From a delta proteobacterium ML8_F1 (GTDB lineage: Bacteria; Bacillota; Clostridia; Peptostreptococcales; Acidaminobacteraceae), in NCBI GenBank assembly GCA_002029975.1, contig LQBE01000010.1:15496-76768 (forward strand): 61,273 bases of DNA. The letters run 5' to 3'. Numbering within the stretch: position 1 is the stretch's first letter; each line of letters begins with the position of its first letter. The notes beneath the pieces were generated by a model. It was not told where the DNA came from. It saw nothing but the letters and a program-made list of their open reading frames with translations, and ran no database searches. Position numbers and translations under genes: made by a program. Positions 1-61,273 of the stretch are shown here, piece by piece.

Positions 1-72
1 TGTCCTCAATGTGGCGTAGTCCATGACAGAGATATCAATGCGGCTAAGAATCTACTGAAGCTAGCTCTATAG
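1..72 (+). CDS. tnpB: TnpB C-terminus (IS200/IS605-type), partial
   Basis: The reading frame is open from the first base and ends at TAG 70-72. It encodes the last 23 residues of a TnpB-type RNA-guided nuclease: CPQCGVVHDRD, the second half of the zinc ribbon, followed by INAAKNLL, which carries the last RuvC-like acidic residue (D of DRD/INAA). These motifs are diagnostic of the C-terminus of IS605 OrfB proteins. The body of the gene lies outside the window, so it cannot be judged whether the nuclease is intact. The terminal hairpin typical of the element's right end follows directly. Confidence 0.9.
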   Translation, partial: CPQCGVVHDRDINAAKNLLKLAL

Positions 73-177
73 TTTTGGTACTATCAAGGTCGGTGCGACC
101 TTTTGAGCCTGGGGAAACTTGTCCCGTTAGGGATATTGACCAGGGAGCTCCCACTTCTAGAAGTGGGGGTAGTTCAC
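60..177 (+). ncRNA. omega-RNA (reRNA) scaffold and right end of the IS605-type element
   Basis: The segment downstream of the tnpB stop has the layout of a TnpB guide-RNA scaffold. It is G-rich with short helices and ends in a perfect hairpin, CCCACTT-CTAG-AAGTGGG at 150-167, followed by GGTAGTTCAC to about 177. In the known family the scaffold runs from the 3' end of tnpB to the transposon right end, and the adjoining flank acts as guide. Here the flank starts at about 178 and is extremely A+T rich. The 5' boundary of the RNA and the exact cleavage site are inferred by analogy. Confidence 0.72.
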
Positions 178-253
178 TATAAATATTTAATATATTAAAA
201 ACAATTAAAAAACAATAATTCAACGAGCAGCCAGGAAAAGAGTTTCCACATGA

Positions 254-427
254 AAACATTCGGCAGCCATCGATGTGTTTTACCAGGAACCCTATCAGGG
301 AATTGAGCGGGATATGGCCATGCTCGACAACGTCCTGGCTTCGCCCCATATCGGTTTTTACACAGCGGAGGCGAATGCTCTTTCTTTTCAACTTTCAGTG
401 CGGAAAATCCTCAGAGCTATGGCTTGA
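254..427 (+). pseudogene. 3' remnant of a D-2-hydroxyacid dehydrogenase gene
   Basis: The frame starting at 254 (after an in-frame TGA at 251) reads SAAIDVFYQEP and, further on, LDNVLASPHIGFYTAEA, ending at TGA 425-427. This matches the C-terminal part of the NAD-binding domain of D-2-hydroxyacid dehydrogenases: the 'A-LDVF--EP' signature followed by the catalytic His in '-PHI---T-EA'. There is no start codon or upstream domain; about 57 residues of a family that is usually 310-340 residues long remain. The intact upstream part is missing and the IS605 end lies only about 75 bp away, so a transposition- or deletion-related truncation is plausible. Confidence 0.7.
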
Positions 428-624
428 TGCAATGCCTGAGAGACCAAGTCGGAGGGTTATCCCCTCCGCCAAAGTCTGCCGGTAAACAAAAGACAGCATC
501 ACCGCCTGGCTCGGGTTTTTCCCTGGTTTTCCGGGACCCTGGCCGGCGGGGTTGTCTTTGGGGAAAAAGGCTGCTCTGACAAAGGGGAAGACGGGGACTT
601 TTAACCAACAAGGGGGAGGGAAAA
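428..624 (+). other. Gene-free stretch upstream of the GntR gene
   Basis: No convincing gene is visible here. A hairpin with arms cggaggg/ccctccg lies at about 450-468, but no T-tract follows, so it is not a normal terminator. The ribosome site gggggaggg immediately precedes the GntR start. Confidence 0.4.
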
Positions 625-1278
625 ATGATAAACTATTTGTCGCTCAAGGACATTGTGTATGAGTACATATCCGGACAAATCAGAAGCAAAGCCCTTGAAC
701 CCGGAGAACGGATCAACGAGCAGAGCATCTGCGAAGCCCTGCAAATCTCGAGAACGCCGGTGAGGGAGGCCCTGATCCAGCTGGCCTATGAAGGATATAT
801 CCGGCAGATTCCGAGACGGGGTTTTGTGGTTGAGACCATCGACAGTCAGCGGGCCAGGCATATTTACCGGATTATCGGTGTCCTGGAGGCCCTGGCGGCG
901 GTGGAGTGTCTAAAGCGTCCGGATGGGGTGGATACGGTGGAACTTGAAAAACTTGTCATTCAGATGGATGAGGCCATCGACACAGGGGCGTATGAACGAT
1001 ACTACGAACTGCAGAATCAATTTCATGATACCTATATCAAAACCAGTGACAGTGAAGACCTGATCCGGATTCTGGACAGTTTAAAAAAGATTTTCATCAA
1101 ACAATCCTACAGTGAAATGGGTCAGGGGGAATATTTCAAAGAGATTCTCCACAAGACCAATGCCCAGCACAGTGAAATTGTCGCGCTGTTCAAAAAAGGA
1201 GACGCCGAGGTCCTGAGACGCTATATCCGGGATGTCCACTGGGATACTACCTATGCCGACATGGAAACCCTTGTCTAA
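625..1278 (+). CDS. GntR-family transcriptional regulator, FCD (FadR-type) subgroup
   Basis: This 217-residue protein has an N-terminal winged helix (about residues 8-70) with the typical GntR pattern: LEPGERINEQ, the recognition helix SRTPVREALIQL, and the wing RRGFVVETI. The C-terminal all-alpha domain (about 80-210) has FCD-type features, including RIIGVLEALAAVECL and late helices with His residues (QFHDTY, QHSEIV) that usually help bind a metal or an organic acid. The start is ATG 625 with ribosome site ggggaggg nine bases upstream. It stands alone next to a hydroxyacid dehydrogenase remnant, so it may once have controlled an organic-acid gene that has been lost. No effector can be assigned. 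Confidence 0.88.
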   Translation: MINYLSLKDIVYEYISGQIRSKALEPGERINEQSICEALQISRTPVREALIQLAYEGYIRQIPRRGFVVETIDSQRARHIYRIIGVLEALAAVECLKRPDGVDTVELEKLVIQMDEAIDTGAYERYYELQNQFHDTYIKTSDSEDLIRILDSLKKIFIKQSYSEMGQGEYFKEILHKTNAQHSEIVALFKKGDAEVLRRYIRDVHWDTTYADMETLV

Positions 1279-1661
1279 GCATCTGAAACAGAGCCATCAG
1301 CTCTGCTTGGAGCAACAGACCGGTTCACTAGTTTCCATGGTTTTTTAGCACCATCTTCTGCAGTCTGTTCTTCAGTCATGTCAAGTGTCATCTTCAGACT
1401 GGCGCTATGAGATGCTTTTCCGGGTTTTTCGCGGGTAGAAGCGGTTTTTTTCTTTGATACGGAACTTGAAAATGCAGCAAAAAATGAATTGGGTATTGAT
1501 ATTCGAATATGTGAATGGTATACTTTTTTCGTTGACAAAAGAGGACCAGCAGGGTTTTGTCAGCCCAAACCGATTCGTCGAACCAATAGTCGACGGGCGC
1601 ATCTTTAGAGCGTGCACGCTGAAGTACCGGTTTTTGTCTTATGGATTTTTCAACCACTCAT
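1279..1661 (+). other. Gene-free stretch between the regulator and the tRNA cluster
   Basis: No credible protein gene is seen. The stretch holds a promoter candidate (1496-1524) and an inverted repeat with 8-bp arms, tgacaaaa/ttttgtca, at 1533-1562. A low-complexity open frame on the minus strand (1275-1538) has no start context and no recognisable motif. Confidence 0.4.
1496..1524 (+). promoter_or_regulatory. Sigma-A promoter candidate for the tRNA cluster
   Basis: TTGATA (1496-1501), a 17-bp spacer and TATACT (1519-1524) fit a housekeeping promoter. Transcription would start near 1532, about 130 bp before the first tRNA, giving a primary transcript that runs through four tRNAs to the terminator at 1984-2019. 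Confidence 0.5.
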
Positions 1662-1738
<77 letters not shown>

Positions 1739-1744
1739 TTATGT

Positions 1745-1821
<77 letters not shown>

Positions 1822-1826
1822 CATGT

Positions 1827-1903
1827 GGGCCTTTAGCTCAGTTGGTTAGAGCGTCCGGCTCATAACCGGCAGGTCCCGGGTTCGAGTCCCTGAAGGCCCA
1901 CCA
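1827..1903 (+). tRNA. tRNA with CAU anticodon, probably tRNA-Ile2 (lysidine type)
   Basis: A complete cloverleaf with acceptor arms GGGCCTT/AAGGCCC, anticodon CAT at 1861-1863 and encoded CCA. The body (CTTTAGCTCAGTTGGTTAGA and the stem-loop around GGCTCATAACC) resembles bacterial tRNA-Ile2, whose C34 becomes lysidine, more than elongator tRNA-Met, and it sits next to tRNA-Ile(GAU). It is not an initiator: the first acceptor pair is G-C and the anticodon stem lacks the three G-C pairs. The Ile2 reading is from recalled resemblance only; elongator Met remains possible. Confidence 0.85.
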
Positions 1904-1906
1904 TAC

Positions 1907-1982
<76 letters not shown>

Positions 1983-1983
1983 C

Positions 1984-2019
1984 AAAAACTGACTTCGGAT
2001 ATGAGAAGTCAGTTTTTTA
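1984..2019 (+). terminator. Rho-independent terminator of the tRNA cluster
   Basis: Stem aaaactgacttc/gaagtcagtttt with a short loop, followed by a run of T. It lies two bases after the CCA end of tRNA-Phe. Confidence 0.9.
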
Positions 2020-2135
2020 TAGGTTGCAATCCTTTGTTTCAAGTACTGCGGTGGCTTTGGGAGACCGGGGACCTTGAAGCAACATTCAAGACACTTTTTC
2101 AAGGATGAATGTGTTACAATTTGGTTGGTGATAAA

Positions 2136-2555
2136 ATGATTAAAGTAGAAACCTTAAAAAGAGGCTTTAAAAAGGGCATCATGACAGCAGTTGACATGGG
2201 TAAAATTCTGGTGCCGATTTATATCCTGGTGTCTTTACTCAGAGAAACCCCTGTGATAGCAACGATTTCTGATGTTCTAACCCCTGCAATGGGGATTTTC
2301 GGGCTTCCCGGGGAGGCTTCCATTGCCATTGTTCTCGGCAATGTCATCAATATGTACGGGGCCATTGGGGCAATGGCTTCCCTGGAAATGACGGCAAAGC
2401 AGGTCACAATCATTGCCGTGATGCTTTCCTTTTCCCATTCCCTGATTGTAGAATCAGTCATTGTGAAAAAGGTGGGGGTCAGTGTCCTGATGATCGTCTT
2501 CATACGGGTGGCCCTGTCAGTAACCTCGGGTATCGTACTCAACTGGATTCTTTAG
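2136..2555 (+). CDS. Small Gate-domain (nucleoside-recognition-like) membrane protein, first of a pair
   Basis: A 139-residue integral membrane protein with about three to four hydrophobic segments. IVLGNVINMYGAIGAMASL and SFSHSLIVESVIVKKVG resemble the Gate (nucleoside-recognition) domain seen in SpmA/SpmB- and FeoB-like proteins. ATG 2136 is preferred over the in-frame ATG 2109: TACAAT at 2115-2120 could be a -10 box, so 2109 would not be transcribed, and GGTG lies just upstream of 2136. The next gene begins ten bases after the stop and encodes a second Gate-like half, so the two probably form one heteromeric channel-like unit. The substrate is unknown. Confidence 0.7.
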   Translation: MIKVETLKRGFKKGIMTAVDMGKILVPIYILVSLLRETPVIATISDVLTPAMGIFGLPGEASIAIVLGNVINMYGAIGAMASLEMTAKQVTIIAVMLSFSHSLIVESVIVKKVGVSVLMIVFIRVALSVTSGIVLNWIL

Positions 2556-2564
2556 GAGGCGCAA

Positions 2565-3002
2565 ATGATTGTTGATGCCGTTGTCGGTGCACTGAAATCC
2601 TATTTCAATATTGTCATCATTATTGTTCCGGTGCTGATGTTCATTGAAATCGCCAGGGATTTGAATATTATCGCCTGGTCTGCCAGGTTGATGCATCCCT
2701 TGACCAGGCATTTGAAATTGGCGGATGAAGGCACCATTCTCGTGGCCATCGGAATGATTTTTGGGTTGACCTATGGGGCGGGAGCCATTATTCAGAGTGC
2801 CAAGGATGGACACCTTGACAGAAGAAGCATGATACTGGTGGCTGTTTTCGTATCAACCTGCCACGCTCTCATTGAAGATACTTTTTTGTTTTCTGCTCTG
2901 GGGGCGAATATTGCCCTGGTCATGGGAGTCCGGTTTTTTGTGGCCATGATTCTAACCACTCTGATTGCCACGAGAATCGCCGTGGTGAAAAACGCCGGAT
3001 AG
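2565..3002 (+). CDS. Small Gate-domain membrane protein, second of a pair
   Basis: A 145-residue hydrophobic protein with about four membrane segments. The stretch IGMIFGLTYGAGAII followed by VSTCHALIEDTFLF is the characteristic Gate-domain signature: a Gly-rich half-helix, then His-Ala-Leu-Ile-Glu-Asp. The start ATG 2565 has ribosome site taggagg nine bases before it. It is co-transcribed with the preceding gene. Pairs of about 140 residues with this motif are common in anaerobes and are annotated only as 'nucleoside recognition' proteins; function is not established. Confidence 0.75.
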   Translation: MIVDAVVGALKSYFNIVIIIVPVLMFIEIARDLNIIAWSARLMHPLTRHLKLADEGTILVAIGMIFGLTYGAGAIIQSAKDGHLDRRSMILVAVFVSTCHALIEDTFLFSALGANIALVMGVRFFVAMILTTLIATRIAVVKNAG

Positions 3003-3050
3003 TCAACGTTTTTGACAAGGATTGAACAAATTTGCCGAATTGGCGGGATT

Positions 3051-3073
3051 CCCCCTGCAGTCTTGACAGGGGG
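3051..3073. promoter_or_regulatory. Inverted repeat overlapping the -35 box of the aromatic leader promoter
   Basis: Arms ccccctg (3051-3057) and cagggg (3067-3073, seven pairs in all) flank nine bases that contain the first part of TTGACA. With no T-tract it is not a terminator; its position suits an operator, but no cognate regulator is evident. Confidence 0.3.
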
Positions 3074-3091
3074 CTGCAAAAAGAATACACT
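3063..3091 (+). promoter_or_regulatory. Sigma-A promoter of the aromatic leader/chorismate mutase-shikimate kinase unit
   Basis: A perfect TTGACA (3063-3068), a 17-bp spacer and TACACT (3086-3091). Transcription would begin at about 3098, about 24 bases before the leader peptide start, as expected for an attenuated biosynthetic operon. Confidence 0.75.
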
Positions 3092-3121
3092 ATTGCTAAT
3101 AAAGTATAGGCGGTAGTATAG

Positions 3122-3271
3122 ATGAACAGGACATGGAAGACACAAACTGATTTGGATTTCAATTATTTTTACGGCTGGGGCTATTATTTTTTTAGCGCCG
3201 GCAGTTTTGAATTGAAAAAATCCCTTTCAGTTTCTGAGGTCTATCATGCACCCCGGGAACACCGTCTTTAA
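3122..3271 (+). CDS. Aromatic-amino-acid leader peptide (attenuation peptide)
   Basis: ATG 3122 opens a 49-codon frame that ends at TAA 3269-3271. Ten of its first 24 residues are aromatic, with the cluster FNYFYGWGYYFF at residues 13-24 (codons 3158-3193). It lies between a strong promoter and a terminator directly ahead of a chorismate mutase-shikimate kinase gene, the classic position of a leader peptide for Phe/Tyr/Trp-sensing attenuation. The ribosome site is modest (ggcggt at 3109-3114). The second half of the peptide, after residue 30, is ordinary in composition. Known leaders of this type are best described in Proteobacteria. The assignment rests on composition, position and the RNA pairing described separately; translation has not been shown. 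Confidence 0.72.
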   Translation: MNRTWKTQTDLDFNYFYGWGYYFFSAGSFELKKSLSVSEVYHAPREHRL

Positions 3272-3334
3272 TCAGTCCTCGGACAAGGACATTGAAAAGC
3301 AGGTCAAGGGATTTCAGCTGAAATCCCTTTTTTT
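3218..3334 (+). terminator. Attenuator: terminator with competing antiterminator pairing
   Basis: The terminator is a perfect 24-nt palindrome (3306-3329; aagggattt and aaatccctt are its outer arms) followed by seven Ts (3328-3334). The bases aaatccctt at 3218-3226, inside the leader-peptide frame, are identical to the terminator's 3' arm and can pair over nine base pairs with its 5' arm (3306-3314), which would prevent termination. A further 7-bp pairing of 3144-3150 (aaactga) with 3227-3233 (tcagttt) could compete when no ribosome is stalled at the aromatic codons. Pairings were found by eye, not by energy calculation. Confidence 0.72.
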
Positions 3335-3379
3335 AATGTTCCCAAAAGCACTGGGGTCAATCAAACAAGGAGGTTGGAC

Positions 3380-4255
3380 ATGGCCAGATTGGAAATGCTC
3401 AGAAGGAAGGTTGATGATGTCGATCAGCAGATGGCGGCACTTCTGGAGAAAAGATTGAAGTTGGTCCTCGAAATAATGGAGGAGAAGAAGCACCGGCGCC
3501 TTCCTGTTTTCAGCAAGGATCGGGAGGCGGAGGTCATTGAAAGGGTGGGAAACCATGTGCGCAATCCTCTGCTTAAAGAGGAAGTCCGCTTTATTCACCA
3601 GTATGTGGTTCAGAGCTGCAGAAGAATCCAGTCCAGGAGACTCTTCCCCTACCATATCACCCTGGTGGGGTTCATGGGAAGCGGCAAAACCACCGTGGGG
3701 GTCGAACTTTCGAAACTGCTGGCCATGGAGCAGATTGATGTGGACCAGGTTATTGAAGAACGCTCAAAAATGCGCATCAGTGATATCTTTGAGCACTTTG
3801 GAGAGAAGACCTTCAGAAAAATGGAAAGTGACGTGGTGGAGGAGCTCTCTAAACGTCACAATGTCATTATATTCTGCAGTGGCGGTGGTGTTGTGCTCAA
3901 TGAGAGCAATGTGGAGAACATCAAACGCACCGGTGTCGTGATTTGGCTCAAGGCTTCCCCTGAAGAGATTTACAGAAGAATCAAGGATGATGAGACCCGA
4001 CCCCTGCTCAAGGACGACATGTCCGTGGAAAAAATCAATGAAATGCTGATGAACAGGCTGCACCTGTATGAAGAAGCATCGGACCTGGTGATTGAAACCG
4101 ACCATAAAACCGTGGAGGAGGTCAGCTTTGAAATTGTGGAAAGACTCATGGAGGCTGATTTTGACCGTAAGGTCGATGAAATGGAGGCCGATCCCGCTGA
4201 TCTTGTCCCGAGGGTGATGAAGGCAATGGATGAGGCGAGTGAGTCTTATAAATAG
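3380..4255 (+). CDS. Chorismate mutase-shikimate kinase fusion protein
   Basis: A 291-residue fusion of two shikimate-pathway activities. Residues 1-85 form an AroQ-type chorismate mutase (chorismate to prephenate), with R9-K10 and D13 in the first helix, K28 and the R48-E49/E52 region in place. Residues 90-260 form a shikimate kinase: Walker A GFMGSGKTT (97-105), DVDQVIEE (120-127), FRKMES, SGGG (167-170) and DETRPLL (204-210). Start ATG 3380 lies six bases after AAGGAGG; the in-frame TTG at 3374 abuts that site and is unlikely. The gene follows an attenuator with an aromatic leader peptide, which fits a biosynthetic role. The order of the two domains does not correspond to consecutive pathway steps (kinase acts before EPSP synthase, mutase after chorismate synthase). 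Confidence 0.9.
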   Translation: MARLEMLRRKVDDVDQQMAALLEKRLKLVLEIMEEKKHRRLPVFSKDREAEVIERVGNHVRNPLLKEEVRFIHQYVVQSCRRIQSRRLFPYHITLVGFMGSGKTTVGVELSKLLAMEQIDVDQVIEERSKMRISDIFEHFGEKTFRKMESDVVEELSKRHNVIIFCSGGGVVLNESNVENIKRTGVVIWLKASPEEIYRRIKDDETRPLLKDDMSVEKINEMLMNRLHLYEEASDLVIETDHKTVEEVSFEIVERLMEADFDRKVDEMEADPADLVPRVMKAMDEASESYK

Positions 4256-4517
4256 GACTCTTGTCCAACAAGATATGATTTGAAGGCTGTCTTGAACTTT
4301 GAAAAGGTAGTGGTGCTCGCCAAAGAAAGAGCAGATTCCCTCCTGGTGGTTCACTTGTAATGACTCTCAGAATAGGAAGGGTTCGGGCCAAAGGTTTCAT
4401 CTGATGCCGTAATTCGATGAGGGAAAAATGATAAACAGCCAGAAATGTCTGAGATATTGATAATCCCATGCTCAGGATTTTGAGCATGGGATTTTTTTGA
4501 CAATTCTAACAATTCTA
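4256..4517 (+). other. Gene-poor stretch with a tiny leader-like frame
   Basis: No normal gene is visible. At 4428 an ATG preceded by gaggg opens a ten-codon frame (stop 4458-4460) that ends just before the terminator at 4462-4498. The 18 bases gagggaaaaatgataaac at 4419-4436 are identical to 616-633, the ribosome site and start of the GntR gene, so this may be a stray copy of that translation start. Its meaning is open. Confidence 0.3.
4462..4498 (+). terminator. Rho-independent terminator ahead of the catabolic cluster
   Basis: Stem aatcccatgctca/tgagcatgggatt with a short loop, followed by seven Ts. It separates the aromatic kinase gene from the promoter at 4518. Confidence 0.9.
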
Positions 4518-4546
4518 TTGACAACCTCCCTAAAGGGTGATATTTT
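4518..4546 (+). promoter_or_regulatory. Promoter of the putative hydroaromatic catabolic cluster
   Basis: A perfect TTGACA (4518-4523), a 17-bp spacer and TATTTT (4541-4546). The start of transcription would be near 4553, placing the palindromic operator candidate (4575-4591) about 20-40 bases downstream, where a bound repressor would block elongation or initiation. Confidence 0.65.
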
Positions 4547-4574
4547 GAAACTGAGTTCCACAAAGCGTTATATC

Positions 4575-4591
4575 GTTCCATTAGATGGAAC
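4575..4591. promoter_or_regulatory. Palindromic operator candidate (IclR-type)
   Basis: gttccattagatggaac is a perfect inverted repeat with 7-bp arms and a 3-bp centre, between promoter and first gene. TTCCA/TGGAA half-sites with short spacers are common for IclR-family regulators, and the cluster ends with an iclR-like gene (15043-15825). A weaker look-alike, ttccatgggatgaa, lies at 13992-14005 before the shikimate dehydrogenase gene. Binding is inferred. Confidence 0.55.
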
Positions 4592-4619
4592 AATATGAAC
4601 GAATCATCTTAGGAGGAGA

Positions 4620-5447
4620 TTGAAATTGTCCAGAAAGTACTCATTAGCCCATTTGACTGTTTTACAAGTTCCCCCACCAGAAATGATTTATATCGCTTCC
4701 ATGGCCGGTTATGATTATGTGAGCCTGAGAACGATTTACATGGGTTTGCCCGGTGAGCCCAATTATGAACTGGCAAAGAACAAAACCATGCTTCAACAGA
4801 CTAAAAGAGCTCTTACGGAGACGGGTCTGAGTCTTCTGGACATCGAACTGGCAAGGGTTTTCGACGGCATGGACTCCAAGGCCTATGAACCCGCCATGGC
4901 TGTGGCGGCAGAATTGGGGGGCAGGCATGTCCTCAGCAGCATATGGACCGAAAACAGGGAATACTATCTTGAAAAATTTGCAGAAATCTGTGATCTTGCC
5001 AAGGACTATGGCTTGACCGTCGATTTGGAATTCGTTCCCATTGCAGGCATCAGGGATCTCAAGGGAACCATCAACGTTCTAAGAACCGTGAACCGGGACA
5101 ATGCAGGTTTATTGATTGACACCCATCATTTTCAGCGGTCAGGTGACAATCCGGAAGATCTGAAAGAACTGCCTCGGTCCTGGTTCAATTTCGCCCACCT
5201 GTGTGATGCCCCCGGTGAAATTCCTGACAATAGGGAAGAAATGACCAGAATTCTGAGGGAAGCCAGGGATTATGTGGGGGAGGGAGACATCGATATCGCA
5301 GGAATTGTGCAGGCCATGCCCCGGAACCTGAACTTTTCTATCGAGCTTCCCAATCTTGAAAAGGTCAGGGAAATCGGTTACGCCGAACACGCCAGAAGAT
5401 GCCTGGTCAGTGCCAAAGCCTATATGGACCATTATCTACCCCTTTGA
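4620..5447 (+). CDS. Sugar-phosphate isomerase/epimerase-like TIM-barrel protein
   Basis: A 275-residue protein of the xylose-isomerase-like TIM-barrel superfamily (IolE, IolI, hydroxypyruvate isomerase and AsbF/QuiC-type dehydroshikimate dehydratases). Metal-binding signatures are visible: LEFVPIAGI (E on a mid strand), LIDTHHFQRSG, FAHLCDAPG and, near the end, FSIELPN (final Glu). The start is TTG at 4620 or 4626 after AGGAGG (4611-4616); no ATG is available. It is first in an operon with an aldehyde dehydrogenase, ThDP enzyme, transporter, AroD and AroE. With those neighbours it may dehydrate or isomerise a dehydroquinate/dehydroshikimate-like intermediate, as IolE does for scyllo-inosose. 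Which reaction it performs is not decidable from sequence. Confidence 0.82.
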   Translation: MKLSRKYSLAHLTVLQVPPPEMIYIASMAGYDYVSLRTIYMGLPGEPNYELAKNKTMLQQTKRALTETGLSLLDIELARVFDGMDSKAYEPAMAVAAELGGRHVLSSIWTENREYYLEKFAEICDLAKDYGLTVDLEFVPIAGIRDLKGTINVLRTVNRDNAGLLIDTHHFQRSGDNPEDLKELPRSWFNFAHLCDAPGEIPDNREEMTRILREARDYVGEGDIDIAGIVQAMPRNLNFSIELPNLEKVREIGYAEHARRCLVSAKAYMDHYLPL

Positions 5448-5498
5448 AGACAAACTTAGGGAGTAATCTATTTCAAGAGACTTTTAGGAGGAGAAATC

Positions 5499-6920
5499 AT
5501 GAGTGAAATCAAGGAAAAACCATTAACCCCGGAACAAAGACAGGAACTCGATGAGGCCTTTGCCAGGGCAAGACAGGCTCAAAAGCAGATTGAAGAATAC
5601 TCCCAGGAGCAGGTGGACCGGCTCATCAGGGCGGTGGCCTGGTCAGTGGCCAACAAACAGGCCTTTGAGAAGCTGGCGGTCATGGGGGTTGAAGAAAGCC
5701 GACTTGGCGACCCCGTGGGCCGGGTGGGAAAACGGTTCAAGATCAAGGGAATACTGAGGGACGCTCTCAGACAAAAAAGTGTCGGCATCATTGAAGAAAT
5801 TCCAGAGAAGGGTCTGGTGAAATACGGCAAGCCCGTGGGGATTATCGGCTCCATCGTACCCACTACCAATCCGGAACTGACCCCTCCCGGCACGGCTATT
5901 TACGGCATCAAGGCGCGAAACGCCATTATTTTCTCCCCCCATCCCCGTTCCAAAAAAACCACCTTTGAAACGGTGAGACTGATGCGGGAGGCACTCAAAA
6001 AAGAAGGGGCGCCGGAGGATCTTCTGATTTGTCTTCAAAATGTGAACATTCCCATGACCAAGGCCTTGATGGCGGAGTGTGACTTGGTCCTGGCCACGGG
6101 AGGGCCGGCAATGGTGCAGTCCGCCTACAGCTCAGGGACCCCCGCCTATGGGGTTGGGTCAGGCAACTCCACCATGATTATCGATGAAACAGCAGATATT
6201 CCGGAGGCGGCCATGAACACCCGGATGAGCAAGACTTCAGACTTTGGTTCCGGATGCTCTGCCGATGGCAATCTGATTATCGAAGATTCTGTCTACGATG
6301 AAATGGTTGAACGGCTTGAACACGAGGGAGGGTATCTGGCCTCTGAAAAAGAGAAGCAGTTGCTTAAAAGAGTCATGTGGGACGAAGAGGGCCACCGGCT
6401 GCCGGATACTGTGGCCCAGGCGGCACCGACACTTGCGAAAATTGCGGGTTTTGAGATTCCAGAGGACCGTAAATTCATCATGGTGGTGGGAGACGGCATC
6501 GGCAGGGAACACTTTTTCTCAAGTGAAAAGCTGACCACGCTTCTGGCGCTCTATCGTTACAAAGGCTTTGAAAATGCCCTGGAAATGATGCGTGGAATTT
6601 ATGAGGTCAAGGGCAAGGGACACTCCTGCGGCATCTATTCCTTCAATGACGACCATATCCACCGGCTGGCCTTGGCAGCCCCTGTGAGCCGGATCATGGT
6701 CAGACAACCCCAGTCCAAAGCCAATGCAGGATCCTTCACCAATGGCATGCCTATGACCTCGAGTCTGGGATGTGGCACCTGGGGGGGAAATATTGTCTCT
6801 GAGAACGTCCATTTGAAGCATTACATGAATGTCACCTGGGTAGCCAAACCGATTCCAGAGGACAAGCCAACGGATGAAGAGCTCTTCGGCGAATTCTACG
6901 ACCCAGAGCTTGACAAATAA
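5499..6920 (+). CDS. CoA-acylating aldehyde dehydrogenase (SauS/sulfoacetaldehyde dehydrogenase-like)
   Basis: A 473-residue NAD(P)-dependent aldehyde dehydrogenase of the acylating branch. The nucleotide-binding part has GIIGSIVPTTNPELTPPG and HPRSKKTT, and the catalytic cysteine is C253 in FGSGCSADGN. The layout resembles sulfoacetaldehyde dehydrogenase (SauS) and acetaldehyde dehydrogenases, which convert an aldehyde plus CoA to an acyl-CoA. Start ATG 5499 follows taggaggag. In this operon it could oxidise the aldehyde released by the adjacent ThDP enzyme to an acyl-CoA, giving ATP by later phosphotransfer. A sulfonate role is possible but the AroD/AroE neighbours argue for a carbocyclic substrate. 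Confidence 0.85.
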   Translation: MSEIKEKPLTPEQRQELDEAFARARQAQKQIEEYSQEQVDRLIRAVAWSVANKQAFEKLAVMGVEESRLGDPVGRVGKRFKIKGILRDALRQKSVGIIEEIPEKGLVKYGKPVGIIGSIVPTTNPELTPPGTAIYGIKARNAIIFSPHPRSKKTTFETVRLMREALKKEGAPEDLLICLQNVNIPMTKALMAECDLVLATGGPAMVQSAYSSGTPAYGVGSGNSTMIIDETADIPEAAMNTRMSKTSDFGSGCSADGNLIIEDSVYDEMVERLEHEGGYLASEKEKQLLKRVMWDEEGHRLPDTVAQAAPTLAKIAGFEIPEDRKFIMVVGDGIGREHFFSSEKLTTLLALYRYKGFENALEMMRGIYEVKGKGHSCGIYSFNDDHIHRLALAAPVSRIMVRQPQSKANAGSFTNGMPMTSSLGCGTWGGNIVSENVHLKHYMNVTWVAKPIPEDKPTDEELFGEFYDPELDK

Positions 6921-6934
6921 AAGGGAGTGAAGGG

Positions 6935-8734
6935 ATGAAGAAACTGATTGCTCACCAATTGGTGGATTACCTTGAAAGAAGGGGGGTAAAGCATGTTTTT
7001 GGTCTGTGCGGCCATACGGTTATCGGTATGCTGGATCCCCTGAAGAAGGCCAGACTCGAGTTTATCTCCGTGCGCCATGAGCAGGTAGCGGCCCATGCGG
7101 CGGATGCCTATGCCAGGGTGACCCGCAAGGCCAGCGTCCTTTTGACCCATCTTGGACCCGGTCTCACCAATGCCACCACAGGAGTTGCCAATGCGGCTCT
7201 CGATTTTATTCCCATGGTGGTGATTGCTGGCGACATTCCCAGTTATTATTATGGAAAGCATCCTCATCAAGAAGTGAATCTGCACTCTGATGCCTCCCAG
7301 TACGATATTTACAAGCCCTTTGTCAAACGCGCCTGGCGCATCGACAAACCGGAGCTTTTCCCCGAAATCCTGGATAAGGCCTTCAGGCTGGCGGAATCCG
7401 GAAGACCCGGACCGGTACTGATTTCCGTTCCCATGGACATGTTCTCGAGAGAACTCGATACGGTCTGGTTTGAGCGCACCTACAAGGATGTCCATGAAAC
7501 CATCAAACCCTCTTTGGACGGCAATACCGCCCGGACCGTGGCAAAGGCTTTGATTGAAGCGAAGCACCCGGTGATACATGTGGGTTCCCAGGTCATTTTC
7601 CACGGGGCCAGTGAGGCACTCAAGGCCCTGGTGGAATTTCTGGACCTTCCCGTCACCCACGGACTCATGGGACAGGGTGCCATTGCGGACACCCATCCTC
7701 TCCATGTTGGAATGACTGGGTTCTGGGGGACAGAGTTTGTCAACGGAATGACCAAAAAGGCTGATTTGATTCTCGGAGTCGGGACCCGGTTTGCCGAGGC
7801 GGACAGCAGTTCGTGGTATGAAGGGGTGACCTTTTCAAAGGAGACCACCTTTATGCAGATTGACATAGATCCAGGGGAGATTGGCAGGAACTATCCCGTG
7901 GCTCTTGGAGCCGTGGCAGATCCCGGGAAAGCCCTGGAAGCCATTCTGGAGGCGGCAAAGGCACTCAGGCCGGAGGGAATAAAAAGACCGGATGTCAAAG
8001 AGGCCATTGCCGGGTATCGAAAGGATTTCAAGTCTGCCAACCAGGCTATTTCAGAGGACAGCCGTTTTCCCATGACTCCCCAGAGGATTCTGAAGGATGT
8101 CGCTGAAATTTTCCCCTCCGACGGGATTATCGTCACGGATGTGGGCTGGAATAAAAATGGGATGGGCCAGCAGTACGACATCGTCAATCCCGGCACAATT
8201 CTTCATCCCGGCGGTCTTGCCACCATGGGTTTCGGCCCGGCGGCAGTCCTTGGGGCGAAGCTGGCGGCACCGGATAAAAAAGTAATCACCCTGGTGGGAG
8301 ACGGTGGTTTTGGGGCCAATCCGACAGTGATGGCCACTGCGGTTGAAAAAAACATTCCAGTGGTCTGGGTCGTGATGAACAACAGTGCCTTTGGCACCAT
8401 CGCCGGTCTTGAAGCGGCTCACTACAATCATTCCTTCGGAACCCTTTTCAAAAGGCCCGACGGTTCATCCTACAGTCCCCAATGGGCAGAGGTCGCCAGG
8501 GGCTATGGCATAAAGAGCAGGAAAATAGAAAGTGCCGAGGAATTCAAGTCTGCCTTTGCCGAGGCACTTGCTTCCAATGAACCATATCTTTTGGATGTTC
8601 CCATGGAAAACATACCAGTGCCCACCGACGGCATCTGGAATATCAATGATATCTACACTCCTAAGGAGAATGTTGTGGAGGGAAGGCATTTCGGAGGAGA
8701 AGTCATTAAATCTCTCCACAAAGGGACGAAGTAA
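6935..8734 (+). CDS. Thiamine-diphosphate-dependent enzyme, acetolactate synthase/IolD superfamily
   Basis: A 599-residue protein with the three-domain plan of acetolactate-synthase-type enzymes. The N-terminal pyrimidine-binding domain carries the activating Glu (E49 in RHEQVAAHAADAYAR). The middle domain (about 190-330) and the C-terminal diphosphate-binding domain follow, the latter with the motif GDGGFG (455-) and NN (about 481-482). Relatives include acetolactate synthase, glyoxylate carboligase, sulfoacetaldehyde acetyltransferase, IolD and cyclohexane-1,2-dione hydrolase; the last two cleave a ring diketone. It has no regulatory subunit gene nearby, unlike biosynthetic acetolactate synthase. 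Fourteen bases separate it from the aldehyde dehydrogenase gene, so the two probably act in sequence: C-C cleavage, then aldehyde oxidation. The substrate is unproven. Confidence 0.85.
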   Translation: MKKLIAHQLVDYLERRGVKHVFGLCGHTVIGMLDPLKKARLEFISVRHEQVAAHAADAYARVTRKASVLLTHLGPGLTNATTGVANAALDFIPMVVIAGDIPSYYYGKHPHQEVNLHSDASQYDIYKPFVKRAWRIDKPELFPEILDKAFRLAESGRPGPVLISVPMDMFSRELDTVWFERTYKDVHETIKPSLDGNTARTVAKALIEAKHPVIHVGSQVIFHGASEALKALVEFLDLPVTHGLMGQGAIADTHPLHVGMTGFWGTEFVNGMTKKADLILGVGTRFAEADSSSWYEGVTFSKETTFMQIDIDPGEIGRNYPVALGAVADPGKALEAILEAAKALRPEGIKRPDVKEAIAGYRKDFKSANQAISEDSRFPMTPQRILKDVAEIFPSDGIIVTDVGWNKNGMGQQYDIVNPGTILHPGGLATMGFGPAAVLGAKLAAPDKKVITLVGDGGFGANPTVMATAVEKNIPVVWVVMNNSAFGTIAGLEAAHYNHSFGTLFKRPDGSSYSPQWAEVARGYGIKSRKIESAEEFKSAFAEALASNEPYLLDVPMENIPVPTDGIWNINDIYTPKENVVEGRHFGGEVIKSLHKGTK

Positions 8735-8955
8735 GGTAATCGCTTTACAAAAAATATGAACCAGCAATTTATCACAGTATGCATTTGTCTGCAGGTAGGA
8801 TTGAAGAGCGGTCACTTATGCATGGGATATTTTAGAAGGAGCATCATGCTATGTTCATATGGCTAAGGGAAAACTTGAATTCCACCTAGACAACTCTCAA
8901 ATAAAAAATGGGTGTTGTGTCGGAATTCTGGTATATAAAAAAAGGAGGATTAAAA
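8735..8955 (+). other. Intergenic leader of the transporter genes
   Basis: No terminator is visible, so read-through from the ThDP gene is likely. A 12-codon frame at 8851-8889 has a ribosome-site-like aaggag (about 8836-8841) upstream, but nothing marks it as a real leader peptide. AAAGGAGG at 8941-8948 serves the next gene. Confidence 0.35.
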
Positions 8956-9978
8956 ATGCAATCCAAGAGAAAAATCGCACTGTTTTTATGTCTGGTTTTG
9001 GTTCTAGCTTCTCTGGCAGGTTGTGCACAAGAGACTCAGGAGCTTTCTTTTCCTGAAAAAGACATCAAAGGCTATATCATGTGGGGAGCGGGAGGGGCAA
9101 CGGATAATGTGTCACGAGCCTACATTCCACACGTTGAAAAGTACATGGATGTCTCAGTAGTCCTTCAAAACAAAACCGGCGCGACCGGTGCCGTGGCTAC
9201 ACAATTCGTGCATAATGAACCCGAAGACGGTTATTCGCTGTTGTTTGGTGCTGAGAATCCCCAGCTTTACAAGGTGTTGAATTTATCAGAAATAGATTAT
9301 GACAATTATGATCCGGTCATTCTACTGGGAATGTCTGTAGCCGTTATCGTAGTTCCGAAGGATTCCGCTTATGAAAAACTCGAGGATGTCATCGAAGACG
9401 CCAAGTCCAAACCAGGAGAAATTGAAATGGGGTCAACCGGTCCGGGGGGATTGCCTTTTGTGGCCGCAGGTCTTATCAAAGCTGTCAACGATGTGGATTT
9501 CAATCTTGTCCCCTTTGATGGAGAAGGACCTGCTTTGACAGCAATGATGGGAGGACACGTTGACATCACTGTGGCTGGATTGTCAGCAGCAAGAGAACTG
9601 ATACGATCAGGGGATGTCAGGCCTCTGGCTGTCATTTCTAACGATGTAGTACCGGGTCTGGAAAGTATTACACCGATTACAGAGATTTATGAAGGATACA
9701 GTGCTTACTTGCCCTGGGGTCCCTATTACGGCGTATTTGCAAAAGAGGGTACTCCTGAGGATGTGATGTCAGTTCTGGAGGAAACATTCTTGAAGGGATA
9801 TGAAGAAGAGGAATACCAGGAATTCCTGATTGACTTCGGTGCGGTGCCACTCGGTTACCAGGGACAAGAGGCCAGAGATTTCATTGACAGATCACAAAAG
9901 ATTGCAGCCTGGCTCATGTATGATGCCGGCGCTACAGAAAAATCACCTGAAGAATTCGGCATAGAACGATTGGAATAG
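8956..9978 (+). CDS. Tripartite tricarboxylate transporter, substrate-binding lipoprotein (TctC family)
   Basis: A 340-residue extracytoplasmic solute receptor. Residues 1-23 are a lipoprotein signal with lipobox LAGC (C23 would be lipidated and anchored to the membrane). The mature part has the TctC/Bug family features: GAGGATDNVSRAY near the N-terminus, NKTGATGAVATQF, and later GGHVDITVAGLS and RPLAVIS. Start ATG 8956 lies seven bases after AAGGAGG; an in-frame upstream ATG at 8908 lacks a ribosome site. It is followed by tctB- and tctA-like genes. The family binds carboxylates, so a hydroaromatic acid such as quinate or shikimate would suit, but ligand choice cannot be read from the sequence. 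Confidence 0.9.
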   Translation: MQSKRKIALFLCLVLVLASLAGCAQETQELSFPEKDIKGYIMWGAGGATDNVSRAYIPHVEKYMDVSVVLQNKTGATGAVATQFVHNEPEDGYSLLFGAENPQLYKVLNLSEIDYDNYDPVILLGMSVAVIVVPKDSAYEKLEDVIEDAKSKPGEIEMGSTGPGGLPFVAAGLIKAVNDVDFNLVPFDGEGPALTAMMGGHVDITVAGLSAARELIRSGDVRPLAVISNDVVPGLESITPITEIYEGYSAYLPWGPYYGVFAKEGTPEDVMSVLEETFLKGYEEEEYQEFLIDFGAVPLGYQGQEARDFIDRSQKIAAWLMYDAGATEKSPEEFGIERLE

Positions 9979-9998
9979 CCGACTAAAGGAGAATATTG

Positions 9999-10460
9999 AT
10001 GGAAAAAAGAAAAATGATTGTTGGTGAGAATATTTTCATTGCATTGCTTCTGCTTTTTAGTGCTCTTACGCTCTATTTCGCAATTCAAATCCTAAAAAAA
10101 GAAGTTTCCTTTTCTTCACCAGGCTTTTTTCCTGTCTTTGTTTCTTCGATTATGTTTATTACGGGCATTATGATTTGGAGAGAGATGAAACATCTCTCTC
10201 CAAATCATTCTGATAATCGAATAAGGGAAACGTTGAATGCCATGGTGAATAAACGGGTTGTTGTTACAATAATAGTAGTGCTGTTATATGCATCCCTGCT
10301 TGAATGGATTGGTTTTGAATTAGCAACACTGCTTTTTTTATTCAGCATTATGCTATTCTTCAAGGCAGGAAACTGGAAAAAAGTATTGTTTGTTTCAGGT
10401 GTAACGGTTGGACTTGTGGTTGTCGTATTCAGTACGATATTTAATGTCATATTGCCTTAG
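9999..10460 (+). CDS. Tripartite tricarboxylate transporter, small membrane subunit (TctB family)
   Basis: A 153-residue hydrophobic protein with about four predicted membrane segments, the usual size and layout of TctB. The motif FSSPGFFPVFVSSIM after the first helix is typical ('-PG-FP'). Start ATG 9999 follows AAAGGAG by six bases. It lies between the binding protein and the large TctA-like subunit. The sequence is noticeably richer in A+T than the flanking catabolic genes. Confidence 0.88.
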   Translation: MEKRKMIVGENIFIALLLLFSALTLYFAIQILKKEVSFSSPGFFPVFVSSIMFITGIMIWREMKHLSPNHSDNRIRETLNAMVNKRVVVTIIVVLLYASLLEWIGFELATLLFLFSIMLFFKAGNWKKVLFVSGVTVGLVVVVFSTIFNVILP

Positions 10461-10473
10461 GGGGGGGTGACTT

Positions 10474-11988
10474 ATGGAGATTCTACAATATGCACTAGTG
10501 CCATTTACGGATTTGCAGCTTATGTTTTTCATTGCAGCAGGGACTTTTTTGGGATTATATGTTGGGGCTTTACCAGGATTGTCTGTCACCATGGCGGTAT
10601 CACTTCTGATTTCATTCACTTTCTCCTGGGATGTTTTACCGGCAATAGCACTCATGATTGGGATTTACTGTGGAGGTGTTTATGGTGGGTCGAGATCGGC
10701 CATACTGCTTAATATCCCAGGTGCGCCTGCGGCTATAGCCACCACCTTTGACGGGTATCCCCTGGCTTTGAAAGGACACGCCGGTGAGGCGATTGGTGTC
10801 ACTGTTGTACAATCGGTTCTAGGTGGATTTATTGGTGCCATCATACTTGCCGCAGGGGCACCCTTTGTGTCACACATCGCCTTGCAGTTTGCCCCTAGGG
10901 ATTATTTGTTGCTGGCCATCATGGGTCTGTTTCTGGTAGGCAGTCTTGGAACGGATTCGACACCGAGAGGGCTTTTTACGGCCGCCTTAGGTGTCCTGCT
11001 TGGCTTGATTGGAATGGATCCCTTGACAGGCGTGGGGAGATTCACTTTTGGCAGCATCGGTCTTTTGAGCGGTATCAATTATGTGACGGTCATGATTGGA
11101 CTATTCGGGTTGTCTGAGGCTTTAATTCAGATAAAAGAAATCGATGTTATTGCAATTAAACAGAAAATTGATAAAATTATTCCAAGCTTCAAATCAATCA
11201 TCCAGTACCTGCCCCTGTCCATTAGAACATCGCTGATTGGTGTTTTTGTCGGTGCCCTGCCTGGTACCGGAGGCGACCTGGCTGCCTTGTTGGCCTATGA
11301 CCATGCAAAAAGAACTGTCAAGAATCCCAAGGTACCCTTTGGTGAAGGGGCCATGGAGGGGCTGGTGGCTCCGGAAAGCGCCAACAACGCCGCTATAGGA
11401 GGGGCTTTCATACCGATGCTTACACTGGGAATACCGGGTGATGCTGTAACGGCGATTATCATTGGCGCCTTGTTTATTCACGGTCTCAAACCCGGTCCCA
11501 TGCTTATGGTGGAGTCTCCTGAGGTGGTCTGGCTAATCGTCGGTGGACTGTTTGTTTCCAATATCTTTTTACTGATATTTGGTTTGACCGGCATCAAGAT
11601 TTTCGCCAGGATTGTTGAAATACCCAAGAGTATTCTTATGCCGATTATTATAGTATTATCGGTAGTAGGTTCCTATTCGATCAATAACAGCACCACCGAC
11701 ATCTTCTGGATGCTGGGATTCGGCATGCTGGGATATGTACTTAAACATTTTAAATTTCCCGTAGGCCCGATTATTCTTGGAATCATTCTCAGTCCTCTCC
11801 TGGAAAGAAATTTCAGAAGAGCCATAATGAGTAGCCAAGGGAGTTTGCTGGTTTTTTTTAAAAGTCTGGTTACAAACCCGATTTCATTGATGATTGTACT
11901 GGTACTTTGTTTTATGGTTTTAGGACAAAACAAGGGATTCAAGAAATGGTTGAACAGATTTTTCCCTTCAAAAAGTGATGCTCAATGA
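10474..11988 (+). CDS. Tripartite tricarboxylate transporter, large membrane subunit (TctA family)
   Basis: A 504-residue protein with about 11-12 membrane segments. It carries the two family signature repeats: GALPGLSVTMAVSLLI near the N-terminus and GVFVGALPGTGGDLAALLAY in the second half, plus APESANNAAIGGAFIPMLTLG. Together with the TctC- and TctB-like proteins it forms a secondary transporter driven by ion gradient. The stop overlaps the start of the next gene (ATGA), so import and the Gfo/Idh dehydrogenase are translationally coupled, suggesting that the dehydrogenase acts on the imported compound or a near product. Confidence 0.93.
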   Translation: MEILQYALVPFTDLQLMFFIAAGTFLGLYVGALPGLSVTMAVSLLISFTFSWDVLPAIALMIGIYCGGVYGGSRSAILLNIPGAPAAIATTFDGYPLALKGHAGEAIGVTVVQSVLGGFIGAIILAAGAPFVSHIALQFAPRDYLLLAIMGLFLVGSLGTDSTPRGLFTAALGVLLGLIGMDPLTGVGRFTFGSIGLLSGINYVTVMIGLFGLSEALIQIKEIDVIAIKQKIDKIIPSFKSIIQYLPLSIRTSLIGVFVGALPGTGGDLAALLAYDHAKRTVKNPKVPFGEGAMEGLVAPESANNAAIGGAFIPMLTLGIPGDAVTAIIIGALFIHGLKPGPMLMVESPEVVWLIVGGLFVSNIFLLIFGLTGIKIFARIVEIPKSILMPIIIVLSVVGSYSINNSTTDIFWMLGFGMLGYVLKHFKFPVGPIILGIILSPLLERNFRRAIMSSQGSLLVFFKSLVTNPISLMIVLVLCFMVLGQNKGFKKWLNRFFPSKSDAQ

Positions 11989-13169
11989 AAAGAATAACTG
12001 TAGGACTCATTGGGAGCGGCTATGCCGCTGAACTGCACTGTCGTGGCTATAGAAGTATTTCCGGTGTGGAAGTCCTTCTGAAAAGCATCGTGGATCTGGA
12101 TATTGAAAAAGCGAAGAGAGGGATGAAAAAATTTGGATTCCAAAATGCCTTCGGGGACTATCAGGAAATATTGAGGGATCCGGAGATTGATATTGTCGAT
12201 ATCTGCACACCACCTGAATCACATCTGAGAATAGCCAGGGAGGCACTTGCGGCCGATAAACATGTGATTTGTGAAAAGCCGTTGACCGGTTATTTCATGG
12301 GAGGGGAATCAGGGCAGACTACAGGGGCCTGTAGCAAAAGAAAAATGTACCACTTTGTGTTGAAGGAAATGGGAGCATTCCAATCAGTGGTGGACTCCTC
12401 CACAAAAAAATTCATGTATGCAGAAAACATCCTGTATTCCCCGGCTCTTTTAAAGGCGGCAGAAATGATTGTCAGTAAAAAAAGCAGGATACTTTTCATG
12501 CAAGGTGAAGAGAGCCTGAAGGGTTCATCTTCACCGGTGGCGGGATTGTGGGAAAAAACAGGGGGAGGCTCTCTGATAAGAATAGGTTCCCATCCCATAG
12601 GTGGCATCCTGTGGTTGAAAAAAATCCAAGCCCTTGCCAGGAATGAAAGTATCGGCATTGAAAGTGTCGTGGCGGATACAGGTCAAATACTCAATACTCT
12701 GGAATCAGAGGAAAAGAAATATTTTTCAGCTTGTCCGGTGGATGTTGAGGACATTGCGACACTGACCATCACTTTTACAGACAAAACAAAGGCCCAGATT
12801 ACCGCAGCGGATATTTTTTTGGGGGGAACGCGGAACTATATCAATATTTACACAAATGACAGTAGTTTCAAATGCAATCTAACTCCTACGGATCAGTTAG
12901 AAACATATTTTCTGGATGAAACCAGGATTGAGGATATTGAAATAGCAGAAATGCTGCCAACGAAAATCGGATGGAACAAGGCCTTCGTTTCGGATGAGGT
13001 CATCAGGGGATACACCAATCAGTTCCAGGATTTCATCAATGCGGTGGTTGAAGATGTTGAGGCCGTCTCAAATTTTGAAATGGCCCGCGATATCACCAAG
13101 GTTATTTATGCCGCATATATTTCCTCGGAGGAGGGCAGGAGGATTTATATGGAGGACATATCCCAGTGA
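11985..13169 (+). CDS. Gfo/Idh/MocA-family oxidoreductase
   Basis: A 394-residue NAD(P)-dependent dehydrogenase. The Rossmann motif GLIGSGYAA is at residues 8-15, CEKPLTG with the family's catalytic Lys (K97) at 95-101, and GGGSLIRIGSHPIGG, with the catalytic-type His, in the C-terminal substrate domain. The family includes inositol 2-dehydrogenase (IolG) and several quinate/shikimate-associated dehydrogenases. It overlaps tctA by four bases (ATGA) and is followed by AroD. I infer that it oxidises a hydroxyl of the imported polyol acid. An assembly- or evolution-specific feature is the slightly Lys-rich segment at 104-125; no frameshift is needed to explain it. Confidence 0.88.
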   Translation: MKRITVGLIGSGYAAELHCRGYRSISGVEVLLKSIVDLDIEKAKRGMKKFGFQNAFGDYQEILRDPEIDIVDICTPPESHLRIAREALAADKHVICEKPLTGYFMGGESGQTTGACSKRKMYHFVLKEMGAFQSVVDSSTKKFMYAENILYSPALLKAAEMIVSKKSRILFMQGEESLKGSSSPVAGLWEKTGGGSLIRIGSHPIGGILWLKKIQALARNESIGIESVVADTGQILNTLESEEKKYFSACPVDVEDIATLTITFTDKTKAQITAADIFLGGTRNYINIYTNDSSFKCNLTPTDQLETYFLDETRIEDIEIAEMLPTKIGWNKAFVSDEVIRGYTNQFQDFINAVVEDVEAVSNFEMARDITKVIYAAYISSEEGRRIYMEDISQ

Positions 13170-13225
13170 TTATCATTTGTGCTGACATTACTACATAACA
13201 ACAAGGATAATTCAAGGAGGACGTA

Positions 13226-13990
13226 ATGAAGAAAACATGCAGGGTCGGAAATATTGTAATTGGTGAGGGCATGCCAAAGGTCATTGTTCCAATTGTTGGA
13301 AGGTCTGCGGATGAGATTGTTGATAAGGTCAATGGTTTCAATTTTGGGATAATCGACGTGGTTGAATGGCGGGTTGATTTTTTTGAAGAATCTCACGAGA
13401 TTGCCAAGGTTCTGGAAACACTCAAGAATATCAGAGTCCTGATTGGTGAGACGCCTCTGATTTTCACTTTCAGGACCATAAGAGAGGGTGGAGAACGGGA
13501 AATCGACATAAAGGAGTATTCAGCACTGAATCAGGCGGCTGCCAGAAGCGGGTTGGCAGATATTATTGATATTGAGATCTTCTCAGGAGACGCCGTGGTT
13601 CAGGAGAATATCGAGGTGGTTCATCAGGCCGGCAAACTGGTGATAGCATCGAATCATGATTTTCATCAAACGCCTCCGGAGTCTGTTTTGATTGAGCGCA
13701 TGATCAAAATGCAGGACATGGGAGCGGATATTTCCAAAATTGCCGTCATGCCTCAGACCATCGCAGATGTGATAGTTCTGCTGAGTGCGACGAATCAAAT
13801 GTATGAGCGATATGCTGACAGACCGATAGTGACCATGTCCATGTCTCCAATGGGAGTCATCAGCAGGCTTTCTGGTGAGGTTTTTGGTTCTTCTATGACC
13901 TTTGGTGCCGTAGGTCAGGTCTCGGCTCCGGGTCAAATACCGGTTGAGAAACTGAAAAACGGCATGCGGATTCTGTCGGAGTCGATTTGA
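13226..13990 (+). CDS. aroD: Type I 3-dehydroquinate dehydratase
   Basis: A 254-residue class I dehydroquinase that interconverts 3-dehydroquinate and 3-dehydroshikimate through a Schiff base. Active-site residues are all present: E47 and R49 (VEWRVDF), H144 (ASNHDFHQTP), the Schiff-base lysine K171 (ISKIAVMP), R214 and the loop VSAPGQIP (S233/Q237 region). Start ATG 13226 follows AAGGAGG. The enzyme can serve biosynthesis or catabolism; its position between a carboxylate importer/dehydrogenase and an IclR regulator favours quinate-type catabolism. If it is the only dehydroquinase of the genome it must also serve biosynthesis. Confidence 0.95.
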   Translation: MKKTCRVGNIVIGEGMPKVIVPIVGRSADEIVDKVNGFNFGIIDVVEWRVDFFEESHEIAKVLETLKNIRVLIGETPLIFTFRTIREGGEREIDIKEYSALNQAAARSGLADIIDIEIFSGDAVVQENIEVVHQAGKLVIASNHDFHQTPPESVLIERMIKMQDMGADISKIAVMPQTIADVIVLLSATNQMYERYADRPIVTMSMSPMGVISRLSGEVFGSSMTFGAVGQVSAPGQIPVEKLKNGMRILSESI

Positions 13991-14055
13991 ATTCCATGGG
14001 ATGAACTGTGAGCCAATACTAAGGGTCGGGCTGTTTTATAAAGGGAGTGAAGTAG

Positions 14056-14916
14056 ATGATTAACCGGATCACCGGCAAAACAAGACTGATTGGATTACTA
14101 GGGTCCCCCATTCGGCACAGTGTGTCACCAATGATGCACAATACAGCCTTTGAACATCTGGGGCTGGATTATGTCTATCTGGTTTTTGAAGTCGACCATG
14201 ACAACCTTGACGATGCCGTCAAGGCCATGAAAACCCTTGACGTTGCCGGATTCAACGTCACCATGCCCAACAAGCAGAAGGTGATCCCCCTGCTAGATGA
14301 AATCACCGAGTCCGCCAGAATTATCGATGCGGTAAATGCTGTGAAAAATGAAAGGGGGCGGCTGATCGGAGACAATACCGACGGCAAGGGCTTTGTCATG
14401 TCCCTCACCGATGAGGGAGTGGCTGTCAAGGATAAGGATTTCGTCATTATCGGGGCAGGAAGTGCTGCAAGAAGTATCGGCATCCAGCTTGCCTTGGATG
14501 GGGCCAGAAGCATCAGTATTTTCAATCGCTCTAAAGAACCGGCCAGCTACCTTAAAGAGGTTATTGAAAAGAACATTCCCAGCTGTGATGTCCAGGCCTA
14601 TAGTCTGGAAATGAGCCTGCTTAAAGAGGTGGTTCACAAGGCAGATGTATTGATTAACGCCACCAACGTTGGCATGGGTCAGCACCAGGACAAAAGTGTC
14701 ATTACAGAGGCTTCGGTCTTTCACAGGGATCTTGTGGTGGCCGACGTCATCTATTCCCCTCCCTTTACAAAGACCCTGCAAATGGCCGATGCCGCAGGTT
14801 GTAAAACCATCAACGGTCTGGGCATGATAATCGGCCAGGGCGCCCTGGCCTTCAAGTTCTGGACTGGCGAGGACATGCCTGCAGACCTCGTCAAAGAGGT
14901 TATTTTGAATCAGTAG
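14056..14916 (+). CDS. aroE: Shikimate/quinate dehydrogenase (AroE family)
   Basis: A 286-residue NAD(P)-dependent dehydrogenase of the shikimate dehydrogenase family. The substrate domain has LLGSPIRHSVSPMMHN and NVTMPNKQK with catalytic K73, and GDNTDGKGF with D109. The nucleotide-binding loop is VIIGAGSAARS, followed by FNRSKEP, where the R after N commonly signals NADP preference, and the end has GLGMIIGQGALAF. Start ATG 14056 follows aagggagtg. It is next to aroD; together they would link shikimate, dehydroshikimate and dehydroquinate. AroE, QuiB/YdiB and related forms cannot be separated with certainty by eye. Confidence 0.92.
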   Translation: MINRITGKTRLIGLLGSPIRHSVSPMMHNTAFEHLGLDYVYLVFEVDHDNLDDAVKAMKTLDVAGFNVTMPNKQKVIPLLDEITESARIIDAVNAVKNERGRLIGDNTDGKGFVMSLTDEGVAVKDKDFVIIGAGSAARSIGIQLALDGARSISIFNRSKEPASYLKEVIEKNIPSCDVQAYSLEMSLLKEVVHKADVLINATNVGMGQHQDKSVITEASVFHRDLVVADVIYSPPFTKTLQMADAAGCKTINGLGMIIGQGALAFKFWTGEDMPADLVKEVILNQ

Positions 14917-15042
14917 GTTTTGCGTTTTTACCGCCCGGGCCCGACAACAGGGTTTCGGCAAGACGCACTCAGAGGACAATCAAGACCCTGCCAATCGATA
15001 AATTTTGTCTTAAATGATACAATAAGCTAGTTTTAGGAGTGG

Positions 15043-15825
15043 ATGAAAATGAGCGAAAAAACATCAAATGGCAGCGGTGGCATACGGTCCATCGAGAGGG
15101 CGTTAAAGGTTCTCACGTGTTTCGACTGGCAGAATCAAACCCTTTCAACCACTGAAATCGCCAAGAAAATCGGGTTGGCGAAATCGACAACCTCAAGGAT
15201 TTTAAGTACCCTTGAAAATGAAGGTTTCCTTTTTCGGGATGAAACCACCAGTCAATACCAGCTCGGCCACCAGATTTATTATCTGGGGATGCTGGCTCAG
15301 AAGGATTTTGATATCCGCGAGGTCAGTCATCCCATTATGAAGGCCATCAGGGACAAAACCCAGGAGACGGTCAGTCTCTACCTGCTGGAAAACTATCAAA
15401 GAATTTGCGTGGCCCAGGTGGAGAGTGAGCGCTCCATCAAGCAGTCCTCTGTCATCGGTGAAAGTCTGCCAATCTGGCTGGGAGCAAGTGGCAAATCCAT
15501 GCTGGCATTTCTGGAGGGGGAGGCGTGGAAACAGGCGGCAAAGGAAGTAAAGCCCTTAACGCCTAAAACCATTGTCAAGGAGTCTGAACTCTTTAAAGAA
15601 CTCAGCACCATCAAGGACCGGTATTTTGCTGTGAGTGAAGGCGAGCGCTATGACGAGGTGTCCTGTGTTTCAGCTCCGATTTTCGGCAGGGACCACAAGG
15701 TCGTGGGGTCATTGTCGATTTCCAGTCCTTACTACCGGTTTCCAAAGGATACCCGGGATTATTCCCGGCTTGTCATTGAGGGAGCCCGGGAAATCTCTGA
15801 GAAAATGGGTCATCGCTGGAAATGA
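15043..15825 (+). CDS. IclR-family transcriptional regulator
   Basis: A 260-residue regulator. The N-terminal winged helix (about 12-75) contains RSIERALKVLTCF, STTEIAKKIGLAKSTTSRIL and a wing; the C-terminal GAF-like IclR domain (about 85-255) ends with GSLSISSPYYRF. Start ATG 15043 follows taggagtgg. It is the last gene of the putative hydroaromatic cluster in the same direction and is followed by a bidirectional terminator. It probably controls the promoter at 4518 through the palindrome at 4575-4591, and possibly itself. IclR regulators of quinate/protocatechuate pathways are well known, but effector and sign of control here are not visible. Confidence 0.92.
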   Translation: MKMSEKTSNGSGGIRSIERALKVLTCFDWQNQTLSTTEIAKKIGLAKSTTSRILSTLENEGFLFRDETTSQYQLGHQIYYLGMLAQKDFDIREVSHPIMKAIRDKTQETVSLYLLENYQRICVAQVESERSIKQSSVIGESLPIWLGASGKSMLAFLEGEAWKQAAKEVKPLTPKTIVKESELFKELSTIKDRYFAVSEGERYDEVSCVSAPIFGRDHKVVGSLSISSPYYRFPKDTRDYSRLVIEGAREISEKMGHRWK

Positions 15826-15846
15826 CTCCACAGGTCCGGACACAAG

Positions 15847-15877
15847 AAAAACTGTCAGATTAATGACAGTTTTTTTG
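15847..15877. terminator. Bidirectional terminator between the IclR gene and a convergent nuclease gene
   Basis: Stem aaaactgtca/tgacagtttt with a six-base loop; a T-run follows on the plus strand and an A-run precedes it, so it can serve both strands. It overlaps the last codons of the minus-strand gene. Confidence 0.88.
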
Positions 15878-16811
15878 TGATGATCCGACCCAGGTTGTCA
15901 TAGCGCAGGGTGCCGTTGTGAATCAATAGAAGCGCCTCCCGTTCGGGTCCTTTAAGGTGATCAAAGTCCTTGTCAAAGAGAGCCTTGGAATCGGCAAAGG
16001 TCATTTCCTCAAAGTCCCTTTCAAAGGTGAGTACTGGTAGCTGGACCGAGGGCTTTTTCAAGGCGGTGTCAATCCTGAAGGTCTTGTCCCAGATGGCGTA
16101 GGCCGGCAGTGATGCCGTTGATTCAAGGCTCAGGTACAGAAGATCCATGGACTGGGTGAGTCGTTGAATATAGACGGGTTTACCTTCTATATAGAACATT
16201 TTGGGACCGTACTGCAGAAGGCGCTGGTCCTTGTGATAAATTATTTCGAAGAGTCGGGCCAGATGAACCAGATCCTCCCGGTTGTGGGTGAGGAGCCCGT
16301 TTAAAATCCCCTGATTCCTTGAAGCGAGATAGAGAAAATAATCTCTCGGGAAATCGCCACCGGCCAGGGTGTCCTCCCGGAGGATGCCAAAATGCTTCTC
16401 AAGGGTTTTGAGCTTCAGATTCTCCAGGGGATACTGCCGGCGGTTTTCCTTGAAGTAGCGGTAGAGATCGAAGGATTTGTAAAGCGGGATTTCAAAGGGA
16501 ATCCGGTGATGCTCGAACCGGCGATTGAGATAGGGCAGATCAAAATGGGTGCCGTTGAAATTCAAAAGGGCTTCCAGGGAGTCCAGGACACCCATCAGCT
16601 CTGTGAGCATGAGGATTTCTTCCTTCAGGTCCTCAAGGGTGTATTGTCTGAGCCTGATTTCTCCATCCACCGGCAGAATCAGACCCACCATTACAACATG
16701 GGTTGTGGCGCGGTTGAGGCCGGTGGTTTCGATATCAATGAGTCCCCACCGGATATTTTCAATATAGGGGGGGAGGGTGAATCCGTCAAGAAGATGTTCC
16801 GTGACAATCAT
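15855..16811 (-). CDS. RNase H-like 3'-5' exonuclease domain protein (YprB-like)
   Basis: A 318-residue protein whose N-terminal half is a DEDD-type ribonuclease H-like fold. Motif I is GLIDIETTGL (D and E), motif II NFNGTHFDLPYL (D), and motif III HNREDLVHL (D). This matches the YprB_RNaseH_like family, thought to act on nucleic acids. Start ATG at 16811 is preceded on its strand by ggaggact. The C-terminal 100 residues are unrecognised. It is convergent with the IclR gene and divergent from the racemase-like gene. Confidence 0.82.
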   Translation of the reverse strand: MIVTEHLLDGFTLPPYIENIRWGLIDIETTGLNRATTHVVMVGLILPVDGEIRLRQYTLEDLKEEILMLTELMGVLDSLEALLNFNGTHFDLPYLNRRFEHHRIPFEIPLYKSFDLYRYFKENRRQYPLENLKLKTLEKHFGILREDTLAGGDFPRDYFLYLASRNQGILNGLLTHNREDLVHLARLFEIIYHKDQRLLQYGPKMFYIEGKPVYIQRLTQSMDLLYLSLESTASLPAYAIWDKTFRIDTALKKPSVQLPVLTFERDFEEMTFADSKALFDKDFDHLKGPEREALLLIHNGTLRYDNLGRIITKKLSLI

Positions 16812-16903
16812 TGGGAGTCCTCCTTCGAGGGCAGAATGTGTTATAATACATGTAAACTTGATACCGTGACGTTTGTAAACATTATAAAGGGGGTTGAGTA
16901 CTC

Positions 16904-17739
16904 ATGCAATTGAATTATGTCAAAGTGAATCCATCGAAGTGAATCCATCCCAAAATATGACGATTTTTGTCAAGGATCCCCTTCCCAGGGAGGAGTATGC
17001 CAGGATTGCCATGAGAGTGATGGACTACAGTTCCCTCCACGGCGAACAGGTCGGATTCATTGAAAAGCCGCAGTTTTCCAGGGAGGCCCTGGGACGGCTT
17101 GAAATGATGGGCGGAGAGTTTTGTGCCAATGCCTCGAGGGCCTACGCTGTCTATCTGGCCATGAAAACTTCGCCTGAGGCTCAATCCCTCACGGTGCCCA
17201 TCGAGGTTTCAGGCAGCGGGGAAGTCATCTCCGTTGAGGTGAAGAAAATTGGACGGGGGCTTTACGATGCCGCCCTCAGGGTAAGGGAGAAGTATACCAC
17301 GGAGGATGAAACCTTTTATTTCAGGAATCTCAATGTGTATGGCACCTGGGTCCATCTGGAGGGGATTGACCATCTCATTGTCATGAAGGAGGACATGAAA
17401 TGTCCTGAGGATTTCTTCAAAGAACTGATTCAGTCCATGGAGGACCAGTCCTATGAAGCCCTGGGACTCATGGTCTATGAACCCCTCAAGGAATTTCTGA
17501 GTCCCTATGTCTACGTCAAGGCCACAGACTCCCTGGTTCATGAAAAATCCTGCGGCTCGGGAACCATAGCCGTGGGAATCTACAAGGCCCATTCTCAAGG
17601 GAAGGATATCGATTTGACGCTCTTTCAGCCGGGAGGCTATCTCAAGGTCAAGGGGACTTTTACAGGGCGGCTTGAAGAAATCACCCTCAGCGGGCCCATA
17701 GAAATTGTCAGTGAAGGGGTTGTCAATATCAATTATTGA
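16904..17739 (+). CDS. CntK/DapF-like amino-acid racemase, frameshifted near the start
   Basis: The protein resembles the histidine racemase CntK of the diaminopimelate-epimerase fold. It has the N-terminal NPSQNMTIFV, HGEQVGFIE, the first catalytic Cys in GGEFCANASRAY and the second in EKSCGSGTIAVG. The natural start is ATG 16904, nine to ten bases after aaggggg, reading MQLNYVKVNPS, but that frame stops at TGA 16940-16942. The 13 bases aagtgaatccatc occur twice (16923-16935 and 16937-16949); removing one 14-bp unit joins MQLNYVKVNPS directly to QNMTIFVKD, the family's expected N-terminus. As written, translation could start only at TTG 16894 or GTG 16939, both poorly placed. So the gene is probably off, phase-variable, or affected by an assembly error. 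The 3' end overlaps the convergent asparaginase gene by seven bases. Confidence 0.78.
16923..16949 (+). repeat. 13-bp direct repeat that shifts the reading frame of the racemase gene
   Basis: aagtgaatccatc at 16923-16935 and again at 16937-16949, separated by one G. The 14-bp period is not a multiple of three, so gain or loss of one copy switches the downstream frame relative to ATG 16904. Confidence 0.9.
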
Positions 17740-18719
17740 TAGTCGTGAATCTCAAAAATTTTTTTGAGGGCCTGAGGATCCCGGGTCTTGGCCAGGGCCA
17801 GCATCAATTTGATTCTGGCTTTCTGGCCGTTGAGGTTGCCTCCGAAAATAACCCCCCGGTCTTTGAGGTTTTTACCACCGCCTTCGTAGCCGTAGGTGCC
17901 CAGAACCCTTCCCATGGGGCAGCGTGACACCAGTACCAGTGGAATTCCGAGGGACAGGGCTCTTTCAATGCCGGGAAGCATGGCAGGGGGGACATTGCCC
18001 CGGCCCAAGGCTTCAAGAACGATGCCCTGATAGCCCGAGTCGATCATGAAGTCAATCAAGTCCCGATCCATTCCAAGGGTGGTTTTGACAAGTCCCACCC
18101 TTTTTTCAAGGTGGTCTACGTCGATGTGTTCATGACGGGTCATTTCTCTGTAGAAAATCACCTCGTCATTGTCAATAATCCCCAAGGGACCGAACTCCAT
18201 GGATTTGAAGGTATCCAGGGAGAGGGTATGGCTTTTGGTGACTTCACTGGCGGCATTGACTTCGTTGTTCATCACCACCAGACACCCCTTGTTCCTGGCC
18301 CGGTCTGAGGCGGCTGTGGCCACGGCTGCAGCGATATTGCTGGGACCGTCATAGCCGAGTTCTGAGGAATTGCGCATGGCAGCAACCATGACCACGGGTT
18401 TGGGGGTGATGACGTTGAGATCCAGAAGAAAGGCGGTTTCTTCCAGGGTATCGGTGCCGTGGGTGATGACAGCGCCGTGAATGTCCGGTCGACTCAGCAT
18501 TTTCTTGACAAGATTGCTCAGTGCCATCAGCTTCTCGGGAGTCATGTGGGGGCCGGGAATATGCGAAAAATCAACAATTTCTGTTTCAGCGATGCGGTCG
18601 ATATTGGTGACCATGGACATAATCTGCTCATTGGACAGGGCGGGAATGGCGGCGGCAAGCCGGGGATCCACCTTCATGGAGATGGTGCCGCCAGTGAAGA
18701 TGACTGCGATTTTTTTCAT
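17733..18719 (-). CDS. L-asparaginase (type I-like, cytoplasmic)
   Basis: A 328-residue asparaginase: the first threonine motif FTGGTIS (residues 8-14) and the second catalytic motif VITHGTDTLEETAF (about 84-97) are intact, and ETE/GPLG-type motifs follow. No signal peptide is present, so it is cytosolic and hydrolyses L-asparagine to aspartate and ammonia. Start ATG 18719 follows ggaggttt on its strand, with a TATAAT-like -10 (minus strand, 18756-18751). It is divergent from the cysteine desulfurase gene. Confidence 0.92.
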   Translation of the reverse strand: MKKIAVIFTGGTISMKVDPRLAAAIPALSNEQIMSMVTNIDRIAETEIVDFSHIPGPHMTPEKLMALSNLVKKMLSRPDIHGAVITHGTDTLEETAFLLDLNVITPKPVVMVAAMRNSSELGYDGPSNIAAAVATAASDRARNKGCLVVMNNEVNAASEVTKSHTLSLDTFKSMEFGPLGIIDNDEVIFYREMTRHEHIDVDHLEKRVGLVKTTLGMDRDLIDFMIDSGYQGIVLEALGRGNVPPAMLPGIERALSLGIPLVLVSRCPMGRVLGTYGYEGGGKNLKDRGVIFGGNLNGQKARIKLMLALAKTRDPQALKKIFEIHDYQ

Positions 18720-18790
18720 TGAAACCTCCTGTACGATAAATTCTAACCCTATTATACAAAAATATCGGGTGCTTTTAAGGAAATGATAAA

Positions 18791-19921
18791 ATGATATATT
18801 TTGACAATAGCGCCACCACCCCGGTTCGGGAGGAGATTCTGGATGTTGTCCAGGAGGTCCTCAGGAACCATTTCGGCAATCCCTCCTCTATCCACTCCCT
18901 GGGCATGGATACTCAGAGACTTTTCAAGAATGCCAGAAACCAGATTGCTGGTTTTCTAAAGGTCGATCCCGGGGAAATTGTCTTCACCTCCGGGGGGACA
19001 GAATCCAACAATACAGCTGTTTTCGGTGCTTTGGGAGGGGAGGCCGGAGGCCATGCGATTACGACCCAGTTTGAGCATGCCTCGGTGATTGAGGCTTTCA
19101 AGGTACTGGAATCGAGAGGATTTGAAGTCACCTGGATCAAGCCGGACGCTTCAGGTCATGTCGCTCCCGAGGCTGTTGAAGGGGCTCTCAGGAAGAACAC
19201 CCGGCTGGTGAGTCTGATCCATGTCAACAATGAAATCGGGACGATTCAACCCATTGAAGCAGTAGGAAGAATCCTGAAGAATCATCCCAGGACAGTTTTT
19301 CATGTAGACGGAGTCCAGTCCTTTGGTAAAATTCCCGTGGATTTAAAAGCGGCCGGCATTGACCTCTTCAGCTTCAGCGGACACAAAATCCATGCCTACA
19401 AGGGCATCGGAGGGCTCTACATCAATCGCAAGCGGAGGCTGCAGCCCCTGCTCTTTGGCGGAGACCAGGAGGGTGGATTCAGACCTGGAACGGAAAACCT
19501 GCCTGGCATCGTTTCCCTGGGGGAGGCCGTTGGTCATCAGCAAAGGCAGCTCAGTGCCGCCAGTGACAGGGTCATGAAGATTTCTTGTGTCATTCTGGAA
19601 GGTCTTGGGGAGATCAAGGGACTTCGTTTCAACGGTGGCCCCCCGAAAACCCCCTATATTCAAAGTGTTTCCTTCAGGGGAATCCCCTCTGAAGTCCTGC
19701 TCCACGCCTTAGAGGAGGAAGGACTGTTTGTGTCTTCAGGTTCGGCCTGTCATTCAAGGCGTTCTTCTGTTTCCCATGTTCTCAGGGCCATTGAGGTTCC
19801 AAAGGAGTATATTGAGGGGACGCTGCGTCTGAGCTATTCTTCCATGAATACCCTGGAAGAGGCCCGTGAAGCCGTTGACATCATCAAGAGAACCCATGAA
19901 AGAATCAGTTCCTATCTATAA
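18791..19921 (+). CDS. Cysteine desulfurase (NifS/IscS-like)
   Basis: A 376-residue PLP enzyme that takes sulfur from cysteine. The internal-aldimine lysine is K199 in SFSGHKIHAYKG, H96 is in QFEHASVIE, D173/Q176 in HVDGVQSFGK, and the active-site cysteine is C320 in SSGSACHSRRSS. The loop GSACHS is short, as in group I NifS/IscS proteins. It is the first gene of an operon with thiI 20 bases downstream, so its likely job is to supply persulfide for 4-thiouridine in tRNA and possibly thiamine. No scaffold gene (iscU/nifU) is adjacent. Confidence 0.93.
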   Translation: MIYFDNSATTPVREEILDVVQEVLRNHFGNPSSIHSLGMDTQRLFKNARNQIAGFLKVDPGEIVFTSGGTESNNTAVFGALGGEAGGHAITTQFEHASVIEAFKVLESRGFEVTWIKPDASGHVAPEAVEGALRKNTRLVSLIHVNNEIGTIQPIEAVGRILKNHPRTVFHVDGVQSFGKIPVDLKAAGIDLFSFSGHKIHAYKGIGGLYINRKRRLQPLLFGGDQEGGFRPGTENLPGIVSLGEAVGHQQRQLSAASDRVMKISCVILEGLGEIKGLRFNGGPPKTPYIQSVSFRGIPSEVLLHALEEEGLFVSSGSACHSRRSSVSHVLRAIEVPKEYIEGTLRLSYSSMNTLEEAREAVDIIKRTHERISSYL

Positions 19922-19941
19922 ATGACAAGGGAGAGTTAGCC

Positions 19942-21120
19942 ATGGCCCAACGGGTGATAATTATCAAGTACGGAGAAATTGGTCTGAAAAAACGCAATCG
20001 ACATGTTTTTGAAGATCTTCTCATAGACAACATCAAGCGCAGGCTTCTGCCCCTTGAGCCCAAGGTGTACAAAACCTTCGGCAGGCTTTATGTCGAAGAC
20101 TATGAGCCCTCCCTGGAGTCTCACATCCTTGATAGTCTGAAGGATGTTTTTGGAATTATCGAGCTCAGTGCCGGAATCAGGGTGGCTTTGGACCCTGAGT
20201 TGAAAAGAGCGAAGGAAGCCGCTGTCGAGGTTATGGCGGAAATTGCGGAGACGGGGGTCATCACCTTCAAGGTAGAGACCAATAGAAGCAATAAAGGTTT
20301 CAAGGTCAAGTCCCCTGAGGTGTCCCGACTGGTCGGTGGCTACATACTGCATCATATTGAGGGCTTCAAGGTGGAAGTGCACCACCCGCAGAGGATTCTC
20401 AATATTGAAATCAGAGAGAAAATTTATCTTTATGTCAGAAGCATCCGGGGAATCGGCGGACTGCCCTATGGTGGCGGCGGGAAGGGTCTTTTGCTGCTCT
20501 CTGGGGGGTTTGATTCCCCTGTGGCGGGGTTTCTTATGGCCAGAAGAGGCGTCGAGATTACAGCGCTTCATTTTCACGCCTATCCCTTCACCTCCCATCA
20601 GGCAAGGGAAAAAATCTACGATTTATGTGAAAGCCTCGCCGGTTACACCGGGGAAATCACCCTGTACTGTGTGAATCTCCTAGGCATACAGAACCAGATC
20701 AAGAAGCACTGCGATTCGAAATATGCAACGGTCATCAACCGCAGATTCATGATGCGTATTGCTGAGAAGCTTGTCTTGAAGACCGGTGCAGGTGCCATCA
20801 TCACCGGAGACAATATCGCCCAGGTGGCCTCACAGACCATGGAGGGACTCAGTGTGGTGAGTGATGCCGTCAAAACGGTGATCTTCAGACCCCTGATTGC
20901 CTATGACAAGCTGGATATCATCTCTAAAGCCCGGGAAATAGGGACCCACGATATTTCAATCAGGCCCTTTGAGGATGCCTGCACCGTATTTCTGCCACCG
21001 AAGGTGGTGACCCGACCGGAGCTTGGGGATGTCCTGAGGGAGGAGGAAGTGCTGGCGGTTGAAGCACTGGTGGAAGGGGCGCTGGTAACCCTGGAGGAAA
21101 AGCATTTCAAAAAATGGTAG
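19942..21120 (+). CDS. thiI: tRNA 4-thiouridine synthase/thiamine sulfurtransferase, short form
   Basis: A 392-residue ThiI. An N-terminal ferredoxin-like and THUMP region (about 60-165) precedes the PP-loop ATP-binding motif LLSGGFDSPVAGF (SGGFDSP at 187-193). The protein ends after the adenylation domain and lacks the C-terminal rhodanese domain of the E. coli enzyme, as in Bacillus-type ThiI, which depends on a dedicated NifS-like partner. That partner is encoded directly upstream. Start ATG 19942 follows agggagagtt. Confidence 0.95.
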   Translation: MAQRVIIIKYGEIGLKKRNRHVFEDLLIDNIKRRLLPLEPKVYKTFGRLYVEDYEPSLESHILDSLKDVFGIIELSAGIRVALDPELKRAKEAAVEVMAEIAETGVITFKVETNRSNKGFKVKSPEVSRLVGGYILHHIEGFKVEVHHPQRILNIEIREKIYLYVRSIRGIGGLPYGGGGKGLLLLSGGFDSPVAGFLMARRGVEITALHFHAYPFTSHQAREKIYDLCESLAGYTGEITLYCVNLLGIQNQIKKHCDSKYATVINRRFMMRIAEKLVLKTGAGAIITGDNIAQVASQTMEGLSVVSDAVKTVIFRPLIAYDKLDIISKAREIGTHDISIRPFEDACTVFLPPKVVTRPELGDVLREEEVLAVEALVEGALVTLEEKHFKKW

Positions 21121-21122
21121 GC

Positions 21123-21152
21123 AAAGGCCCGGGGAAACTTCCCCGGGCCTTT
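21123..21152. terminator. Strong hairpin between thiI and the convergent PBP gene
   Basis: A 12-bp stem, aaaggcccgggg/ccccgggccttt, with loop aaactt. The T-run is short on the plus strand (ttt); it sits 17 bases beyond the PBP stop and can act in both directions. Confidence 0.8.
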
Positions 21153-21168
21153 AACTGTGATTTGGGTT

Positions 21169-24100
21169 CTATTGGTTTTCGTCCTCTTGATCTTCTTCTG
21201 GCAGTTCCTCCACTACAGGAGGGACAAACTGCGGATTGTCGATGGATTCCAGGTAGTAGTCCTCGGCTTCGTAAACCGTCCCGTCGGGAAGCCGGATGGA
21301 CATATTGGGATTGAACCGGGAAGCAAATTCCAGAAGGATTCTATCCCCGGTCGTGAGGGTGATGGTTATGGGGCGGATCACATAGACCGTTCCCCCCGGG
21401 AAAACAGTGAATTTATCTTCGTCATCAAAACGATCTAAAAAATTTTCACTGGAGTAGCGATGGATTTCGCAGAATTCTGTCGGCAGGACATATTCATGGT
21501 CCCGCGGATAGATGGGTTCAAGATTGCGGTTGAGATGCTCCTCGGGATCGTAGGGTTCCTGTCTCTGGATAAAGACCCTGCTTTCCACGAGCTCCTCCGG
21601 GCAGTTCGGTGTAGCGAGCTGATTTGTCGAGACGTCGACTGTGGCGGTGACATGGACATCGTCGAAGGTGGTGGGCTGGGTGCCCGGCAGGAATATCTCG
21701 GAAATCACCGTGGAGCCCCTGGGATCCTGATAGGAAAGCTCCGTGGGCAGTTTGCCTGACTGGGTATCCACTTGGACGGTGACAAGGCCGTCGGGTTTTT
21801 CAAAATCGGCATCCTCAAGGTCCTCGTGGACCGCACTCATCAGTTTGGACCAGAAGACCGCACTGACCTTTGAGCCTTGATCCAGGGGAACATTGAGGTC
21901 GTTGCCGAACCAGAGGGCGGCGGCATAGTAGGGGGTGTAGCCTACGAACCAAGCATCGAACTTGTTGGTGGTGGTTCCGGTTTTTCCGGCTACGGTAATG
22001 CCGTTGTTGTAGGGGCTGATTTGAGCTGAACTTGAAAGTCCCCGGGTGACACCAGTTTTCATCATGTCCTGAACGATATAGGCGACCTGGGGATCCACCA
22101 CCTTGTTCTTTTCAGAGGTTTTTTCAAGGATGACATTGCCCTTGAGATCCTCAACCCTGGTGTAGGTGATGGTTTCACTGTGGACTCCCCCGTTGGCAAT
22201 GGTGCCATAGGCCTCAGTCATCTCGATGGGGGAAATGCCGTTGGACATGCCGCCCAGGGCCATGGCCGACAGATTCATATCGCTGACAGGACCCGACTCG
22301 ACGATGGAGGTGATCCCCATTTGCTTGAGGTAGTCCACTGAAATCTGCGGACCGAGATCGTCGGCGATTTTAGCCGTCACCACATTGAGGGACTGTTCAA
22401 TGCCTTTTCTTACAGTCATCAGGCCCCAGTATTTCGGGACGGACTCATTGAGGGTGCCGGTTTCGTACCAGTTGAGGGGCCATCGGACATCAGGATTCGG
22501 GCCCAGGTAGGCGGGGACGTCATCCACCACCGTAGCGGCGGTGTAGCGTCGGGAATCGATGGCGGGCAGGTAGACTGCGATGGGTTTGATGGAGGAACCC
22601 GGTTGTCTGGTTTCAACGGCTCTGTTGTAGATTTTCTGACCGGTGACATTGCGGCCTCCCACGAGAGCCCTCAGTTCCCCGGTGGTGTAATCCGTGAGGA
22701 CAAAGGCGCTCTGGGGCTGTATGGTACCTTTTTCATCAATGGCATAGTGGTCCTTGCTGATGAGAATGTTGCCCTCTGAATCCCTGCTGAAATAGGGTTC
22801 GTCCTGAATTCTCCCGGATAGGACCAGGTTGTTGTTTTCGTCAAGACTTTTATAAGCATCATCGATATAGAGGTCCCGGCCGGTGTAGGTGAAAAAGCTG
22901 GGGATGTTGTAGCTGGGCAGTCGGCTGATGGACCTGACGCCGGCTTCAATCTGCTCCGGCGTGAGGTAATCCCTCCGTCCAGAGATCTCGGTGATGGTGG
23001 GGTCCTCTTCATCGTAGGTGAAGGTGTTTTTCAAGTAGACATCAATCCGGGAATCGCCGCCCTCGGGACTGGCCCTGAGAATAAAGTAGAGCCGGCGGTT
23101 TCTGCTCAGGACAAAATCCCCGGCATCGTTGACCGTATAGTCTGAAGCGGGTATCACCAGGTTTTCATCGGCATCCACCATATTCTGGTATCGGTACAGA
23201 AGAATATTCTCGTTTTCGCTGATGATGTTCTTTTCATCATCCATGTGGACGGTAACCCTGGGGAAATACTCGTGATTGTTGAAAAAACCCATTTTATTCA
23301 GGGATTCCTTGAGAGTCACCACGGCACCATCGGTCATGCCAGTCCTCAGGAGATAGTCTGGAACCTCCTGCTCCTCGACGGCACCGAGTTCCAGAAGCTT
23401 GGTCCAGGTGCCCTGACCGACAATCCCGTCAACGGCAATGGCATATCGTCTCTGGAAATTTCTGACTGCGGCTTCGGTGGAATCTCCAAAGTAATCGGAA
23501 AAGTCCTTTTGATTGTAAATCCCTTCCACCTTCGTCTGGATTTCAAGATCCATGGTAGAATAGATTTTCAGTCCTTGATTGTAAAGGGTCTGGGTGGCTT
23601 CTTCTTTGCTGTAACCGTATTCAGCCATCAGGTCCTCGATGACGTCTTCTTTGACGAGATCAGAGAAGTAGCTGGAGATATTGATGTCCTTGAGTTTTCC
23701 GGGGACGATTTTCTCGTACAGGGGTGCCTTTTTGGCCTCTTCGTATTCTTCTTCGGTGATGGCTCCGTTGTCACGCATGAGCCGGACAACGGTCAGGTAT
23801 CGGTCCTGGGAGCTTTCATTGAAAACAATCGTGTATTCCGGGTCTGAATCATCAATGATGATGTGATCCTCCCGGACATCCTCCTTGTTCAGGGTTTTCA
23901 TGGGAGAATAGGCACTGGGGGATTTTGGAATCCCCGCCAGAATCGCACTTTCAATAAAGTCCAGGTCCTTGGCACTTTTGGAAAAGTAGATTTCTGAAGC
24001 CGCCTCCACGCCGTTGGCGCCGGAACCCAGGTAGATGGTATTGAGGTAGGCCTCAATAATCTGTTCCTTGCTCAAACGCTGTTCCATCAGAATGGTGTAG

Positions 24101-24597
24101 TAGGCTTCCTTGATTTTCCGGTCCATAGTTCTTTCAGTCATGGAATCTGCAAGATAGAGATTTCTGGCGGCCTGCTGGGTGATTGTGGAGGTGCCGCCGA
24201 TTCGTCCGTCGCCTGTGACAGCGTCCCAGACAGCGCCCACGAGCCTCACGTAGTTGAAACCGGTGTGGTCCCAGAAGGTCTTGTCTTCAACTGAGGTGTA
24301 GGCATCCACCAGCACCGGGCTCATGTCATCGTAGTCAATGACGGTGCGATAGCCTCCGGACTGGATTTTTTCAATGAGATTGCCGTTTCGGTCGAGGAGC
24401 TCCGCGTTTTGAGTCCACAGTTCGGAAAAACGGGTAGGGTCAATCCGGGGGGCGTCATCGATGATATCCTTGACAACATATAAAACGGCTCCAGCAGCCA
24501 TAAGCCCGAGCACAAGAACAATGAGCAGGATTGTGGTGAAAACCGATAGAAGGGGATGCTTCTTTTTTGCTTTAGCCCGTGTTTTTTTAATTGCCAT
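21169..24597 (-). CDS. Class A penicillin-binding protein (PBP1A-like) with internal peptidoglycan-binding domain
   Basis: A 1142-residue bifunctional peptidoglycan synthase. A basic N-terminus and one membrane helix (about 14-38) anchor it; the GT51 glycosyltransferase (about 55-240) shows VEDKTFWDHTGFN, GGTSTITQQ and EAYLNTIYLGSG. A peptidoglycan_binding_1-type module (DSTEAAVRNFQRR, VDGIVGQGTW; about 365-400) is inserted between the GT51 and transpeptidase parts, which is unusual. The transpeptidase has the SxxK motif in PGSSIKPI (about 668), SLNVV, and KTG in AGKTGTT (about 870). A C-terminal tail of about 250 residues is acidic. The start ATG 24597 follows taggagg, with an extended -10, TGTTATAAT, on the minus strand at 24640-24632. 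Confidence 0.93.
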   Translation of the reverse strand: MAIKKTRAKAKKKHPLLSVFTTILLIVLVLGLMAAGAVLYVVKDIIDDAPRIDPTRFSELWTQNAELLDRNGNLIEKIQSGGYRTVIDYDDMSPVLVDAYTSVEDKTFWDHTGFNYVRLVGAVWDAVTGDGRIGGTSTITQQAARNLYLADSMTERTMDRKIKEAYYTILMEQRLSKEQIIEAYLNTIYLGSGANGVEAASEIYFSKSAKDLDFIESAILAGIPKSPSAYSPMKTLNKEDVREDHIIIDDSDPEYTIVFNESSQDRYLTVVRLMRDNGAITEEEYEEAKKAPLYEKIVPGKLKDINISSYFSDLVKEDVIEDLMAEYGYSKEEATQTLYNQGLKIYSTMDLEIQTKVEGIYNQKDFSDYFGDSTEAAVRNFQRRYAIAVDGIVGQGTWTKLLELGAVEEQEVPDYLLRTGMTDGAVVTLKESLNKMGFFNNHEYFPRVTVHMDDEKNIISENENILLYRYQNMVDADENLVIPASDYTVNDAGDFVLSRNRRLYFILRASPEGGDSRIDVYLKNTFTYDEEDPTITEISGRRDYLTPEQIEAGVRSISRLPSYNIPSFFTYTGRDLYIDDAYKSLDENNNLVLSGRIQDEPYFSRDSEGNILISKDHYAIDEKGTIQPQSAFVLTDYTTGELRALVGGRNVTGQKIYNRAVETRQPGSSIKPIAVYLPAIDSRRYTAATVVDDVPAYLGPNPDVRWPLNWYETGTLNESVPKYWGLMTVRKGIEQSLNVVTAKIADDLGPQISVDYLKQMGITSIVESGPVSDMNLSAMALGGMSNGISPIEMTEAYGTIANGGVHSETITYTRVEDLKGNVILEKTSEKNKVVDPQVAYIVQDMMKTGVTRGLSSSAQISPYNNGITVAGKTGTTTNKFDAWFVGYTPYYAAALWFGNDLNVPLDQGSKVSAVFWSKLMSAVHEDLEDADFEKPDGLVTVQVDTQSGKLPTELSYQDPRGSTVISEIFLPGTQPTTFDDVHVTATVDVSTNQLATPNCPEELVESRVFIQRQEPYDPEEHLNRNLEPIYPRDHEYVLPTEFCEIHRYSSENFLDRFDDEDKFTVFPGGTVYVIRPITITLTTGDRILLEFASRFNPNMSIRLPDGTVYEAEDYYLESIDNPQFVPPVVEELPEEDQEDENQ

Positions 24598-24631
24598 GTT
24601 AGGCCTCCTAATTTCAGGTTGTTTCTAGTAG

Positions 24632-24640
24632 ATTATAACA
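24632..24640 (-). promoter_or_regulatory. Extended -10 promoter element of the PBP gene
   Basis: TGTTATAAT on the minus strand, about 35 bases before the start codon. The TGn extension compensates for the lack of a clear -35 box. Confidence 0.55.
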
Positions 24641-24678
24641 TAGAAAAGGGTTTTTTTGTACGCGTCTTAAACCAAGTC

Positions 24679-24687
24679 TGTTATAAT
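24679..24687 (+). promoter_or_regulatory. Extended -10 promoter element of hflX
   Basis: TGTTATAAT at 24679-24687, 30 bases before the hflX start codon. It is the mirror of the element serving the divergent PBP gene. Confidence 0.55.
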
Positions 24688-24717
24688 AGACCATGACAAG
24701 AAAAGGAGCCGTTGAAG

Positions 24718-25992
24718 ATGAAAAAAACGACATTCGACAGTGATTCCGCCCAGCAGAAGGCTGTTTTAATGATGGTGGATTTTGGGTTTGAAGATCTTCG
24801 GGAGAACCTGGAGGAACTGAAGAACCTGGCCACGGCGGCGGGGGCTGAGGTCATGGACGCCCTGGTTCAAAAAAGAGAAAAGGTGGACAGCCGGACCTAT
24901 ATCGGCAAGGGCAAGCTTGAAGAACTCGGGGAACTGGCAAAATTTCATCAGGCCAACCTCGTAATTATGAATCATGAACTGTCAGGGGCGCAGCTGAGAA
25001 ATCTGGAAGAGGCCTTGGACCTGAAGGTGGTGGACCGCACGGCACTGATTCTGGATATTTTTGCGTCAAGGGCCCGGTCCAATGTGGCGAGACTCCAGGT
25101 GGAGCTGGCCCAGATGAATTACAGCCTTCCCCGGCTCACGGGCCTGGGCAGATCCATGTCCCGGCTCGCCGGAGGAATCGGGACCCGGGGACCCGGGGAG
25201 CAGAAGCTGGAAATAGACCGACGACGCATCAAAAGCAGAATCAGCGATATCAGGACGCAGTTGAAGGAGATTGAGAAGGAGCGCCAGACCCAGCGCTCAC
25301 AAAGAGAGAAAAACGCCATTCCCCTGGTCGCCCTGGTGGGCTACACCAATGCGGGAAAATCAACCTTGCTCAACACGATTCTGGAAACCTATGAAACCAG
25401 CGGTCAGCAGGTTTTTGTTAAGGACATGCTTTTCGCCACCCTGGATACGAGCACCCGCAGGATTGCCCTGGATAAAAACCGGATATTTTTGCTTTCGGAC
25501 ACCGTGGGGTTTGTCTCTCATCTTCCCCACCTGCTGGTGGAGGCCTTCAAGGCCACCCTGGAAGAGGTGGTGCTGGCAGACCTCCTGATTCATGTGGTGG
25601 ACGGCACCGATGACAGGGCGGAGTATCAAAGGACGATCACCCAGCAGGTGCTTGAAGAAATCGGTGTGTGGGAAACGCCCCAGGTACTGGTATACAACAA
25701 GATGGACCTGAGAACAGAACCCCTCTATGGGGCCTCGGACCATCTGGAAATTTCCGCTGCGAAGGGAACCGGCATCGGGGTCCTGATGGACACCATTACC
25801 GGACTGATTTTTGCAGACCTTCGGAAGGAAACCTTTTTGATTCCCTACGACCAGGGACATGTGCTCAGTGAACTGATGAACCGCGGAGAATCCGCCGAAA
25901 TCGAGTATCTGGATACGGGGACCAGAATTACTGTGGTGGTGGATGAGGTGTTGAGAAACCGCTACGGCGACTACCGGATTGAGGGATACTGA
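24718..25992 (+). CDS. hflX: GTPase HflX
   Basis: A 424-residue ribosome-associated GTPase. The N-terminal HflX domain contains DSRTYIGKGKLEEL, then LDLKVVDRTALILDIFA and the Gly-rich linker GGIGTRGPGEQKLE. The G domain has G1 GYTNAGKST, G3 DTVGF and G4 NKMD. HflX splits stalled or stress-damaged ribosomes in several bacteria. Start ATG 24718 lies nine bases after AAGGAG; an in-frame TTG at 24712 is less likely. It begins a run of closely packed housekeeping genes (yigZ, a CoA-binding protein, nadE, a yebC homologue). Confidence 0.95.
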   Translation: MKKTTFDSDSAQQKAVLMMVDFGFEDLRENLEELKNLATAAGAEVMDALVQKREKVDSRTYIGKGKLEELGELAKFHQANLVIMNHELSGAQLRNLEEALDLKVVDRTALILDIFASRARSNVARLQVELAQMNYSLPRLTGLGRSMSRLAGGIGTRGPGEQKLEIDRRRIKSRISDIRTQLKEIEKERQTQRSQREKNAIPLVALVGYTNAGKSTLLNTILETYETSGQQVFVKDMLFATLDTSTRRIALDKNRIFLLSDTVGFVSHLPHLLVEAFKATLEEVVLADLLIHVVDGTDDRAEYQRTITQQVLEEIGVWETPQVLVYNKMDLRTEPLYGASDHLEISAAKGTGIGVLMDTITGLIFADLRKETFLIPYDQGHVLSELMNRGESAEIEYLDTGTRITVVVDEVLRNRYGDYRIEGY

Positions 25993-26657
25993 TGTATCGC
26001 TCGATTCTGGAAGCTTCCCACCATGAGATACTGATTCAAAAGTCGCGGTTTATCTGCCACATCAGTCCAATCGCCAGTGTGGCGGAGGCCAGGGCCTTCA
26101 TAGAGGGGGTCCAAAAGGAACACTACAATGCCACCCATCATGTACCGGTGTATGTGATGGGGGAGGATTATCATCTTCATAAATTTTCCGATGACGGGGA
26201 ACCCTCGGGCACTGCCGGGCTGCCGGTGCTGGAATTTCTGAAACACGAAGCCATCACCAATGTGGCGCTGGTCATCACCCGGTACTTTGGAGGCATCAAG
26301 CTTGGCAAGGGAGGGCTCAAACGGGCCTATACCGCCAGTGCCAGGGAGACCCTGTCCCGGGCAGAGATTTTAACCTTCATCTCCTGTCAAAAAGTGCGGA
26401 TTCTCTATGATTATTCCCATCACGGCAAGGTGGAGAATCTGCTTGCAAATATGCCTGAAATCTTCAGTGCGGAGTCGGTTTTCAAGGACCAGGTCCAGAG
26501 GATCCTTTACATTCCCACAGCATCCGAGGGGGTTCTTGAAAGCCTTGTGTCTCTCACCCGGGGAGAACTTGTCCGGGAGCTCCTTGAGGAAGGGCACTTC
26601 GCCCGGTACGGTCAAACCATAATCGGAGGTAAAGAACATGAGAAAGATCATGATTGA
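25992..26657 (+). CDS. YigZ/IMPACT-family protein
   Basis: A 221-residue protein of the UPF0029/IMPACT family. The N-terminal domain shows SRFICHISPI, DDGEPSGTAGLPVL and ARYFGG-like VITRYFGGIKLGKGGL, and a C-terminal DUF1949-type region follows. The start overlaps the hflX stop (TGATG), so the two are coupled. The bacterial function is unsettled; eukaryotic IMPACT affects translation control, which would suit the neighbourhood with HflX. Confidence 0.9.
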   Translation: MYRSILEASHHEILIQKSRFICHISPIASVAEARAFIEGVQKEHYNATHHVPVYVMGEDYHLHKFSDDGEPSGTAGLPVLEFLKHEAITNVALVITRYFGGIKLGKGGLKRAYTASARETLSRAEILTFISCQKVRILYDYSHHGKVENLLANMPEIFSAESVFKDQVQRILYIPTASEGVLESLVSLTRGELVRELLEEGHFARYGQTIIGGKEHEKDHD

Positions 26658-27030
26658 AATGCTTCAAAAGAAGGTCTGGGCCGTGGTGGGAGCCACGGGC
26701 AATCCGGAAAAATACGGGTATCAGATCATGAAGTCCCTTATGGACCAGGGGTATGACGTATACCCGGTGAATCCCAATTATGAAACCATAGAGGGTGTCA
26801 AGTGCTATCCCTCCTTGAGTGCCTGCCCGGAGAATCCAGAGGCTGTGGATGTTGTGATTTCTCCGGACAAAGCCCTGGCGCTGGTGGATGAAGTCCTGGC
26901 CCTTGGTGTGGAATATCTCTGGTTCCAGCCCGGGACCTTTGATGGCGAGGTCATGAAAAAAACCGCGTCAAGCGGGTTGAAGACAGTCTACGGCCCCTGT
27001 GTGATGGTGGCCTTGAGGGAGGGAATATAA
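26638..27030 (+). CDS. CoA-binding domain protein (YccU-like)
   Basis: A 130-residue single-domain protein with the Rossmann-like CoA_binding fold: VVGATGNPEKYGYQI near the start, VYPVNPNYETIEG in the middle, and WFQPGTFDGEV and VYGPCVMV at the end. It overlaps the preceding gene by 20 bases and abuts nadE without a gap. Standalone proteins of this kind are widespread, but their function is poorly known. Confidence 0.88.
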   Translation: MRKIMIEMLQKKVWAVVGATGNPEKYGYQIMKSLMDQGYDVYPVNPNYETIEGVKCYPSLSACPENPEAVDVVISPDKALALVDEVLALGVEYLWFQPGTFDGEVMKKTASSGLKTVYGPCVMVALREGI

Positions 27031-27768
27031 ATGACTATTGAAAATGAAATCATGGATACTGTACAATGGCTCAGGGAACAGGTGGGAGAGGCCGGTGCCA
27101 GGGGACTTGTGGTGGGTCTTTCCGGAGGAATCGATTCCTCGGTGGTGGCTTTTCTAATCAAAAGAGCTTTTCCGGAAAATGCCCTGGGGGTTATCATGCC
27201 CATCCATTCGGATCCCAGGGATGCCCGGGAGGCCCTGGCCCTGGTTGAGGCGTGTGATATTCCGTACAGGGTTGTGGACTTGTCCGGAGTTCACCTTGAA
27301 GTCAAGAATCTGGTGATGAAGGACCTGGGAAGCGGGGTCAATGAAAGGAATGCCGATGCCAATCTCAGGGCCAGGCTCAGAATGAGCGCCCTCTATACCT
27401 ACGCCAATGCGCTGAACTATTTGGTGGTGGGCACCGACAATGCCGCAGAGCTGTATACCGGATACTTCACCAAATACGGGGACGGCGGCGTGGATCTTCT
27501 GCCCATTGCCAATCTGGGAAAGGGCGAGGTCTATGAATGGGGCCGCTATTTCGGCGTGCCGGAAAGTATTTTACAGCGGGACCCAACAGCGGGTCTTTGG
27601 GAGGGTCAGACCGACGAAAAGGAGATGGGAGTGACTTATCTGGATATTGACCGCTACCTGAAGGGTCAGTCCATTGACGAAAAATCCCAGGCTGTCATTG
27701 AAAAACTCCATCGAGTCAGCGCTCACAAGCGAACCATGCCTCCCATACCGCAAAGGCATATCAAATAA
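27031..27768 (+). CDS. nadE: NH3-dependent NAD(+) synthetase
   Basis: A 245-residue NAD synthetase of the ammonia-dependent type. The PP-loop is GLSGGIDSSVVAF (SGGIDSS about 30-36), followed by NADANLRARLRMSALY and VVGTDNAAEL. There is no glutaminase domain, so free ammonia is the nitrogen donor. It catalyses the last step of NAD synthesis. It starts at the base after the stop of the CoA-binding protein gene. Confidence 0.95.
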   Translation: MTIENEIMDTVQWLREQVGEAGARGLVVGLSGGIDSSVVAFLIKRAFPENALGVIMPIHSDPRDAREALALVEACDIPYRVVDLSGVHLEVKNLVMKDLGSGVNERNADANLRARLRMSALYTYANALNYLVVGTDNAAELYTGYFTKYGDGGVDLLPIANLGKGEVYEWGRYFGVPESILQRDPTAGLWEGQTDEKEMGVTYLDIDRYLKGQSIDEKSQAVIEKLHRVSAHKRTMPPIPQRHIK

Positions 27769-27791
27769 TACGAAAGTAGGAGACTGCAAAT

Positions 27792-28511
27792 ATGGGTAGA
27801 ATAGGAACCATTATCAATCGAAAAGGGAAACAGGACGCCAAAAAGGCAAAAATCTTTACCAAGATGGGAAGGGTACTCATGGTAGCCGCCCGGGAAGGGG
27901 GGTCGGATCCAGAGTATAATCCAACACTGAAAACGGCTATTGAAAAGGCCAAGGCCAGCAATATGCCGGGTGAAAATATTGACAGGGCCATAAAAAAAGG
28001 CGCCGGCGAGCTTGAGGGCATGGTTTTCGAGGAACTGACCTATGAGGGCTATGGGCCGGGCGGGGTCGCTGTCCTGGTAGAGATTCTGACGGACAACAAG
28101 AACCGGACGGCGGCGGATGTGAGAAGTTATTTCACAAAGGCCAAGGGAAATCTCGGGGCCAACGGCTGCGTGGGTTTTCTATTCGACCATGTCGGGGTCA
28201 TTGCGATTGACCTGGTGGAGGACATGGATCCCGACACCATTGAAATGGATGCCATCGAATCAGGGGCTTCTGATTTTTCTGTTGAGGAAGACCATGTGGA
28301 AATCATCACCGATCCCCAGGATTTCGGAGTTGTCAGGGACTACCTCAAGGACCGGGGTTATGATTTCTCCATGGCTGAGCTGAGATATCTGCCCAACACC
28401 TATACCCGGCTGACAGAGGAGGAAGACCTCAAAAATATGTCAAAGCTTATCGATCTATTGGAGGACAACGATGATGTACAGAATGTCTACCACAACTGGG
28501 AGGAAGAATAG
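27792..28511 (+). CDS. YebC/PmpR-family protein
   Basis: A 239-residue YebC-family protein: MGRIGTIINRKGKQD with KIFTKMGR at the N-terminus, then NMPGENIDRAIKKGAGE, YEGYGPGGVAVLVE and GNLGANGCVGFLF. The family is described both as DNA-binding regulator and, more recently, as a factor helping ribosomes through proline-rich stretches. Start ATG 27792 follows taggagactg. Confidence 0.95.
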   Translation: MGRIGTIINRKGKQDAKKAKIFTKMGRVLMVAAREGGSDPEYNPTLKTAIEKAKASNMPGENIDRAIKKGAGELEGMVFEELTYEGYGPGGVAVLVEILTDNKNRTAADVRSYFTKAKGNLGANGCVGFLFDHVGVIAIDLVEDMDPDTIEMDAIESGASDFSVEEDHVEIITDPQDFGVVRDYLKDRGYDFSMAELRYLPNTYTRLTEEEDLKNMSKLIDLLEDNDDVQNVYHNWEEE

Positions 28512-28526
28512 GAGGGTTCATCGGGG

Positions 28527-28901
28527 ATGAAGGCAAGGATTATGATGGGAGTATTTGTCTTTCTGGGCTTGATGATTCTTCTGTTCGTGGCTTTTCCTTG
28601 GATGAGTGGCGACTGCTGTCCCGTCCGGCTGGGCATGGGGATTATCCGGCTAGGCATTGGAGAAGCACAAATCGTGCCCTATGCCAGGGGGTTGAACCAG
28701 GATTATCTGGTGAGCCGGTCGGACTTGCAGGCGACTCCCCTCAAGCAGTGGCTTGAGGAAAAGGGCTGGCGATTCAAAGAACAGATGGGTGCAGGCTACC
28801 TCTTTGAAAAGGAAGACGATTCCGGCAGGACCCTGATGGTCACCGGCCGGCAGTTCACCCGTCATTACAGAACCTGGCAGGTCCCAAGGCCTTATCGGTA
28901 G
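28527..28901 (+). CDS. Small membrane-anchored protein of unknown function
   Basis: A 124-residue protein with one N-terminal hydrophobic segment (about 5-27) and a short CC pair (GDCCPV), then a soluble basic C-terminus. No family is recognised. It follows the yebC-like gene by 15 bases, with ribosome site ggagggtt, and precedes a VanZ-family gene. Confidence 0.55.
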   Translation: MKARIMMGVFVFLGLMILLFVAFPWMSGDCCPVRLGMGIIRLGIGEAQIVPYARGLNQDYLVSRSDLQATPLKQWLEEKGWRFKEQMGAGYLFEKEDDSGRTLMVTGRQFTRHYRTWQVPRPYR

Positions 28902-28979
28902 GCCCCTCAGTCTGTGGACGGTTTTGAGGTTTGATAAAAAAATGTGGCAGTGTCCAAGCCGGTTTAGGAGTTTGTATTC

Positions 28980-29525
28980 ATGGGAAGTAAGCTGTTTAGA
29001 GGTCTGGTACGCCTGGTTTTTGTTTTTTACGTCGGTTTTTTGGTCAAGGTCATTCTTTTGAGAGGGGTGTCTTCCTCGGAATTCTATGAATTGGTGGTCC
29101 ACTCTCCCGTCTGGCATTTTATTCCCAGACCCATGGAAAGAGTCAACTGGATTCCCTTTGATACCATCAGACTCTATATCGACTACTATAAAATCGTCAC
29201 CCTGGAACTGAGTATTCTCAATCTTGCCGGCAATATCCTGCTGTTCATCCCCTTTGGGTTCCTGCTGAAACTGCTGAAATACCCGCCCCTCAACGGGATG
29301 GTGACTCTTTTCCTAGGCGTCCTGTTCAGCGTTGCTCTGGAAGCCCTTCAATACGTCAGCGGCATTGGTGTGATGGATATTGATGATGTGATTCTCAACG
29401 GTACTGGCGTGCTGGCAGGCATTGTCCTTTTTCTGATGATGGAAGGGTTGACGGGAATGTCCGGGAAAAGAAGAACTGAAGGCGGGAAATCTGCAACACA
29501 GGATGAAATGGAGGAATTGATGTGA
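28980..29525 (+). CDS. VanZ-family membrane protein
   Basis: A 181-residue protein with about four to five membrane segments. The signature RVNWIPFDTI followed by NLAGNILLFIPFGFLL and the helix DIDDVILNGTG matches VanZ-like proteins. VanZ itself gives low-level teicoplanin resistance, but most relatives have no tested function. The last four bases overlap the next gene (GTGA). Confidence 0.88.
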   Translation: MGSKLFRGLVRLVFVFYVGFLVKVILLRGVSSSEFYELVVHSPVWHFIPRPMERVNWIPFDTIRLYIDYYKIVTLELSILNLAGNILLFIPFGFLLKLLKYPPLNGMVTLFLGVLFSVALEALQYVSGIGVMDIDDVILNGTGVLAGIVLFLMMEGLTGMSGKRRTEGGKSATQDEMEELM

Positions 29526-30187
29526 AAGGCTGGAGTATCGCCCTGGTGGTGATTTTGATTATAATGGGTTCCCTGGGCTCGGTTTACATGCTGAGGGCCG
29601 TCGGGTCACTGAGTATTGATATCGGGGATCTTGAAGGCCGGCAGGCCGCCCAGGAGGATTTCAAGGAAGCGACTGAAGAAAGCCTCAAGAGTATCGAGGT
29701 GGCGGCAGAGGATCTTTCATCCCGGATGAGGACCCTGGAGGAAGAAAACGCAGCTCTCAAAGAGGATCTGGCATTTCTGAAGGAGAAATTCATCGAACTG
29801 CCGGGGGTGCTGACCCGGGAGGGGACCATTGAAGGCATGAGAGTTGCTTCGGGATACATTGAGCTGGGCATCCGTCCCCTTGAAGTGCTCCGGGGGGAGG
29901 AGGCCATCCGCTATTTGATGGAAACCTTCGACTATTCGATTCAAAGAGCGTCGGAGGAGCTTTCCGGGGGATATTACCGGATTGCCCTAAAAGAGGACCA
30001 GAAGACATACCGGCTGACAAGGGAAGCGATGATTTACCTGCTGGAGGAGGACAAGGCGGTGGAAGCCTCCCTTGAGGAATTAATCACCTATGTGCAGCAG
30101 GAATTTCCCAGGAATGAAGAGCCCCTGTTCAGTTTCTATGTGATCGAGGAAGAAATCGTTGAAATCAAGGAAATGTATCTCCCTTAA
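29522..30187 (+). CDS. Membrane-anchored coiled-coil protein of unknown function
   Basis: A 221-residue protein with GTG start overlapping the vanZ-like stop. Residues about 6-25 form a membrane anchor, residues 35-90 a strongly charged coiled coil rich in Glu and Lys, and the rest an acidic soluble domain. No family is recognised. Its coupling to the VanZ-like gene suggests a shared envelope location. Confidence 0.6.
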   Translation: MKGWSIALVVILIIMGSLGSVYMLRAVGSLSIDIGDLEGRQAAQEDFKEATEESLKSIEVAAEDLSSRMRTLEEENAALKEDLAFLKEKFIELPGVLTREGTIEGMRVASGYIELGIRPLEVLRGEEAIRYLMETFDYSIQRASEELSGGYYRIALKEDQKTYRLTREAMIYLLEEDKAVEASLEELITYVQQEFPRNEEPLFSFYVIEEEIVEIKEMYLP

Positions 30188-30199
30188 AGGAGGGTAAAA

Positions 30200-31090
30200 A
30201 TGTCTCAAGTGCTGCGTTTTGGAAAACTCAATGAAAAGATCAAGGAGGAAGTCCTTGAGGTGGTGAGGGAATGCAACCAGTATGACGGCACCCGTTCCGA
30301 ACTCAAAATCGATGAGACCATCAATTATTATGATGAGATGGCGACCACCTTTTTAATCTACGAGGGGGAGACCCTTGAAAGTTTCATGCATGTCATGGCC
30401 ATTACTGCCAATGAGATCGAGATTTCAGGATATACCCGGCCCGGGGCCCGGGGAAAGGGTCACTTCAAGGCACTCAGAGAGGCGGTTTTCAATGAAGCGC
30501 GGGCCTTCGGGTATACCAAGGCGGTTTATGTCATTGACACCAGTTCTCTGGAGGGTCTCGGATGGACCAAGAAAAAAATGCTCGCCTATGAATTCACAGA
30601 GGTGACGATGGTTCTGGCCAATCCCTCAATCAAAGAAAAAATCAATCCCGGAATTCACTGCAATCTGATGACGGCAAAGAGCCTTACTACTGCTCTGGAA
30701 ATTCATGAGCGGGTTTTTGATCTGGAAGGGAACGCTACTGAAAAATATCTGACGAATCTCTTGAAGAACCCCCAAAGGGAATTCTATATCTTTTATTTGG
30801 ATGAAACTCCCTTTGGACTGGGGGGCATAGCCTATGAAGCCTCCGGGGCGGTACTCTTCGGCGTGGGAATCCTGAAGGATTTCAGGGGAAAGGGCTATTC
30901 GAAGCAGCTCATGCAGCGCTTAATGGAAAAAATCAAGAAAAAGGGAATCTCCAGAATTCTTCTTGAGGTGGACCAGGACAACCAGGTCGCCTATGAGGCC
31001 TATAAAAAACTGGGTTTCATCGACGCCTATGCCATGAGTTATTTCAGTGAACCCATCAGTAGACAAGCACCGGGGAGAGGATCAATCTGA
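30200..31090 (+). CDS. Tandem GNAT-fold acetyltransferase
   Basis: A 296-residue protein that appears to contain two GNAT domains. The first (about 1-150) has RPGARGKGHFKAL, the second (about 155-290) GILKDFRGKGYSKQLM, the acetyl-CoA loop, followed by LLEVDQDNQVAYEAYKKLGF, a typical final beta-strand/alpha-helix. Start ATG 30200 follows aaaggagggt. The stop overlaps the next start (TGATG). The acceptor substrate is unknown. Confidence 0.85.
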   Translation: MSQVLRFGKLNEKIKEEVLEVVRECNQYDGTRSELKIDETINYYDEMATTFLIYEGETLESFMHVMAITANEIEISGYTRPGARGKGHFKALREAVFNEARAFGYTKAVYVIDTSSLEGLGWTKKKMLAYEFTEVTMVLANPSIKEKINPGIHCNLMTAKSLTTALEIHERVFDLEGNATEKYLTNLLKNPQREFYIFYLDETPFGLGGIAYEASGAVLFGVGILKDFRGKGYSKQLMQRLMEKIKKKGISRILLEVDQDNQVAYEAYKKLGFIDAYAMSYFSEPISRQAPGRGSI

Positions 31091-32523
31091 TGATCATGAT
31101 AATCTATGGACTCCTCGTCACGGCGGCAGGGTTATTTTTCTACAGGCGCCTGCACAATATCGATGATTTTATCCTGGGCAACAGAGGGTTGAATTACTGG
31201 GTCATCGGACTGAGTGCCCAGACCTCGTTGCTGGGGGGATGGATTTTTCTGGGTCTGCCCTCCCTGGGTTTCAGTATCGGTTTGGGCGGCCTTTGGGTGC
31301 TTCTGGGGGTGATTGCCGGGAGTCTCCTGAACTGGCGCTTTATTGCCATCCGGCTGAGAGTCTTCAGCACCCGGTCGGAAAACGCCCTGACCTTGCCCTC
31401 CTATTTCCAGAAGCGTTTCAAAAGCAACAGGATTGGCCTCAGGTTGCTTATTTCCCTTTTAATTCTGGGAAGTTACCTGATTTATACTGCGGCGGGACTT
31501 TCCGTCGCAGGACGGGTGGTCCAGTTGATTCTGGGGGTTGAGTATCTGGCCGCCCTGTTGATAGTGACCCTGCTCGTAGCAGGGTATACCGTTTCAGGAG
31601 GATTCACGGCAGTGAACTGGACGGATGTGCTTCAAAGCCTGCTGATCCTCCTGGCGGCGGTAATTCTTCCCCTGGTGACTCTGGGTCAGCTGGGGGGGGG
31701 CCAGAGGGCCCTTATGCTGCTTCAAGAGCTGCCAGATGATTTTTTGAGTCTGACAGGGGAATCCATGGGATGGATCCGAGGGGTGTCTTTTTTTGCCCTG
31801 GGGTTTGCGGTCCTGGGCCAGCCCCACGTTGTGACCCGTTTCATGGCCATTGACGAAATTGAGAACATTAACTACGCCTCATTTATCGGGCTCCTGTGGA
31901 CAGTGGCAGTCTTGTTAGGCGCCTTCGGGTTGGGTTTGCTGGGACGGGCCTATTATCCAGGAACCTGCCCCTTTGAACTTGAATTTCTCTACTATCAGTT
32001 GACAACCACCTTTTTCAGCGGATTCCTGGGAGACCTTCTAAAAATCGCCTTTCTGGCGGCCCTGATGAGTACCGTCGACTCAAAGCTCATGGTGACGGTT
32101 TCAGTTTTCGTTGAGGATTTCTATAAAATCATGATTCACCGTGAGATTCCCAGTCAGGCCCAGGTCCTTATGGGAAGGATTACGGTGGCCATCATGGCTC
32201 TGGTGGCTTTTTTACTGGCCCTGGACCCGGGAAGTTCTCTTTACGGTCTTGTCGGCCTGGTCTGGGTGGGCCTCGGCAGCACCCTGGGGCCGGCCATGGT
32301 TTTCAGCCTCTTTTATTGGAAAACCACCTATCGAGGCGTTTTTTCAGGGATTGCAGTGGGGGGGCTAGTCCTGCTATTCTGGGAACTGATGCTCAGTGGC
32401 GGACTCTTTGACCTGACAGGTCTCATACCCGCCGCCCTGATCACTTCAGCAGTCATCTGGCAGGTCAGCAAGCGGGACACACTTCATCATGAATTTGAAC
32501 AATTCAGCGAATTGTTGAAATGA
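31090..32523 (+). CDS. Sodium:solute symporter (SSS/PutP-like)
   Basis: A 477-residue protein with about 12-13 membrane segments and the SSS-family features: DFILGNRGLNYWVIGLS, TLPSYFQKRF, GYTVSGGFTAVNWTD and the conserved LGQPHVVTRFMAID. These resemble the proline carrier PutP, but the ligand cannot be deduced. It overlaps the acetyltransferase gene by one base. A serine-containing AALMSTVDSKLM stretch corresponds to the sodium-site helix. Confidence 0.9.
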   Translation: MIMIIYGLLVTAAGLFFYRRLHNIDDFILGNRGLNYWVIGLSAQTSLLGGWIFLGLPSLGFSIGLGGLWVLLGVIAGSLLNWRFIAIRLRVFSTRSENALTLPSYFQKRFKSNRIGLRLLISLLILGSYLIYTAAGLSVAGRVVQLILGVEYLAALLIVTLLVAGYTVSGGFTAVNWTDVLQSLLILLAAVILPLVTLGQLGGGQRALMLLQELPDDFLSLTGESMGWIRGVSFFALGFAVLGQPHVVTRFMAIDEIENINYASFIGLLWTVAVLLGAFGLGLLGRAYYPGTCPFELEFLYYQLTTTFFSGFLGDLLKIAFLAALMSTVDSKLMVTVSVFVEDFYKIMIHREIPSQAQVLMGRITVAIMALVAFLLALDPGSSLYGLVGLVWVGLGSTLGPAMVFSLFYWKTTYRGVFSGIAVGGLVLLFWELMLSGGLFDLTGLIPAALITSAVIWQVSKRDTLHHEFEQFSELLK

Positions 32524-32583
32524 TTTTTCAACCCCTTTGATGGACTCCGCAGATGTAACAGGTTTTCAGGTTCAGGTTCTATA

Positions 32584-32611
32584 TTGATTTACTAAAAAAT
32601 CGTGGTATGAT
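32584..32611 (+). promoter_or_regulatory. Promoter of the branched-chain amino-acid transporter operon
   Basis: TTGATT (32584-32589), a 16-bp spacer and TATGAT (32606-32611), about 55 bases upstream of the binding-protein start. Confidence 0.6.
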
Positions 32612-32666
32612 ATTAACAGAATGTTGTACAGGAAGAACATTCAAAGATATCTAAGGGGGAACCTAA

Positions 32667-33872
32667 ATGAAAAGAATTACATTTTTGCTGGTATTGATTC
32701 TGATTTTGAGTCTGGCTTTGACCGCATGCAGCGCTCCGGCGGCCGAAGAACCAGCAGGAGAAGAACCTGTGGCAGAAGAACCAGCGGCAGAAGAACCCAC
32801 GGGCGAAACTGAGGAAGTTGTTTTTGGCGTATTCGAGCCGTTGACCGGCGCCTATGCGGCCGGTGGTGCCATGGAGCTTGAAGGAATAGAACTGGCACAG
32901 GAACTTTATCCTGAAGTTCTCGGAATGCCCATTCGCGTGGTGGTTGTCGACAACAAGTCTGACAAGGTGGAATCAGCCAATGCGGCCACCAAACTGGTAG
33001 ACCAGGAAAAAGTCAATGTGGTTCTGGGTTCCTGGGGATCTTCCTTCTCCATGGCAGCAGGCCCCATTGTTGAAGAGGCAGGCATTCCCGCCATCGGGAC
33101 CTCTTGCACCAGCCCACTGGTAACCCTGGGAAATGATTACTACTTCCGGGTGACCTTCATTGATTCCTTCCAGGGGGTTGTCATGGCAAATTATGCCTAT
33201 GACGTCCTCGGCGCCGAGGAAGTCGTGATTATCCAGGATATTTCAAACGACTATGCCGTTGGTCTGGCAAAATTCTTCAAGGATGAATTCATTCGATTGA
33301 CGGGCAATGAGGATTCCATTGTTTCAATTGCCAGCTACAATACCGGAGACCAGGATTTTACAGCCCAGCTGACCAATATCAAGGCGATGAATCCGGATGC
33401 CATTTTTGCACCCGGCGGCTATTCTGAAACCGCCATGCTGGTGAAGCAGGCCAAGGAACTCGGTCTTGAAGCCCCCTTCCTGGGTGGCGATGCTTGGGAA
33501 GCGGCAGAATTCATTGAAATCGGCGGCGAAGCGGTAGAGGGTGTTGTTTTCAGTACCTTTTTTGATGCGGCTGCACCTTTGACACCTGAATCCGAAATAT
33601 TCATCAATGCCTACCGTGAGAAGTACGGTGAGGATCCCGCTTCTGTGACAGCACTTGCCTATGATGCCTACATTCTGGCCATCGACGCCATCGAGCGCGC
33701 CGGCAGCACAGATCCCGAAGCCATCAGAGACGCTTTGGCTGAGACTGTCGGATTTGACGGCGCAGCCGGGGTTGTAACCCTGGATGAAAACGGCGACGCC
33801 GTGAAAAATGCCGTAATCAAGACAGTAGAAAACGGTGAATTCACTTATTTGACAACGATTTCACCCAAGTAG
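32667..33872 (+). CDS. livK: Branched-chain amino-acid ABC transporter, substrate-binding lipoprotein
   Basis: A 401-residue periplasmic-binding-like lipoprotein. The signal ends in the lipobox LTAC (C21), followed by an acidic linker built from repeats of AEEP (about residues 25-47). The type I binding-protein fold then shows VVFGVFEPLTGAYAAGG, VVVDNKSDKVESANAA and GSWGSSFSMAAGPI. Start ATG 32667 follows taaggggga. It is the first gene of a complete liv operon. The ligand is probably a branched-chain or related amino acid. Confidence 0.92.
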   Translation: MKRITFLLVLILILSLALTACSAPAAEEPAGEEPVAEEPAAEEPTGETEEVVFGVFEPLTGAYAAGGAMELEGIELAQELYPEVLGMPIRVVVVDNKSDKVESANAATKLVDQEKVNVVLGSWGSSFSMAAGPIVEEAGIPAIGTSCTSPLVTLGNDYYFRVTFIDSFQGVVMANYAYDVLGAEEVVIIQDISNDYAVGLAKFFKDEFIRLTGNEDSIVSIASYNTGDQDFTAQLTNIKAMNPDAIFAPGGYSETAMLVKQAKELGLEAPFLGGDAWEAAEFIEIGGEAVEGVVFSTFFDAAAPLTPESEIFINAYREKYGEDPASVTALAYDAYILAIDAIERAGSTDPEAIRDALAETVGFDGAAGVVTLDENGDAVKNAVIKTVENGEFTYLTTISPK

Positions 33873-33890
33873 GACTAGAATAAATAATAC

Positions 33891-33924
33891 ACAAGTTGTG
33901 CAGGAGACCTCCTGCACAACTTGT
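33891..33924 (+). other. Strong intercistronic hairpin after the binding-protein gene
   Basis: A perfect 15-bp stem, acaagttgtgcagga/tcctgcacaacttgt, with loop gacc and no T-tract. Such hairpins after the first gene of ABC operons protect the upstream message from 3' decay and lower downstream expression, giving an excess of binding protein. Confidence 0.8.
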
Positions 33925-33946
33925 CATTATTTGGAGGCGTTTTGAG

Positions 33947-34840
33947 ATGTCCATCAATACATTTTTTCAGCATCTTAGCAATGGATTGGCGCTGGGAAGC
34001 CTATATGCCCTGATAGCCATTGGATATACCATGGTTTACGGGATTCTACGATTGATCAACTTCGCCCATGGCGAAATTTTTATGATATCAACTTATGTCG
34101 TGTTTTATGGCGTGTCAATATTTTATCTGCCTTGGTGGGTGTCAATCATCGTGGCAATTGTCATCACGGGATTACTCGGAATTATCGTGGAGCGCGCTGC
34201 CTACAGACCCTTGAGGAATTCTCCCAGGATTTCGGTCATGATTTCAGCCATAGGCGCTTCTTTTTTAATCCAGAATCTGGCCATAGTCATTTTTGGGGGC
34301 AGGCCAAAATCCTTTCCCATTCCGGATTACTTCAATACGGTTATACAAGTGCAAGGCGTGTCCGTCCCCATCGTGAATTTCTTCATCCCAGTCATTACCC
34401 TGGTCGCCCTTGTGATTTTAATATACATCATTGAAAAAACAAAAACGGGTATGGCCATGCGTGCGGTGTCCAGGGACTACGAGACGGCAAGGCTCATGGG
34501 CATCAGTGTGGACAATATTGTTTCCATCACCTTTGGTCTCGGCTCTCTAATGGCTGCCATCGGCGGCGTGATGTGGGGACTCAAGTACCCCAATCTGATT
34601 CCCCTCATCGGGCTGATGCCGGGTCTCAAAGCCTTTATCGCTGCCGTTATCGGGGGGATAGGCAATATCAAAGGCGCTGTACTCGGAGGCTTTCTGCTGG
34701 GCATGACGGAGATTATGATTATTGCGAGTCTGCCCAATGTGACCGGTTATCGGGATGCCTTCGCATTCATACTATTGATCGGTATTCTGATTTACAAGCC
34801 CTCGGGTCTGCTGGGTCAGGATATCGGGGAGAAGGTGTAG
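33947..34840 (+). CDS. livH: Branched-chain amino-acid ABC transporter, permease LivH
   Basis: A 297-residue permease with about eight membrane segments; LALGSLYALIAIGYTMVYGILRLINFAHG is split across two helices and is the LivH family's signature start, and RAVSRDYETARLMGI is the cytoplasmic coupling loop. Start ATG 33947 follows ttggagg; an upstream in-frame start (33896) would lie within the hairpin and is rejected. Confidence 0.92.
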   Translation: MSINTFFQHLSNGLALGSLYALIAIGYTMVYGILRLINFAHGEIFMISTYVVFYGVSIFYLPWWVSIIVAIVITGLLGIIVERAAYRPLRNSPRISVMISAIGASFLIQNLAIVIFGGRPKSFPIPDYFNTVIQVQGVSVPIVNFFIPVITLVALVILIYIIEKTKTGMAMRAVSRDYETARLMGISVDNIVSITFGLGSLMAAIGGVMWGLKYPNLIPLIGLMPGLKAFIAAVIGGIGNIKGAVLGGFLLGMTEIMIIASLPNVTGYRDAFAFILLIGILIYKPSGLLGQDIGEKV

Positions 34841-34841
34841 C

Positions 34842-35885
34842 ATGATCGACAAAAAGAATATTATTCGATTGGGACTGATTCTGCTGGTGCTGGCGGTATT
34901 GACGATTTTGAACAATACCATGGGCAAATATGAAATCAGGATTCTCAATCTTGCCGGCATTTACATTATCCTGGGGCTGAGTCTCAATGTCATCAACGGC
35001 TTTACCGGATTGTTCTCCTTGGGCCATGCCGGATTCATGGCCATAGGGGCCTATACAAGCTCCCTCCTCACCATGAGTGTCATACAAAAGGAAAGCAATT
35101 TTTTTGTGGAGCCCATCGTTCCCTGGCTTGCCAATGTTCAAATCGGTTTTTTACCGGCCCTTTTGTTCGGTGGCATACTGGCGGCAGTCCTGGGGGCCAT
35201 GATTGCGGCGCCGATTCTGAAACTGACGGATGACTATCTCGCCATCGCCACTCTGGGGTTCAGCGAAATCATCCGGGTGATTTTCACCAATACCCAGTCT
35301 CTCACCAACGGGGCTCTGGGAATCAAGGGACTTACCCGGTACACCACGGTTCACTATACCTGGGGAATAGCGATTCTCACCATTCTCTTTATGTTTTCTT
35401 TGAGGAAAAGCAGCTATGGCAAGGCCCTGATGGCAATCAGAGAGGACCAGACCGCGGCGGAAGCCATGGGAATCAACCTCTTCAAGCACAAGCTGCTGGC
35501 CTTTACCATCGGTTCCTTTTTTGCCGGTATCGGCGGCGGTCTCCTGGCTCACCTCATGGGCACGATAGATCCCCTGATGTTCCGTTTTCTTCTGACCTTC
35601 AATGTGCTGTTAATTGTCGTCCTTGGGGGCATCGGCAGTATCAGCGGTACAGTGATTTCAGCCATAGTGGTGACCATCATGCTGGAATGGCTGAGATTTC
35701 TGGACGGTGTCATTGACCTGGGTTTCATGACGATTCAAGGAATCCCGGGGCTGAGGATGGTACTCTTTTCACTCCTGCTGATGGTGGTCATCATCTTCAA
35801 GCAGAATGGTCTCATGGGGCGGGATGAAATCACCATTGACAGTCTGGGCGGTTTTTTTGCCCGGTTCAGAAAGAAGGAGGCCTAG
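34842..35885 (+). CDS. livM: Branched-chain amino-acid ABC transporter, permease LivM
   Basis: A 347-residue permease with about ten membrane segments and LivM signatures: GLSLNVINGFTGLFSLGHAGF, ALMAIREDQTAAEAMGIN (coupling loop) and LLIVVLGGIGSISG. It starts one base after the livH stop. Confidence 0.93.
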   Translation: MIDKKNIIRLGLILLVLAVLTILNNTMGKYEIRILNLAGIYIILGLSLNVINGFTGLFSLGHAGFMAIGAYTSSLLTMSVIQKESNFFVEPIVPWLANVQIGFLPALLFGGILAAVLGAMIAAPILKLTDDYLAIATLGFSEIIRVIFTNTQSLTNGALGIKGLTRYTTVHYTWGIAILTILFMFSLRKSSYGKALMAIREDQTAAEAMGINLFKHKLLAFTIGSFFAGIGGGLLAHLMGTIDPLMFRFLLTFNVLLIVVLGGIGSISGTVISAIVVTIMLEWLRFLDGVIDLGFMTIQGIPGLRMVLFSLLLMVVIIFKQNGLMGRDEITIDSLGGFFARFRKKEA

Positions 35886-35886
35886 G

Positions 35887-36651
35887 ATGACGATACTGAG
35901 AACCAATAACCTGACGATGAAATTCGGTGGTCTCACAGCGGTCTCAGACCTGACTCTCGAGGTGCCCGAGCAGGGAATCATCGGTCTGATCGGGCCCAAT
36001 GGCGCCGGCAAAACCACAGTCTTCAATATGATTACCGGTGTCTACAAGCCCACCTCGGGCAATATTCTGTTCAACAATACCGACATCACCCGGATGGAAC
36101 CCCATGTCATTACAAAGAACGGCATCGCCCGGACTTTTCAGAATATCCGCCTGTTCAAGGACTTGTCGGTGCTTGACAATGTCATGATTGCCAACCACCT
36201 CAGACTGGATTCGAATTTCTTTTCAGCCGTCGCCCGAACGCCGGGGTATCGGGAAAAAGAAGAGGGGATCAGAAAGAAATCCCTCGAGCTTCTCGACCAG
36301 GTAGGGCTTCTTGAATTCAAGGATACAAAATCCACGGCCCTGCCCTATGGAAAGCAGAGGAAGCTGGAAATCGCCAGGGCCCTGGCCACCGAACCGAAGC
36401 TGCTCCTTCTCGATGAACCGGCTGCCGGCATGAATCCCCAGGAATCCATAGAGCTCATGGCATTCATCAAGGAAATCAGAAACAGGTTTGATTTGTCAAT
36501 CCTGATGATTGAACACCATATGCAGGTCATTATGGGTGTCTGCGAGCATATCTATGTACTGGATTACGGCATCAAAATAGCAGAGGGCAATCCCGGGGTC
36601 ATTCAGAACGACCCCAAGGTCATAGAAGCCTATTTGGGGGTGGAAGAATGA
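35887..36651 (+). CDS. livG: Branched-chain amino-acid ABC transporter, ATPase LivG
   Basis: A 254-residue ATPase: Walker A GPNGAGKTT, Q-loop FQNIRLF, signature LPYGKQRKLEIARAL and Walker B LLLLDEPAAGM, all typical of LivG. Start ATG 35887 is preceded by aaggaggcctagg; the longer frame starting at 35806 lies inside livM and is rejected. The last four bases overlap livF (ATGA). Confidence 0.93.
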   Translation: MTILRTNNLTMKFGGLTAVSDLTLEVPEQGIIGLIGPNGAGKTTVFNMITGVYKPTSGNILFNNTDITRMEPHVITKNGIARTFQNIRLFKDLSVLDNVMIANHLRLDSNFFSAVARTPGYREKEEGIRKKSLELLDQVGLLEFKDTKSTALPYGKQRKLEIARALATEPKLLLLDEPAAGMNPQESIELMAFIKEIRNRFDLSILMIEHHMQVIMGVCEHIYVLDYGIKIAEGNPGVIQNDPKVIEAYLGVEE

Positions 36652-37352
36652 TTTCAATTCATGATCTGCACGTCTATTACGGTGGCATCCACGCCCTCAG
36701 AGGGGTTTCCCTTTCGGTTTCAAAGGGACAGATTGTCAGCTTGATTGGGGCCAACGGCGCCGGCAAGAGCACCACCTTGAGATCGATTATGACTCTGGAA
36801 AAGCCCCGGAGTGGACAGATTATCTACAAGGATAAGGACATCACCCAGACCAAGACCACTGAGCTGGTGAAGGATGGCTTGATTTTGGTTCCTGAGGGAC
36901 GTCATGTCTTCACCAATCTGACAGTGGAGGAGAATCTTATTCTGGGAGCCTATGCCAGGAAGGACGCCAAAGCAGTCAATGAGGACATGCAGTGGGTTTA
37001 TGAGCTGTTCCCCAGACTCAAGGAACGCAGCAGGCAGCGGGCGGGAACCATGTCCGGAGGAGAACAGCAGATGCTTGCGGTGGGAAGGGCCCTGATGAGC
37101 GCACCGGAACTGCTTCTGATGGATGAACCCTCCCTGGGACTTGCCCCCCTGATTGTGAGGGATATTTTCAATATTATCAAGAAAATCAGTGAACGGGGGG
37201 TCACCATCCTTTTGATTGAACAAAATGCCAAGGTGGCCCTTGAAATTTCGGATTACGCCTATGTCATGGAGACGGGCAATATTGTCCTGGAGGGCAGGGG
37301 GAAAGAGCTGCTCAATGACGAGAATGTCAAAAAGGCATACCTGGGAGCATAG
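36648..37352 (+). CDS. livF: Branched-chain amino-acid ABC transporter, ATPase LivF
   Basis: A 234-residue ATPase with Walker A GANGAGKSTT, LVPEGRHVFTNLTVEENL (the usual LivF Q-loop region), signature TMSGGEQQMLAVGRAL and Walker B LLLMDEPSLGLAP. It pairs with LivG to drive the transporter. It is the last gene of the operon. Confidence 0.94.
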   Translation: MISIHDLHVYYGGIHALRGVSLSVSKGQIVSLIGANGAGKSTTLRSIMTLEKPRSGQIIYKDKDITQTKTTELVKDGLILVPEGRHVFTNLTVEENLILGAYARKDAKAVNEDMQWVYELFPRLKERSRQRAGTMSGGEQQMLAVGRALMSAPELLLMDEPSLGLAPLIVRDIFNIIKKISERGVTILLIEQNAKVALEISDYAYVMETGNIVLEGRGKELLNDENVKKAYLGA

Positions 37353-37370
37353 TAGAAAGGGAGTGACACC

Positions 37371-37985
37371 GTGGGGACCAGGGATTTCAAATTAAGGGCG
37401 AAGGACAATCTCAGGGGGCAGTGGCCTCTGCTGGTGGTTATTACCTTGCTTGTTTTATTCGTCACTGGAGCCGGGGCCAACAATCTGAGATTTGAGAGTG
37501 AACAGGGGACCAATGTTTCCCTGAACCTGATTACTTTTTTACTCAACGGGCCTATCAATCTTGGGATGGCCCTTTTGTATCTGGGTCTGGAGCAAACCAA
37601 AACGGCGAGGCTGGAATCCTTTCTGGAGGGGTTTCGGTCATTTCTAGATGCCTTTTTGCTGAATCTTTTGACCATGGCTTTTGTCATTTTGTGGAGTCTC
37701 CTGCTGGTGGTCCCGGGAATCATTGCCGCCATCCGCTACTCGATGGCCTATCTGATCATGGCTGAGGATCCGGGAATGACGCCCAGAAAGGCGCTTGATG
37801 CCAGCAAGGCACTGATGGCGGGACACAAGGCGGAATATGCCCTCTTTGTACTGAGTTTCATTGGCTGGGGTATTTTGACAATCATCACCTTCGGACTGGC
37901 CAGCCTGTATTTGATTCCCTATTTCAATGCGTCCAAGGTCAATTTTTATCACGCTATCAAGGGAGAGCCTTCCCACAGGGCTTGA
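37371..37985 (+). CDS. DUF975-family membrane protein
   Basis: A 204-residue protein with about five membrane segments, matching the DUF975 pattern: a charged N-terminus with RDFKLRAKDNLRGQWPL, LLNGPINLGMALLYL, and KVNFYHA at the end. GTG 37371 is the start, following aaagggagtg. Function is unknown. A terminator follows. Confidence 0.82.
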   Translation: MGTRDFKLRAKDNLRGQWPLLVVITLLVLFVTGAGANNLRFESEQGTNVSLNLITFLLNGPINLGMALLYLGLEQTKTARLESFLEGFRSFLDAFLLNLLTMAFVILWSLLLVVPGIIAAIRYSMAYLIMAEDPGMTPRKALDASKALMAGHKAEYALFVLSFIGWGILTIITFGLASLYLIPYFNASKVNFYHAIKGEPSHRA

Positions 37986-38017
37986 GGAACTTTGCAACCG
38001 GGATAAAAAAATGCTTG

Positions 38018-38050
38018 AAAACCAACCTGCATGCCTGAGGTTGGTTTTTA
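38018..38050 (+). terminator. Rho-independent terminator after the DUF975 gene
   Basis: Stem aaaaccaacct/aggttggtttt with a nine-base loop and a T-run. Confidence 0.85.
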
Positions 38051-38185
38051 TATTGCAATTTATACACATTATAACAGTTTTTTGTATTTTAAAATATTTT
38101 GGCTGGAAATGGGTATAAAACGATAAAATGACTGTTGCGGTGCAGGATGAATTGAATCGGATATCCAGCATGGGGGTGACCCACA

Positions 38186-41100
38186 GTGTCCAAGGCCATG
38201 TCTACTGTTCAAGGGGATGAACTCAGGGAATTGCTTCAGGAAATTTCTGATATTGCCATGTCCATCGATGCCGGGGGACAGCTGCTTGAAATCAACGCCC
38301 TCAGCACCGCGGCCCAGCGCTACCTGGACGCCCTCCAAGAGGGACTGCTCGCGTGGCGTTTTTTGATGGAAAAAGCGGATGACGACACTTTGGAGCCGTC
38401 TTCTCCTGTGCTGTACACTGGAGGACCCGGTGCCACGGAGTTTGCCGTTGAACTTTCCGATGGACAAGTCCTGCATTTCAGAGGGAGATTCTTCATAAAG
38501 CCACAAACCGAAGGCCGCCAGTATGAGGGCTATTTCATCAATATACACAAAGAGACTGGCCAGGAAAATATGATTCTGAATTTTGAATCTTTTTTTCATA
38601 AGATTGACCAGATGGTGCTGGTAGTCAGCCTTCAAAAGCAGATTCTCTTTGCCAATGAGCAGGCTCTTGAAAAACTGAATTACAGTCTAGAGGAGTTGAA
38701 AACCCTGAAAGCCCCGGATCTAATGCCAGAGGATGATTCCATGCACCAGGCAAAAGTCATGCAGGACTTTTGCAACGGCCGCCTCAAGCCCTGTGAATTG
38801 ACTCTTCTAACAAGGGACTCAAGACCCATCCGGGTTCGAATCCGTTCTCACAGGGGACAGTGGAACAAAAGTCCCTGTGTTTACTGCCTTGCCGCAGAGC
38901 TGACCGAAGAGGATGAAATCATTCAGAGGGTTGGAAAAATCTTTCAAAAGGGCAGTGCCATGTTAATGGTCTTAGAGGCGGATTCACTGAAAGTGGTTCA
39001 AGTGAATGATATTTTTGTGGAAAACTCCGGTTACACAAAAGACGAAATTGAAGGGCATTCCCTTGATGAACTTGAAATCCTTTATCCCCTGAGGCATTAT
39101 AAAATCCTCAAGGCAGAACTAAAGGACAGGGAATATCTTCATGAAAAGGAGATGGTCCTCAAACTCGGCAGCGGGGAGTCCATGGACGTCATTTTCAATA
39201 TGGACCGGCTGCAATACCATGAGAGAAGCTATTATGTCATTTTCATGCTCCCCTTGGGAAAGCACAAGGCTATCCAGCGGATTCTGGCGGCCAAGGCCCG
39301 GGAAAGAAGGATACTGCTGGACAATATCAGGACCCAGGTATGGTATCTGCTGGATGCCACCACCTATGGGACAGTGAACCGCGCCCATGCTGAGTTCCTT
39401 GGTCTGAGAGCCAATGCTATGGTCTATCAGCCGATGAAAAACGTGCTGCCTGAAGGGCTTGTTTCTGTCTTCGGGCTGAAGAATTTTGAAGATTTTCAGG
39501 ATACTGCAGAGGATTCCGGTCAGTGGCTCACACTGCCCAGTGGCGAAGCCCGCTGCCTGAAAATCAGCCGCACGCCGGTGCGCAATCTCGAGGGAAGAAT
39601 CCAGTATGTCGTCTGTTCGGCCGAGGATGTCACCCGGGAGATTCTTGACAGAAGAACCATCGAAACCCGGGAAGAGGAATTCAGGACCCTGATAACCCAG
39701 ATGGCCCAGGGAATAGTGGTATTCAGTGCCCTGCCGGCTGAGGATGACCGGGAGACGGACTTTCAGGTGACAAAGATCAATGAAAGATTTCTGAAAATGA
39801 CGGGTTACACTGAAGAGGAGATGGCTGGGTGCAGGTTTTCGGCACTGGCTCTAGAGGGCGCGGATTCATGGCTCAAAGCCATGACAGAGGCGGCCTTCAC
39901 GGGGGTCACGGCCGCCCATGAGCAGTACTACGAAAAGACAAAGAGATGGTTCAATGTGACAATCTACTCTCCACGCTACGCCACCGTTGCGGTGATGTTG
40001 GATGATATCAGCTGCCGCAAGAGAATTTCCGATTCTCTGTATGTTGAAAAGGAGCGTTTGAAAATGACCCTGCTGTCCGTAGGGGATGGGATCATCACCA
40101 CGGATGCCACGGGAAAAACCGTTCTGATGAATCCGGTTGCCGAGGCGATTACTGGCTGGCATTCAGCGGAGGCCTACCGGCGCCATATCAGCACTGTGCT
40201 GAAAATACAAGAGGGCGGTCAAAAGCTTGATCCGAGGCTCTTTGACAGCATTATGGCCTTGAAGGGGTCACTGGAACTCAAGTCCGAGTGGATTCTTAGG
40301 ACCAGGGCGGGAAAGCAGATTCCCGTGGAGGGGACAATCAATACAATCCTTGACGCAGAAGGTCTGCCCATGGGCCTGGTAATTGTCTTTAGAAATATCG
40401 CAGAGCTTCGGGAGAAACAGAGGAAAATAGAATACCTGAGCTTCCACGACCACCTCACAGGACTCTACAACCGGCGCTTTGTGGATGAGACCATCAAGCG
40501 CCTGGATACCCGGAGGAATCTGCCCCTGACCCTCATGAGTCTCGATGTCAATGGCTTGAAACTCACCAATGATGCCTTTGGTCATGAGATGGGAGACCGG
40601 CTTCTGAGGACTGTCAGTGAAATTCTCAAAGACACCCTGAGACAGGATGAAATTGTGGGCCGAATGGGTGGAGATGAATTTATGGTGGTTTTGCCCAATA
40701 CCTCCGAGACCCAGGCGGAGCAGTTGAAGCAGAGGATTCTTGCAGCCACTGAAGCCTGTCGGTGCGAGCCTCTGATTGTCTCTCTGGCCATCGGCCACAG
40801 GACAAAAGTCCATTCCAGGGAAAATATCTTAGAGATTCTGCGCCTTGCGGACCAGGAAATGTATGAGGACAAGCTTAAAAACGGCAAAAAGATGCGTCTG
40901 AAGACCATTGACATGGTACTCAAGGTCATCCAGTCCCGGTATGCCCATGAACAGATGTATGTTGTCCGGGTGACTCAGTATGCCGAAGCCGTGGCCAGGA
41001 AAATGGGTCTTGATAGCAAGGAGATTGAAAATATCCTGATTGCCTGCGAGCTTCATGAAATCGGCATGATTATGCTGCCGGAGGAACTGATCAACAGAAA

Positions 41101-41446
41101 AGGCCCCCTTACCCCGGAGGAACAGCATTTTATGGAGCTCCATACCAAACGGGGCTATCAGATACTCAGATCCGTGGATGAATATTCCCACCTGGCGGAA
41201 TACATTCTGCATCATCATGAAAGATGGGATGGCAGGGGCTACCCTTCAGGTCTCAAGGGGGAGGAGATTCCCCTGTATTCAAGAATCATAGCTGTGGCCA
41301 GTGCCTATGAATCCATGACGTCCAGCAGACCTCACAAGAGGCCCCTGTCAAGGGAAAAGGCAATCCAGGAAATCCAAAGCAATTCAGGTACCCAGTTCGA
41401 CCCCGGAGTGGTGAAGGTGTTTCTGGAGTGTCTCACGGGCTTCTGA
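38186..41446 (+). CDS. Multi-PAS diguanylate cyclase with degenerate HD-GYP domain
   Basis: A 1086-residue cytosolic signalling protein with no membrane helix. Four to five PAS-like modules (about 130-750) precede a GGDEF domain (GRMGGDEFMVV, about 825-835; catalytic residues intact) and a C-terminal HD-GYP domain (about 930-1086). The latter keeps HHHERWDGRGYPSGL but the metal-binding HD motif reads HEIG, the usual following Lys is Met, and the later Asp of the D-A-Y element is Ser (ASAYES). So c-di-GMP synthesis is likely, while phosphodiesterase activity is doubtful. The inhibitory-site RxxD reads RQDE. GTG 38186 with gggggtga upstream is the best start. Confidence 0.88.
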   Translation: MSKAMSTVQGDELRELLQEISDIAMSIDAGGQLLEINALSTAAQRYLDALQEGLLAWRFLMEKADDDTLEPSSPVLYTGGPGATEFAVELSDGQVLHFRGRFFIKPQTEGRQYEGYFINIHKETGQENMILNFESFFHKIDQMVLVVSLQKQILFANEQALEKLNYSLEELKTLKAPDLMPEDDSMHQAKVMQDFCNGRLKPCELTLLTRDSRPIRVRIRSHRGQWNKSPCVYCLAAELTEEDEIIQRVGKIFQKGSAMLMVLEADSLKVVQVNDIFVENSGYTKDEIEGHSLDELEILYPLRHYKILKAELKDREYLHEKEMVLKLGSGESMDVIFNMDRLQYHERSYYVIFMLPLGKHKAIQRILAAKARERRILLDNIRTQVWYLLDATTYGTVNRAHAEFLGLRANAMVYQPMKNVLPEGLVSVFGLKNFEDFQDTAEDSGQWLTLPSGEARCLKISRTPVRNLEGRIQYVVCSAEDVTREILDRRTIETREEEFRTLITQMAQGIVVFSALPAEDDRETDFQVTKINERFLKMTGYTEEEMAGCRFSALALEGADSWLKAMTEAAFTGVTAAHEQYYEKTKRWFNVTIYSPRYATVAVMLDDISCRKRISDSLYVEKERLKMTLLSVGDGIITTDATGKTVLMNPVAEAITGWHSAEAYRRHISTVLKIQEGGQKLDPRLFDSIMALKGSLELKSEWILRTRAGKQIPVEGTINTILDAEGLPMGLVIVFRNIAELREKQRKIEYLSFHDHLTGLYNRRFVDETIKRLDTRRNLPLTLMSLDVNGLKLTNDAFGHEMGDRLLRTVSEILKDTLRQDEIVGRMGGDEFMVVLPNTSETQAEQLKQRILAATEACRCEPLIVSLAIGHRTKVHSRENILEILRLADQEMYEDKLKNGKKMRLKTIDMVLKVIQSRYAHEQMYVVRVTQYAEAVARKMGLDSKEIENILIACELHEIGMIMLPEELINRKGPLTPEEQHFMELHTKRGYQILRSVDEYSHLAEYILHHHERWDGRGYPSGLKGEEIPLYSRIIAVASAYESMTSSRPHKRPLSREKAIQEIQSNSGTQFDPGVVKVFLECLTGF

Positions 41447-41470
41447 CAGGGCCGGGCTTCCTCCAGTGAA

Positions 41471-41519
41471 AAAAAGAGTTCCCGAAAAGCTGTTGAAAGG
41501 CTTTCGGGAACTTTTTTTT
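41471..41519. terminator. Bidirectional terminator after the PAS-GGDEF gene
   Basis: Stem agttcccgaaa/tttcgggaact followed by eight Ts on the plus strand and preceded by five As, between convergent genes. Confidence 0.9.
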
Positions 41520-41521
41520 CT

Positions 41522-43066
41522 TTATAGGGTATCCATTGCCTCCAGGGCCATTTCACTGAAGGTTTTCAGCCCTGTGGCTTTGGCGGCGCTCTCCGTCAAC
41601 GGAACGAGGTCCTCGCGCCGGATGGTTTCAAGGGTGAAATGTCGATTCAGGGCCATGAACTGTTTGAGGCCGGTTTCCACCCGGCGGAGATAGGAATAGA
41701 CGCCCACGGCTCCGAGGGGAAGCTCCCCGGTTTGATCGCCGTAGTAGGAGGCCAGGACCGGCATCTGATTGAAAATCTCCCCGGCCGTATCGCCGTAAGC
41801 CAGGTGGCTTTTTGAAAGGGTGTGTTCTCTGATGGAATCGCCTACTGACTTGCCTACAAAGGCGGCAGCCATGGCGGCGCGGCCTATGCCCACAAATTTG
41901 ATGTAGGGGGCTCCCAGGGCCAGGGCCTTGTAGACGTCATCCTCCATGGCAAGGCCTCCGGCAAGGGCGACATCTGGCAGTGGATATCCCTTGTCAGCCA
42001 TTTTTTTCATGATTTGAACCAGCAGGTTGCCCATCTCCACTGTGGGGATTCCCCATTCGTTCATCATTTTTGTCGGGCTGTTACCGGAACCGCCGCCGGC
42101 GCCGTCAAAGGTGACAAGATCCACCCTGGCTTTTGAAGCAATCAAGAGAATTTTCATCAGGTCAGCGGGATTGAAGGGGCCGGTTTTGAAGAAAATCTGC
42201 TCGGCACCCAGGTCTCTGAGTTCCTGTACCCGCCCAATCAGATGGGCTTCATCCCAAAGGGGGAGTTTTCCGATTTTCATGAAGGGCTCTCCAATGCCTT
42301 TTTTGTGGGCTGCAACCACTTCGGGGTTCTTGGGATCAGGTAGAATCAGGTAGCCCATTTCATCAAATTTCAGTGCGTCTTCAAGGGTTTTGACCGGGCC
42401 CATTCCCTGGATGCCCTTGGCAGCCTGTCCGAATTTCAGCTCAACGGATTTGACGCCGAGCTTTGTGATGGCATAATCCAGGACTCCGAGATTTTCGTCG
42501 TCTGGGTTGGCTTGCAGGACGATGTCCCCATAGCCCCGGTAGTATTTCCTGAAGGTTTCCACCATTTCCCGGATCAGGGGCGACTTGGTCACGACCCCGT
42601 TGTGCAGTTCAAGTCCCGGGTCCTTGGCAACCACATCCTCCCCGATGACCACGGGAATACCGTACAGGGCGGCGCCGGCATAGTAGTCCTGCCAGTTGAG
42701 CTTTGCCATGGCGGGCAGAATGATGGGAGCTGTTACAGGGATTTTGCCGATGTGCGCGGTGATGTCCGCTTTGGGGTAAGTGGCCTCTTCAGGGGTTTCC
42801 CGGGTGCCTGAGACACCAAAAACCCTGCCGTTGATATTGAAGCATGAAAAATCCAGGGGATAGTCCTTTTCTGAAGCAAACTGGTTGATATCCGCCTTAT
42901 AGGGATAGATGGCATCCGGGCCCCGAAGAGCTGAGAGTCCGATTTCACAGGGGCCTGGACAGTTGCTCGAGCAGACGGCGCACATCCCCGAGAGGGGAGA
43001 GACATTCTGGGGGGTACGCATTTTGGTGTTTGTAATGGATGAACTGAGAGATGGACTGTAACTCAT
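41522..43066 (-). CDS. Glutamate-synthase-like FMN-binding protein
   Basis: A 514-residue protein matching the central FMN-binding domain of glutamate synthase: KSVELKFGQAAKGIQG, VDLVTFDGAGGGSGNSP, ALAGGLAMEDDVYKALALGA and KFVGIGRAA. The N-terminus carries a four-cysteine cluster (CAVCSSNCPGPCEIG, about 26-40) that could hold an Fe-S centre. It lacks the amidotransferase domain and the beta subunit, so it is not a complete glutamate synthase. Start ATG 43066 follows taggaggtaatcc on its strand; a 38-residue upstream extension lacks a ribosome site. The physiological reaction is unknown. Confidence 0.85.
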   Translation of the reverse strand: MSYSPSLSSSITNTKMRTPQNVSPLSGMCAVCSSNCPGPCEIGLSALRGPDAIYPYKADINQFASEKDYPLDFSCFNINGRVFGVSGTRETPEEATYPKADITAHIGKIPVTAPIILPAMAKLNWQDYYAGAALYGIPVVIGEDVVAKDPGLELHNGVVTKSPLIREMVETFRKYYRGYGDIVLQANPDDENLGVLDYAITKLGVKSVELKFGQAAKGIQGMGPVKTLEDALKFDEMGYLILPDPKNPEVVAAHKKGIGEPFMKIGKLPLWDEAHLIGRVQELRDLGAEQIFFKTGPFNPADLMKILLIASKARVDLVTFDGAGGGSGNSPTKMMNEWGIPTVEMGNLLVQIMKKMADKGYPLPDVALAGGLAMEDDVYKALALGAPYIKFVGIGRAAMAAAFVGKSVGDSIREHTLSKSHLAYGDTAGEIFNQMPVLASYYGDQTGELPLGAVGVYSYLRRVETGLKQFMALNRHFTLETIRREDLVPLTESAAKATGLKTFSEMALEAMDTL

Positions 43067-43166
43067 TGGATTACCTCCTATAAAATGTGATGAATCGGGT
43101 GGGAAGTGACTTGACACCTTGATTATATAATATCTCTCAAGGGATGCCAAATTTTGATTTTTTTTG

Positions 43167-43172
43167 TATAAT
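43167..43172 (+). promoter_or_regulatory. -10 box of the CapA-like gene
   Basis: TATAAT in a very A+T-rich stretch. It lies about 65 bases upstream of the chosen GTG start and inside the longer open frame, which argues against that longer frame. Confidence 0.45.
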
Positions 43173-43236
43173 ATTATCATTCAGCTGTAAAAAAGTTGAA
43201 AAACCTATCGACGAAAAAGGATGGGACGAGACAACC

Positions 43237-44319
43237 GTGAAAAATAAAGTGCTTTCAACCCTGATACTGATGCTGTTGTCCTTTTCGGTGTCCTATGGAC
43301 TGGTGACGGAAGAGGAAATGGCCAGGGAGCATAGCCTCCTGATGAACCGCAAATACAGCAGCGCCCGGCTCATTTTTGCCGGGGACTTGATGATGCACAT
43401 GCCCACGGTGAACAGTGTCCTCTATCAGGAGGGGGGGGATTTCAGCCGGATTTTCGAACATGTCACCCCTTACCTCAAAGGCGCTGATTTTTCAGTGGTG
43501 AATCTGGAGACAACCCTGACTTCCGGGGGAGAGTACAGCGGATATCCGAGGTTCAAATCCCCCCTTTCTCTGGCGGAGGGAATCCGTAAAGCCGGGTTTG
43601 ACGGGGTGGTCACCGCCAACAACCACGCCTACGACTATAGGGATGAGGGAGTTCTGACGACCCTCAATGCCCTTGAAGAGGCCGGACTCAAGGCTACGGG
43701 AACGTTCAGGGGTTCAGAGGAGGCCGGTCCCCTGATATTTGAAATCAACAGGGTGAGCCTGGGAATCACCAATATGACCTATGGGATCAACGGCATGGGT
43801 CCCGTGGAAAGGACCGCCGTGAATCTCATCAGTGAGGAGCTCTTGAAGCAGGATTATGAGGCCATGGTCCGCCGGGGGACTGACGTGGAAATTGTTTTTT
43901 TCCACTGGGGGAATGAATACCAATTCAATCCCGACAGGGTCCAGGAGCATCTTGGGGCTCTGGCCAGGGAGATTGGCTATGATCTGATTATCGGCTCCCA
44001 CCCCCACGTGGTGCAGCCGGTAATCATAGGGAAGGACAGTCTCACGGTCTATTCCTTGGGAAATTTCATTTCCAACCAGAGGGACGGCTTCAAGGATCTC
44101 GGCTTGATGGTGGATCTCACGGTGGAAAAGACACTGGAGGGGATTGAAATCAGAAATATCGACCTGATTCCCACTTGGGTGAACCAGCGGGACCAGGGAA
44201 GTTACCATTACCGGGTGATTCCCTTGAGAGGGGATTTCGAGTCCCTGGAAAGCATTGATGCCAGGGAAAGGGACCACCTTGGAAATCTCATGGAGAAATT
44301 TGATGAACTCATGCCCTGA
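43237..44319 (+). CDS. CapA/PgsA-family metallophosphatase-like protein
   Basis: A 360-residue secreted or membrane-anchored protein: a basic N-terminus and hydrophobic helix (VLSTLILMLLSFSVSYG) form a signal. The domain shows the CapA motifs FAGDLMMH, VNLETTL, TANNHAYDY, FFHWGNEY, GSHPHVVQP and YSLGNFIS. Relatives take part in poly-gamma-glutamate synthesis, but there are no pgsB/pgsC genes here. GTG 43237 is preferred over an upstream start (43144) that would lie before the -10 box. Confidence 0.85.
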   Translation: MKNKVLSTLILMLLSFSVSYGLVTEEEMAREHSLLMNRKYSSARLIFAGDLMMHMPTVNSVLYQEGGDFSRIFEHVTPYLKGADFSVVNLETTLTSGGEYSGYPRFKSPLSLAEGIRKAGFDGVVTANNHAYDYRDEGVLTTLNALEEAGLKATGTFRGSEEAGPLIFEINRVSLGITNMTYGINGMGPVERTAVNLISEELLKQDYEAMVRRGTDVEIVFFHWGNEYQFNPDRVQEHLGALAREIGYDLIIGSHPHVVQPVIIGKDSLTVYSLGNFISNQRDGFKDLGLMVDLTVEKTLEGIEIRNIDLIPTWVNQRDQGSYHYRVIPLRGDFESLESIDARERDHLGNLMEKFDELMP

Positions 44320-44365
44320 CAGGGAATCTTTCGGATACCCAAGGCCGCCTGTCAACCGGGGCATT

Positions 44366-44399
44366 AAAAAATCCCGATGAAACCCATCGGGATTTTTTA
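44366..44399. terminator. Bidirectional terminator between capA-like and ybjQ-like genes
   Basis: A 14-bp stem, aaaaaatcccgatg/catcgggatttttt, with loop aaacc; T-runs on both strands. Confidence 0.92.
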
Positions 44400-44401
44400 T
44401 A

Positions 44402-44716
44402 TCAGTCGAGTTTTACTGCGGTACCATAGGCCAGGAGCTCTGCAGCGCCCTGCATGATACTCGAGGTGGCAAAACGCACATTGACGATGGCGTCGGCATC
44501 CAGGGCCTCGGCGGATTTCACCATTCTGCCCAGGGCGATTTGTCTTGCGCTCTCCAGCATTTCAGTGTATTCCCTGATTTCCCCACCGACGAGGGTTTTC
44601 AGTCCGGCCATGAAATCCTTTCCGATATGCTTGGCTTGAATAGTGCTGCCTCTGACAAGGCCCAGGGATTCGCGGATTTCCCGGCCGGCAACGGTATCAG
44701 TACTGACGATAATCAT
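44402..44716 (-). CDS. YbjQ/UPF0145-family protein
   Basis: A 104-residue protein: STDTVAGREI, LGLVRGSTIQAKHIGKD, MVKSAEALDADAIVNVRF and the C-terminal AYGTAVKL are diagnostic of the YbjQ family, which forms a pentameric ring in solved relatives. Function unknown. Its 5' end overlaps the upstream membrane-protein gene by 20 bases. Confidence 0.92.
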   Translation of the reverse strand: MIIVSTDTVAGREIRESLGLVRGSTIQAKHIGKDFMAGLKTLVGGEIREYTEMLESARQIALGRMVKSAEALDADAIVNVRFATSSIMQGAAELLAYGTAVKLD

Positions 44717-44906
44717 GTTCTTCCTCCTTCTCTTTTCTGCGTTCCTTAATCTGGACGACCAGAATCAAAAGGATGCCGCCAGACAGCAAAGCCATGCCGT
44801 ACAGGACAAGGGCCGGCATGCCCCCGTCTGAAACGATAGCAAGGGTGCTGAAGACAAGCATCATGACAATTCCTGCCAGGACACTGATAATCCCGAGATT
44901 TTTCAT
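44697..44906 (-). CDS. Small two-helix membrane protein
   Basis: A 69-residue protein with two hydrophobic segments (about 5-26 and 33-52) and a charged tail rich in Lys, Glu and Arg. Start ATG 44906 follows ggaggggc on its strand. Its 3' end overlaps the ybjQ-like gene by 20 bases, so both are co-expressed. No family is recognised. Confidence 0.7.
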   Translation of the reverse strand: MKNLGIISVLAGIVMMLVFSTLAIVSDGGMPALVLYGMALLSGGILLILVVQIKERRKEKEEEHDYRQY

Positions 44907-44964
44907 GGGCAGCCCCTCCTTTGGATGGATTCCATTATATCACATCATTCCGGGAAGAGTCACA

Positions 44965-46170
44965 TCACAGGTCAAAGGCCTCGGCAATTTTTTCAACAGC
45001 CAGGGAAAAATCATCCCGGTGCACAGTGTAGGAGATGCTGATTTCTGATGTGGTCACCTGGTAGAAGTGGATATTGTTTTCGGCAAAGATATTGAAGACC
45101 TTCGAAGCGACACCGGACTGGGAAACCATGCCGACCCCCACCACCGAGAGCATCACCAGTTCCTCGTTGAAGGAGAATGCGCAAGTGGGATTCTTTTCTT
45201 TGAGCGCTCCAAGGACGGTTTTCAGTTCGTTGAGGTCGTCACTGTCAATGGTAAAGGCGATGCTCACATTCCCGCCGATGGGAGGGGTGAGACTGATCAT
45301 GTCGACGATGATGTTGTGTCTGGAAATCTCCTTGAAGACCTCGGCTACGGTTGTTGAATTGAAGGGAAGCTGGCTGACGGAAACCATGATGATGTTTTCA
45401 TTGAGGGACATACCGGTGACGGCTTTTTTTTCCATTTCAGGGGAAACCTCCTTGATCAAGGTGCCTGCTATTGCCATGGTGTTGTGGGCAATGGTGATGG
45501 GGACCTTGTATTTATGACCCATTTCAATGGCCCTGGCATCGATGACTCCGGCACCGAGGGAGGCCATTTCAAGCATTTCATCGTAACTGATGGTTGTGAG
45601 TTTTTTGGCTTTTGGATATTTTCTGGGATCAATGGTGTACACCCCGTCGACGTCAGTGTAGATTTCACAATTGGCTCCGAGGACGGCGGCCAGGGAGACT
45701 GCCGTGGTGTCGGAGCCGCCCCGGCCCAGGGTGGTGATATCGCCGTTTTCAGTGACGCCTTGAAAACCGGCCACCACTACGATATGGTCATTCTTCAGAT
45801 GGGACTGGATATTCTCATGGTCGATGTTGTGGATTCGGGCCTTGGAATGGGTGGTGTCGGTAAGAATTCTGGCCTGGGCTCCTGTCATTGAAATGGCTTT
45901 GACTCCCAGGGATTTGATTGCCATGGTCATGAGGGCGATGGTGACCTGTTCACCGGTGCTGAGGAGCATGTCCATTTCCCTTTTGTCGGGATTGGGAGTG
46001 ATGGCCTTGGCCATGCCCACCAGTTCGTCGGTTCTTTTTCCCATTGCCGAAACCACGACAACCAGGGATTCTCCCTGACGTTTTCTACTGACCAGTTTTT
46101 CGGCGATTACCTGGATTTTTTGAGTGGTGCCCACTGAGGTGCCGCCGAATTTGACTACGGATGTCTGCAT
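44965..46170 (-). CDS. lysC: Aspartate kinase
   Basis: A 401-residue aspartokinase. The kinase domain starts with VVKFGGTSVG and has VVVSAMGKRTDELV and TTLGRGGSDTTAVSLA; two ACT domains follow (about 265-400) and probably bind an end-product amino acid. Start ATG 46170 lies after AAGGAGG (minus strand, 46188-46182); an upstream extension would run through the riboswitch terminator. A lysine riboswitch precedes it, so the lysine/diaminopimelate supply controls it at the RNA level, and probably also at the enzyme level. It makes aspartyl phosphate for lysine, threonine and methionine synthesis. Confidence 0.95.
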   Translation of the reverse strand: MQTSVVKFGGTSVGTTQKIQVIAEKLVSRKRQGESLVVVVSAMGKRTDELVGMAKAITPNPDKREMDMLLSTGEQVTIALMTMAIKSLGVKAISMTGAQARILTDTTHSKARIHNIDHENIQSHLKNDHIVVVAGFQGVTENGDITTLGRGGSDTTAVSLAAVLGANCEIYTDVDGVYTIDPRKYPKAKKLTTISYDEMLEMASLGAGVIDARAIEMGHKYKVPITIAHNTMAIAGTLIKEVSPEMEKKAVTGMSLNENIIMVSVSQLPFNSTTVAEVFKEISRHNIIVDMISLTPPIGGNVSIAFTIDSDDLNELKTVLGALKEKNPTCAFSFNEELVMLSVVGVGMVSQSGVASKVFNIFAENNIHFYQVTTSEISISYTVHRDDFSLAVEKIAEAFDL

Positions 46171-46189
46171 ATTGAATGATGGCCTCCTT

Positions 46190-46226
46190 AAAAAAATAAA
46201 AACCATAGGCAAAAGGAAACCTATAG
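46190..46226 (-). terminator. Terminator of the lysine riboswitch
   Basis: On the minus strand CTATAGG and CCTATGG form a 7-bp stem (one G-U), followed by GTTTTTATTTTTT. The aspartokinase ribosome site follows immediately, so termination here blocks expression. Confidence 0.7.
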
Positions 46227-46412
46227 TGTCGACACTATGCTTTCCCTGGGCATAAAAAGCGCTTGAAGCTTCTTTTGGGATAGAAACTCCAAAGTCCTGC
46301 ATCTCTTAAATGCAAGCCCAACGGCCGGAATCCGGCTGTTTCGGCATCTTCCCCTTTCCCTGTCGTCCAGGTACTCTTGTCGGATGCAACCTCTTTAAAT
46401 GCACCTATGAAA
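46227..46412 (-). promoter_or_regulatory. Lysine riboswitch (L box) upstream of aspartate kinase
   Basis: Read on the minus strand, the leader contains the L-box conserved elements in order: TAGGTGCA, the loop segment GAAAGGGGAAGATGCCGAA, GGCCGTTGGGCTTGCAT, and the closing GGAGTTTCTATC that pairs with the 5' strand of P1. This agrees with the Bacillus lysC leader as remembered. A 16-nt palindrome (ATAGTGTCGACACTAT) lies between the aptamer and the terminator and may contribute to switching. Lysine binding would favour the terminator. Confidence 0.88.
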
Positions 46413-46420
46413 TTTTTTTC

Positions 46421-46449
46421 AATATAACAGAGTTCACGGGGATTGTCAA
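46421..46449 (-). promoter_or_regulatory. Promoter of the lysine riboswitch/aspartokinase unit
   Basis: On the minus strand TTGACA (46449-46444), a 17-bp spacer and TATATT (46426-46421). Transcription starts near 46414, right at the 5' end of the aptamer. Confidence 0.8.
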
Positions 46450-46486
46450 CGGGCTGCCCAGGGGCCGGACCCTGTCGAAATTCATA

Positions 46487-46514
46487 TTGACAAAGGAGAG
46501 TAATGTTGTAGAAT
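46487..46514 (+). promoter_or_regulatory. Promoter of the sufC-sufB operon
   Basis: TTGACA (46487-46492), a 16-bp spacer and TAGAAT (46509-46514). Start of transcription near 46521, within the Fur-type operator. Confidence 0.75.
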
Positions 46515-46519
46515 TTAAA

Positions 46520-46534
46520 TGATAATCCTTATCA
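46520..46534. promoter_or_regulatory. Fur box over the sufCB transcription start
   Basis: TGATAATCCTTATCA matches the 7-1-7 Fur operator TGATAATnATTATCA in 14 of 15 positions. Overlap with the transcription start implies repression when iron is plentiful, matching a need for Fe-S assembly proteins under iron limitation. A related metalloregulator (PerR type) is less likely because the half-site ends in TCA. Confidence 0.78.
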
Positions 46535-46751
46535 CTTAGTACAGAGAGACTGATGCAAGCAATATTTGCAATAATTCTGGAGATTCAAGGGAGACTCTTC
46601 AAGCGACTGGAGGGTGAGCTATTGCCGGACCCCGGGTCCACCACGGGGAAGTTTCACAGGCCAAGGGTGTTTTGCTTTGGATGTCCCGCCCTATGCTCCG
46701 GCATCGGGGACAGGACGCCCTGCCGACAAAAAAAGGAGGTGCACCATCAAT
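46535..46751 (+). other. Unexplained long leader of sufCB
   Basis: About 215 transcribed bases precede the sufC start. They contain several short self-complementary segments (for example gtccc near 46681 with ggggac near 46707) but no riboswitch class I can recognise and no terminator. AAAGGAGG at 46731-46738 is the ribosome site. Confidence 0.45.
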
Positions 46752-47516
46752 ATGCACAACAGTGGGAACATACTGGAAATCACAAATCTTGTAGTCCAAG
46801 CCGGAGACAAAAGAGTCATCGACGGATTGGACCTGGCGGTTCCCTGTGGTGAAGTCCATGTACTGCTGGGTCCTAATGGAAGCGGCAAGACTTCACTGAT
46901 GATGACCATCATGGGGTTTTCCAACTACAAGGTCATTGCCGGGCGGATTTACTTCAAGGGCAGGGATATTACGGAACTTCCAATACATGAGCGGGCGAGA
47001 ATCGGCATTGCCATCGCACAGCAGCGTCCTCCCTCCATTGACGGCGTGAAGCTCAGAAGCGTCCTTAACTACCAGATTGAAAAGGGAGTTGTGGATACCC
47101 TCAGGTTGGATGCTCTGGTTAAAGAAGCCGACATGGAGGAGTTTCTGTTTCGGCCGGTGAATGAAGGACTCTCCGGTGGTGAAATCAAGCGTTCTGAACT
47201 TTTGCAGTTGCTGGCGGCATCACCCGAATTCTCAATGCTGGATGAACCGGATTCCGGTGTGGATATTGATGCTCTGGGCCGTATCAGAGGACTCATCAGA
47301 AACCTGTTCGCTCTGGATGAAAGACATCCGGTCAAACGCAGGGCGGGACTGATTATCACCCATTCGGGAAATATCATCAATCACATGAATCTTGACAAAG
47401 CTCATATCATGCATCAGGGACGCATCGGCTGCTCCGGTAACCCCAACCTGGTACTGGACAGAATCACTCGCTTCAGTTATGAAAGCTGCAGTCGATGCAT
47501 CGGGGAGGTGGAATGA
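46752..47516 (+). CDS. sufC: SufC-type Fe-S assembly ATPase
   Basis: A 254-residue ABC ATPase of the SufC family: Walker A GPNGSGKTS (40-48), GIAIAQQRPPSIDGVKL (Q-loop), signature GLSGGEIKRSELLQLL and Walker B SMLDEPDSGVDIDAL. HSGNIINHM supplies the switch His. The start is ATG 46752 after AAAGGAGG. It is followed by a SufB-like gene three bases after the stop; no sufD, sufS or sufU is present, so this resembles the two-gene minimal SUF-like (SMS) type found in anaerobes and archaea. It is controlled by the Fur box upstream. Confidence 0.92.
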   Translation: MHNSGNILEITNLVVQAGDKRVIDGLDLAVPCGEVHVLLGPNGSGKTSLMMTIMGFSNYKVIAGRIYFKGRDITELPIHERARIGIAIAQQRPPSIDGVKLRSVLNYQIEKGVVDTLRLDALVKEADMEEFLFRPVNEGLSGGEIKRSELLQLLAASPEFSMLDEPDSGVDIDALGRIRGLIRNLFALDERHPVKRRAGLIITHSGNIINHMNLDKAHIMHQGRIGCSGNPNLVLDRITRFSYESCSRCIGEVE

Positions 47517-47519
47517 ACC

Positions 47520-48677
47520 ATGACGCGATATTCTGTCCCCCATGGTGTCGGGGATGAAGAAAATGGCGCGACTTCCGTCCTGGGGGAAAAGGATGTGGCA
47601 GAACTGGCCCGGGGCGGTGTTATAGTGGGGGGTGGTGACCGTAGCGGAACCGTGGTTTTTAGAAATCACACACCGGTCTGCTTTGAAACTGGTGAGGGGG
47701 GAGTTGAACTGATGCCGGTCACTGAAGCCCTGAAGCGTTATGACTGGGTCAAGGAGCAGTACTTCTTCCAGGCGGTGGAGGAGAATAGCGACGAGACAAC
47801 CCGCCGCTGTGCCCGTCAGGAGGAACCTGCAGGATTCTTCATCCGTGTCAGGGAGGGGACCAGGGTGGTTCTACCCTTTCAGGCGGCCATGTACATGACA
47901 CAGCAGGATGGGGAGCAGATAGTCCACAATATTGTGATTGTGGAGAAGAATGCCTCACTGGAGCTCATCACAGGGTGCCTGACCCGCCATGACGTTCTCC
48001 GTGGAAGCCACCTGGCGGTAGAAGAGTACTACGTGGGTCCAGGAGCGAAACTGATCAGCACCAAGGTGCATTCCTGGGGGCCCGAGGTTAGGGTCAATTC
48101 CAGGTCAGGGGCGGTGGTGGCCGAAAGAGGCCTATACGAAAGCCGGTATATTTCTTTGCAACCGGCCAGGGAGGTGGTTCTCAATCCGATGGTCCACCTC
48201 AAGGGCAGGGAGGCTGTGGCCAAGGACCTTACCATTGTCCTTTCCACGTCGGGGACCACCGTGGACGCAGGCGGCGTCATCACCCTGAGTGGGCGGGACA
48301 CCTCCGCTGAACTGCTGCAAAGAGGGGTCTGTACCGGCGGGACTCTGCGACAGGGCGGCCTTCTGGTGGGCGAAGAAAGATGTCGGGCTCATGTGGATTG
48401 CGCCGGGATGCTGCTGGATGAGTCGTCCCGTGGCAGGATCGTGTCAGTACCCGGTCTGGAATCCAGTCATCCGGATGCACGAATGAGCCATGAGGCAAGT
48501 CTTGGCAAGATTGCCCCTGACCAGGTGGAGTATCTGATGTCCCGTGGCATGGCGGAGAGTGAGGCGGTTTCCCTGTTGATCAGGGGATTTCTCGGGGTGG
48601 ATCTGGCAGGTCTGGGTAAAGACCTGGACAGGCAGATTGAAAGAATCGTCGATATTGCAGGTCACGGTGAAGCCTAG
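47520..48677 (+). CDS. sufB: SufB-type Fe-S scaffold protein
   Basis: A 385-residue member of the SufB/SufD family. The beta-helix core includes NIVIVEKNASLELITGCL, AVEEYYVGPGAKLISTKVH and SGAVVAERGLYESRYIS; the C-terminus has SHEASLGKIAPDQVEYLMSR, the SufC-interaction and ligand region. It lacks the long N-terminal part of classical SufB (about 470 residues), as is usual for the minimal two-gene systems. With SufC it should build and transfer Fe-S clusters; the sulfur donor is not encoded nearby, though a NifS-like gene lies at 18791-19921. Confidence 0.9.
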   Translation: MTRYSVPHGVGDEENGATSVLGEKDVAELARGGVIVGGGDRSGTVVFRNHTPVCFETGEGGVELMPVTEALKRYDWVKEQYFFQAVEENSDETTRRCARQEEPAGFFIRVREGTRVVLPFQAAMYMTQQDGEQIVHNIVIVEKNASLELITGCLTRHDVLRGSHLAVEEYYVGPGAKLISTKVHSWGPEVRVNSRSGAVVAERGLYESRYISLQPAREVVLNPMVHLKGREAVAKDLTIVLSTSGTTVDAGGVITLSGRDTSAELLQRGVCTGGTLRQGGLLVGEERCRAHVDCAGMLLDESSRGRIVSVPGLESSHPDARMSHEASLGKIAPDQVEYLMSRGMAESEAVSLLIRGFLGVDLAGLGKDLDRQIERIVDIAGHGEA

Positions 48678-48739
48678 TCGGGTAGAAAAGCAACCGGTTC
48701 GAAGGGTTCTCAACAAAACGGGGAAGTTCAAAAAACAAA

Positions 48740-48770
48740 GCATCCTGCACATCTGTGATGTGCAGGATGC
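48740..48770 (-). terminator. Terminator of tRNA-Pro(GGG)
   Basis: A perfect 14-bp stem, gcatcctgcacatc/gatgtgcaggatgc with loop of three, followed on the minus strand by TTTGTTTTTTG. On the plus strand it can also end the sufCB transcript. Confidence 0.88.
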
Positions 48771-48775
48771 TTCTA

Positions 48776-48852
48776 TGGTCGGAGCGACAGGATTTGAACC
48801 TGCGACCCTCAGACCCCCAGCCTGATGCTCTACCAAACTGAGCCACGCCCCG
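48776..48852 (-). tRNA. tRNA-Pro(GGG)
   Basis: On the minus strand a 77-nt cloverleaf with acceptor arms CGGGGCG/CGCTCCG (one G-U), anticodon loop CTGGGGG with anticodon GGG, T-loop GGTTCAAATCC and encoded CCA. A second Pro tRNA (UGG) lies at 1662-1738. Confidence 0.94.
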
Positions 48853-48941
48853 ATACACATCTATGCTATAATATTTTCAGGGACTTTGGCAAGGATTATT
48901 TTTAAATTTTGAAATATTTTTTTCTAAAAGGAGGCAATATA

Positions 48942-49880
48942 TTGCATAAAGTCGTTTTGGATGTGGATACCGGGATAGATGATGCCATCGCCCTGGTCAT
49001 AGCCTTGGGATCTGCGGAAATAGAAATCCTGGGCATCAGCACGGTCAGCGGCAACGTGGACGTGGAAAAATCCACCCGCAATACCCTGAGGCTCCTCAAG
49101 TTTCTGGGGCGTGGGGAGGTGGGGGTCTACAAGGGTTCCAATGAACCGCTGGACCGGCCATTGGTGGATGCTTCAAAAATCCACGGCAGCAACGGACTCA
49201 ATGGCCAACTTGAAGACATGGCTGACTATCCCGGGGTCAAGGGGGCCGCCATGGATTTCTACCGGGAGGTTTTCAGCACATATCCCGGTGAAGTCACACT
49301 GATCATGACCGGACCTCAGACTAACTTGGCAAGACTGCTCAGAGAGTCACCGGAAATGGCTTTTAAAATAAAGCGGGTTATCGCCATGGGGGGAGCTCTC
49401 AGGGTGCCGGGAAACCACACCCCCCTTGGGGAATTCAATATCATGACGGATCCCATGGCGGCCTATGAAAACCTGCACGCCGGCATTGAGGATTTTTCCC
49501 TGATCAGTCTGGATGTCACCCTCAAGGCGCTGATTGTGGAAGAGGATTTCAAAGAGGTCACCAATCAGAAGCTCAGGGAATTCATCCTGGGGCTGCTCCA
49601 TCAGTATATGGACCGGTATGAAACAAAAAACGGGCTCAGGGCTGTGCCCATGCATGATCCCCTGACGGTGCTTCACCTGCTGCACCCCGGAATTTTAACC
49701 ATGAAGAAGCACTATTTGACGGTTGAATTCCAGAGTCTTTTCAGTGATGGCCACACCATTTGCGATTTCCAGGGGCAGTATCAGAGAGTTCCCAATGCCT
49801 ATGTTCCTGAGGCCATCGATGTGGCAGCCTTCAAAAGAGCGTTTATCGAGGGGCTCAACCGAGGTGGACAGGCCCTATGA
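48942..49880 (+). CDS. Inosine/uridine-preferring nucleoside hydrolase
   Basis: A 312-residue nucleoside hydrolase: the calcium-binding DVDTGIDDAIAL (residues 6-17) is the family hallmark, with TGPQTNLARLL, AMGGALRVPGNHTPLGEFNI and MHDPLTVLHLL further on. It splits ribonucleosides into base and ribose. TTG 48942 is the best start, eight bases after AAAGGAGG; no ATG is available. A TATAAT (48867-48872) lies upstream. The last four bases overlap the next gene. Confidence 0.9.
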   Translation: MHKVVLDVDTGIDDAIALVIALGSAEIEILGISTVSGNVDVEKSTRNTLRLLKFLGRGEVGVYKGSNEPLDRPLVDASKIHGSNGLNGQLEDMADYPGVKGAAMDFYREVFSTYPGEVTLIMTGPQTNLARLLRESPEMAFKIKRVIAMGGALRVPGNHTPLGEFNIMTDPMAAYENLHAGIEDFSLISLDVTLKALIVEEDFKEVTNQKLREFILGLLHQYMDRYETKNGLRAVPMHDPLTVLHLLHPGILTMKKHYLTVEFQSLFSDGHTICDFQGQYQRVPNAYVPEAIDVAAFKRAFIEGLNRGGQAL

Positions 49881-50506
49881 TTGCCATTGATGAAAGGCTG
49901 AAAATACCGGAAATCCCCCTTTATCTGGGCTGGATCCGGGGAGAGGTGGTCATGGCCGGGTCAGAAAACTGGCAGCGGGACTACAGCTTTCTGAGGGATA
50001 TGGATTACAAGAATTTTCCCGCCATTCACGGCGGCAGAAAACTCTACCGCCATTTCAAAAAAGACCCCACCAGATACCGGCTGAGCTCGGAGGGAATGAT
50101 TCGAAGAATCCAGCGGGACAAGCCTTTGCATGCCATCAACCGACTGGTGGATATCATGAACCATTACAGCATCATCACCGGACGCCCTGTGGGACTCTAT
50201 GATTTCAAGAAGATTCGAGGACCCGTTGAATTCACTCTGGGAAAGGCTTCTGAGGTCTATGAAGGGGTCGGCAGAGGGCTCTTGAATATCACGGACCTGC
50301 CGGTGCTCAAGGACTTAGAAGGGCCCTTCGGCAGTCCCACCAGCGACAGCGTCAGAACCGCCACCACCATGGAGACCGGCACATTTCTATCAGTGGTGTT
50401 CTGTCCCATGGACCCCATTGGCGAAGAGGACCTTGAAGCCTTGAAAAGGATGATAGAAGCGGAAGTGTCGGTCAGTCAACTGACCTTCGGTATTGTGACC
50501 TCTTGA
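49877..50506 (+). CDS. B3/B4 tRNA-binding-domain protein
   Basis: A 209-residue protein of the B3/B4 domain family (the editing-site fold of phenylalanyl-tRNA synthetase beta). Signatures: LYRHFKKDPTRYRLSSEGMI, LHAINRLVDIMNHYSI, GRPVGLYDFKKIRG and EVYEGVGRGLLN. Stand-alone copies may act as trans-editing factors against mischarged tRNA or bind free amino acids; this is not known here. It overlaps the nucleoside hydrolase gene by four bases. Confidence 0.82.
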   Translation: MIAIDERLKIPEIPLYLGWIRGEVVMAGSENWQRDYSFLRDMDYKNFPAIHGGRKLYRHFKKDPTRYRLSSEGMIRRIQRDKPLHAINRLVDIMNHYSIITGRPVGLYDFKKIRGPVEFTLGKASEVYEGVGRGLLNITDLPVLKDLEGPFGSPTSDSVRTATTMETGTFLSVVFCPMDPIGEEDLEALKRMIEAEVSVSQLTFGIVTS

Positions 50507-50530
50507 AACCCATACAGGGTTTCTTTTTTT
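50505..50530 (+). terminator. Terminator at the end of the B3/B4 gene
   Basis: Stem gaaaccc/gggtttc with a short loop, then seven Ts, starting in the stop codon region of the gene. Confidence 0.78.
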
Positions 50531-50601
50531 GGAATATTCATGGAACACCTCAAGAGAACCGCTGCGACTGTGTTAACTTTGACCTGGAGGTGTTTGTCGG
50601 G

Positions 50602-51591
50602 ATGAAAAAAGCCCTGTTGGTAGAGCTTTTAAAGAGTCTTCCGAGGCGGGAGGAAGTCAAGGTGCCCGAAGACAGGATGATATTCGACCTGCTGAAAGAA
50701 GAGGGGGTCACTGAACTGATGTTCAACGGCTACAACAATATTTTCATTGAAAGACAGGGAAGGATTGAAGCTGTCGAGCATCTTTTTGAGTCGAAGGCAG
50801 GCTATGAAGCCTTCATGTACCGCTTGTTTTCCAGGCACAATATCAACCTCAATGAGGCAAGTCCCCTTGCCAATTTCAATCTGGGTCCAGATTACCGGGG
50901 CAGCGCCGTCATCAGTTCTGTCACCTCAGGCCAGACCGTTCTCTCGGTGAGGACCCTCAAACACCGGCCTCTGGGACTTGATGCGCTCATCAAGGGAGGC
51001 ATGTTCGACAGGGAGACCGGCGGATTTTTATTGCAGCTCGTCAAACAAAAAAAGAATATTTTCATCAGTGGTGAAACCTCCACTGGAAAAACCACCCTTT
51101 TGAATGCGCTTTTGATGAGTCTGCCTGCCAATGAACGGTTGGTTGTCATTGAAGACACCCGGGAAATCCATCTGCCCGAGGAACACAATGTGGTGTATCT
51201 TCTGGCCAGAAAAGGAATCTACGATGCCCGGGAAGTGAAAATTTCCGATCTGATCAAAACCTCCCTGCGCCTGCGGCCGGACCGGCTGATTCTCGGCGAA
51301 ATCAGGCGGGAGGAGGTGCTTCAGTATATCCATGTTCTCAATTCCGGACACAAGGGGAGTGTCTGTACGGGCCACAGCGACTCCAACCAGGACATGATTC
51401 TGAGACTGACCATGCTGCTGCTTGAAATGGGAATCCCCAAAGAGGCTATTGCAATCAACCTGGCCAGAAGCATCGATTATTTTGTCCATCTGAGCCGGGA
51501 GGGGGGCATCCGTCGCCTGAAGGCCATCGACGGGGTTTTCCTCGAGTCCGGACAGATTCACCTTGAACCGGTTTTTTCTTTGGGGGGTTGA
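50602..51591 (+). CDS. TadA/CpaF-type secretion ATPase
   Basis: A 329-residue type II/IV secretion ATPase. The N-terminal part has VTELMFNGYNNIFIERQG, and the ATPase core has Walker A SGETSTGKTTLLNALL (157-172), the Asp box VIEDTREIHL, Walker B LILGEIRREEVLQ and the His box SGHKGSVCTGHS. It powers pilin assembly or secretion in Flp/Tad systems. ATG 50602 is chosen over an earlier frame start at 50503 that lies before the terminator. Two TadB/TadC-like genes and a pilin-like gene follow. Confidence 0.88.
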   Translation: MKKALLVELLKSLPRREEVKVPEDRMIFDLLKEEGVTELMFNGYNNIFIERQGRIEAVEHLFESKAGYEAFMYRLFSRHNINLNEASPLANFNLGPDYRGSAVISSVTSGQTVLSVRTLKHRPLGLDALIKGGMFDRETGGFLLQLVKQKKNIFISGETSTGKTTLLNALLMSLPANERLVVIEDTREIHLPEEHNVVYLLARKGIYDAREVKISDLIKTSLRLRPDRLILGEIRREEVLQYIHVLNSGHKGSVCTGHSDSNQDMILRLTMLLLEMGIPKEAIAINLARSIDYFVHLSREGGIRRLKAIDGVFLESGQIHLEPVFSLGG

Positions 51592-51594
51592 GCT

Positions 51595-52173
51595 GTGAAG
51601 TGGCGACTGCTGATCAATTATGGGTTCTACTATCTTCTGCTGACTTGGGTTTACGGCGGTGACTGGTGGCTGCAGGCGGAGATACTGGTGCTCTTGGTTT
51701 TTCTCGGAGGTCTTGAGTGGCATCTGAAGCCCGTATGGGATTTGAATGAACGGGTGAAAAAGGGCATTGTCTCGCTGCAGCAGTATCTGAGAATCGGATA
51801 TTCGCCTCTGAGAGCCTATGAAAAAGCCTTGGAGGAGATTCCCATGACCCACAGCCGGTTCAAGGAAAATCTCAATCAGGTGATGGACCACAAAAGTCGA
51901 ATTTTTGAGGTGATCCAGGGGGAAAGGGGCTTCAATCATCAGAGCTTCCAACGGGAGCTGTCCATGATTCTCAGAAGAATCAGGTGGAAAGAAGAGATTC
52001 ACAGTATTCATCGGAGAAATATGTGGGAGGTGGAACTCATGCGCTATCTGCCCCTGATTATTCTCGGGTTCATCACAGAGGTCAGGGTGCTTGAGCCCTT
52101 GGTCAAAGGGCTGTCTGTGTTCATGGTTTTCCTGGCCCAAGGGACGAGCCTGTATATCGTCTATCACTCATGA
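51595..52173 (+). CDS. TadB-like membrane protein of the pilus locus (divergent)
   Basis: A 192-residue protein with two N-terminal hydrophobic segments (about 8-45) and one to two at the C-terminus, around a charged central part (SLQQYLRIGYSPLRAYEKAL). The pattern fits a reduced TadB/GspF-like inner-membrane component, but similarity is not directly visible. It starts with GTG three bases after the ATPase stop and overlaps the next gene by four bases. Confidence 0.6.
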   Translation: MKWRLLINYGFYYLLLTWVYGGDWWLQAEILVLLVFLGGLEWHLKPVWDLNERVKKGIVSLQQYLRIGYSPLRAYEKALEEIPMTHSRFKENLNQVMDHKSRIFEVIQGERGFNHQSFQRELSMILRRIRWKEEIHSIHRRNMWEVELMRYLPLIILGFITEVRVLEPLVKGLSVFMVFLAQGTSLYIVYHS

Positions 52174-52850
52174 TTAAAATCATGGGGATGAGTGCTCTTC
52201 TGGTTTTGTACCACTGGGGAATCAAACCCCTCATCCTGGCTCTGGCGGACGAATTTTTCAAGGCCGAGCCTCTCTTCAGAGAGGGATTGTTTGTCGCAGC
52301 GAGGGATATTCTGGATGTTTTTTTTGCTCTTGGGATGGTCGTGCTGTTTTTCGTGGATCATTTTGTGACTTTTCTGGTGGCTGCAGGCCTACTAGGGGGG
52401 CTTTATGCTTCAGTCATCAAGGAGTCTCTGGTAAAAAGCCGCATGAAGACCCTGGAGGCGATCATCAACCTCATGGGCAACTTCTACCACCACATGGTGG
52501 AGGGAGGGGTCATACAGGGGATTTTCAACAGCCCGGGTTCCGATGTGATTCTCTGGTATCTCATTAAGGAGAATCGAGGGGATTTCGAAGGACTCGAATC
52601 CCTTGCCCGGGAGATTGGAGAGAGTCATTTGAATCAGCTGATGCTCACCTTGAAAAAAACCCGTTACTATGATTCGGAACAGATTCTGGATGAAATGGCC
52701 TTTATTTATGAAGAAGCGCTGAAATCCTTCTTTGAATCAAAGCGGGTGACCACGGAAAAGCTGTCCCAGGGTCTGGTTGTTCCCATGGCGCTCTATCTGG
52801 TGAATCTGATTGCCCTGATTCTGTTGCCCCATCTGCAGCAGCTGATTTAA
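52170..52850 (+). CDS. TadC-like membrane protein of the pilus locus (divergent)
   Basis: A 226-residue protein with about four hydrophobic segments, including a C-terminal pair (LVVPMALYLVNLIALILL) like the ends of TadC/GspF proteins, and a middle cytoplasmic helix bundle (SLVKSRMKTLEAIINLMGNF). It overlaps the preceding gene by four bases. Assigned mainly from position and topology. Confidence 0.6.
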   Translation: MIKIMGMSALLVLYHWGIKPLILALADEFFKAEPLFREGLFVAARDILDVFFALGMVVLFFVDHFVTFLVAAGLLGGLYASVIKESLVKSRMKTLEAIINLMGNFYHHMVEGGVIQGIFNSPGSDVILWYLIKENRGDFEGLESLAREIGESHLNQLMLTLKKTRYYDSEQILDEMAFIYEEALKSFFESKRVTTEKLSQGLVVPMALYLVNLIALILLPHLQQLI

Positions 52851-52890
52851 CCAGAGCCCCGGCCCAAACCATCGAAAGGAGGGTAGACTC

Positions 52891-53073
52891 ATGAAGTCTG
52901 CAGGGAAAAAGTTCAACAATGACAAGGGATTCGGAACCATCGAACTGGTGATACTGATTGCGATTCTTGTCGGTCTTGCTCTGATTTTCAAGACCTTTGT
53001 ACTGGAATACACCCTGGATCTCATTGACAATATCAAAACTGTTGAGATCAATATACAGGATTTGGGGGAATGA
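52891..53073 (+). CDS. Flp-type prepilin-like protein
   Basis: A 60-residue protein with a type IV prepilin organisation: a short basic leader ending in Lys-Gly, then FGTIELVILIAILVG, where Glu is residue 5 of the predicted mature pilin, followed by a hydrophobic helix. A prepilin peptidase would cut after the Gly of KG/FGTIE. Start ATG 52891 follows aaaggagggt. It resembles the Flp1-like pilin family. It overlaps the next small gene by four bases. Confidence 0.8.
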   Translation: MKSAGKKFNNDKGFGTIELVILIAILVGLALIFKTFVLEYTLDLIDNIKTVEINIQDLGE

Positions 53074-53312
53074 AGGCGGGTGTTCTCTACTACCAAGGCA
53101 GCATCTATCTTTGTATTGCGATCGCCATCAACCGATTTGACCTGAAAAAGGCCCTGAAACCGGCCCTTCCCTATGAACGGCATTTTGTTTATAATCAGCT
53201 GGTATTGAGGTATAATATTACTGGATATAGAATTGTCGGTCTCGTGGAGGATGAGATTCTTGTGGAGGATGAGCTCAAGAACCAGATGGTTCTGGAAATA
53301 CCGGTCAAGTGA
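53070..53312 (+). CDS. Small soluble protein of the pilus locus, unknown function
   Basis: An 80-residue protein beginning in the stop of the pilin-like gene (ATGA). It is soluble, with an acidic C-terminus (DEILVEDELKNQ); no family is recognised. Coupling to the pilin suggests a related role. It ends 16 bases before the RND membrane-fusion protein start. Confidence 0.55.
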   Translation: MKAGVLYYQGSIYLCIAIAINRFDLKKALKPALPYERHFVYNQLVLRYNITGYRIVGLVEDEILVEDELKNQMVLEIPVK

Positions 53313-53328
53313 CTTGGAGGTCAGGAAA

Positions 53329-54426
53329 TTGAAAATCAAAGGATGGATTTGTCTGCTGCTTCTCATGGGGGTCTTCACGGGTTGTCAGGCAGAGCCCCCC
53401 AAAGAGTCGGATTCTCTGACCCGGGTGGGGATCATTGAGGCCCAGATTAAAACATTGGAAATCGTAAAAAGCTATGCCGGAGTCGTGGCCTATGCGGAAG
53501 AGACACTCCTGTCCTTTCGTATGACCGGGGAGATTGAGACTTTCTTCTATCAGGAGAACGACAGGGTCAATGAAGGGGACCTGCTGGCTGTGATAAACCC
53601 CATAGGATATGCCAGCCAGATTGAAGGGGCTAAAAGGGATTACGATTCGACCTTGAACCAGGTCAATCAGGCCAGGGACCAAAGGGACTATCTCCTCACC
53701 CAGTATCGGAATTTTGAGGAACTTTATGCTTCAGGCAGCATTTCAAAAATCGCCCTGGATGAAATTGAGTTGCAGTACGAGAATGCTTCCGAGGCCTATG
53801 CCAGTGCTTTGAGCCAGATGAACAAAGCAAGGACCTATTATGAGGAGACAGCCAGGGCCGAGGGGAATTACGAACTGGTGGCACCCAGGGAAGGCCTTGT
53901 GGCAAGGATTTTCTTTGAACCCGATGAAGTGGTTCCGGCGGGGACACCGGTTCTGGCCTTTGCCCAGACAGGCACCCATGTGAAGATACATGCAGGCAGC
54001 GAAGAGATTCATGAAATCAAGCGCCACGACAAGATGCAGGTCCAGTACGGGGACAAGACCCTTGAGGGCAGGGTGGTGGCCATCGCCAGTGCCCCGGATG
54101 CAGTAACCCTGGAATATGAGGTCACTATCCTCCTTGAGAGCCAGATTCCTCTTGGACAGGTGGTCCGGGTGGAAAAGACAAAGGAGTCCCACACCGGGCT
54201 GGTCCTGCCGATTTATGCCGTCCTTGCAGAGGGTGGGAACTTCTATGTATTCACTCTCGACGAGGAAGGAATCGCCCATCAGAGGCCGGTCAAAATCCGC
54301 TACAGTGTCGACAACCAAGTGGTCATAGAAGGCATCAGTCCCGGAGAAAAGGTCATTTATGAGGGCAACCATCTGATCAATGACCAGGATGCGGTGAAGG
54401 TCAGAGAGCAGGATGTGTTGCCATGA
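53329..54426 (+). CDS. RND efflux membrane-fusion lipoprotein
   Basis: A 365-residue periplasmic-adaptor-type protein: lipoprotein signal with FTGC (C at about 20), then the barrel-sandwich and coiled-coil hairpin (about 60-190; long runs of Gln/Ala/Arg heptads) and the adjacent YEEVAP-like LVAPREGLVARIF and PGEKVIYEGNHLI. TTG 53329 follows ttggaggt. In a Gram-positive it would be anchored on the outside of the membrane and work with the RND pump next to it. Four-base overlap (ATGA) with that gene. Confidence 0.88.
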   Translation: MKIKGWICLLLLMGVFTGCQAEPPKESDSLTRVGIIEAQIKTLEIVKSYAGVVAYAEETLLSFRMTGEIETFFYQENDRVNEGDLLAVINPIGYASQIEGAKRDYDSTLNQVNQARDQRDYLLTQYRNFEELYASGSISKIALDEIELQYENASEAYASALSQMNKARTYYEETARAEGNYELVAPREGLVARIFFEPDEVVPAGTPVLAFAQTGTHVKIHAGSEEIHEIKRHDKMQVQYGDKTLEGRVVAIASAPDAVTLEYEVTILLESQIPLGQVVRVEKTKESHTGLVLPIYAVLAEGGNFYVFTLDEEGIAHQRPVKIRYSVDNQVVIEGISPGEKVIYEGNHLINDQDAVKVREQDVLP

Positions 54427-57419
54427 AGCTCTATGACAAGGTTCTGGGTGCTTCAAAAATCATATATTTTGTAGCCGGAGTCTTTCTTTTAATGGGACTC
54501 TTTTCCTTTTATGAAATGCCCAAACAGGAATTTCCTGAAATCGAGGCTCCTGCAGCGGTGATTACAACGGTTTATCCCGGAGCCACTGCTGAGATGGTGA
54601 AGCGGGAAATTACGGATGTCATTGAAAACCAGCTCATCAAGGTGGCGGGCTATGATTACATGAGTTCAACCTCGAGAGATTCCGTGTCCAACGTGGTTTT
54701 GCGTCTTGCAGTAGATGCCGATGTCGACAAGGCGTATACAAGTCTTCGGGAACTTGTTGAGGAGGCGAAGGCGGAGCTTCCCTCGGGAGTCAAAGAGGTA
54801 CTCATCAAAACAGATCTCGTTGACACGGCGGATGCCTACTATCTACTGGTCAATCGCTTCGGAGAACAGATAGATCCTTTGCTGGTGGACCGACTGGAGT
54901 ATCTTTTGTCTTCTGTTGATGGGACCTCCCGGGTTGACGTCCTTGGTGACGAACCCCAGCGCATCCTCATAGAAGTGGACCTGATGAAGGCCAATACCCT
55001 GGGACTGTCCCTGGAGGCGCTTTACGGCATTGTCGAAGAGCATCTCAAATCCCTTCCCATCAGGAATGTGAAGGTCCAGGACAATTACGTCAATCTCAGT
55101 ATGGATCAGGAAATCTCCCTCGAGGAGATTCAGAATATCGTGATTTTCAACAATCCTCAAAGTCTCTCGACGGTGCAGCTCAAGGAAATCGCCTCTGTCC
55201 GTTTGGATCCCGAGCCTGTGGGAACCCGGGTCATCTATTCAGAGGGAACCGGTGTCTTATTTTCAGTCTATTTCAACGAGGAAGTCAATGTGCTCAACGC
55301 CTCCCGGGAGCTAGAGGACAAACTTTCGAATTTCAGTCTTTCAGAGGAATACGCTTTGGTGAATCCCCACTTCTCGGCGGATATCATCAAGGCATCGCTG
55401 TGGGATTTTTCGACAAGTTTCCTGATTGGCATTGTACTGGTCACGGTTACCGTATTTTTTGGCATGGGCCTGAGAAATGCCACGGTGGTTTCTGCGGCAA
55501 TTCCCCTGACCCTGATGATTTCCTTTGCGGTGATGCATTTCGCAGGCATGAAAATCCATCAGATTTCCATCGCCGCCCTGATTATTTCCCTGGGGATGCT
55601 TGTGGACAATGCCATTGTCATCAGCGATTCCATTCAGGTGCGCATAGATGAGCGTCTTTCCCGGGAGGTGGCAGTCTCACAGGGGGTTGCAGACGTCTCA
55701 GTACCGGTGCTGACCTCGACCTTGACCACTGTTTTTGCGTTTTTTCCGCTGCTGGTTCTGGACGGGGTGGCCGGCGAATACATCAATTCACTGCCCATGA
55801 TTATCATGATCACCCTGCTTGCCTCCTACGGGGTGTCAATACTCTTCACACCGGTTCTTTCCCGGGTGATTCTGGTGCCCTCAGAACCCCGGGAGGTCCA
55901 TGACCGCTTCAAAAGACTGATTCTTCGATGGTTGAGATTTTTCCTCTATCGACGGAAGCTCCTGATGATTGTCATTGTATTGACCGTGGCCCTGACACTC
56001 TGGACGGGAAGGGGACTGGGGCTTCAGTTTTTCCCCTATGCGGACAGCGATATTGTCTATGTGAATCTCAAGACCAACAATCACGGGGACTTTCAAAGGA
56101 CCATTGCACAGAGTCAGGCACTCCTTGCAAGACTGCAGGAGGAGGAGGCCGTCGATGAGGTGCTCGGAGTCGTGGGACGGGGACTGCCCAAATTCTACAA
56201 TACCCTGCTTCCCATTGCCGAATCCAATGATGTGGCCCAGTTTTATGTGGATCTCAATCCAAGCAGGATTCGATCGGATTTCGGATCCCTGGAGGATTAC
56301 CTGGATGCCCTGAAGGATCAACTCGATGAGACCGTACCGGGAGTTCAAATCACTGTTAACCGATTGGAGCAGGGAGAACCCATCGGTAATCCCATCCGCC
56401 TGATTGTCACCTCCCACGAGACCGGGGAGCTGGGTCAGTACGCCGAAATGGTCAAGGAGGATCTCAAGGCCCTTCCCGGGGTCAGGAATGTCAGTGACGA
56501 TGCAGCCCTGGCGGAGCTGGTCTATGCCATTGACCCCGTTGAGGAAAAAATGGAAATCTACGGCATCGGGGAAGGCCAGATCCGCCGGGAGGTCGCCCTG
56601 GCGGTGGGGAGCATGACCTTTGACGAGGTGGAGGTGGACGGTGTCCTGCGGTCCATGGTCCTCAAGGGGAAAATCAATTCCATCGAGGCTTTGGAGTCCG
56701 TTGCTCTTTTCAGTCGCAGCGGGGTGAAAGTGCCCCTTCGGAATCTGGTGGAAATCACAATCAAGAGTCAGATTCCCCAGATCAACAAGTATGAGCGTTT
56801 AGTGGCCGTCACCATCAGCGCTGACTTGATGGCGCACATGAATCCCATGACGGTGGAAAGAGAGCTCAAGGCAATCCTCGCTGAAAAGAACTACCCGGTG
56901 GCTATCACCTTCGACGGCGAAATGTCCAAGATTTCCCAGTATTTCGGGTCCATTGGAATCCTGGCCCTGTATTCACTGATGCTGATTCTGATCATTCTGA
57001 TTCTTCAGTTCAACTCCTTCAGAAAAGTGGCGTTGATTCTCATGACCATTCCCCTGGCAAGCATCGGGTCAATCTGGGGGCTGTGGCTGTTCAATCTCAA
57101 TATCTCCTTTATGGCGGTCTTCGGCATTGTCAGCCTCTTCGGCATTGTGGTCAACAACGCCATCGTCCTCCTGGACTACATCAACAAGGAAATTCAGGGG
57201 GGGGATGAACTCTTCTACGCTGTGGAGAATGCAGTAACAAAGCGGTTCAGACCGATCATGCTGACCACGGTTACCACTGTTCTGGGACTGATTCCCCTGG
57301 CACTTTCAGGAAGCACCCTGTTTGTTCCCATGGCGGTAGCCCTGATTTTCGGTCTCAGCGTTTCCACCCTGTTGACTTTGATCATAATTCCTGTTATTTT
57401 TACCATATTGTTTGAATAA
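54423..57419 (+). CDS. RND-family efflux transporter (AcrB/MdtB-like, divergent)
   Basis: A 998-residue transporter with the RND plan of two halves, each with a large extracytoplasmic loop and six membrane segments. Motifs include PKQEFPEIEAPAAVITTVYPGA at the first loop, ALIISLGMLVDNAIVISDSIQ in TM4 and FGIVVNNAIVLLDYIN in TM10, which carry the residues of proton relay (D in TM4 and TM10). It pairs with the membrane-fusion lipoprotein upstream; no outer-membrane factor is expected in a monoderm. The substrate is unknown. Confidence 0.93.
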   Translation: MKLYDKVLGASKIIYFVAGVFLLMGLFSFYEMPKQEFPEIEAPAAVITTVYPGATAEMVKREITDVIENQLIKVAGYDYMSSTSRDSVSNVVLRLAVDADVDKAYTSLRELVEEAKAELPSGVKEVLIKTDLVDTADAYYLLVNRFGEQIDPLLVDRLEYLLSSVDGTSRVDVLGDEPQRILIEVDLMKANTLGLSLEALYGIVEEHLKSLPIRNVKVQDNYVNLSMDQEISLEEIQNIVIFNNPQSLSTVQLKEIASVRLDPEPVGTRVIYSEGTGVLFSVYFNEEVNVLNASRELEDKLSNFSLSEEYALVNPHFSADIIKASLWDFSTSFLIGIVLVTVTVFFGMGLRNATVVSAAIPLTLMISFAVMHFAGMKIHQISIAALIISLGMLVDNAIVISDSIQVRIDERLSREVAVSQGVADVSVPVLTSTLTTVFAFFPLLVLDGVAGEYINSLPMIIMITLLASYGVSILFTPVLSRVILVPSEPREVHDRFKRLILRWLRFFLYRRKLLMIVIVLTVALTLWTGRGLGLQFFPYADSDIVYVNLKTNNHGDFQRTIAQSQALLARLQEEEAVDEVLGVVGRGLPKFYNTLLPIAESNDVAQFYVDLNPSRIRSDFGSLEDYLDALKDQLDETVPGVQITVNRLEQGEPIGNPIRLIVTSHETGELGQYAEMVKEDLKALPGVRNVSDDAALAELVYAIDPVEEKMEIYGIGEGQIRREVALAVGSMTFDEVEVDGVLRSMVLKGKINSIEALESVALFSRSGVKVPLRNLVEITIKSQIPQINKYERLVAVTISADLMAHMNPMTVERELKAILAEKNYPVAITFDGEMSKISQYFGSIGILALYSLMLILIILILQFNSFRKVALILMTIPLASIGSIWGLWLFNLNISFMAVFGIVSLFGIVVNNAIVLLDYINKEIQGGDELFYAVENAVTKRFRPIMLTTVTTVLGLIPLALSGSTLFVPMAVALIFGLSVSTLLTLIIIPVIFTILFE

Positions 57420-57466
57420 AAACGGATGCCGTCAATTGAAAATTTTCTCAGCATAAGGAGGAACCT

Positions 57467-58003
57467 ATGGAAAGGGATATCAAAGAAATTTTATTTACCG
57501 AGGAGGAGCTCAAGGCCAAGGTGAAGGAGCTGGCACAGCGAATCAACCGGGACTATACCGGGAAGAAACTGGTTTTGATTGGTGTCCTGAAGGGGGCAAG
57601 CGTTTTTTTGAGCGATTTGATGCGGCAGATTGAAATTCCCCTGGAAATTGATTTCATAGCGGTCTCCAGCTATGGCAATTCCGCTTTGAGCAGCGGTGTC
57701 GTCCGCATTCTCAAGGACCTTGACCGGGATATCGACCATAAGGATGTGATTCTGGTGGAGGATATTGTCGATACAGGGCTGACCTTGAATTATCTGCTCA
57801 AAAATTTCAAGGACAGAAAGGCCTCCTCGGTAAGAATCTGTACCCTGCTGGACAAGCCTGAAAGACGAAAGGCTGATATTGAGATTGATTACGTCGGTTT
57901 TCAAATCCCTGATGAATTCATTGTGGGTTATGGCATAGACTATGCGGAGAAATACAGAAATCTGCCCTATGTTGCGGCCTTGAAACGGGAAGTGTATACC
58001 TGA
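57467..58003 (+). CDS. hpt: Hypoxanthine phosphoribosyltransferase
   Basis: A 178-residue purine salvage enzyme: GVLKGASVFLSDLM, SSYGNSALSSG and the PRPP-binding VILVEDIVDTGLTLNYL are diagnostic. It converts hypoxanthine or guanine plus PRPP into IMP/GMP. Start ATG 57467 follows aaggagg. The stop overlaps the next gene (TGATG). Confidence 0.95.
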   Translation: MERDIKEILFTEEELKAKVKELAQRINRDYTGKKLVLIGVLKGASVFLSDLMRQIEIPLEIDFIAVSSYGNSALSSGVVRILKDLDRDIDHKDVILVEDIVDTGLTLNYLLKNFKDRKASSVRICTLLDKPERRKADIEIDYVGFQIPDEFIVGYGIDYAEKYRNLPYVAALKREVYT

Positions 58004-58542
58004 TGAAAATCCTTGTCGTCCACGGGAGTCCCCGGAAAGGGGGCAATACCGTGAAGTATTTTGAAAAGACTTTTGTACGGCAGCCGGAAGATGAAATCAG
58101 GACCTTTTTTCTTGTGGACTTCAGGATTCATCCGTGCACGGGGTGTCTCGCCTGTTCCAAAACAGGCGAGTGCCCGTTCGAGGACGATATGAACCTGATT
58201 TATGAGGGGGCGGGGTGGGCGGACCGGCTGGTGTTTACCACTCCCGTATATTTCAATTCGGTCACCAGCTACATGAAGGTGATGATGGACCGCTTTCAGC
58301 GGGACTATGCCAGACGGTTTATTCTGGGGACCCAGAAAAAGGTGGAGCCCCACAAAAAAGGTCTCCTTTTCGCCACGGCGGGGTCAAAGGAAAAACACCG
58401 TGAATTTGATGGACTCCGTTTTCCCGTGGACCTGATGTTCAAATCCCAGGGTATCCGCGATTACACCATCCATTTGCTCGATGGTGTGGATGACACCAAC
58501 ATGGATCAAAGACTGTTGCAGCAGGAAAAATTGTATACATAA
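58003..58542 (+). CDS. NADPH-dependent FMN reductase-like flavoprotein
   Basis: A 179-residue flavodoxin-fold protein: LVVHGSPRKGGNT binds the FMN phosphate, TTPVYFNSVTSYMKVMMDRF is the flavin/dimer loop, and CTGCLACSKTGECPFEDD is the Cys-rich segment common to iron-sulfur flavoproteins (one short of the full Fe-S motif is possible). It overlaps hpt by one base. The electron acceptor is unknown. Confidence 0.85.
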   Translation: MKILVVHGSPRKGGNTVKYFEKTFVRQPEDEIRTFFLVDFRIHPCTGCLACSKTGECPFEDDMNLIYEGAGWADRLVFTTPVYFNSVTSYMKVMMDRFQRDYARRFILGTQKKVEPHKKGLLFATAGSKEKHREFDGLRFPVDLMFKSQGIRDYTIHLLDGVDDTNMDQRLLQQEKLYT

Positions 58543-58544
58543 TA

Positions 58545-58573
58545 TTGCATAACAAAGATGGGGCGGGTATAAT
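58545..58573 (+). promoter_or_regulatory. Promoter of the pduL-deoC operon
   Basis: TTGCAT (58545-58550), a 17-bp spacer and TATAAT (58568-58573). Start of transcription near 58580, about 30 bases before pduL. Confidence 0.8.
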
Positions 58574-58608
58574 GAAGACGATGCATACAATTTATAGGAG
58601 GTTTCAAA

Positions 58609-59178
58609 ATGGATAAGAGAGTAGTGCCCGTTGGACTATCCAACCGCCATGTTCATTTGAGTTCAGAACACATTGAGGTTCTTTTTGGCAAAGGCCACAC
58701 CCTTGAGGTGATGAAGGACCTTTCGCAGCCCAACCAATATGCGGCTGAGGAAAGAGTCGAGCTTGTCGGTCCCAAGGGAAGTTTGATGGCAAGGATACTT
58801 GGACCCGCAAGGAAGTTCACCCAGGTGGAAATCTCCAACTCGGATTCCTTTGTGCTGGGGGTCAAGGCGCCAGTCAGAGATTCAGGTGACCTTGAGGGCA
58901 GTCCCGGGTTGATATTGAAGGGACCGGCCGGTGAGGTGACCATCGAAAAAGGGGTCATTGTCGCTGCCCGTCATATCCACATGCATACTGACGATGCCAG
59001 GAAATTCGACCTCAAGGACAAATCCCGGGTTGATGTCAAGGTATCGGGGCAAAGAGGTCTGATTTTCAGCAATGTTTTGGTCAGGGTCAATGAAGAGTAT
59101 GCCCTGGATTTCCATATCGATCTGGATGAAGCCAATGCGGCGGGATTGAAAAATGGAGACCTGGTCCAGGTTTTATAG
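58609..59178 (+). CDS. pduL: Phosphate propanoyltransferase (PduL-type phosphotransacylase)
   Basis: A 189-residue PduL: two repeats with the zinc-binding NRHVHL (12-17) and ARHIHM, plus KDLSQPNQYAAEE and the C-terminal NVLVRVNEEYALDFHID. It interconverts acyl-CoA and acyl phosphate. No N-terminal microcompartment-targeting extension and no shell genes are present, so it is a free cytosolic form. ATG 58609 follows taggagg. It is followed by deoC, whose product acetaldehyde can be oxidised to acetyl-CoA and then, through PduL, to acetyl phosphate for ATP. Confidence 0.95.
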   Translation: MDKRVVPVGLSNRHVHLSSEHIEVLFGKGHTLEVMKDLSQPNQYAAEERVELVGPKGSLMARILGPARKFTQVEISNSDSFVLGVKAPVRDSGDLEGSPGLILKGPAGEVTIEKGVIVAARHIHMHTDDARKFDLKDKSRVDVKVSGQRGLIFSNVLVRVNEEYALDFHIDLDEANAAGLKNGDLVQVL

Positions 59179-59187
59179 GTGGAAACC

Positions 59188-59853
59188 ATGAATTTATCCC
59201 GGTATATCGACCACACAATCCTAAAGCCCGATGCGACAAAAGCTGAGGTACTTGCAGTTTGTCAGGAAGCTGTGGACCACGGATTCTATTCGGTTTGCAT
59301 TAATCCCGTCCATGTGCCTTTTGTCAAGGAGGCCCTTGAAGCCACTGATGTCAAGGTTACTGCGGTGATTGGCTTTCCCCTGGGAGCAAGTCAGACGGCG
59401 GTCAAGGCCTTTGAGACTCGAAGGGCCTTAGAAGAGGGGGCGGACGAAATCGATATGGTGATGAATATTGGAGCTCTCAAGGACGGCGACTACGAGAAAG
59501 TTCTCAGAGATATCCAGGAGGTCCGAAAGGTCCTTGGGAAGTCAAACCTTCTCAAGGTGATTCTTGAAACCTGTCTGTTGAATCAGGATGAAAAAATCAA
59601 AGCCTGTGAAATTGCCAAGGCGGCAGGTGCCCATTATGTAAAGACCTCGACAGGGTTCAGCACCGGGGGTGCCACGGTGGAGGATGTGAAACTGATGAAG
59701 GCCACAGTGGGTGACGATGTCCTGGTGAAGGCCTCTGGCGGCATCAGGGACACAGAAAAGGCTTTGGCGATGATTGAGGCCGGTGCCTCTCGAATCGGAG
59801 CCAGTGCTTCCGTGGCGATTCTTCATGGCACTGAAGGCAGTTCAGCGTATTAA
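59188..59853 (+). CDS. deoC: Deoxyribose-phosphate aldolase
   Basis: A 221-residue class I aldolase that splits 2-deoxyribose 5-phosphate into glyceraldehyde 3-phosphate and acetaldehyde. The Schiff-base lysine is K152 in YVKTSTGFS; the supporting D89 (DEIDMVMN) and K181 (LVKASGGIRD) are present. ATG 59188 is preferred over the in-frame GTG at 59179, which overlaps its ribosome site. It lies after pduL in one operon and ends in a terminator. Confidence 0.95.
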   Translation: MNLSRYIDHTILKPDATKAEVLAVCQEAVDHGFYSVCINPVHVPFVKEALEATDVKVTAVIGFPLGASQTAVKAFETRRALEEGADEIDMVMNIGALKDGDYEKVLRDIQEVRKVLGKSNLLKVILETCLLNQDEKIKACEIAKAAGAHYVKTSTGFSTGGATVEDVKLMKATVGDDVLVKASGGIRDTEKALAMIEAGASRIGASASVAILHGTEGSSAY

Positions 59854-59878
59854 AAGAGCCCGGAGGCTCTTTTTTTTA
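59852..59878 (+). terminator. Terminator of the pduL-deoC operon
   Basis: Stem aaaagagcc/ggctctttt with loop cgga and a run of eight Ts. Confidence 0.9.
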
Positions 59879-59926
59879 TTTGTCAATCATGTATAATTAA
59901 GTAAATATGGAATGCGGGGGTTAGAC

Positions 59927-60223
59927 ATGTACTATTACAACAACAACTTGGGCTGCCTGATTGGGACGATTATATTCCTGATGCTGTTTTTTTCCTTTAC
60001 ACGTGTCCTTTTCACAACCCCCATCGGATGGCTGATTATTGCCTATGTCGTGATCCGATGGATAAGCAGAAGATCCACTCAGATGAACCGGCAGGAACCC
60101 CTGCACAGGGAGTCGCCAAAAGAGGAGCCGAAGTCCCCGGAGAGGGAGGCGGGCTTTGACAAGAGCGATGTCATCGATATTGATTTTGTGGAAATTGATG
60201 AGGAGGATGAGGATCAGGACTGA
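59927..60223 (+). CDS. Small membrane protein with acidic tail, unknown function
   Basis: A 98-residue protein: Tyr/Asn-rich N-terminus, a hydrophobic helix pair (about 9-46), a basic stretch and a strongly acidic C-terminus (EIDEEDEDQD). ATG 59927 follows gcgggggtt; a longer in-frame start (59912) would overlap that site. TATAAT at 59892-59897 is a likely -10. Its end overlaps the convergent NRDE gene by 53 bases. No family recognised. Confidence 0.62.
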   Translation: MYYYNNNLGCLIGTIIFLMLFFSFTRVLFTTPIGWLIIAYVVIRWISRRSTQMNRQEPLHRESPKEEPKSPEREAGFDKSDVIDIDFVEIDEEDEDQD

Positions 60224-60971
60224 ATCCGTCGAGGGTGAAGAGGATAAAATTATTCCGCCACTTGTCCTTGAAGCGGGATTTTTCATAGAAGAAAACGGTA
60301 CCCCCGCGATGGAAGAGCACAACAGTTTGATGCCGGGTGCCGTAATCCTCAAGGTCGATGAAAATAGAGGACAGGTCGTATTCTTTTTCCCTTGGGACGT
60401 GGGTATTCACCGGGAGATTCCGGTAGGTCTTTTCGGTATCGCTGAGGATTTCAAAAAGGCGGGAGATATCCAGGGTTTCTTTTTCCAGAGCCTGGCCAAA
60501 GGCGGCCTTGGCTTTGGTTACTTTTTCCCAGGGGGTGTCCAGATGCCGGTTGCTCAAGCCGTGGATGCCGGGATCCACTTCAAAAAAATCTCTTTTGACC
60601 GATGAAAAATAATGTATCCGGGTCAAGTCCCCAAAAATCATATTGTAGGGATTGTAATTTTGAGCAGTTTCCAGAAGCCGCTCCTGGAAGGATTTCGAGC
60701 CCTCCAGGTATTCCCTGAGAAGCAGGCCTCGTGACGGGCAGTTGGGTTTGATCAGACTGAAGTCCCTGTAATTGGTGATGACACCGAATCGACCGGATTT
60801 CGATGCCCCCATCCAGGTGCCGCCTTCAGCAAGGTCCTTTCCCGCTACAATGCGGCGGTCCGGCCACAGGGTGGCCGCCCGGGCGGGTCGATTGTAAAAC
60901 TCATCCCGGTTGCCGATGATGACCAGGGGATATTCTTTGTGGACTTTGTAACCTAAAATCACGGTACACAT
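60171..60971 (-). CDS. NRDE/TANGO2-family protein
   Basis: A 266-residue protein starting MCTVIL, with GNRDEFYNRP near residue 22 (the family's name motif), GGTWMGASKSGRFGVITNYRD and LSNRHLDTPWEKV. Cys2 at the N-terminus resembles an Ntn-hydrolase nucleophile; eukaryotic TANGO2 relatives affect heme or lipid handling, but the bacterial role is unknown. Start ATG 60971 follows aaggaggccc on its strand. Confidence 0.9.
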   Translation of the reverse strand: MCTVILGYKVHKEYPLVIIGNRDEFYNRPARAATLWPDRRIVAGKDLAEGGTWMGASKSGRFGVITNYRDFSLIKPNCPSRGLLLREYLEGSKSFQERLLETAQNYNPYNMIFGDLTRIHYFSSVKRDFFEVDPGIHGLSNRHLDTPWEKVTKAKAAFGQALEKETLDISRLFEILSDTEKTYRNLPVNTHVPREKEYDLSSIFIDLEDYGTRHQTVVLFHRGGTVFFYEKSRFKDKWRNNFILFTLDGFSPDPHPPHQFPQNQYR

Positions 60972-61168
60972 GGTGGGCCTCCTTGGGTAGTTGAAAATTT
61001 TCCTGCTGGACCAGGAAAGACTTGTGGTAACAAGTCAAGGGGGTGATGAGAAAAAAGATTATAAAAGATAGTTAAAGCAAGGAAAAAGCGCACACAAACC
61101 AAACCCGAATTAAAACAAGAATATTTGTTCGGGCAATAAAAGCAGACGGATCGATCAAAGACCGATAC
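60972..61168 (-). other. Non-coding end of the IS110-type element and promoter region
   Basis: No gene is visible. Two inverted repeats occur: ttcctg/caggaa at about 61000-61017 and gacttgt/acaagtc at 61019-61036; the latter may be a subterminal repeat or an operator. The transposon boundary cannot be placed. On the minus strand a TATAAT (about 61065-61060) may drive the NRDE gene from within or next to the element. Confidence 0.4.
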
Positions 61169-61273
61169 TTACACGCTCCTTTCCGGCGCATAAAGTTGGC
61201 GATTGCGTAGCAGCACATCCACCATCCGCACCAATTTTCTTGCCGTCAGTACAAGGGCACGTTTATGTTGATG
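61169..61273 (-). CDS. IS110-type transposase, C-terminus, partial
   Basis: The minus-strand frame enters from the window's edge and stops at TAA 61171-61169. The visible residues HKRALVLTARKLVRMVDVLL and RNRQLYAPERSV match the end of IS110-family transposases (the serine/Tnp_20 domain tail). The gene's body, including catalytic residues, lies outside the window. Confidence 0.85.
   Translation of the reverse strand, partial: HQHKRALVLTARKLVRMVDVLLRNRQLYAPERSV

Follow-up and report, generated by a model that had tools for sequence, protein, structure and literature searches.

A predicted leader-peptide attenuator with a hairpin inside its aromatic codons, before a chorismate mutase-shikimate kinase gene and before aroF in many Bacillota

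The chorismate mutase type II-shikimate kinase (CM-SK) fusion gene at 3380-4255 (+) of the window, the 61,273-nucleotide stretch of DNA analysed here, is preceded by what is very probably a ribosome-mediated transcription attenuator reading the supply of charged aromatic tRNAs, as judged from sequence comparison and folding. The element appears to be one copy of a conserved and widespread aromatic leader family, carried by many anaerobic bacteria before genes of phenylalanine, tyrosine and tryptophan synthesis, and not a device special to the CM-SK gene. Judging by its sequence, the same device stands before aroF in the window genome and in many Bacillota, which points to a control of the first step towards the aromatic amino acids that Clostridia and other Bacillota have in common.

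The leader frame in the window is preceded by a sigma-70-type promoter (3063-3091, +; TTGACA at 3063-3068 and, after 17 nucleotides, TACACT at 3086-3091) and a weak Shine-Dalgarno-like AGGCGG (3108-3113), the latter identical in Clostridia bacterium isolate M55B163 (G001), the sole other species of the genus returned by the searches. An ATG frame of 49 codons follows (3122-3271, +), which encodes FNYFYGWGYYFF and has homologues among leaders elsewhere. Ten of its first 24 residues are aromatic, and a density of nine aromatic residues per 12 is unique to it among the 822 open reading frames of at least 20 amino acids in the six frames of the window, the runners-up reaching seven. The frame crosses the antiterminator strand (region 2, 3218-3226, AAATCCCTT), where it reads KKSL, and stops at 3269-3271. 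Between this stop and the terminator, folding places a small hairpin, GTCCT...AGGAC (3275-3290), which is kept in G001. The intrinsic terminator (3306-3334) consists of a perfect palindrome of 24 nucleotides (3306-3329) and a T run, giving a U tract at 3330-3334, and its 5' arm, region 3 (3306-3314, AAGGGATTT), is the exact complement of region 2. The CM-SK gene has its own Shine-Dalgarno sequence, AAGGAGG (3367-3373), and its product of 291 amino acids matches Pfam CM_2 (58.1 bits) and SKI (168.1 bits). The original prediction, made from the letters of this DNA, had named the promoter, the 49-codon frame with its ten aromatic residues, the palindromic terminator and the 9-bp match able to dissolve it, and all four are present. 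It had also proposed folding the RNA, and all of 200 dinucleotide shuffles indeed fold less well than the leader (z -3.67). Three features had been absent from it: a central hairpin within the aromatic codons (3174-3202; -15.4 kcal/mol, equalled by 2 of 200 shuffles, with a G.G mismatch at 3179/3197), a helix between region 1 (3154-3164) and its partner at 3210-3223, referred to as 1:2 and predicted to be the anti-antiterminator, and the extension of the frame across the antiterminator strand.

From this arrangement we infer translation, stalling, tRNA sensing, polymerase pausing and a direction of response, which would be linked as follows. RNA polymerase would start near 3098 and make the leader, with a ribosome translating the aromatic frame behind it. 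When Phe- or Tyr-tRNA (possibly also Trp-tRNA) is short, the ribosome would stall in codons 13-24, masking region 1 and the central hairpin and leaving region 2 free; region 2 would then pair with region 3, no terminator would form, and the CM-SK gene would be transcribed. With charged tRNAs available, the ribosome would pass region 2, regions 1 and 2 would pair behind it, region 3 would pair with region 4, and transcription would stop at about 3334. As the stop codon in the window lies beyond region 2, the switch would be turned off when 1:2 forms again in the wake of the ribosome. The central hairpin is the probable cause of a polymerase pause about 11 nucleotides downstream, in which the ribosome would gain time to catch up.

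Folding with a modelled ribosome, in a model that ignores helices crossing the ribosome, gives the window RNA before region 4 is made a 2:3 pairing probability of 0.001 when no ribosome is present, of 0.71-0.94 with a ribosome at codons 1-28, and of 0 from codon 29 on. The codons of the aromatic cluster all lie inside the 1-28 range, and since any stall in that range gives an equal answer, the folding does not single them out. For the full RNA at equilibrium the probability of the terminator (3:4) is 0.92-0.97 whatever the ribosome position, so that the choice between terminator and antiterminator must be kinetic. Across the family, 2:3 becomes more probable in 35 of 55 leaders and less so in six when a ribosome sits at the core, and in ten (L087, L090, L096, L097, L103, L104, L106, L113, L122 and L128) 2:3 is at most 0.05 with the ribosome stalled; this calculation is coarser, with a fixed starting point, and gives the window a no-ribosome 2:3 value of 0.25, against 0.001 above.

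The family was collected from genes for DAHP synthase (aroF). The aro operon of the window genome (DAHP synthase, tyrA, aroA, aroC and CM-prephenate dehydratase, named from our own reading and searches) has an aromatic leader, SSYFYYFFSLGFYYGAGNFALKN, and a terminator. DAHP-synthase matches occur in 98 of 118 relatives, and 62 of the 70 upstream regions examined contain a leader frame by a density filter, with a peptide consensus of about YFxFYWGFYFFSAGYFAWKK. That filter is too strict, because at least three of the eight regions it left without a leader (L102, L132 and L138) do carry one. Together with two leaders at CM-SK genes, the 62 make a collection of 64, of which 55 were anchored on a common core and served as the source of a covariance model, R1. 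The nine that the regular expression could not anchor are L107, L116, L121, L125, L127, L129, L133, L137 and L140, and several of them resemble a different aromatic leader without the hairpin. Such a leader stands before aroF in L116, L121 and L129 (family f10), with runs such as YYYYYFF. L137 and L133 (genomes G008 and G026) have two successive aromatic leader frames.

R1 matches 59 of the 118 relatives (E <=0.01), 49 of 391 class genomes and 14 of 398 phylum genomes (both E <=0.001), covering 30 family labels in all; the absence of R1 from a genome is not proof, because the large searches used strict filters. Its places in relatives number 75: at 62 an aroF gene follows on the same strand, no more than 471 nucleotides away, and at seven, in four genera, CM-SK follows. 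Single places precede a shikimate kinase (SK) gene alone (G096), a pheA-type gene (G047), aroQ (G054; PF01220) and a sodium:solute symporter gene (G096; PF00474), and two are unclassified (G087 C28, beside a masked stretch, and G029 C40, at a contig end). The class search listed 51 places; the 28 examined comprise 25 before aroF and one each before CM-SK (the window), tyrA and aroB, and all 12 places added by the phylum search precede aroF. In the window genome R1 has two matches at E <=1, at CM-SK and at aroF. A search with the pattern YFYGW had matched 83 of 393 genomes and, in the 14 plus-strand loci among the 30 fetched, showed no aromatic leader beyond those of the window and G001; it was superseded by the covariance model. 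None of the leaders tested matched Rfam 15, nor did any leader peptide tested match Pfam or NCBIfam, and at loose thresholds Rfam returned chance or neighbour matches only: SmY on the other strand (E 2.2) and, at L196, a T-box and Ref64 beside the leader, again on the other strand. The outcome is a searchable model with a list of target genes. Some individual loci have unusual arrangements. Two tandem aromatic leaders precede one aroF at L084 (G152:C33 466131-466591), and two consecutive aroF genes have one leader each at G097:C66 42081-44875 and at G105:C65 240496-243186. The leader before the symporter gene (L185, G096:C1:82770-82915) suggests that this protein transports an aromatic compound.

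The core codons of the 55 leaders read NNC-TGG-RGC-(aromatic)-AGC-GCN-RGN, and as RNA they form the central hairpin, with the stem C-U-G-G-(R)-G-C-U / A-G-C-(G)-C-Y-R-G and a purine-G mismatch in 50 of the 55. Comparative support for this hairpin is strong. In A2, a MAFFT alignment of the leaders built without structure, 94.7% of cells are paired and none of 500 shuffles reaches the observed covariation; A3, which holds 48 leaders retrieved afterwards as a separate set and aligned by fitting to the model, gives 94.0% and again 0 of 500; in either alignment slid registers reach at most 48% pairing. In five leaders Trp is replaced by a TTG-encoded Leu, and in all five the Ala codon is then GCA, the G-Y pair becoming U-A. 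An A at that stem place faces U in eight of nine rows of the two alignments; in the exception, L139, we read a matching stem whose 5' side is frame-shifted by one nucleotide and was offset by MAFFT. A3 holds three of the A-U rows and also eight rows with U opposite C or U, unpaired, and A2 has one such unpaired row. Because the Trp-to-Leu leaders carry this compensating change, the conservation of Trp is partly explained by the RNA hairpin.

The same codons bear on whether the peptide itself could be the signal. TnaC is a nascent-peptide arrest system, and on its model a peptide with W-G...S-A-G would sense a free aromatic compound and stall in the exit tunnel, which would agree with non-aromatic residues being conserved across many families. 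Yet the conserved residues track the hairpin: besides the pairing of TTG-Leu with GCA, the motif Ser is AGC in 51 of the 55 leaders, the G/S codon is RGC in 50, and the codon that starts at nucleotide 11 past the hairpin varies in residue (W, Y, C, F and L are examples) with T as its first base in 55 of 55. Codon counts and compensating changes of this kind indicate a constraint on the RNA, and the arrest reading of W-G and S-A-G was dropped as very unlikely. The leader is a clear case of conserved leader-peptide residues being the shadow of an RNA hairpin.

If the RNA is what is conserved, the hairpin with its R.G mismatch might instead bind a metabolite or a protein in the manner of a riboswitch, the aromatic frame being a by-product of U-rich RNA. 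Conservation of the hairpin in sequence, beyond its pairing, is what such an element would show, and in our reading the 5' arm of L139 keeps its RNA sequence despite the frame shift of one nucleotide. The frame, however, is kept aromatic and not merely U-rich, since the 1199 core codons include 322 TTY codons for Phe and 280 TAY codons for Tyr against 32 TTR codons for Leu, and the positions of region 2 and the terminator arm relative to the frame are those that an attenuator requires. A binding element of this type is therefore improbable, and a leader peptide read by the ribosome remains the preferred reading.

As to the amino acids sensed, codons for Phe and Tyr occur in every one of the 64 leaders collected and of the 37 counted from the class and phylum searches, and Trp codons in 54 and 26 of these, respectively; five of the 55 core leaders have no Trp codon, the aroF copy of the window genome among them. 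Since Trp is missing in those five and present in 26 of 37, sensing of Phe and Tyr is the safer claim, with Trp optional. That one switch senses all three aromatic amino acids, as originally proposed, is not established, given that part of the Trp conservation is due to the hairpin.

Every leader has a terminator past its core, both among the 55 and among the 48 of the separate set; of 275 shuffled stretches, 0.4% score as well as the weakest of these, so comparative support for 3:4 is strong. Region 2 lies about 80 nucleotides past the core start (median of the 55 leaders), mostly within the 3' part of the frame, and its pairing with region 3 changes sequence from leader to leader, as in CUUUCUAAUGAG with CUCAUUAG, UCUAAGA with UCUUAGA, and AAAUCCCUU with AAGGGAUUU. 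Own arms out-pair permuted arms among 15 representatives chosen by shared 8-mers (p 0.00175), among 21 after six were added by hand (p 0.0002) and among 16 leaders of the separate set (p 0.00165). A crude ungapped score gives p 0.012, and 16 of 55 leaders pass a per-leader shuffle test at the 5% level. The comparison thus supports the 2:3 antiterminator well. For the 1:2 helix, formed around the central hairpin, comparative support is moderate, and sequence comparison establishes it less firmly than the leader, the hairpin, the terminator and 2:3: taken alone in A2, 57.2% of cells are paired, its covariation is matched or exceeded in four of 500 shuffles, and shifting the register by one gives a like score (0.197 against 0.195). 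In A3 pairing rises to 69.6%, with 0 of 500 shuffles and every slid register lower, a stronger result, though one from an alignment fitted to the model.

An R1 leader precedes CM-SK in the window genome (G000), G001, G017, G029, G061, G094 and G097, seven loci that span four genera (g1, g17, g40 and g61) and three families. The core peptide of G001, DFNYFYGWGYYFFSAG, differs from the window at three bases, all synonymous, and the promoter hexamers (TTGACA-17-TAAACT), region 2, the small hairpin and the terminator are kept there. Its leader has 30 codons, a difference of one nucleotide ending the frame before region 2. In G061 and G094 the frames cross region 2 (NKSL) as in the window, so that the frame of 30 codons looks derived, or else stems from a sequence error in G001. 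Promoter-like hexamers lie immediately upstream of six of the seven leaders, those of G017, G029, G061 and G097 being judged by eye, and no clear hexamers were seen directly upstream of the leader of G094. Of the genomes searched, those whose fusion genes come nearest beyond the genus are G061 (70%) and G094 (68%), and both carry AAAUCCCUC with GAGGGAUUU, a two-sided change relative to the window; the full region 2 and 3 pairs are AAATCCCTT/AAGGGATTT in the window, AAATCCCTC/GAGGGATTT in G061 and AAATCCCTCC/GGAGGGATTT in G094. With the conserved leader and the alternative pairing, this two-sided change gives the proposed ribosome-attenuation architecture good support from comparison.

Many other fusion genes have no such leader. 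A set of 61 genomes has 16 fusion places of near-full length, spread over 14 genomes, and the leader was found at four of them, those of G000, G001, G017 and G029; the leader-bearing loci of G061, G094 and G097 come from outside this set. The fusion genes of G002 (two), G022 (two), G037, G039 and G050 are without such a leader within 420 nucleotides, and R1 matches none of the fusion genes in G043, G048, G052, G054 and G059; the fusion of G048 has an aroB gene before it, and that of G059 (L015, G059:C103) belongs to a triple AroE-CM-SK fusion 559 amino acids long. The original prediction had staked itself on related loci conserving the leader frame, its aromatic codons and both pairings. The closest loci keep the frame and the pairing, and aromatic codons, terminator and 2:3 are conserved in the aligned leaders, but the expectation does not extend to the 12 fusion places without the leader. 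Those 12 places, and a terminator stable by itself, would also suit a reading in which a premature terminator regulates nothing and the aromatic frame arose by chance; this is nonetheless hardly credible with the parts conserved at seven CM-SK loci of four genera and before the aroF of many families. The window genome also has a second shikimate-kinase-like gene (L073:3252-3752 (-), G000:C19; PF01202, 92.9 bits). At its expected P-loop site it reads GLYGSEKS, and the G001 counterpart (G001:C32) reads GFHGSEKT; should this P-loop form lack activity, the shikimate kinase at work may be that of the CM-SK fusion.

The central hairpin may have a further role in transcription. The nucleotide 11 past its last conserved pair, position 3212 (+) in the window, is U in 55 of 55 leaders and in 46 of 48 of the separate set, and nucleotide 5 is U in all 55 and in 47 of the 48. 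The U at nucleotide 11 is not kept for one amino acid, since the codon there encodes different residues. A U fixed at this distance suggests a polymerase pause, with 3212 as the putative pause site. The NusG of the window genome reads VRNT at what is probably its contact place, judging in part by the residues named in PMC12288461. NusG-dependent pauses of Bacillus subtilis, as passages of PMC12288461 describe them, combine a hairpin, 11-12 nucleotides before the paused 3' end, with T-richness over -11 to -6, and are used in leaders with a leader peptide, such as tlrB. In position the present leaders fit a hairpin-stabilised, NusG-type pause, which has its hairpin ending 11-12 nucleotides before the RNA 3' end, the place where their fixed U would fall, but the exact TTNTTT at -11 to -6 occurs in only nine of the 55 leaders and NTNTTT in 32, and aromatic codons also demand T-richness. 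Taking these points together, we tentatively propose, at a little less than an even chance, one ancient attenuator class across Bacillota that has moved among aroF, aroB, aroQ, SK, CM-SK, pheA, tyrA and a transporter gene. Its control codons would fold into a sequence-conserved hairpin that halts polymerase 11 nucleotides downstream in the NusG manner until the ribosome melts it, one element thus signalling the pause, sensing the codons and forming part of the anti-antiterminator. How polymerase pausing is coupled to ribosome arrival becomes testable at one conserved site.

Leader-peptide attenuators are known from enteric amino-acid operons (trpL, pheL, hisL and ilvL). The present leaders resemble them in a short frame rich in codons for the end product, in mutually exclusive terminator and antiterminator, and in ribosome position deciding between the two. 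They differ in that region 1 lies at the 5' edge of the aromatic codons (window) or upstream of them (aroF copies), in that the aromatic codons form a conserved hairpin, and, compared with the E. coli trp scheme as well, in a stop codon beyond region 2 (window and most copies). T-boxes and TRAP are the better-known aromatic controls in Clostridia and other Bacillota; a T-box reads tRNA charging and controls a terminator, and a TRAP-regulated leader has an array of GAG/UAG triplets. Aromatic control in low-GC Gram-positive bacteria was reportedly treated by Panina et al. in 2003. Like a T-box, the present leader would read tRNA charging and control a terminator, but it would act through translation, and it has no T-box match: RF00230 matches nothing in the window at the gathering threshold, nor in 3040-3380 at E <=5. 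The remark in the original prediction that T-boxes are a familiar solution in this lineage is apt, as RF00230 has 18 matches in the window genome, five of them above the Rfam cut-off, and trpE lies just behind a match that scores below it.

A search of the open-access PMC literature found no description of the present element. Among the closest published systems is the uORFC-13-1 motif, which shares with this family an upstream frame with a Phe-coding U run and a terminator before aroF; the parts of PMC8632094 concerned report it only from Acholeplasma and environmental sequences, with 24 representatives and at least one Phe. His and Leu leader-peptide attenuators of Firmicutes, with residue runs and alternative hairpins, concern other amino acids, and the relevant passages describe neither an embedded hairpin nor an aromatic regulon (PMC2965389, PMC9413887, PMC5794164).

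Elsewhere in the window, four tRNA genes (1662-1979, +) lie 5' of two nucleoside-gate membrane protein genes that precede the leader. A lysine riboswitch (46249-46403, -; RF00168, 72.6 bits) precedes a frame of 445 amino acids (44965-46302, -) that we read from its sequence as aspartokinase-like; since its called start codon falls inside the riboswitch, the true start is probably downstream.
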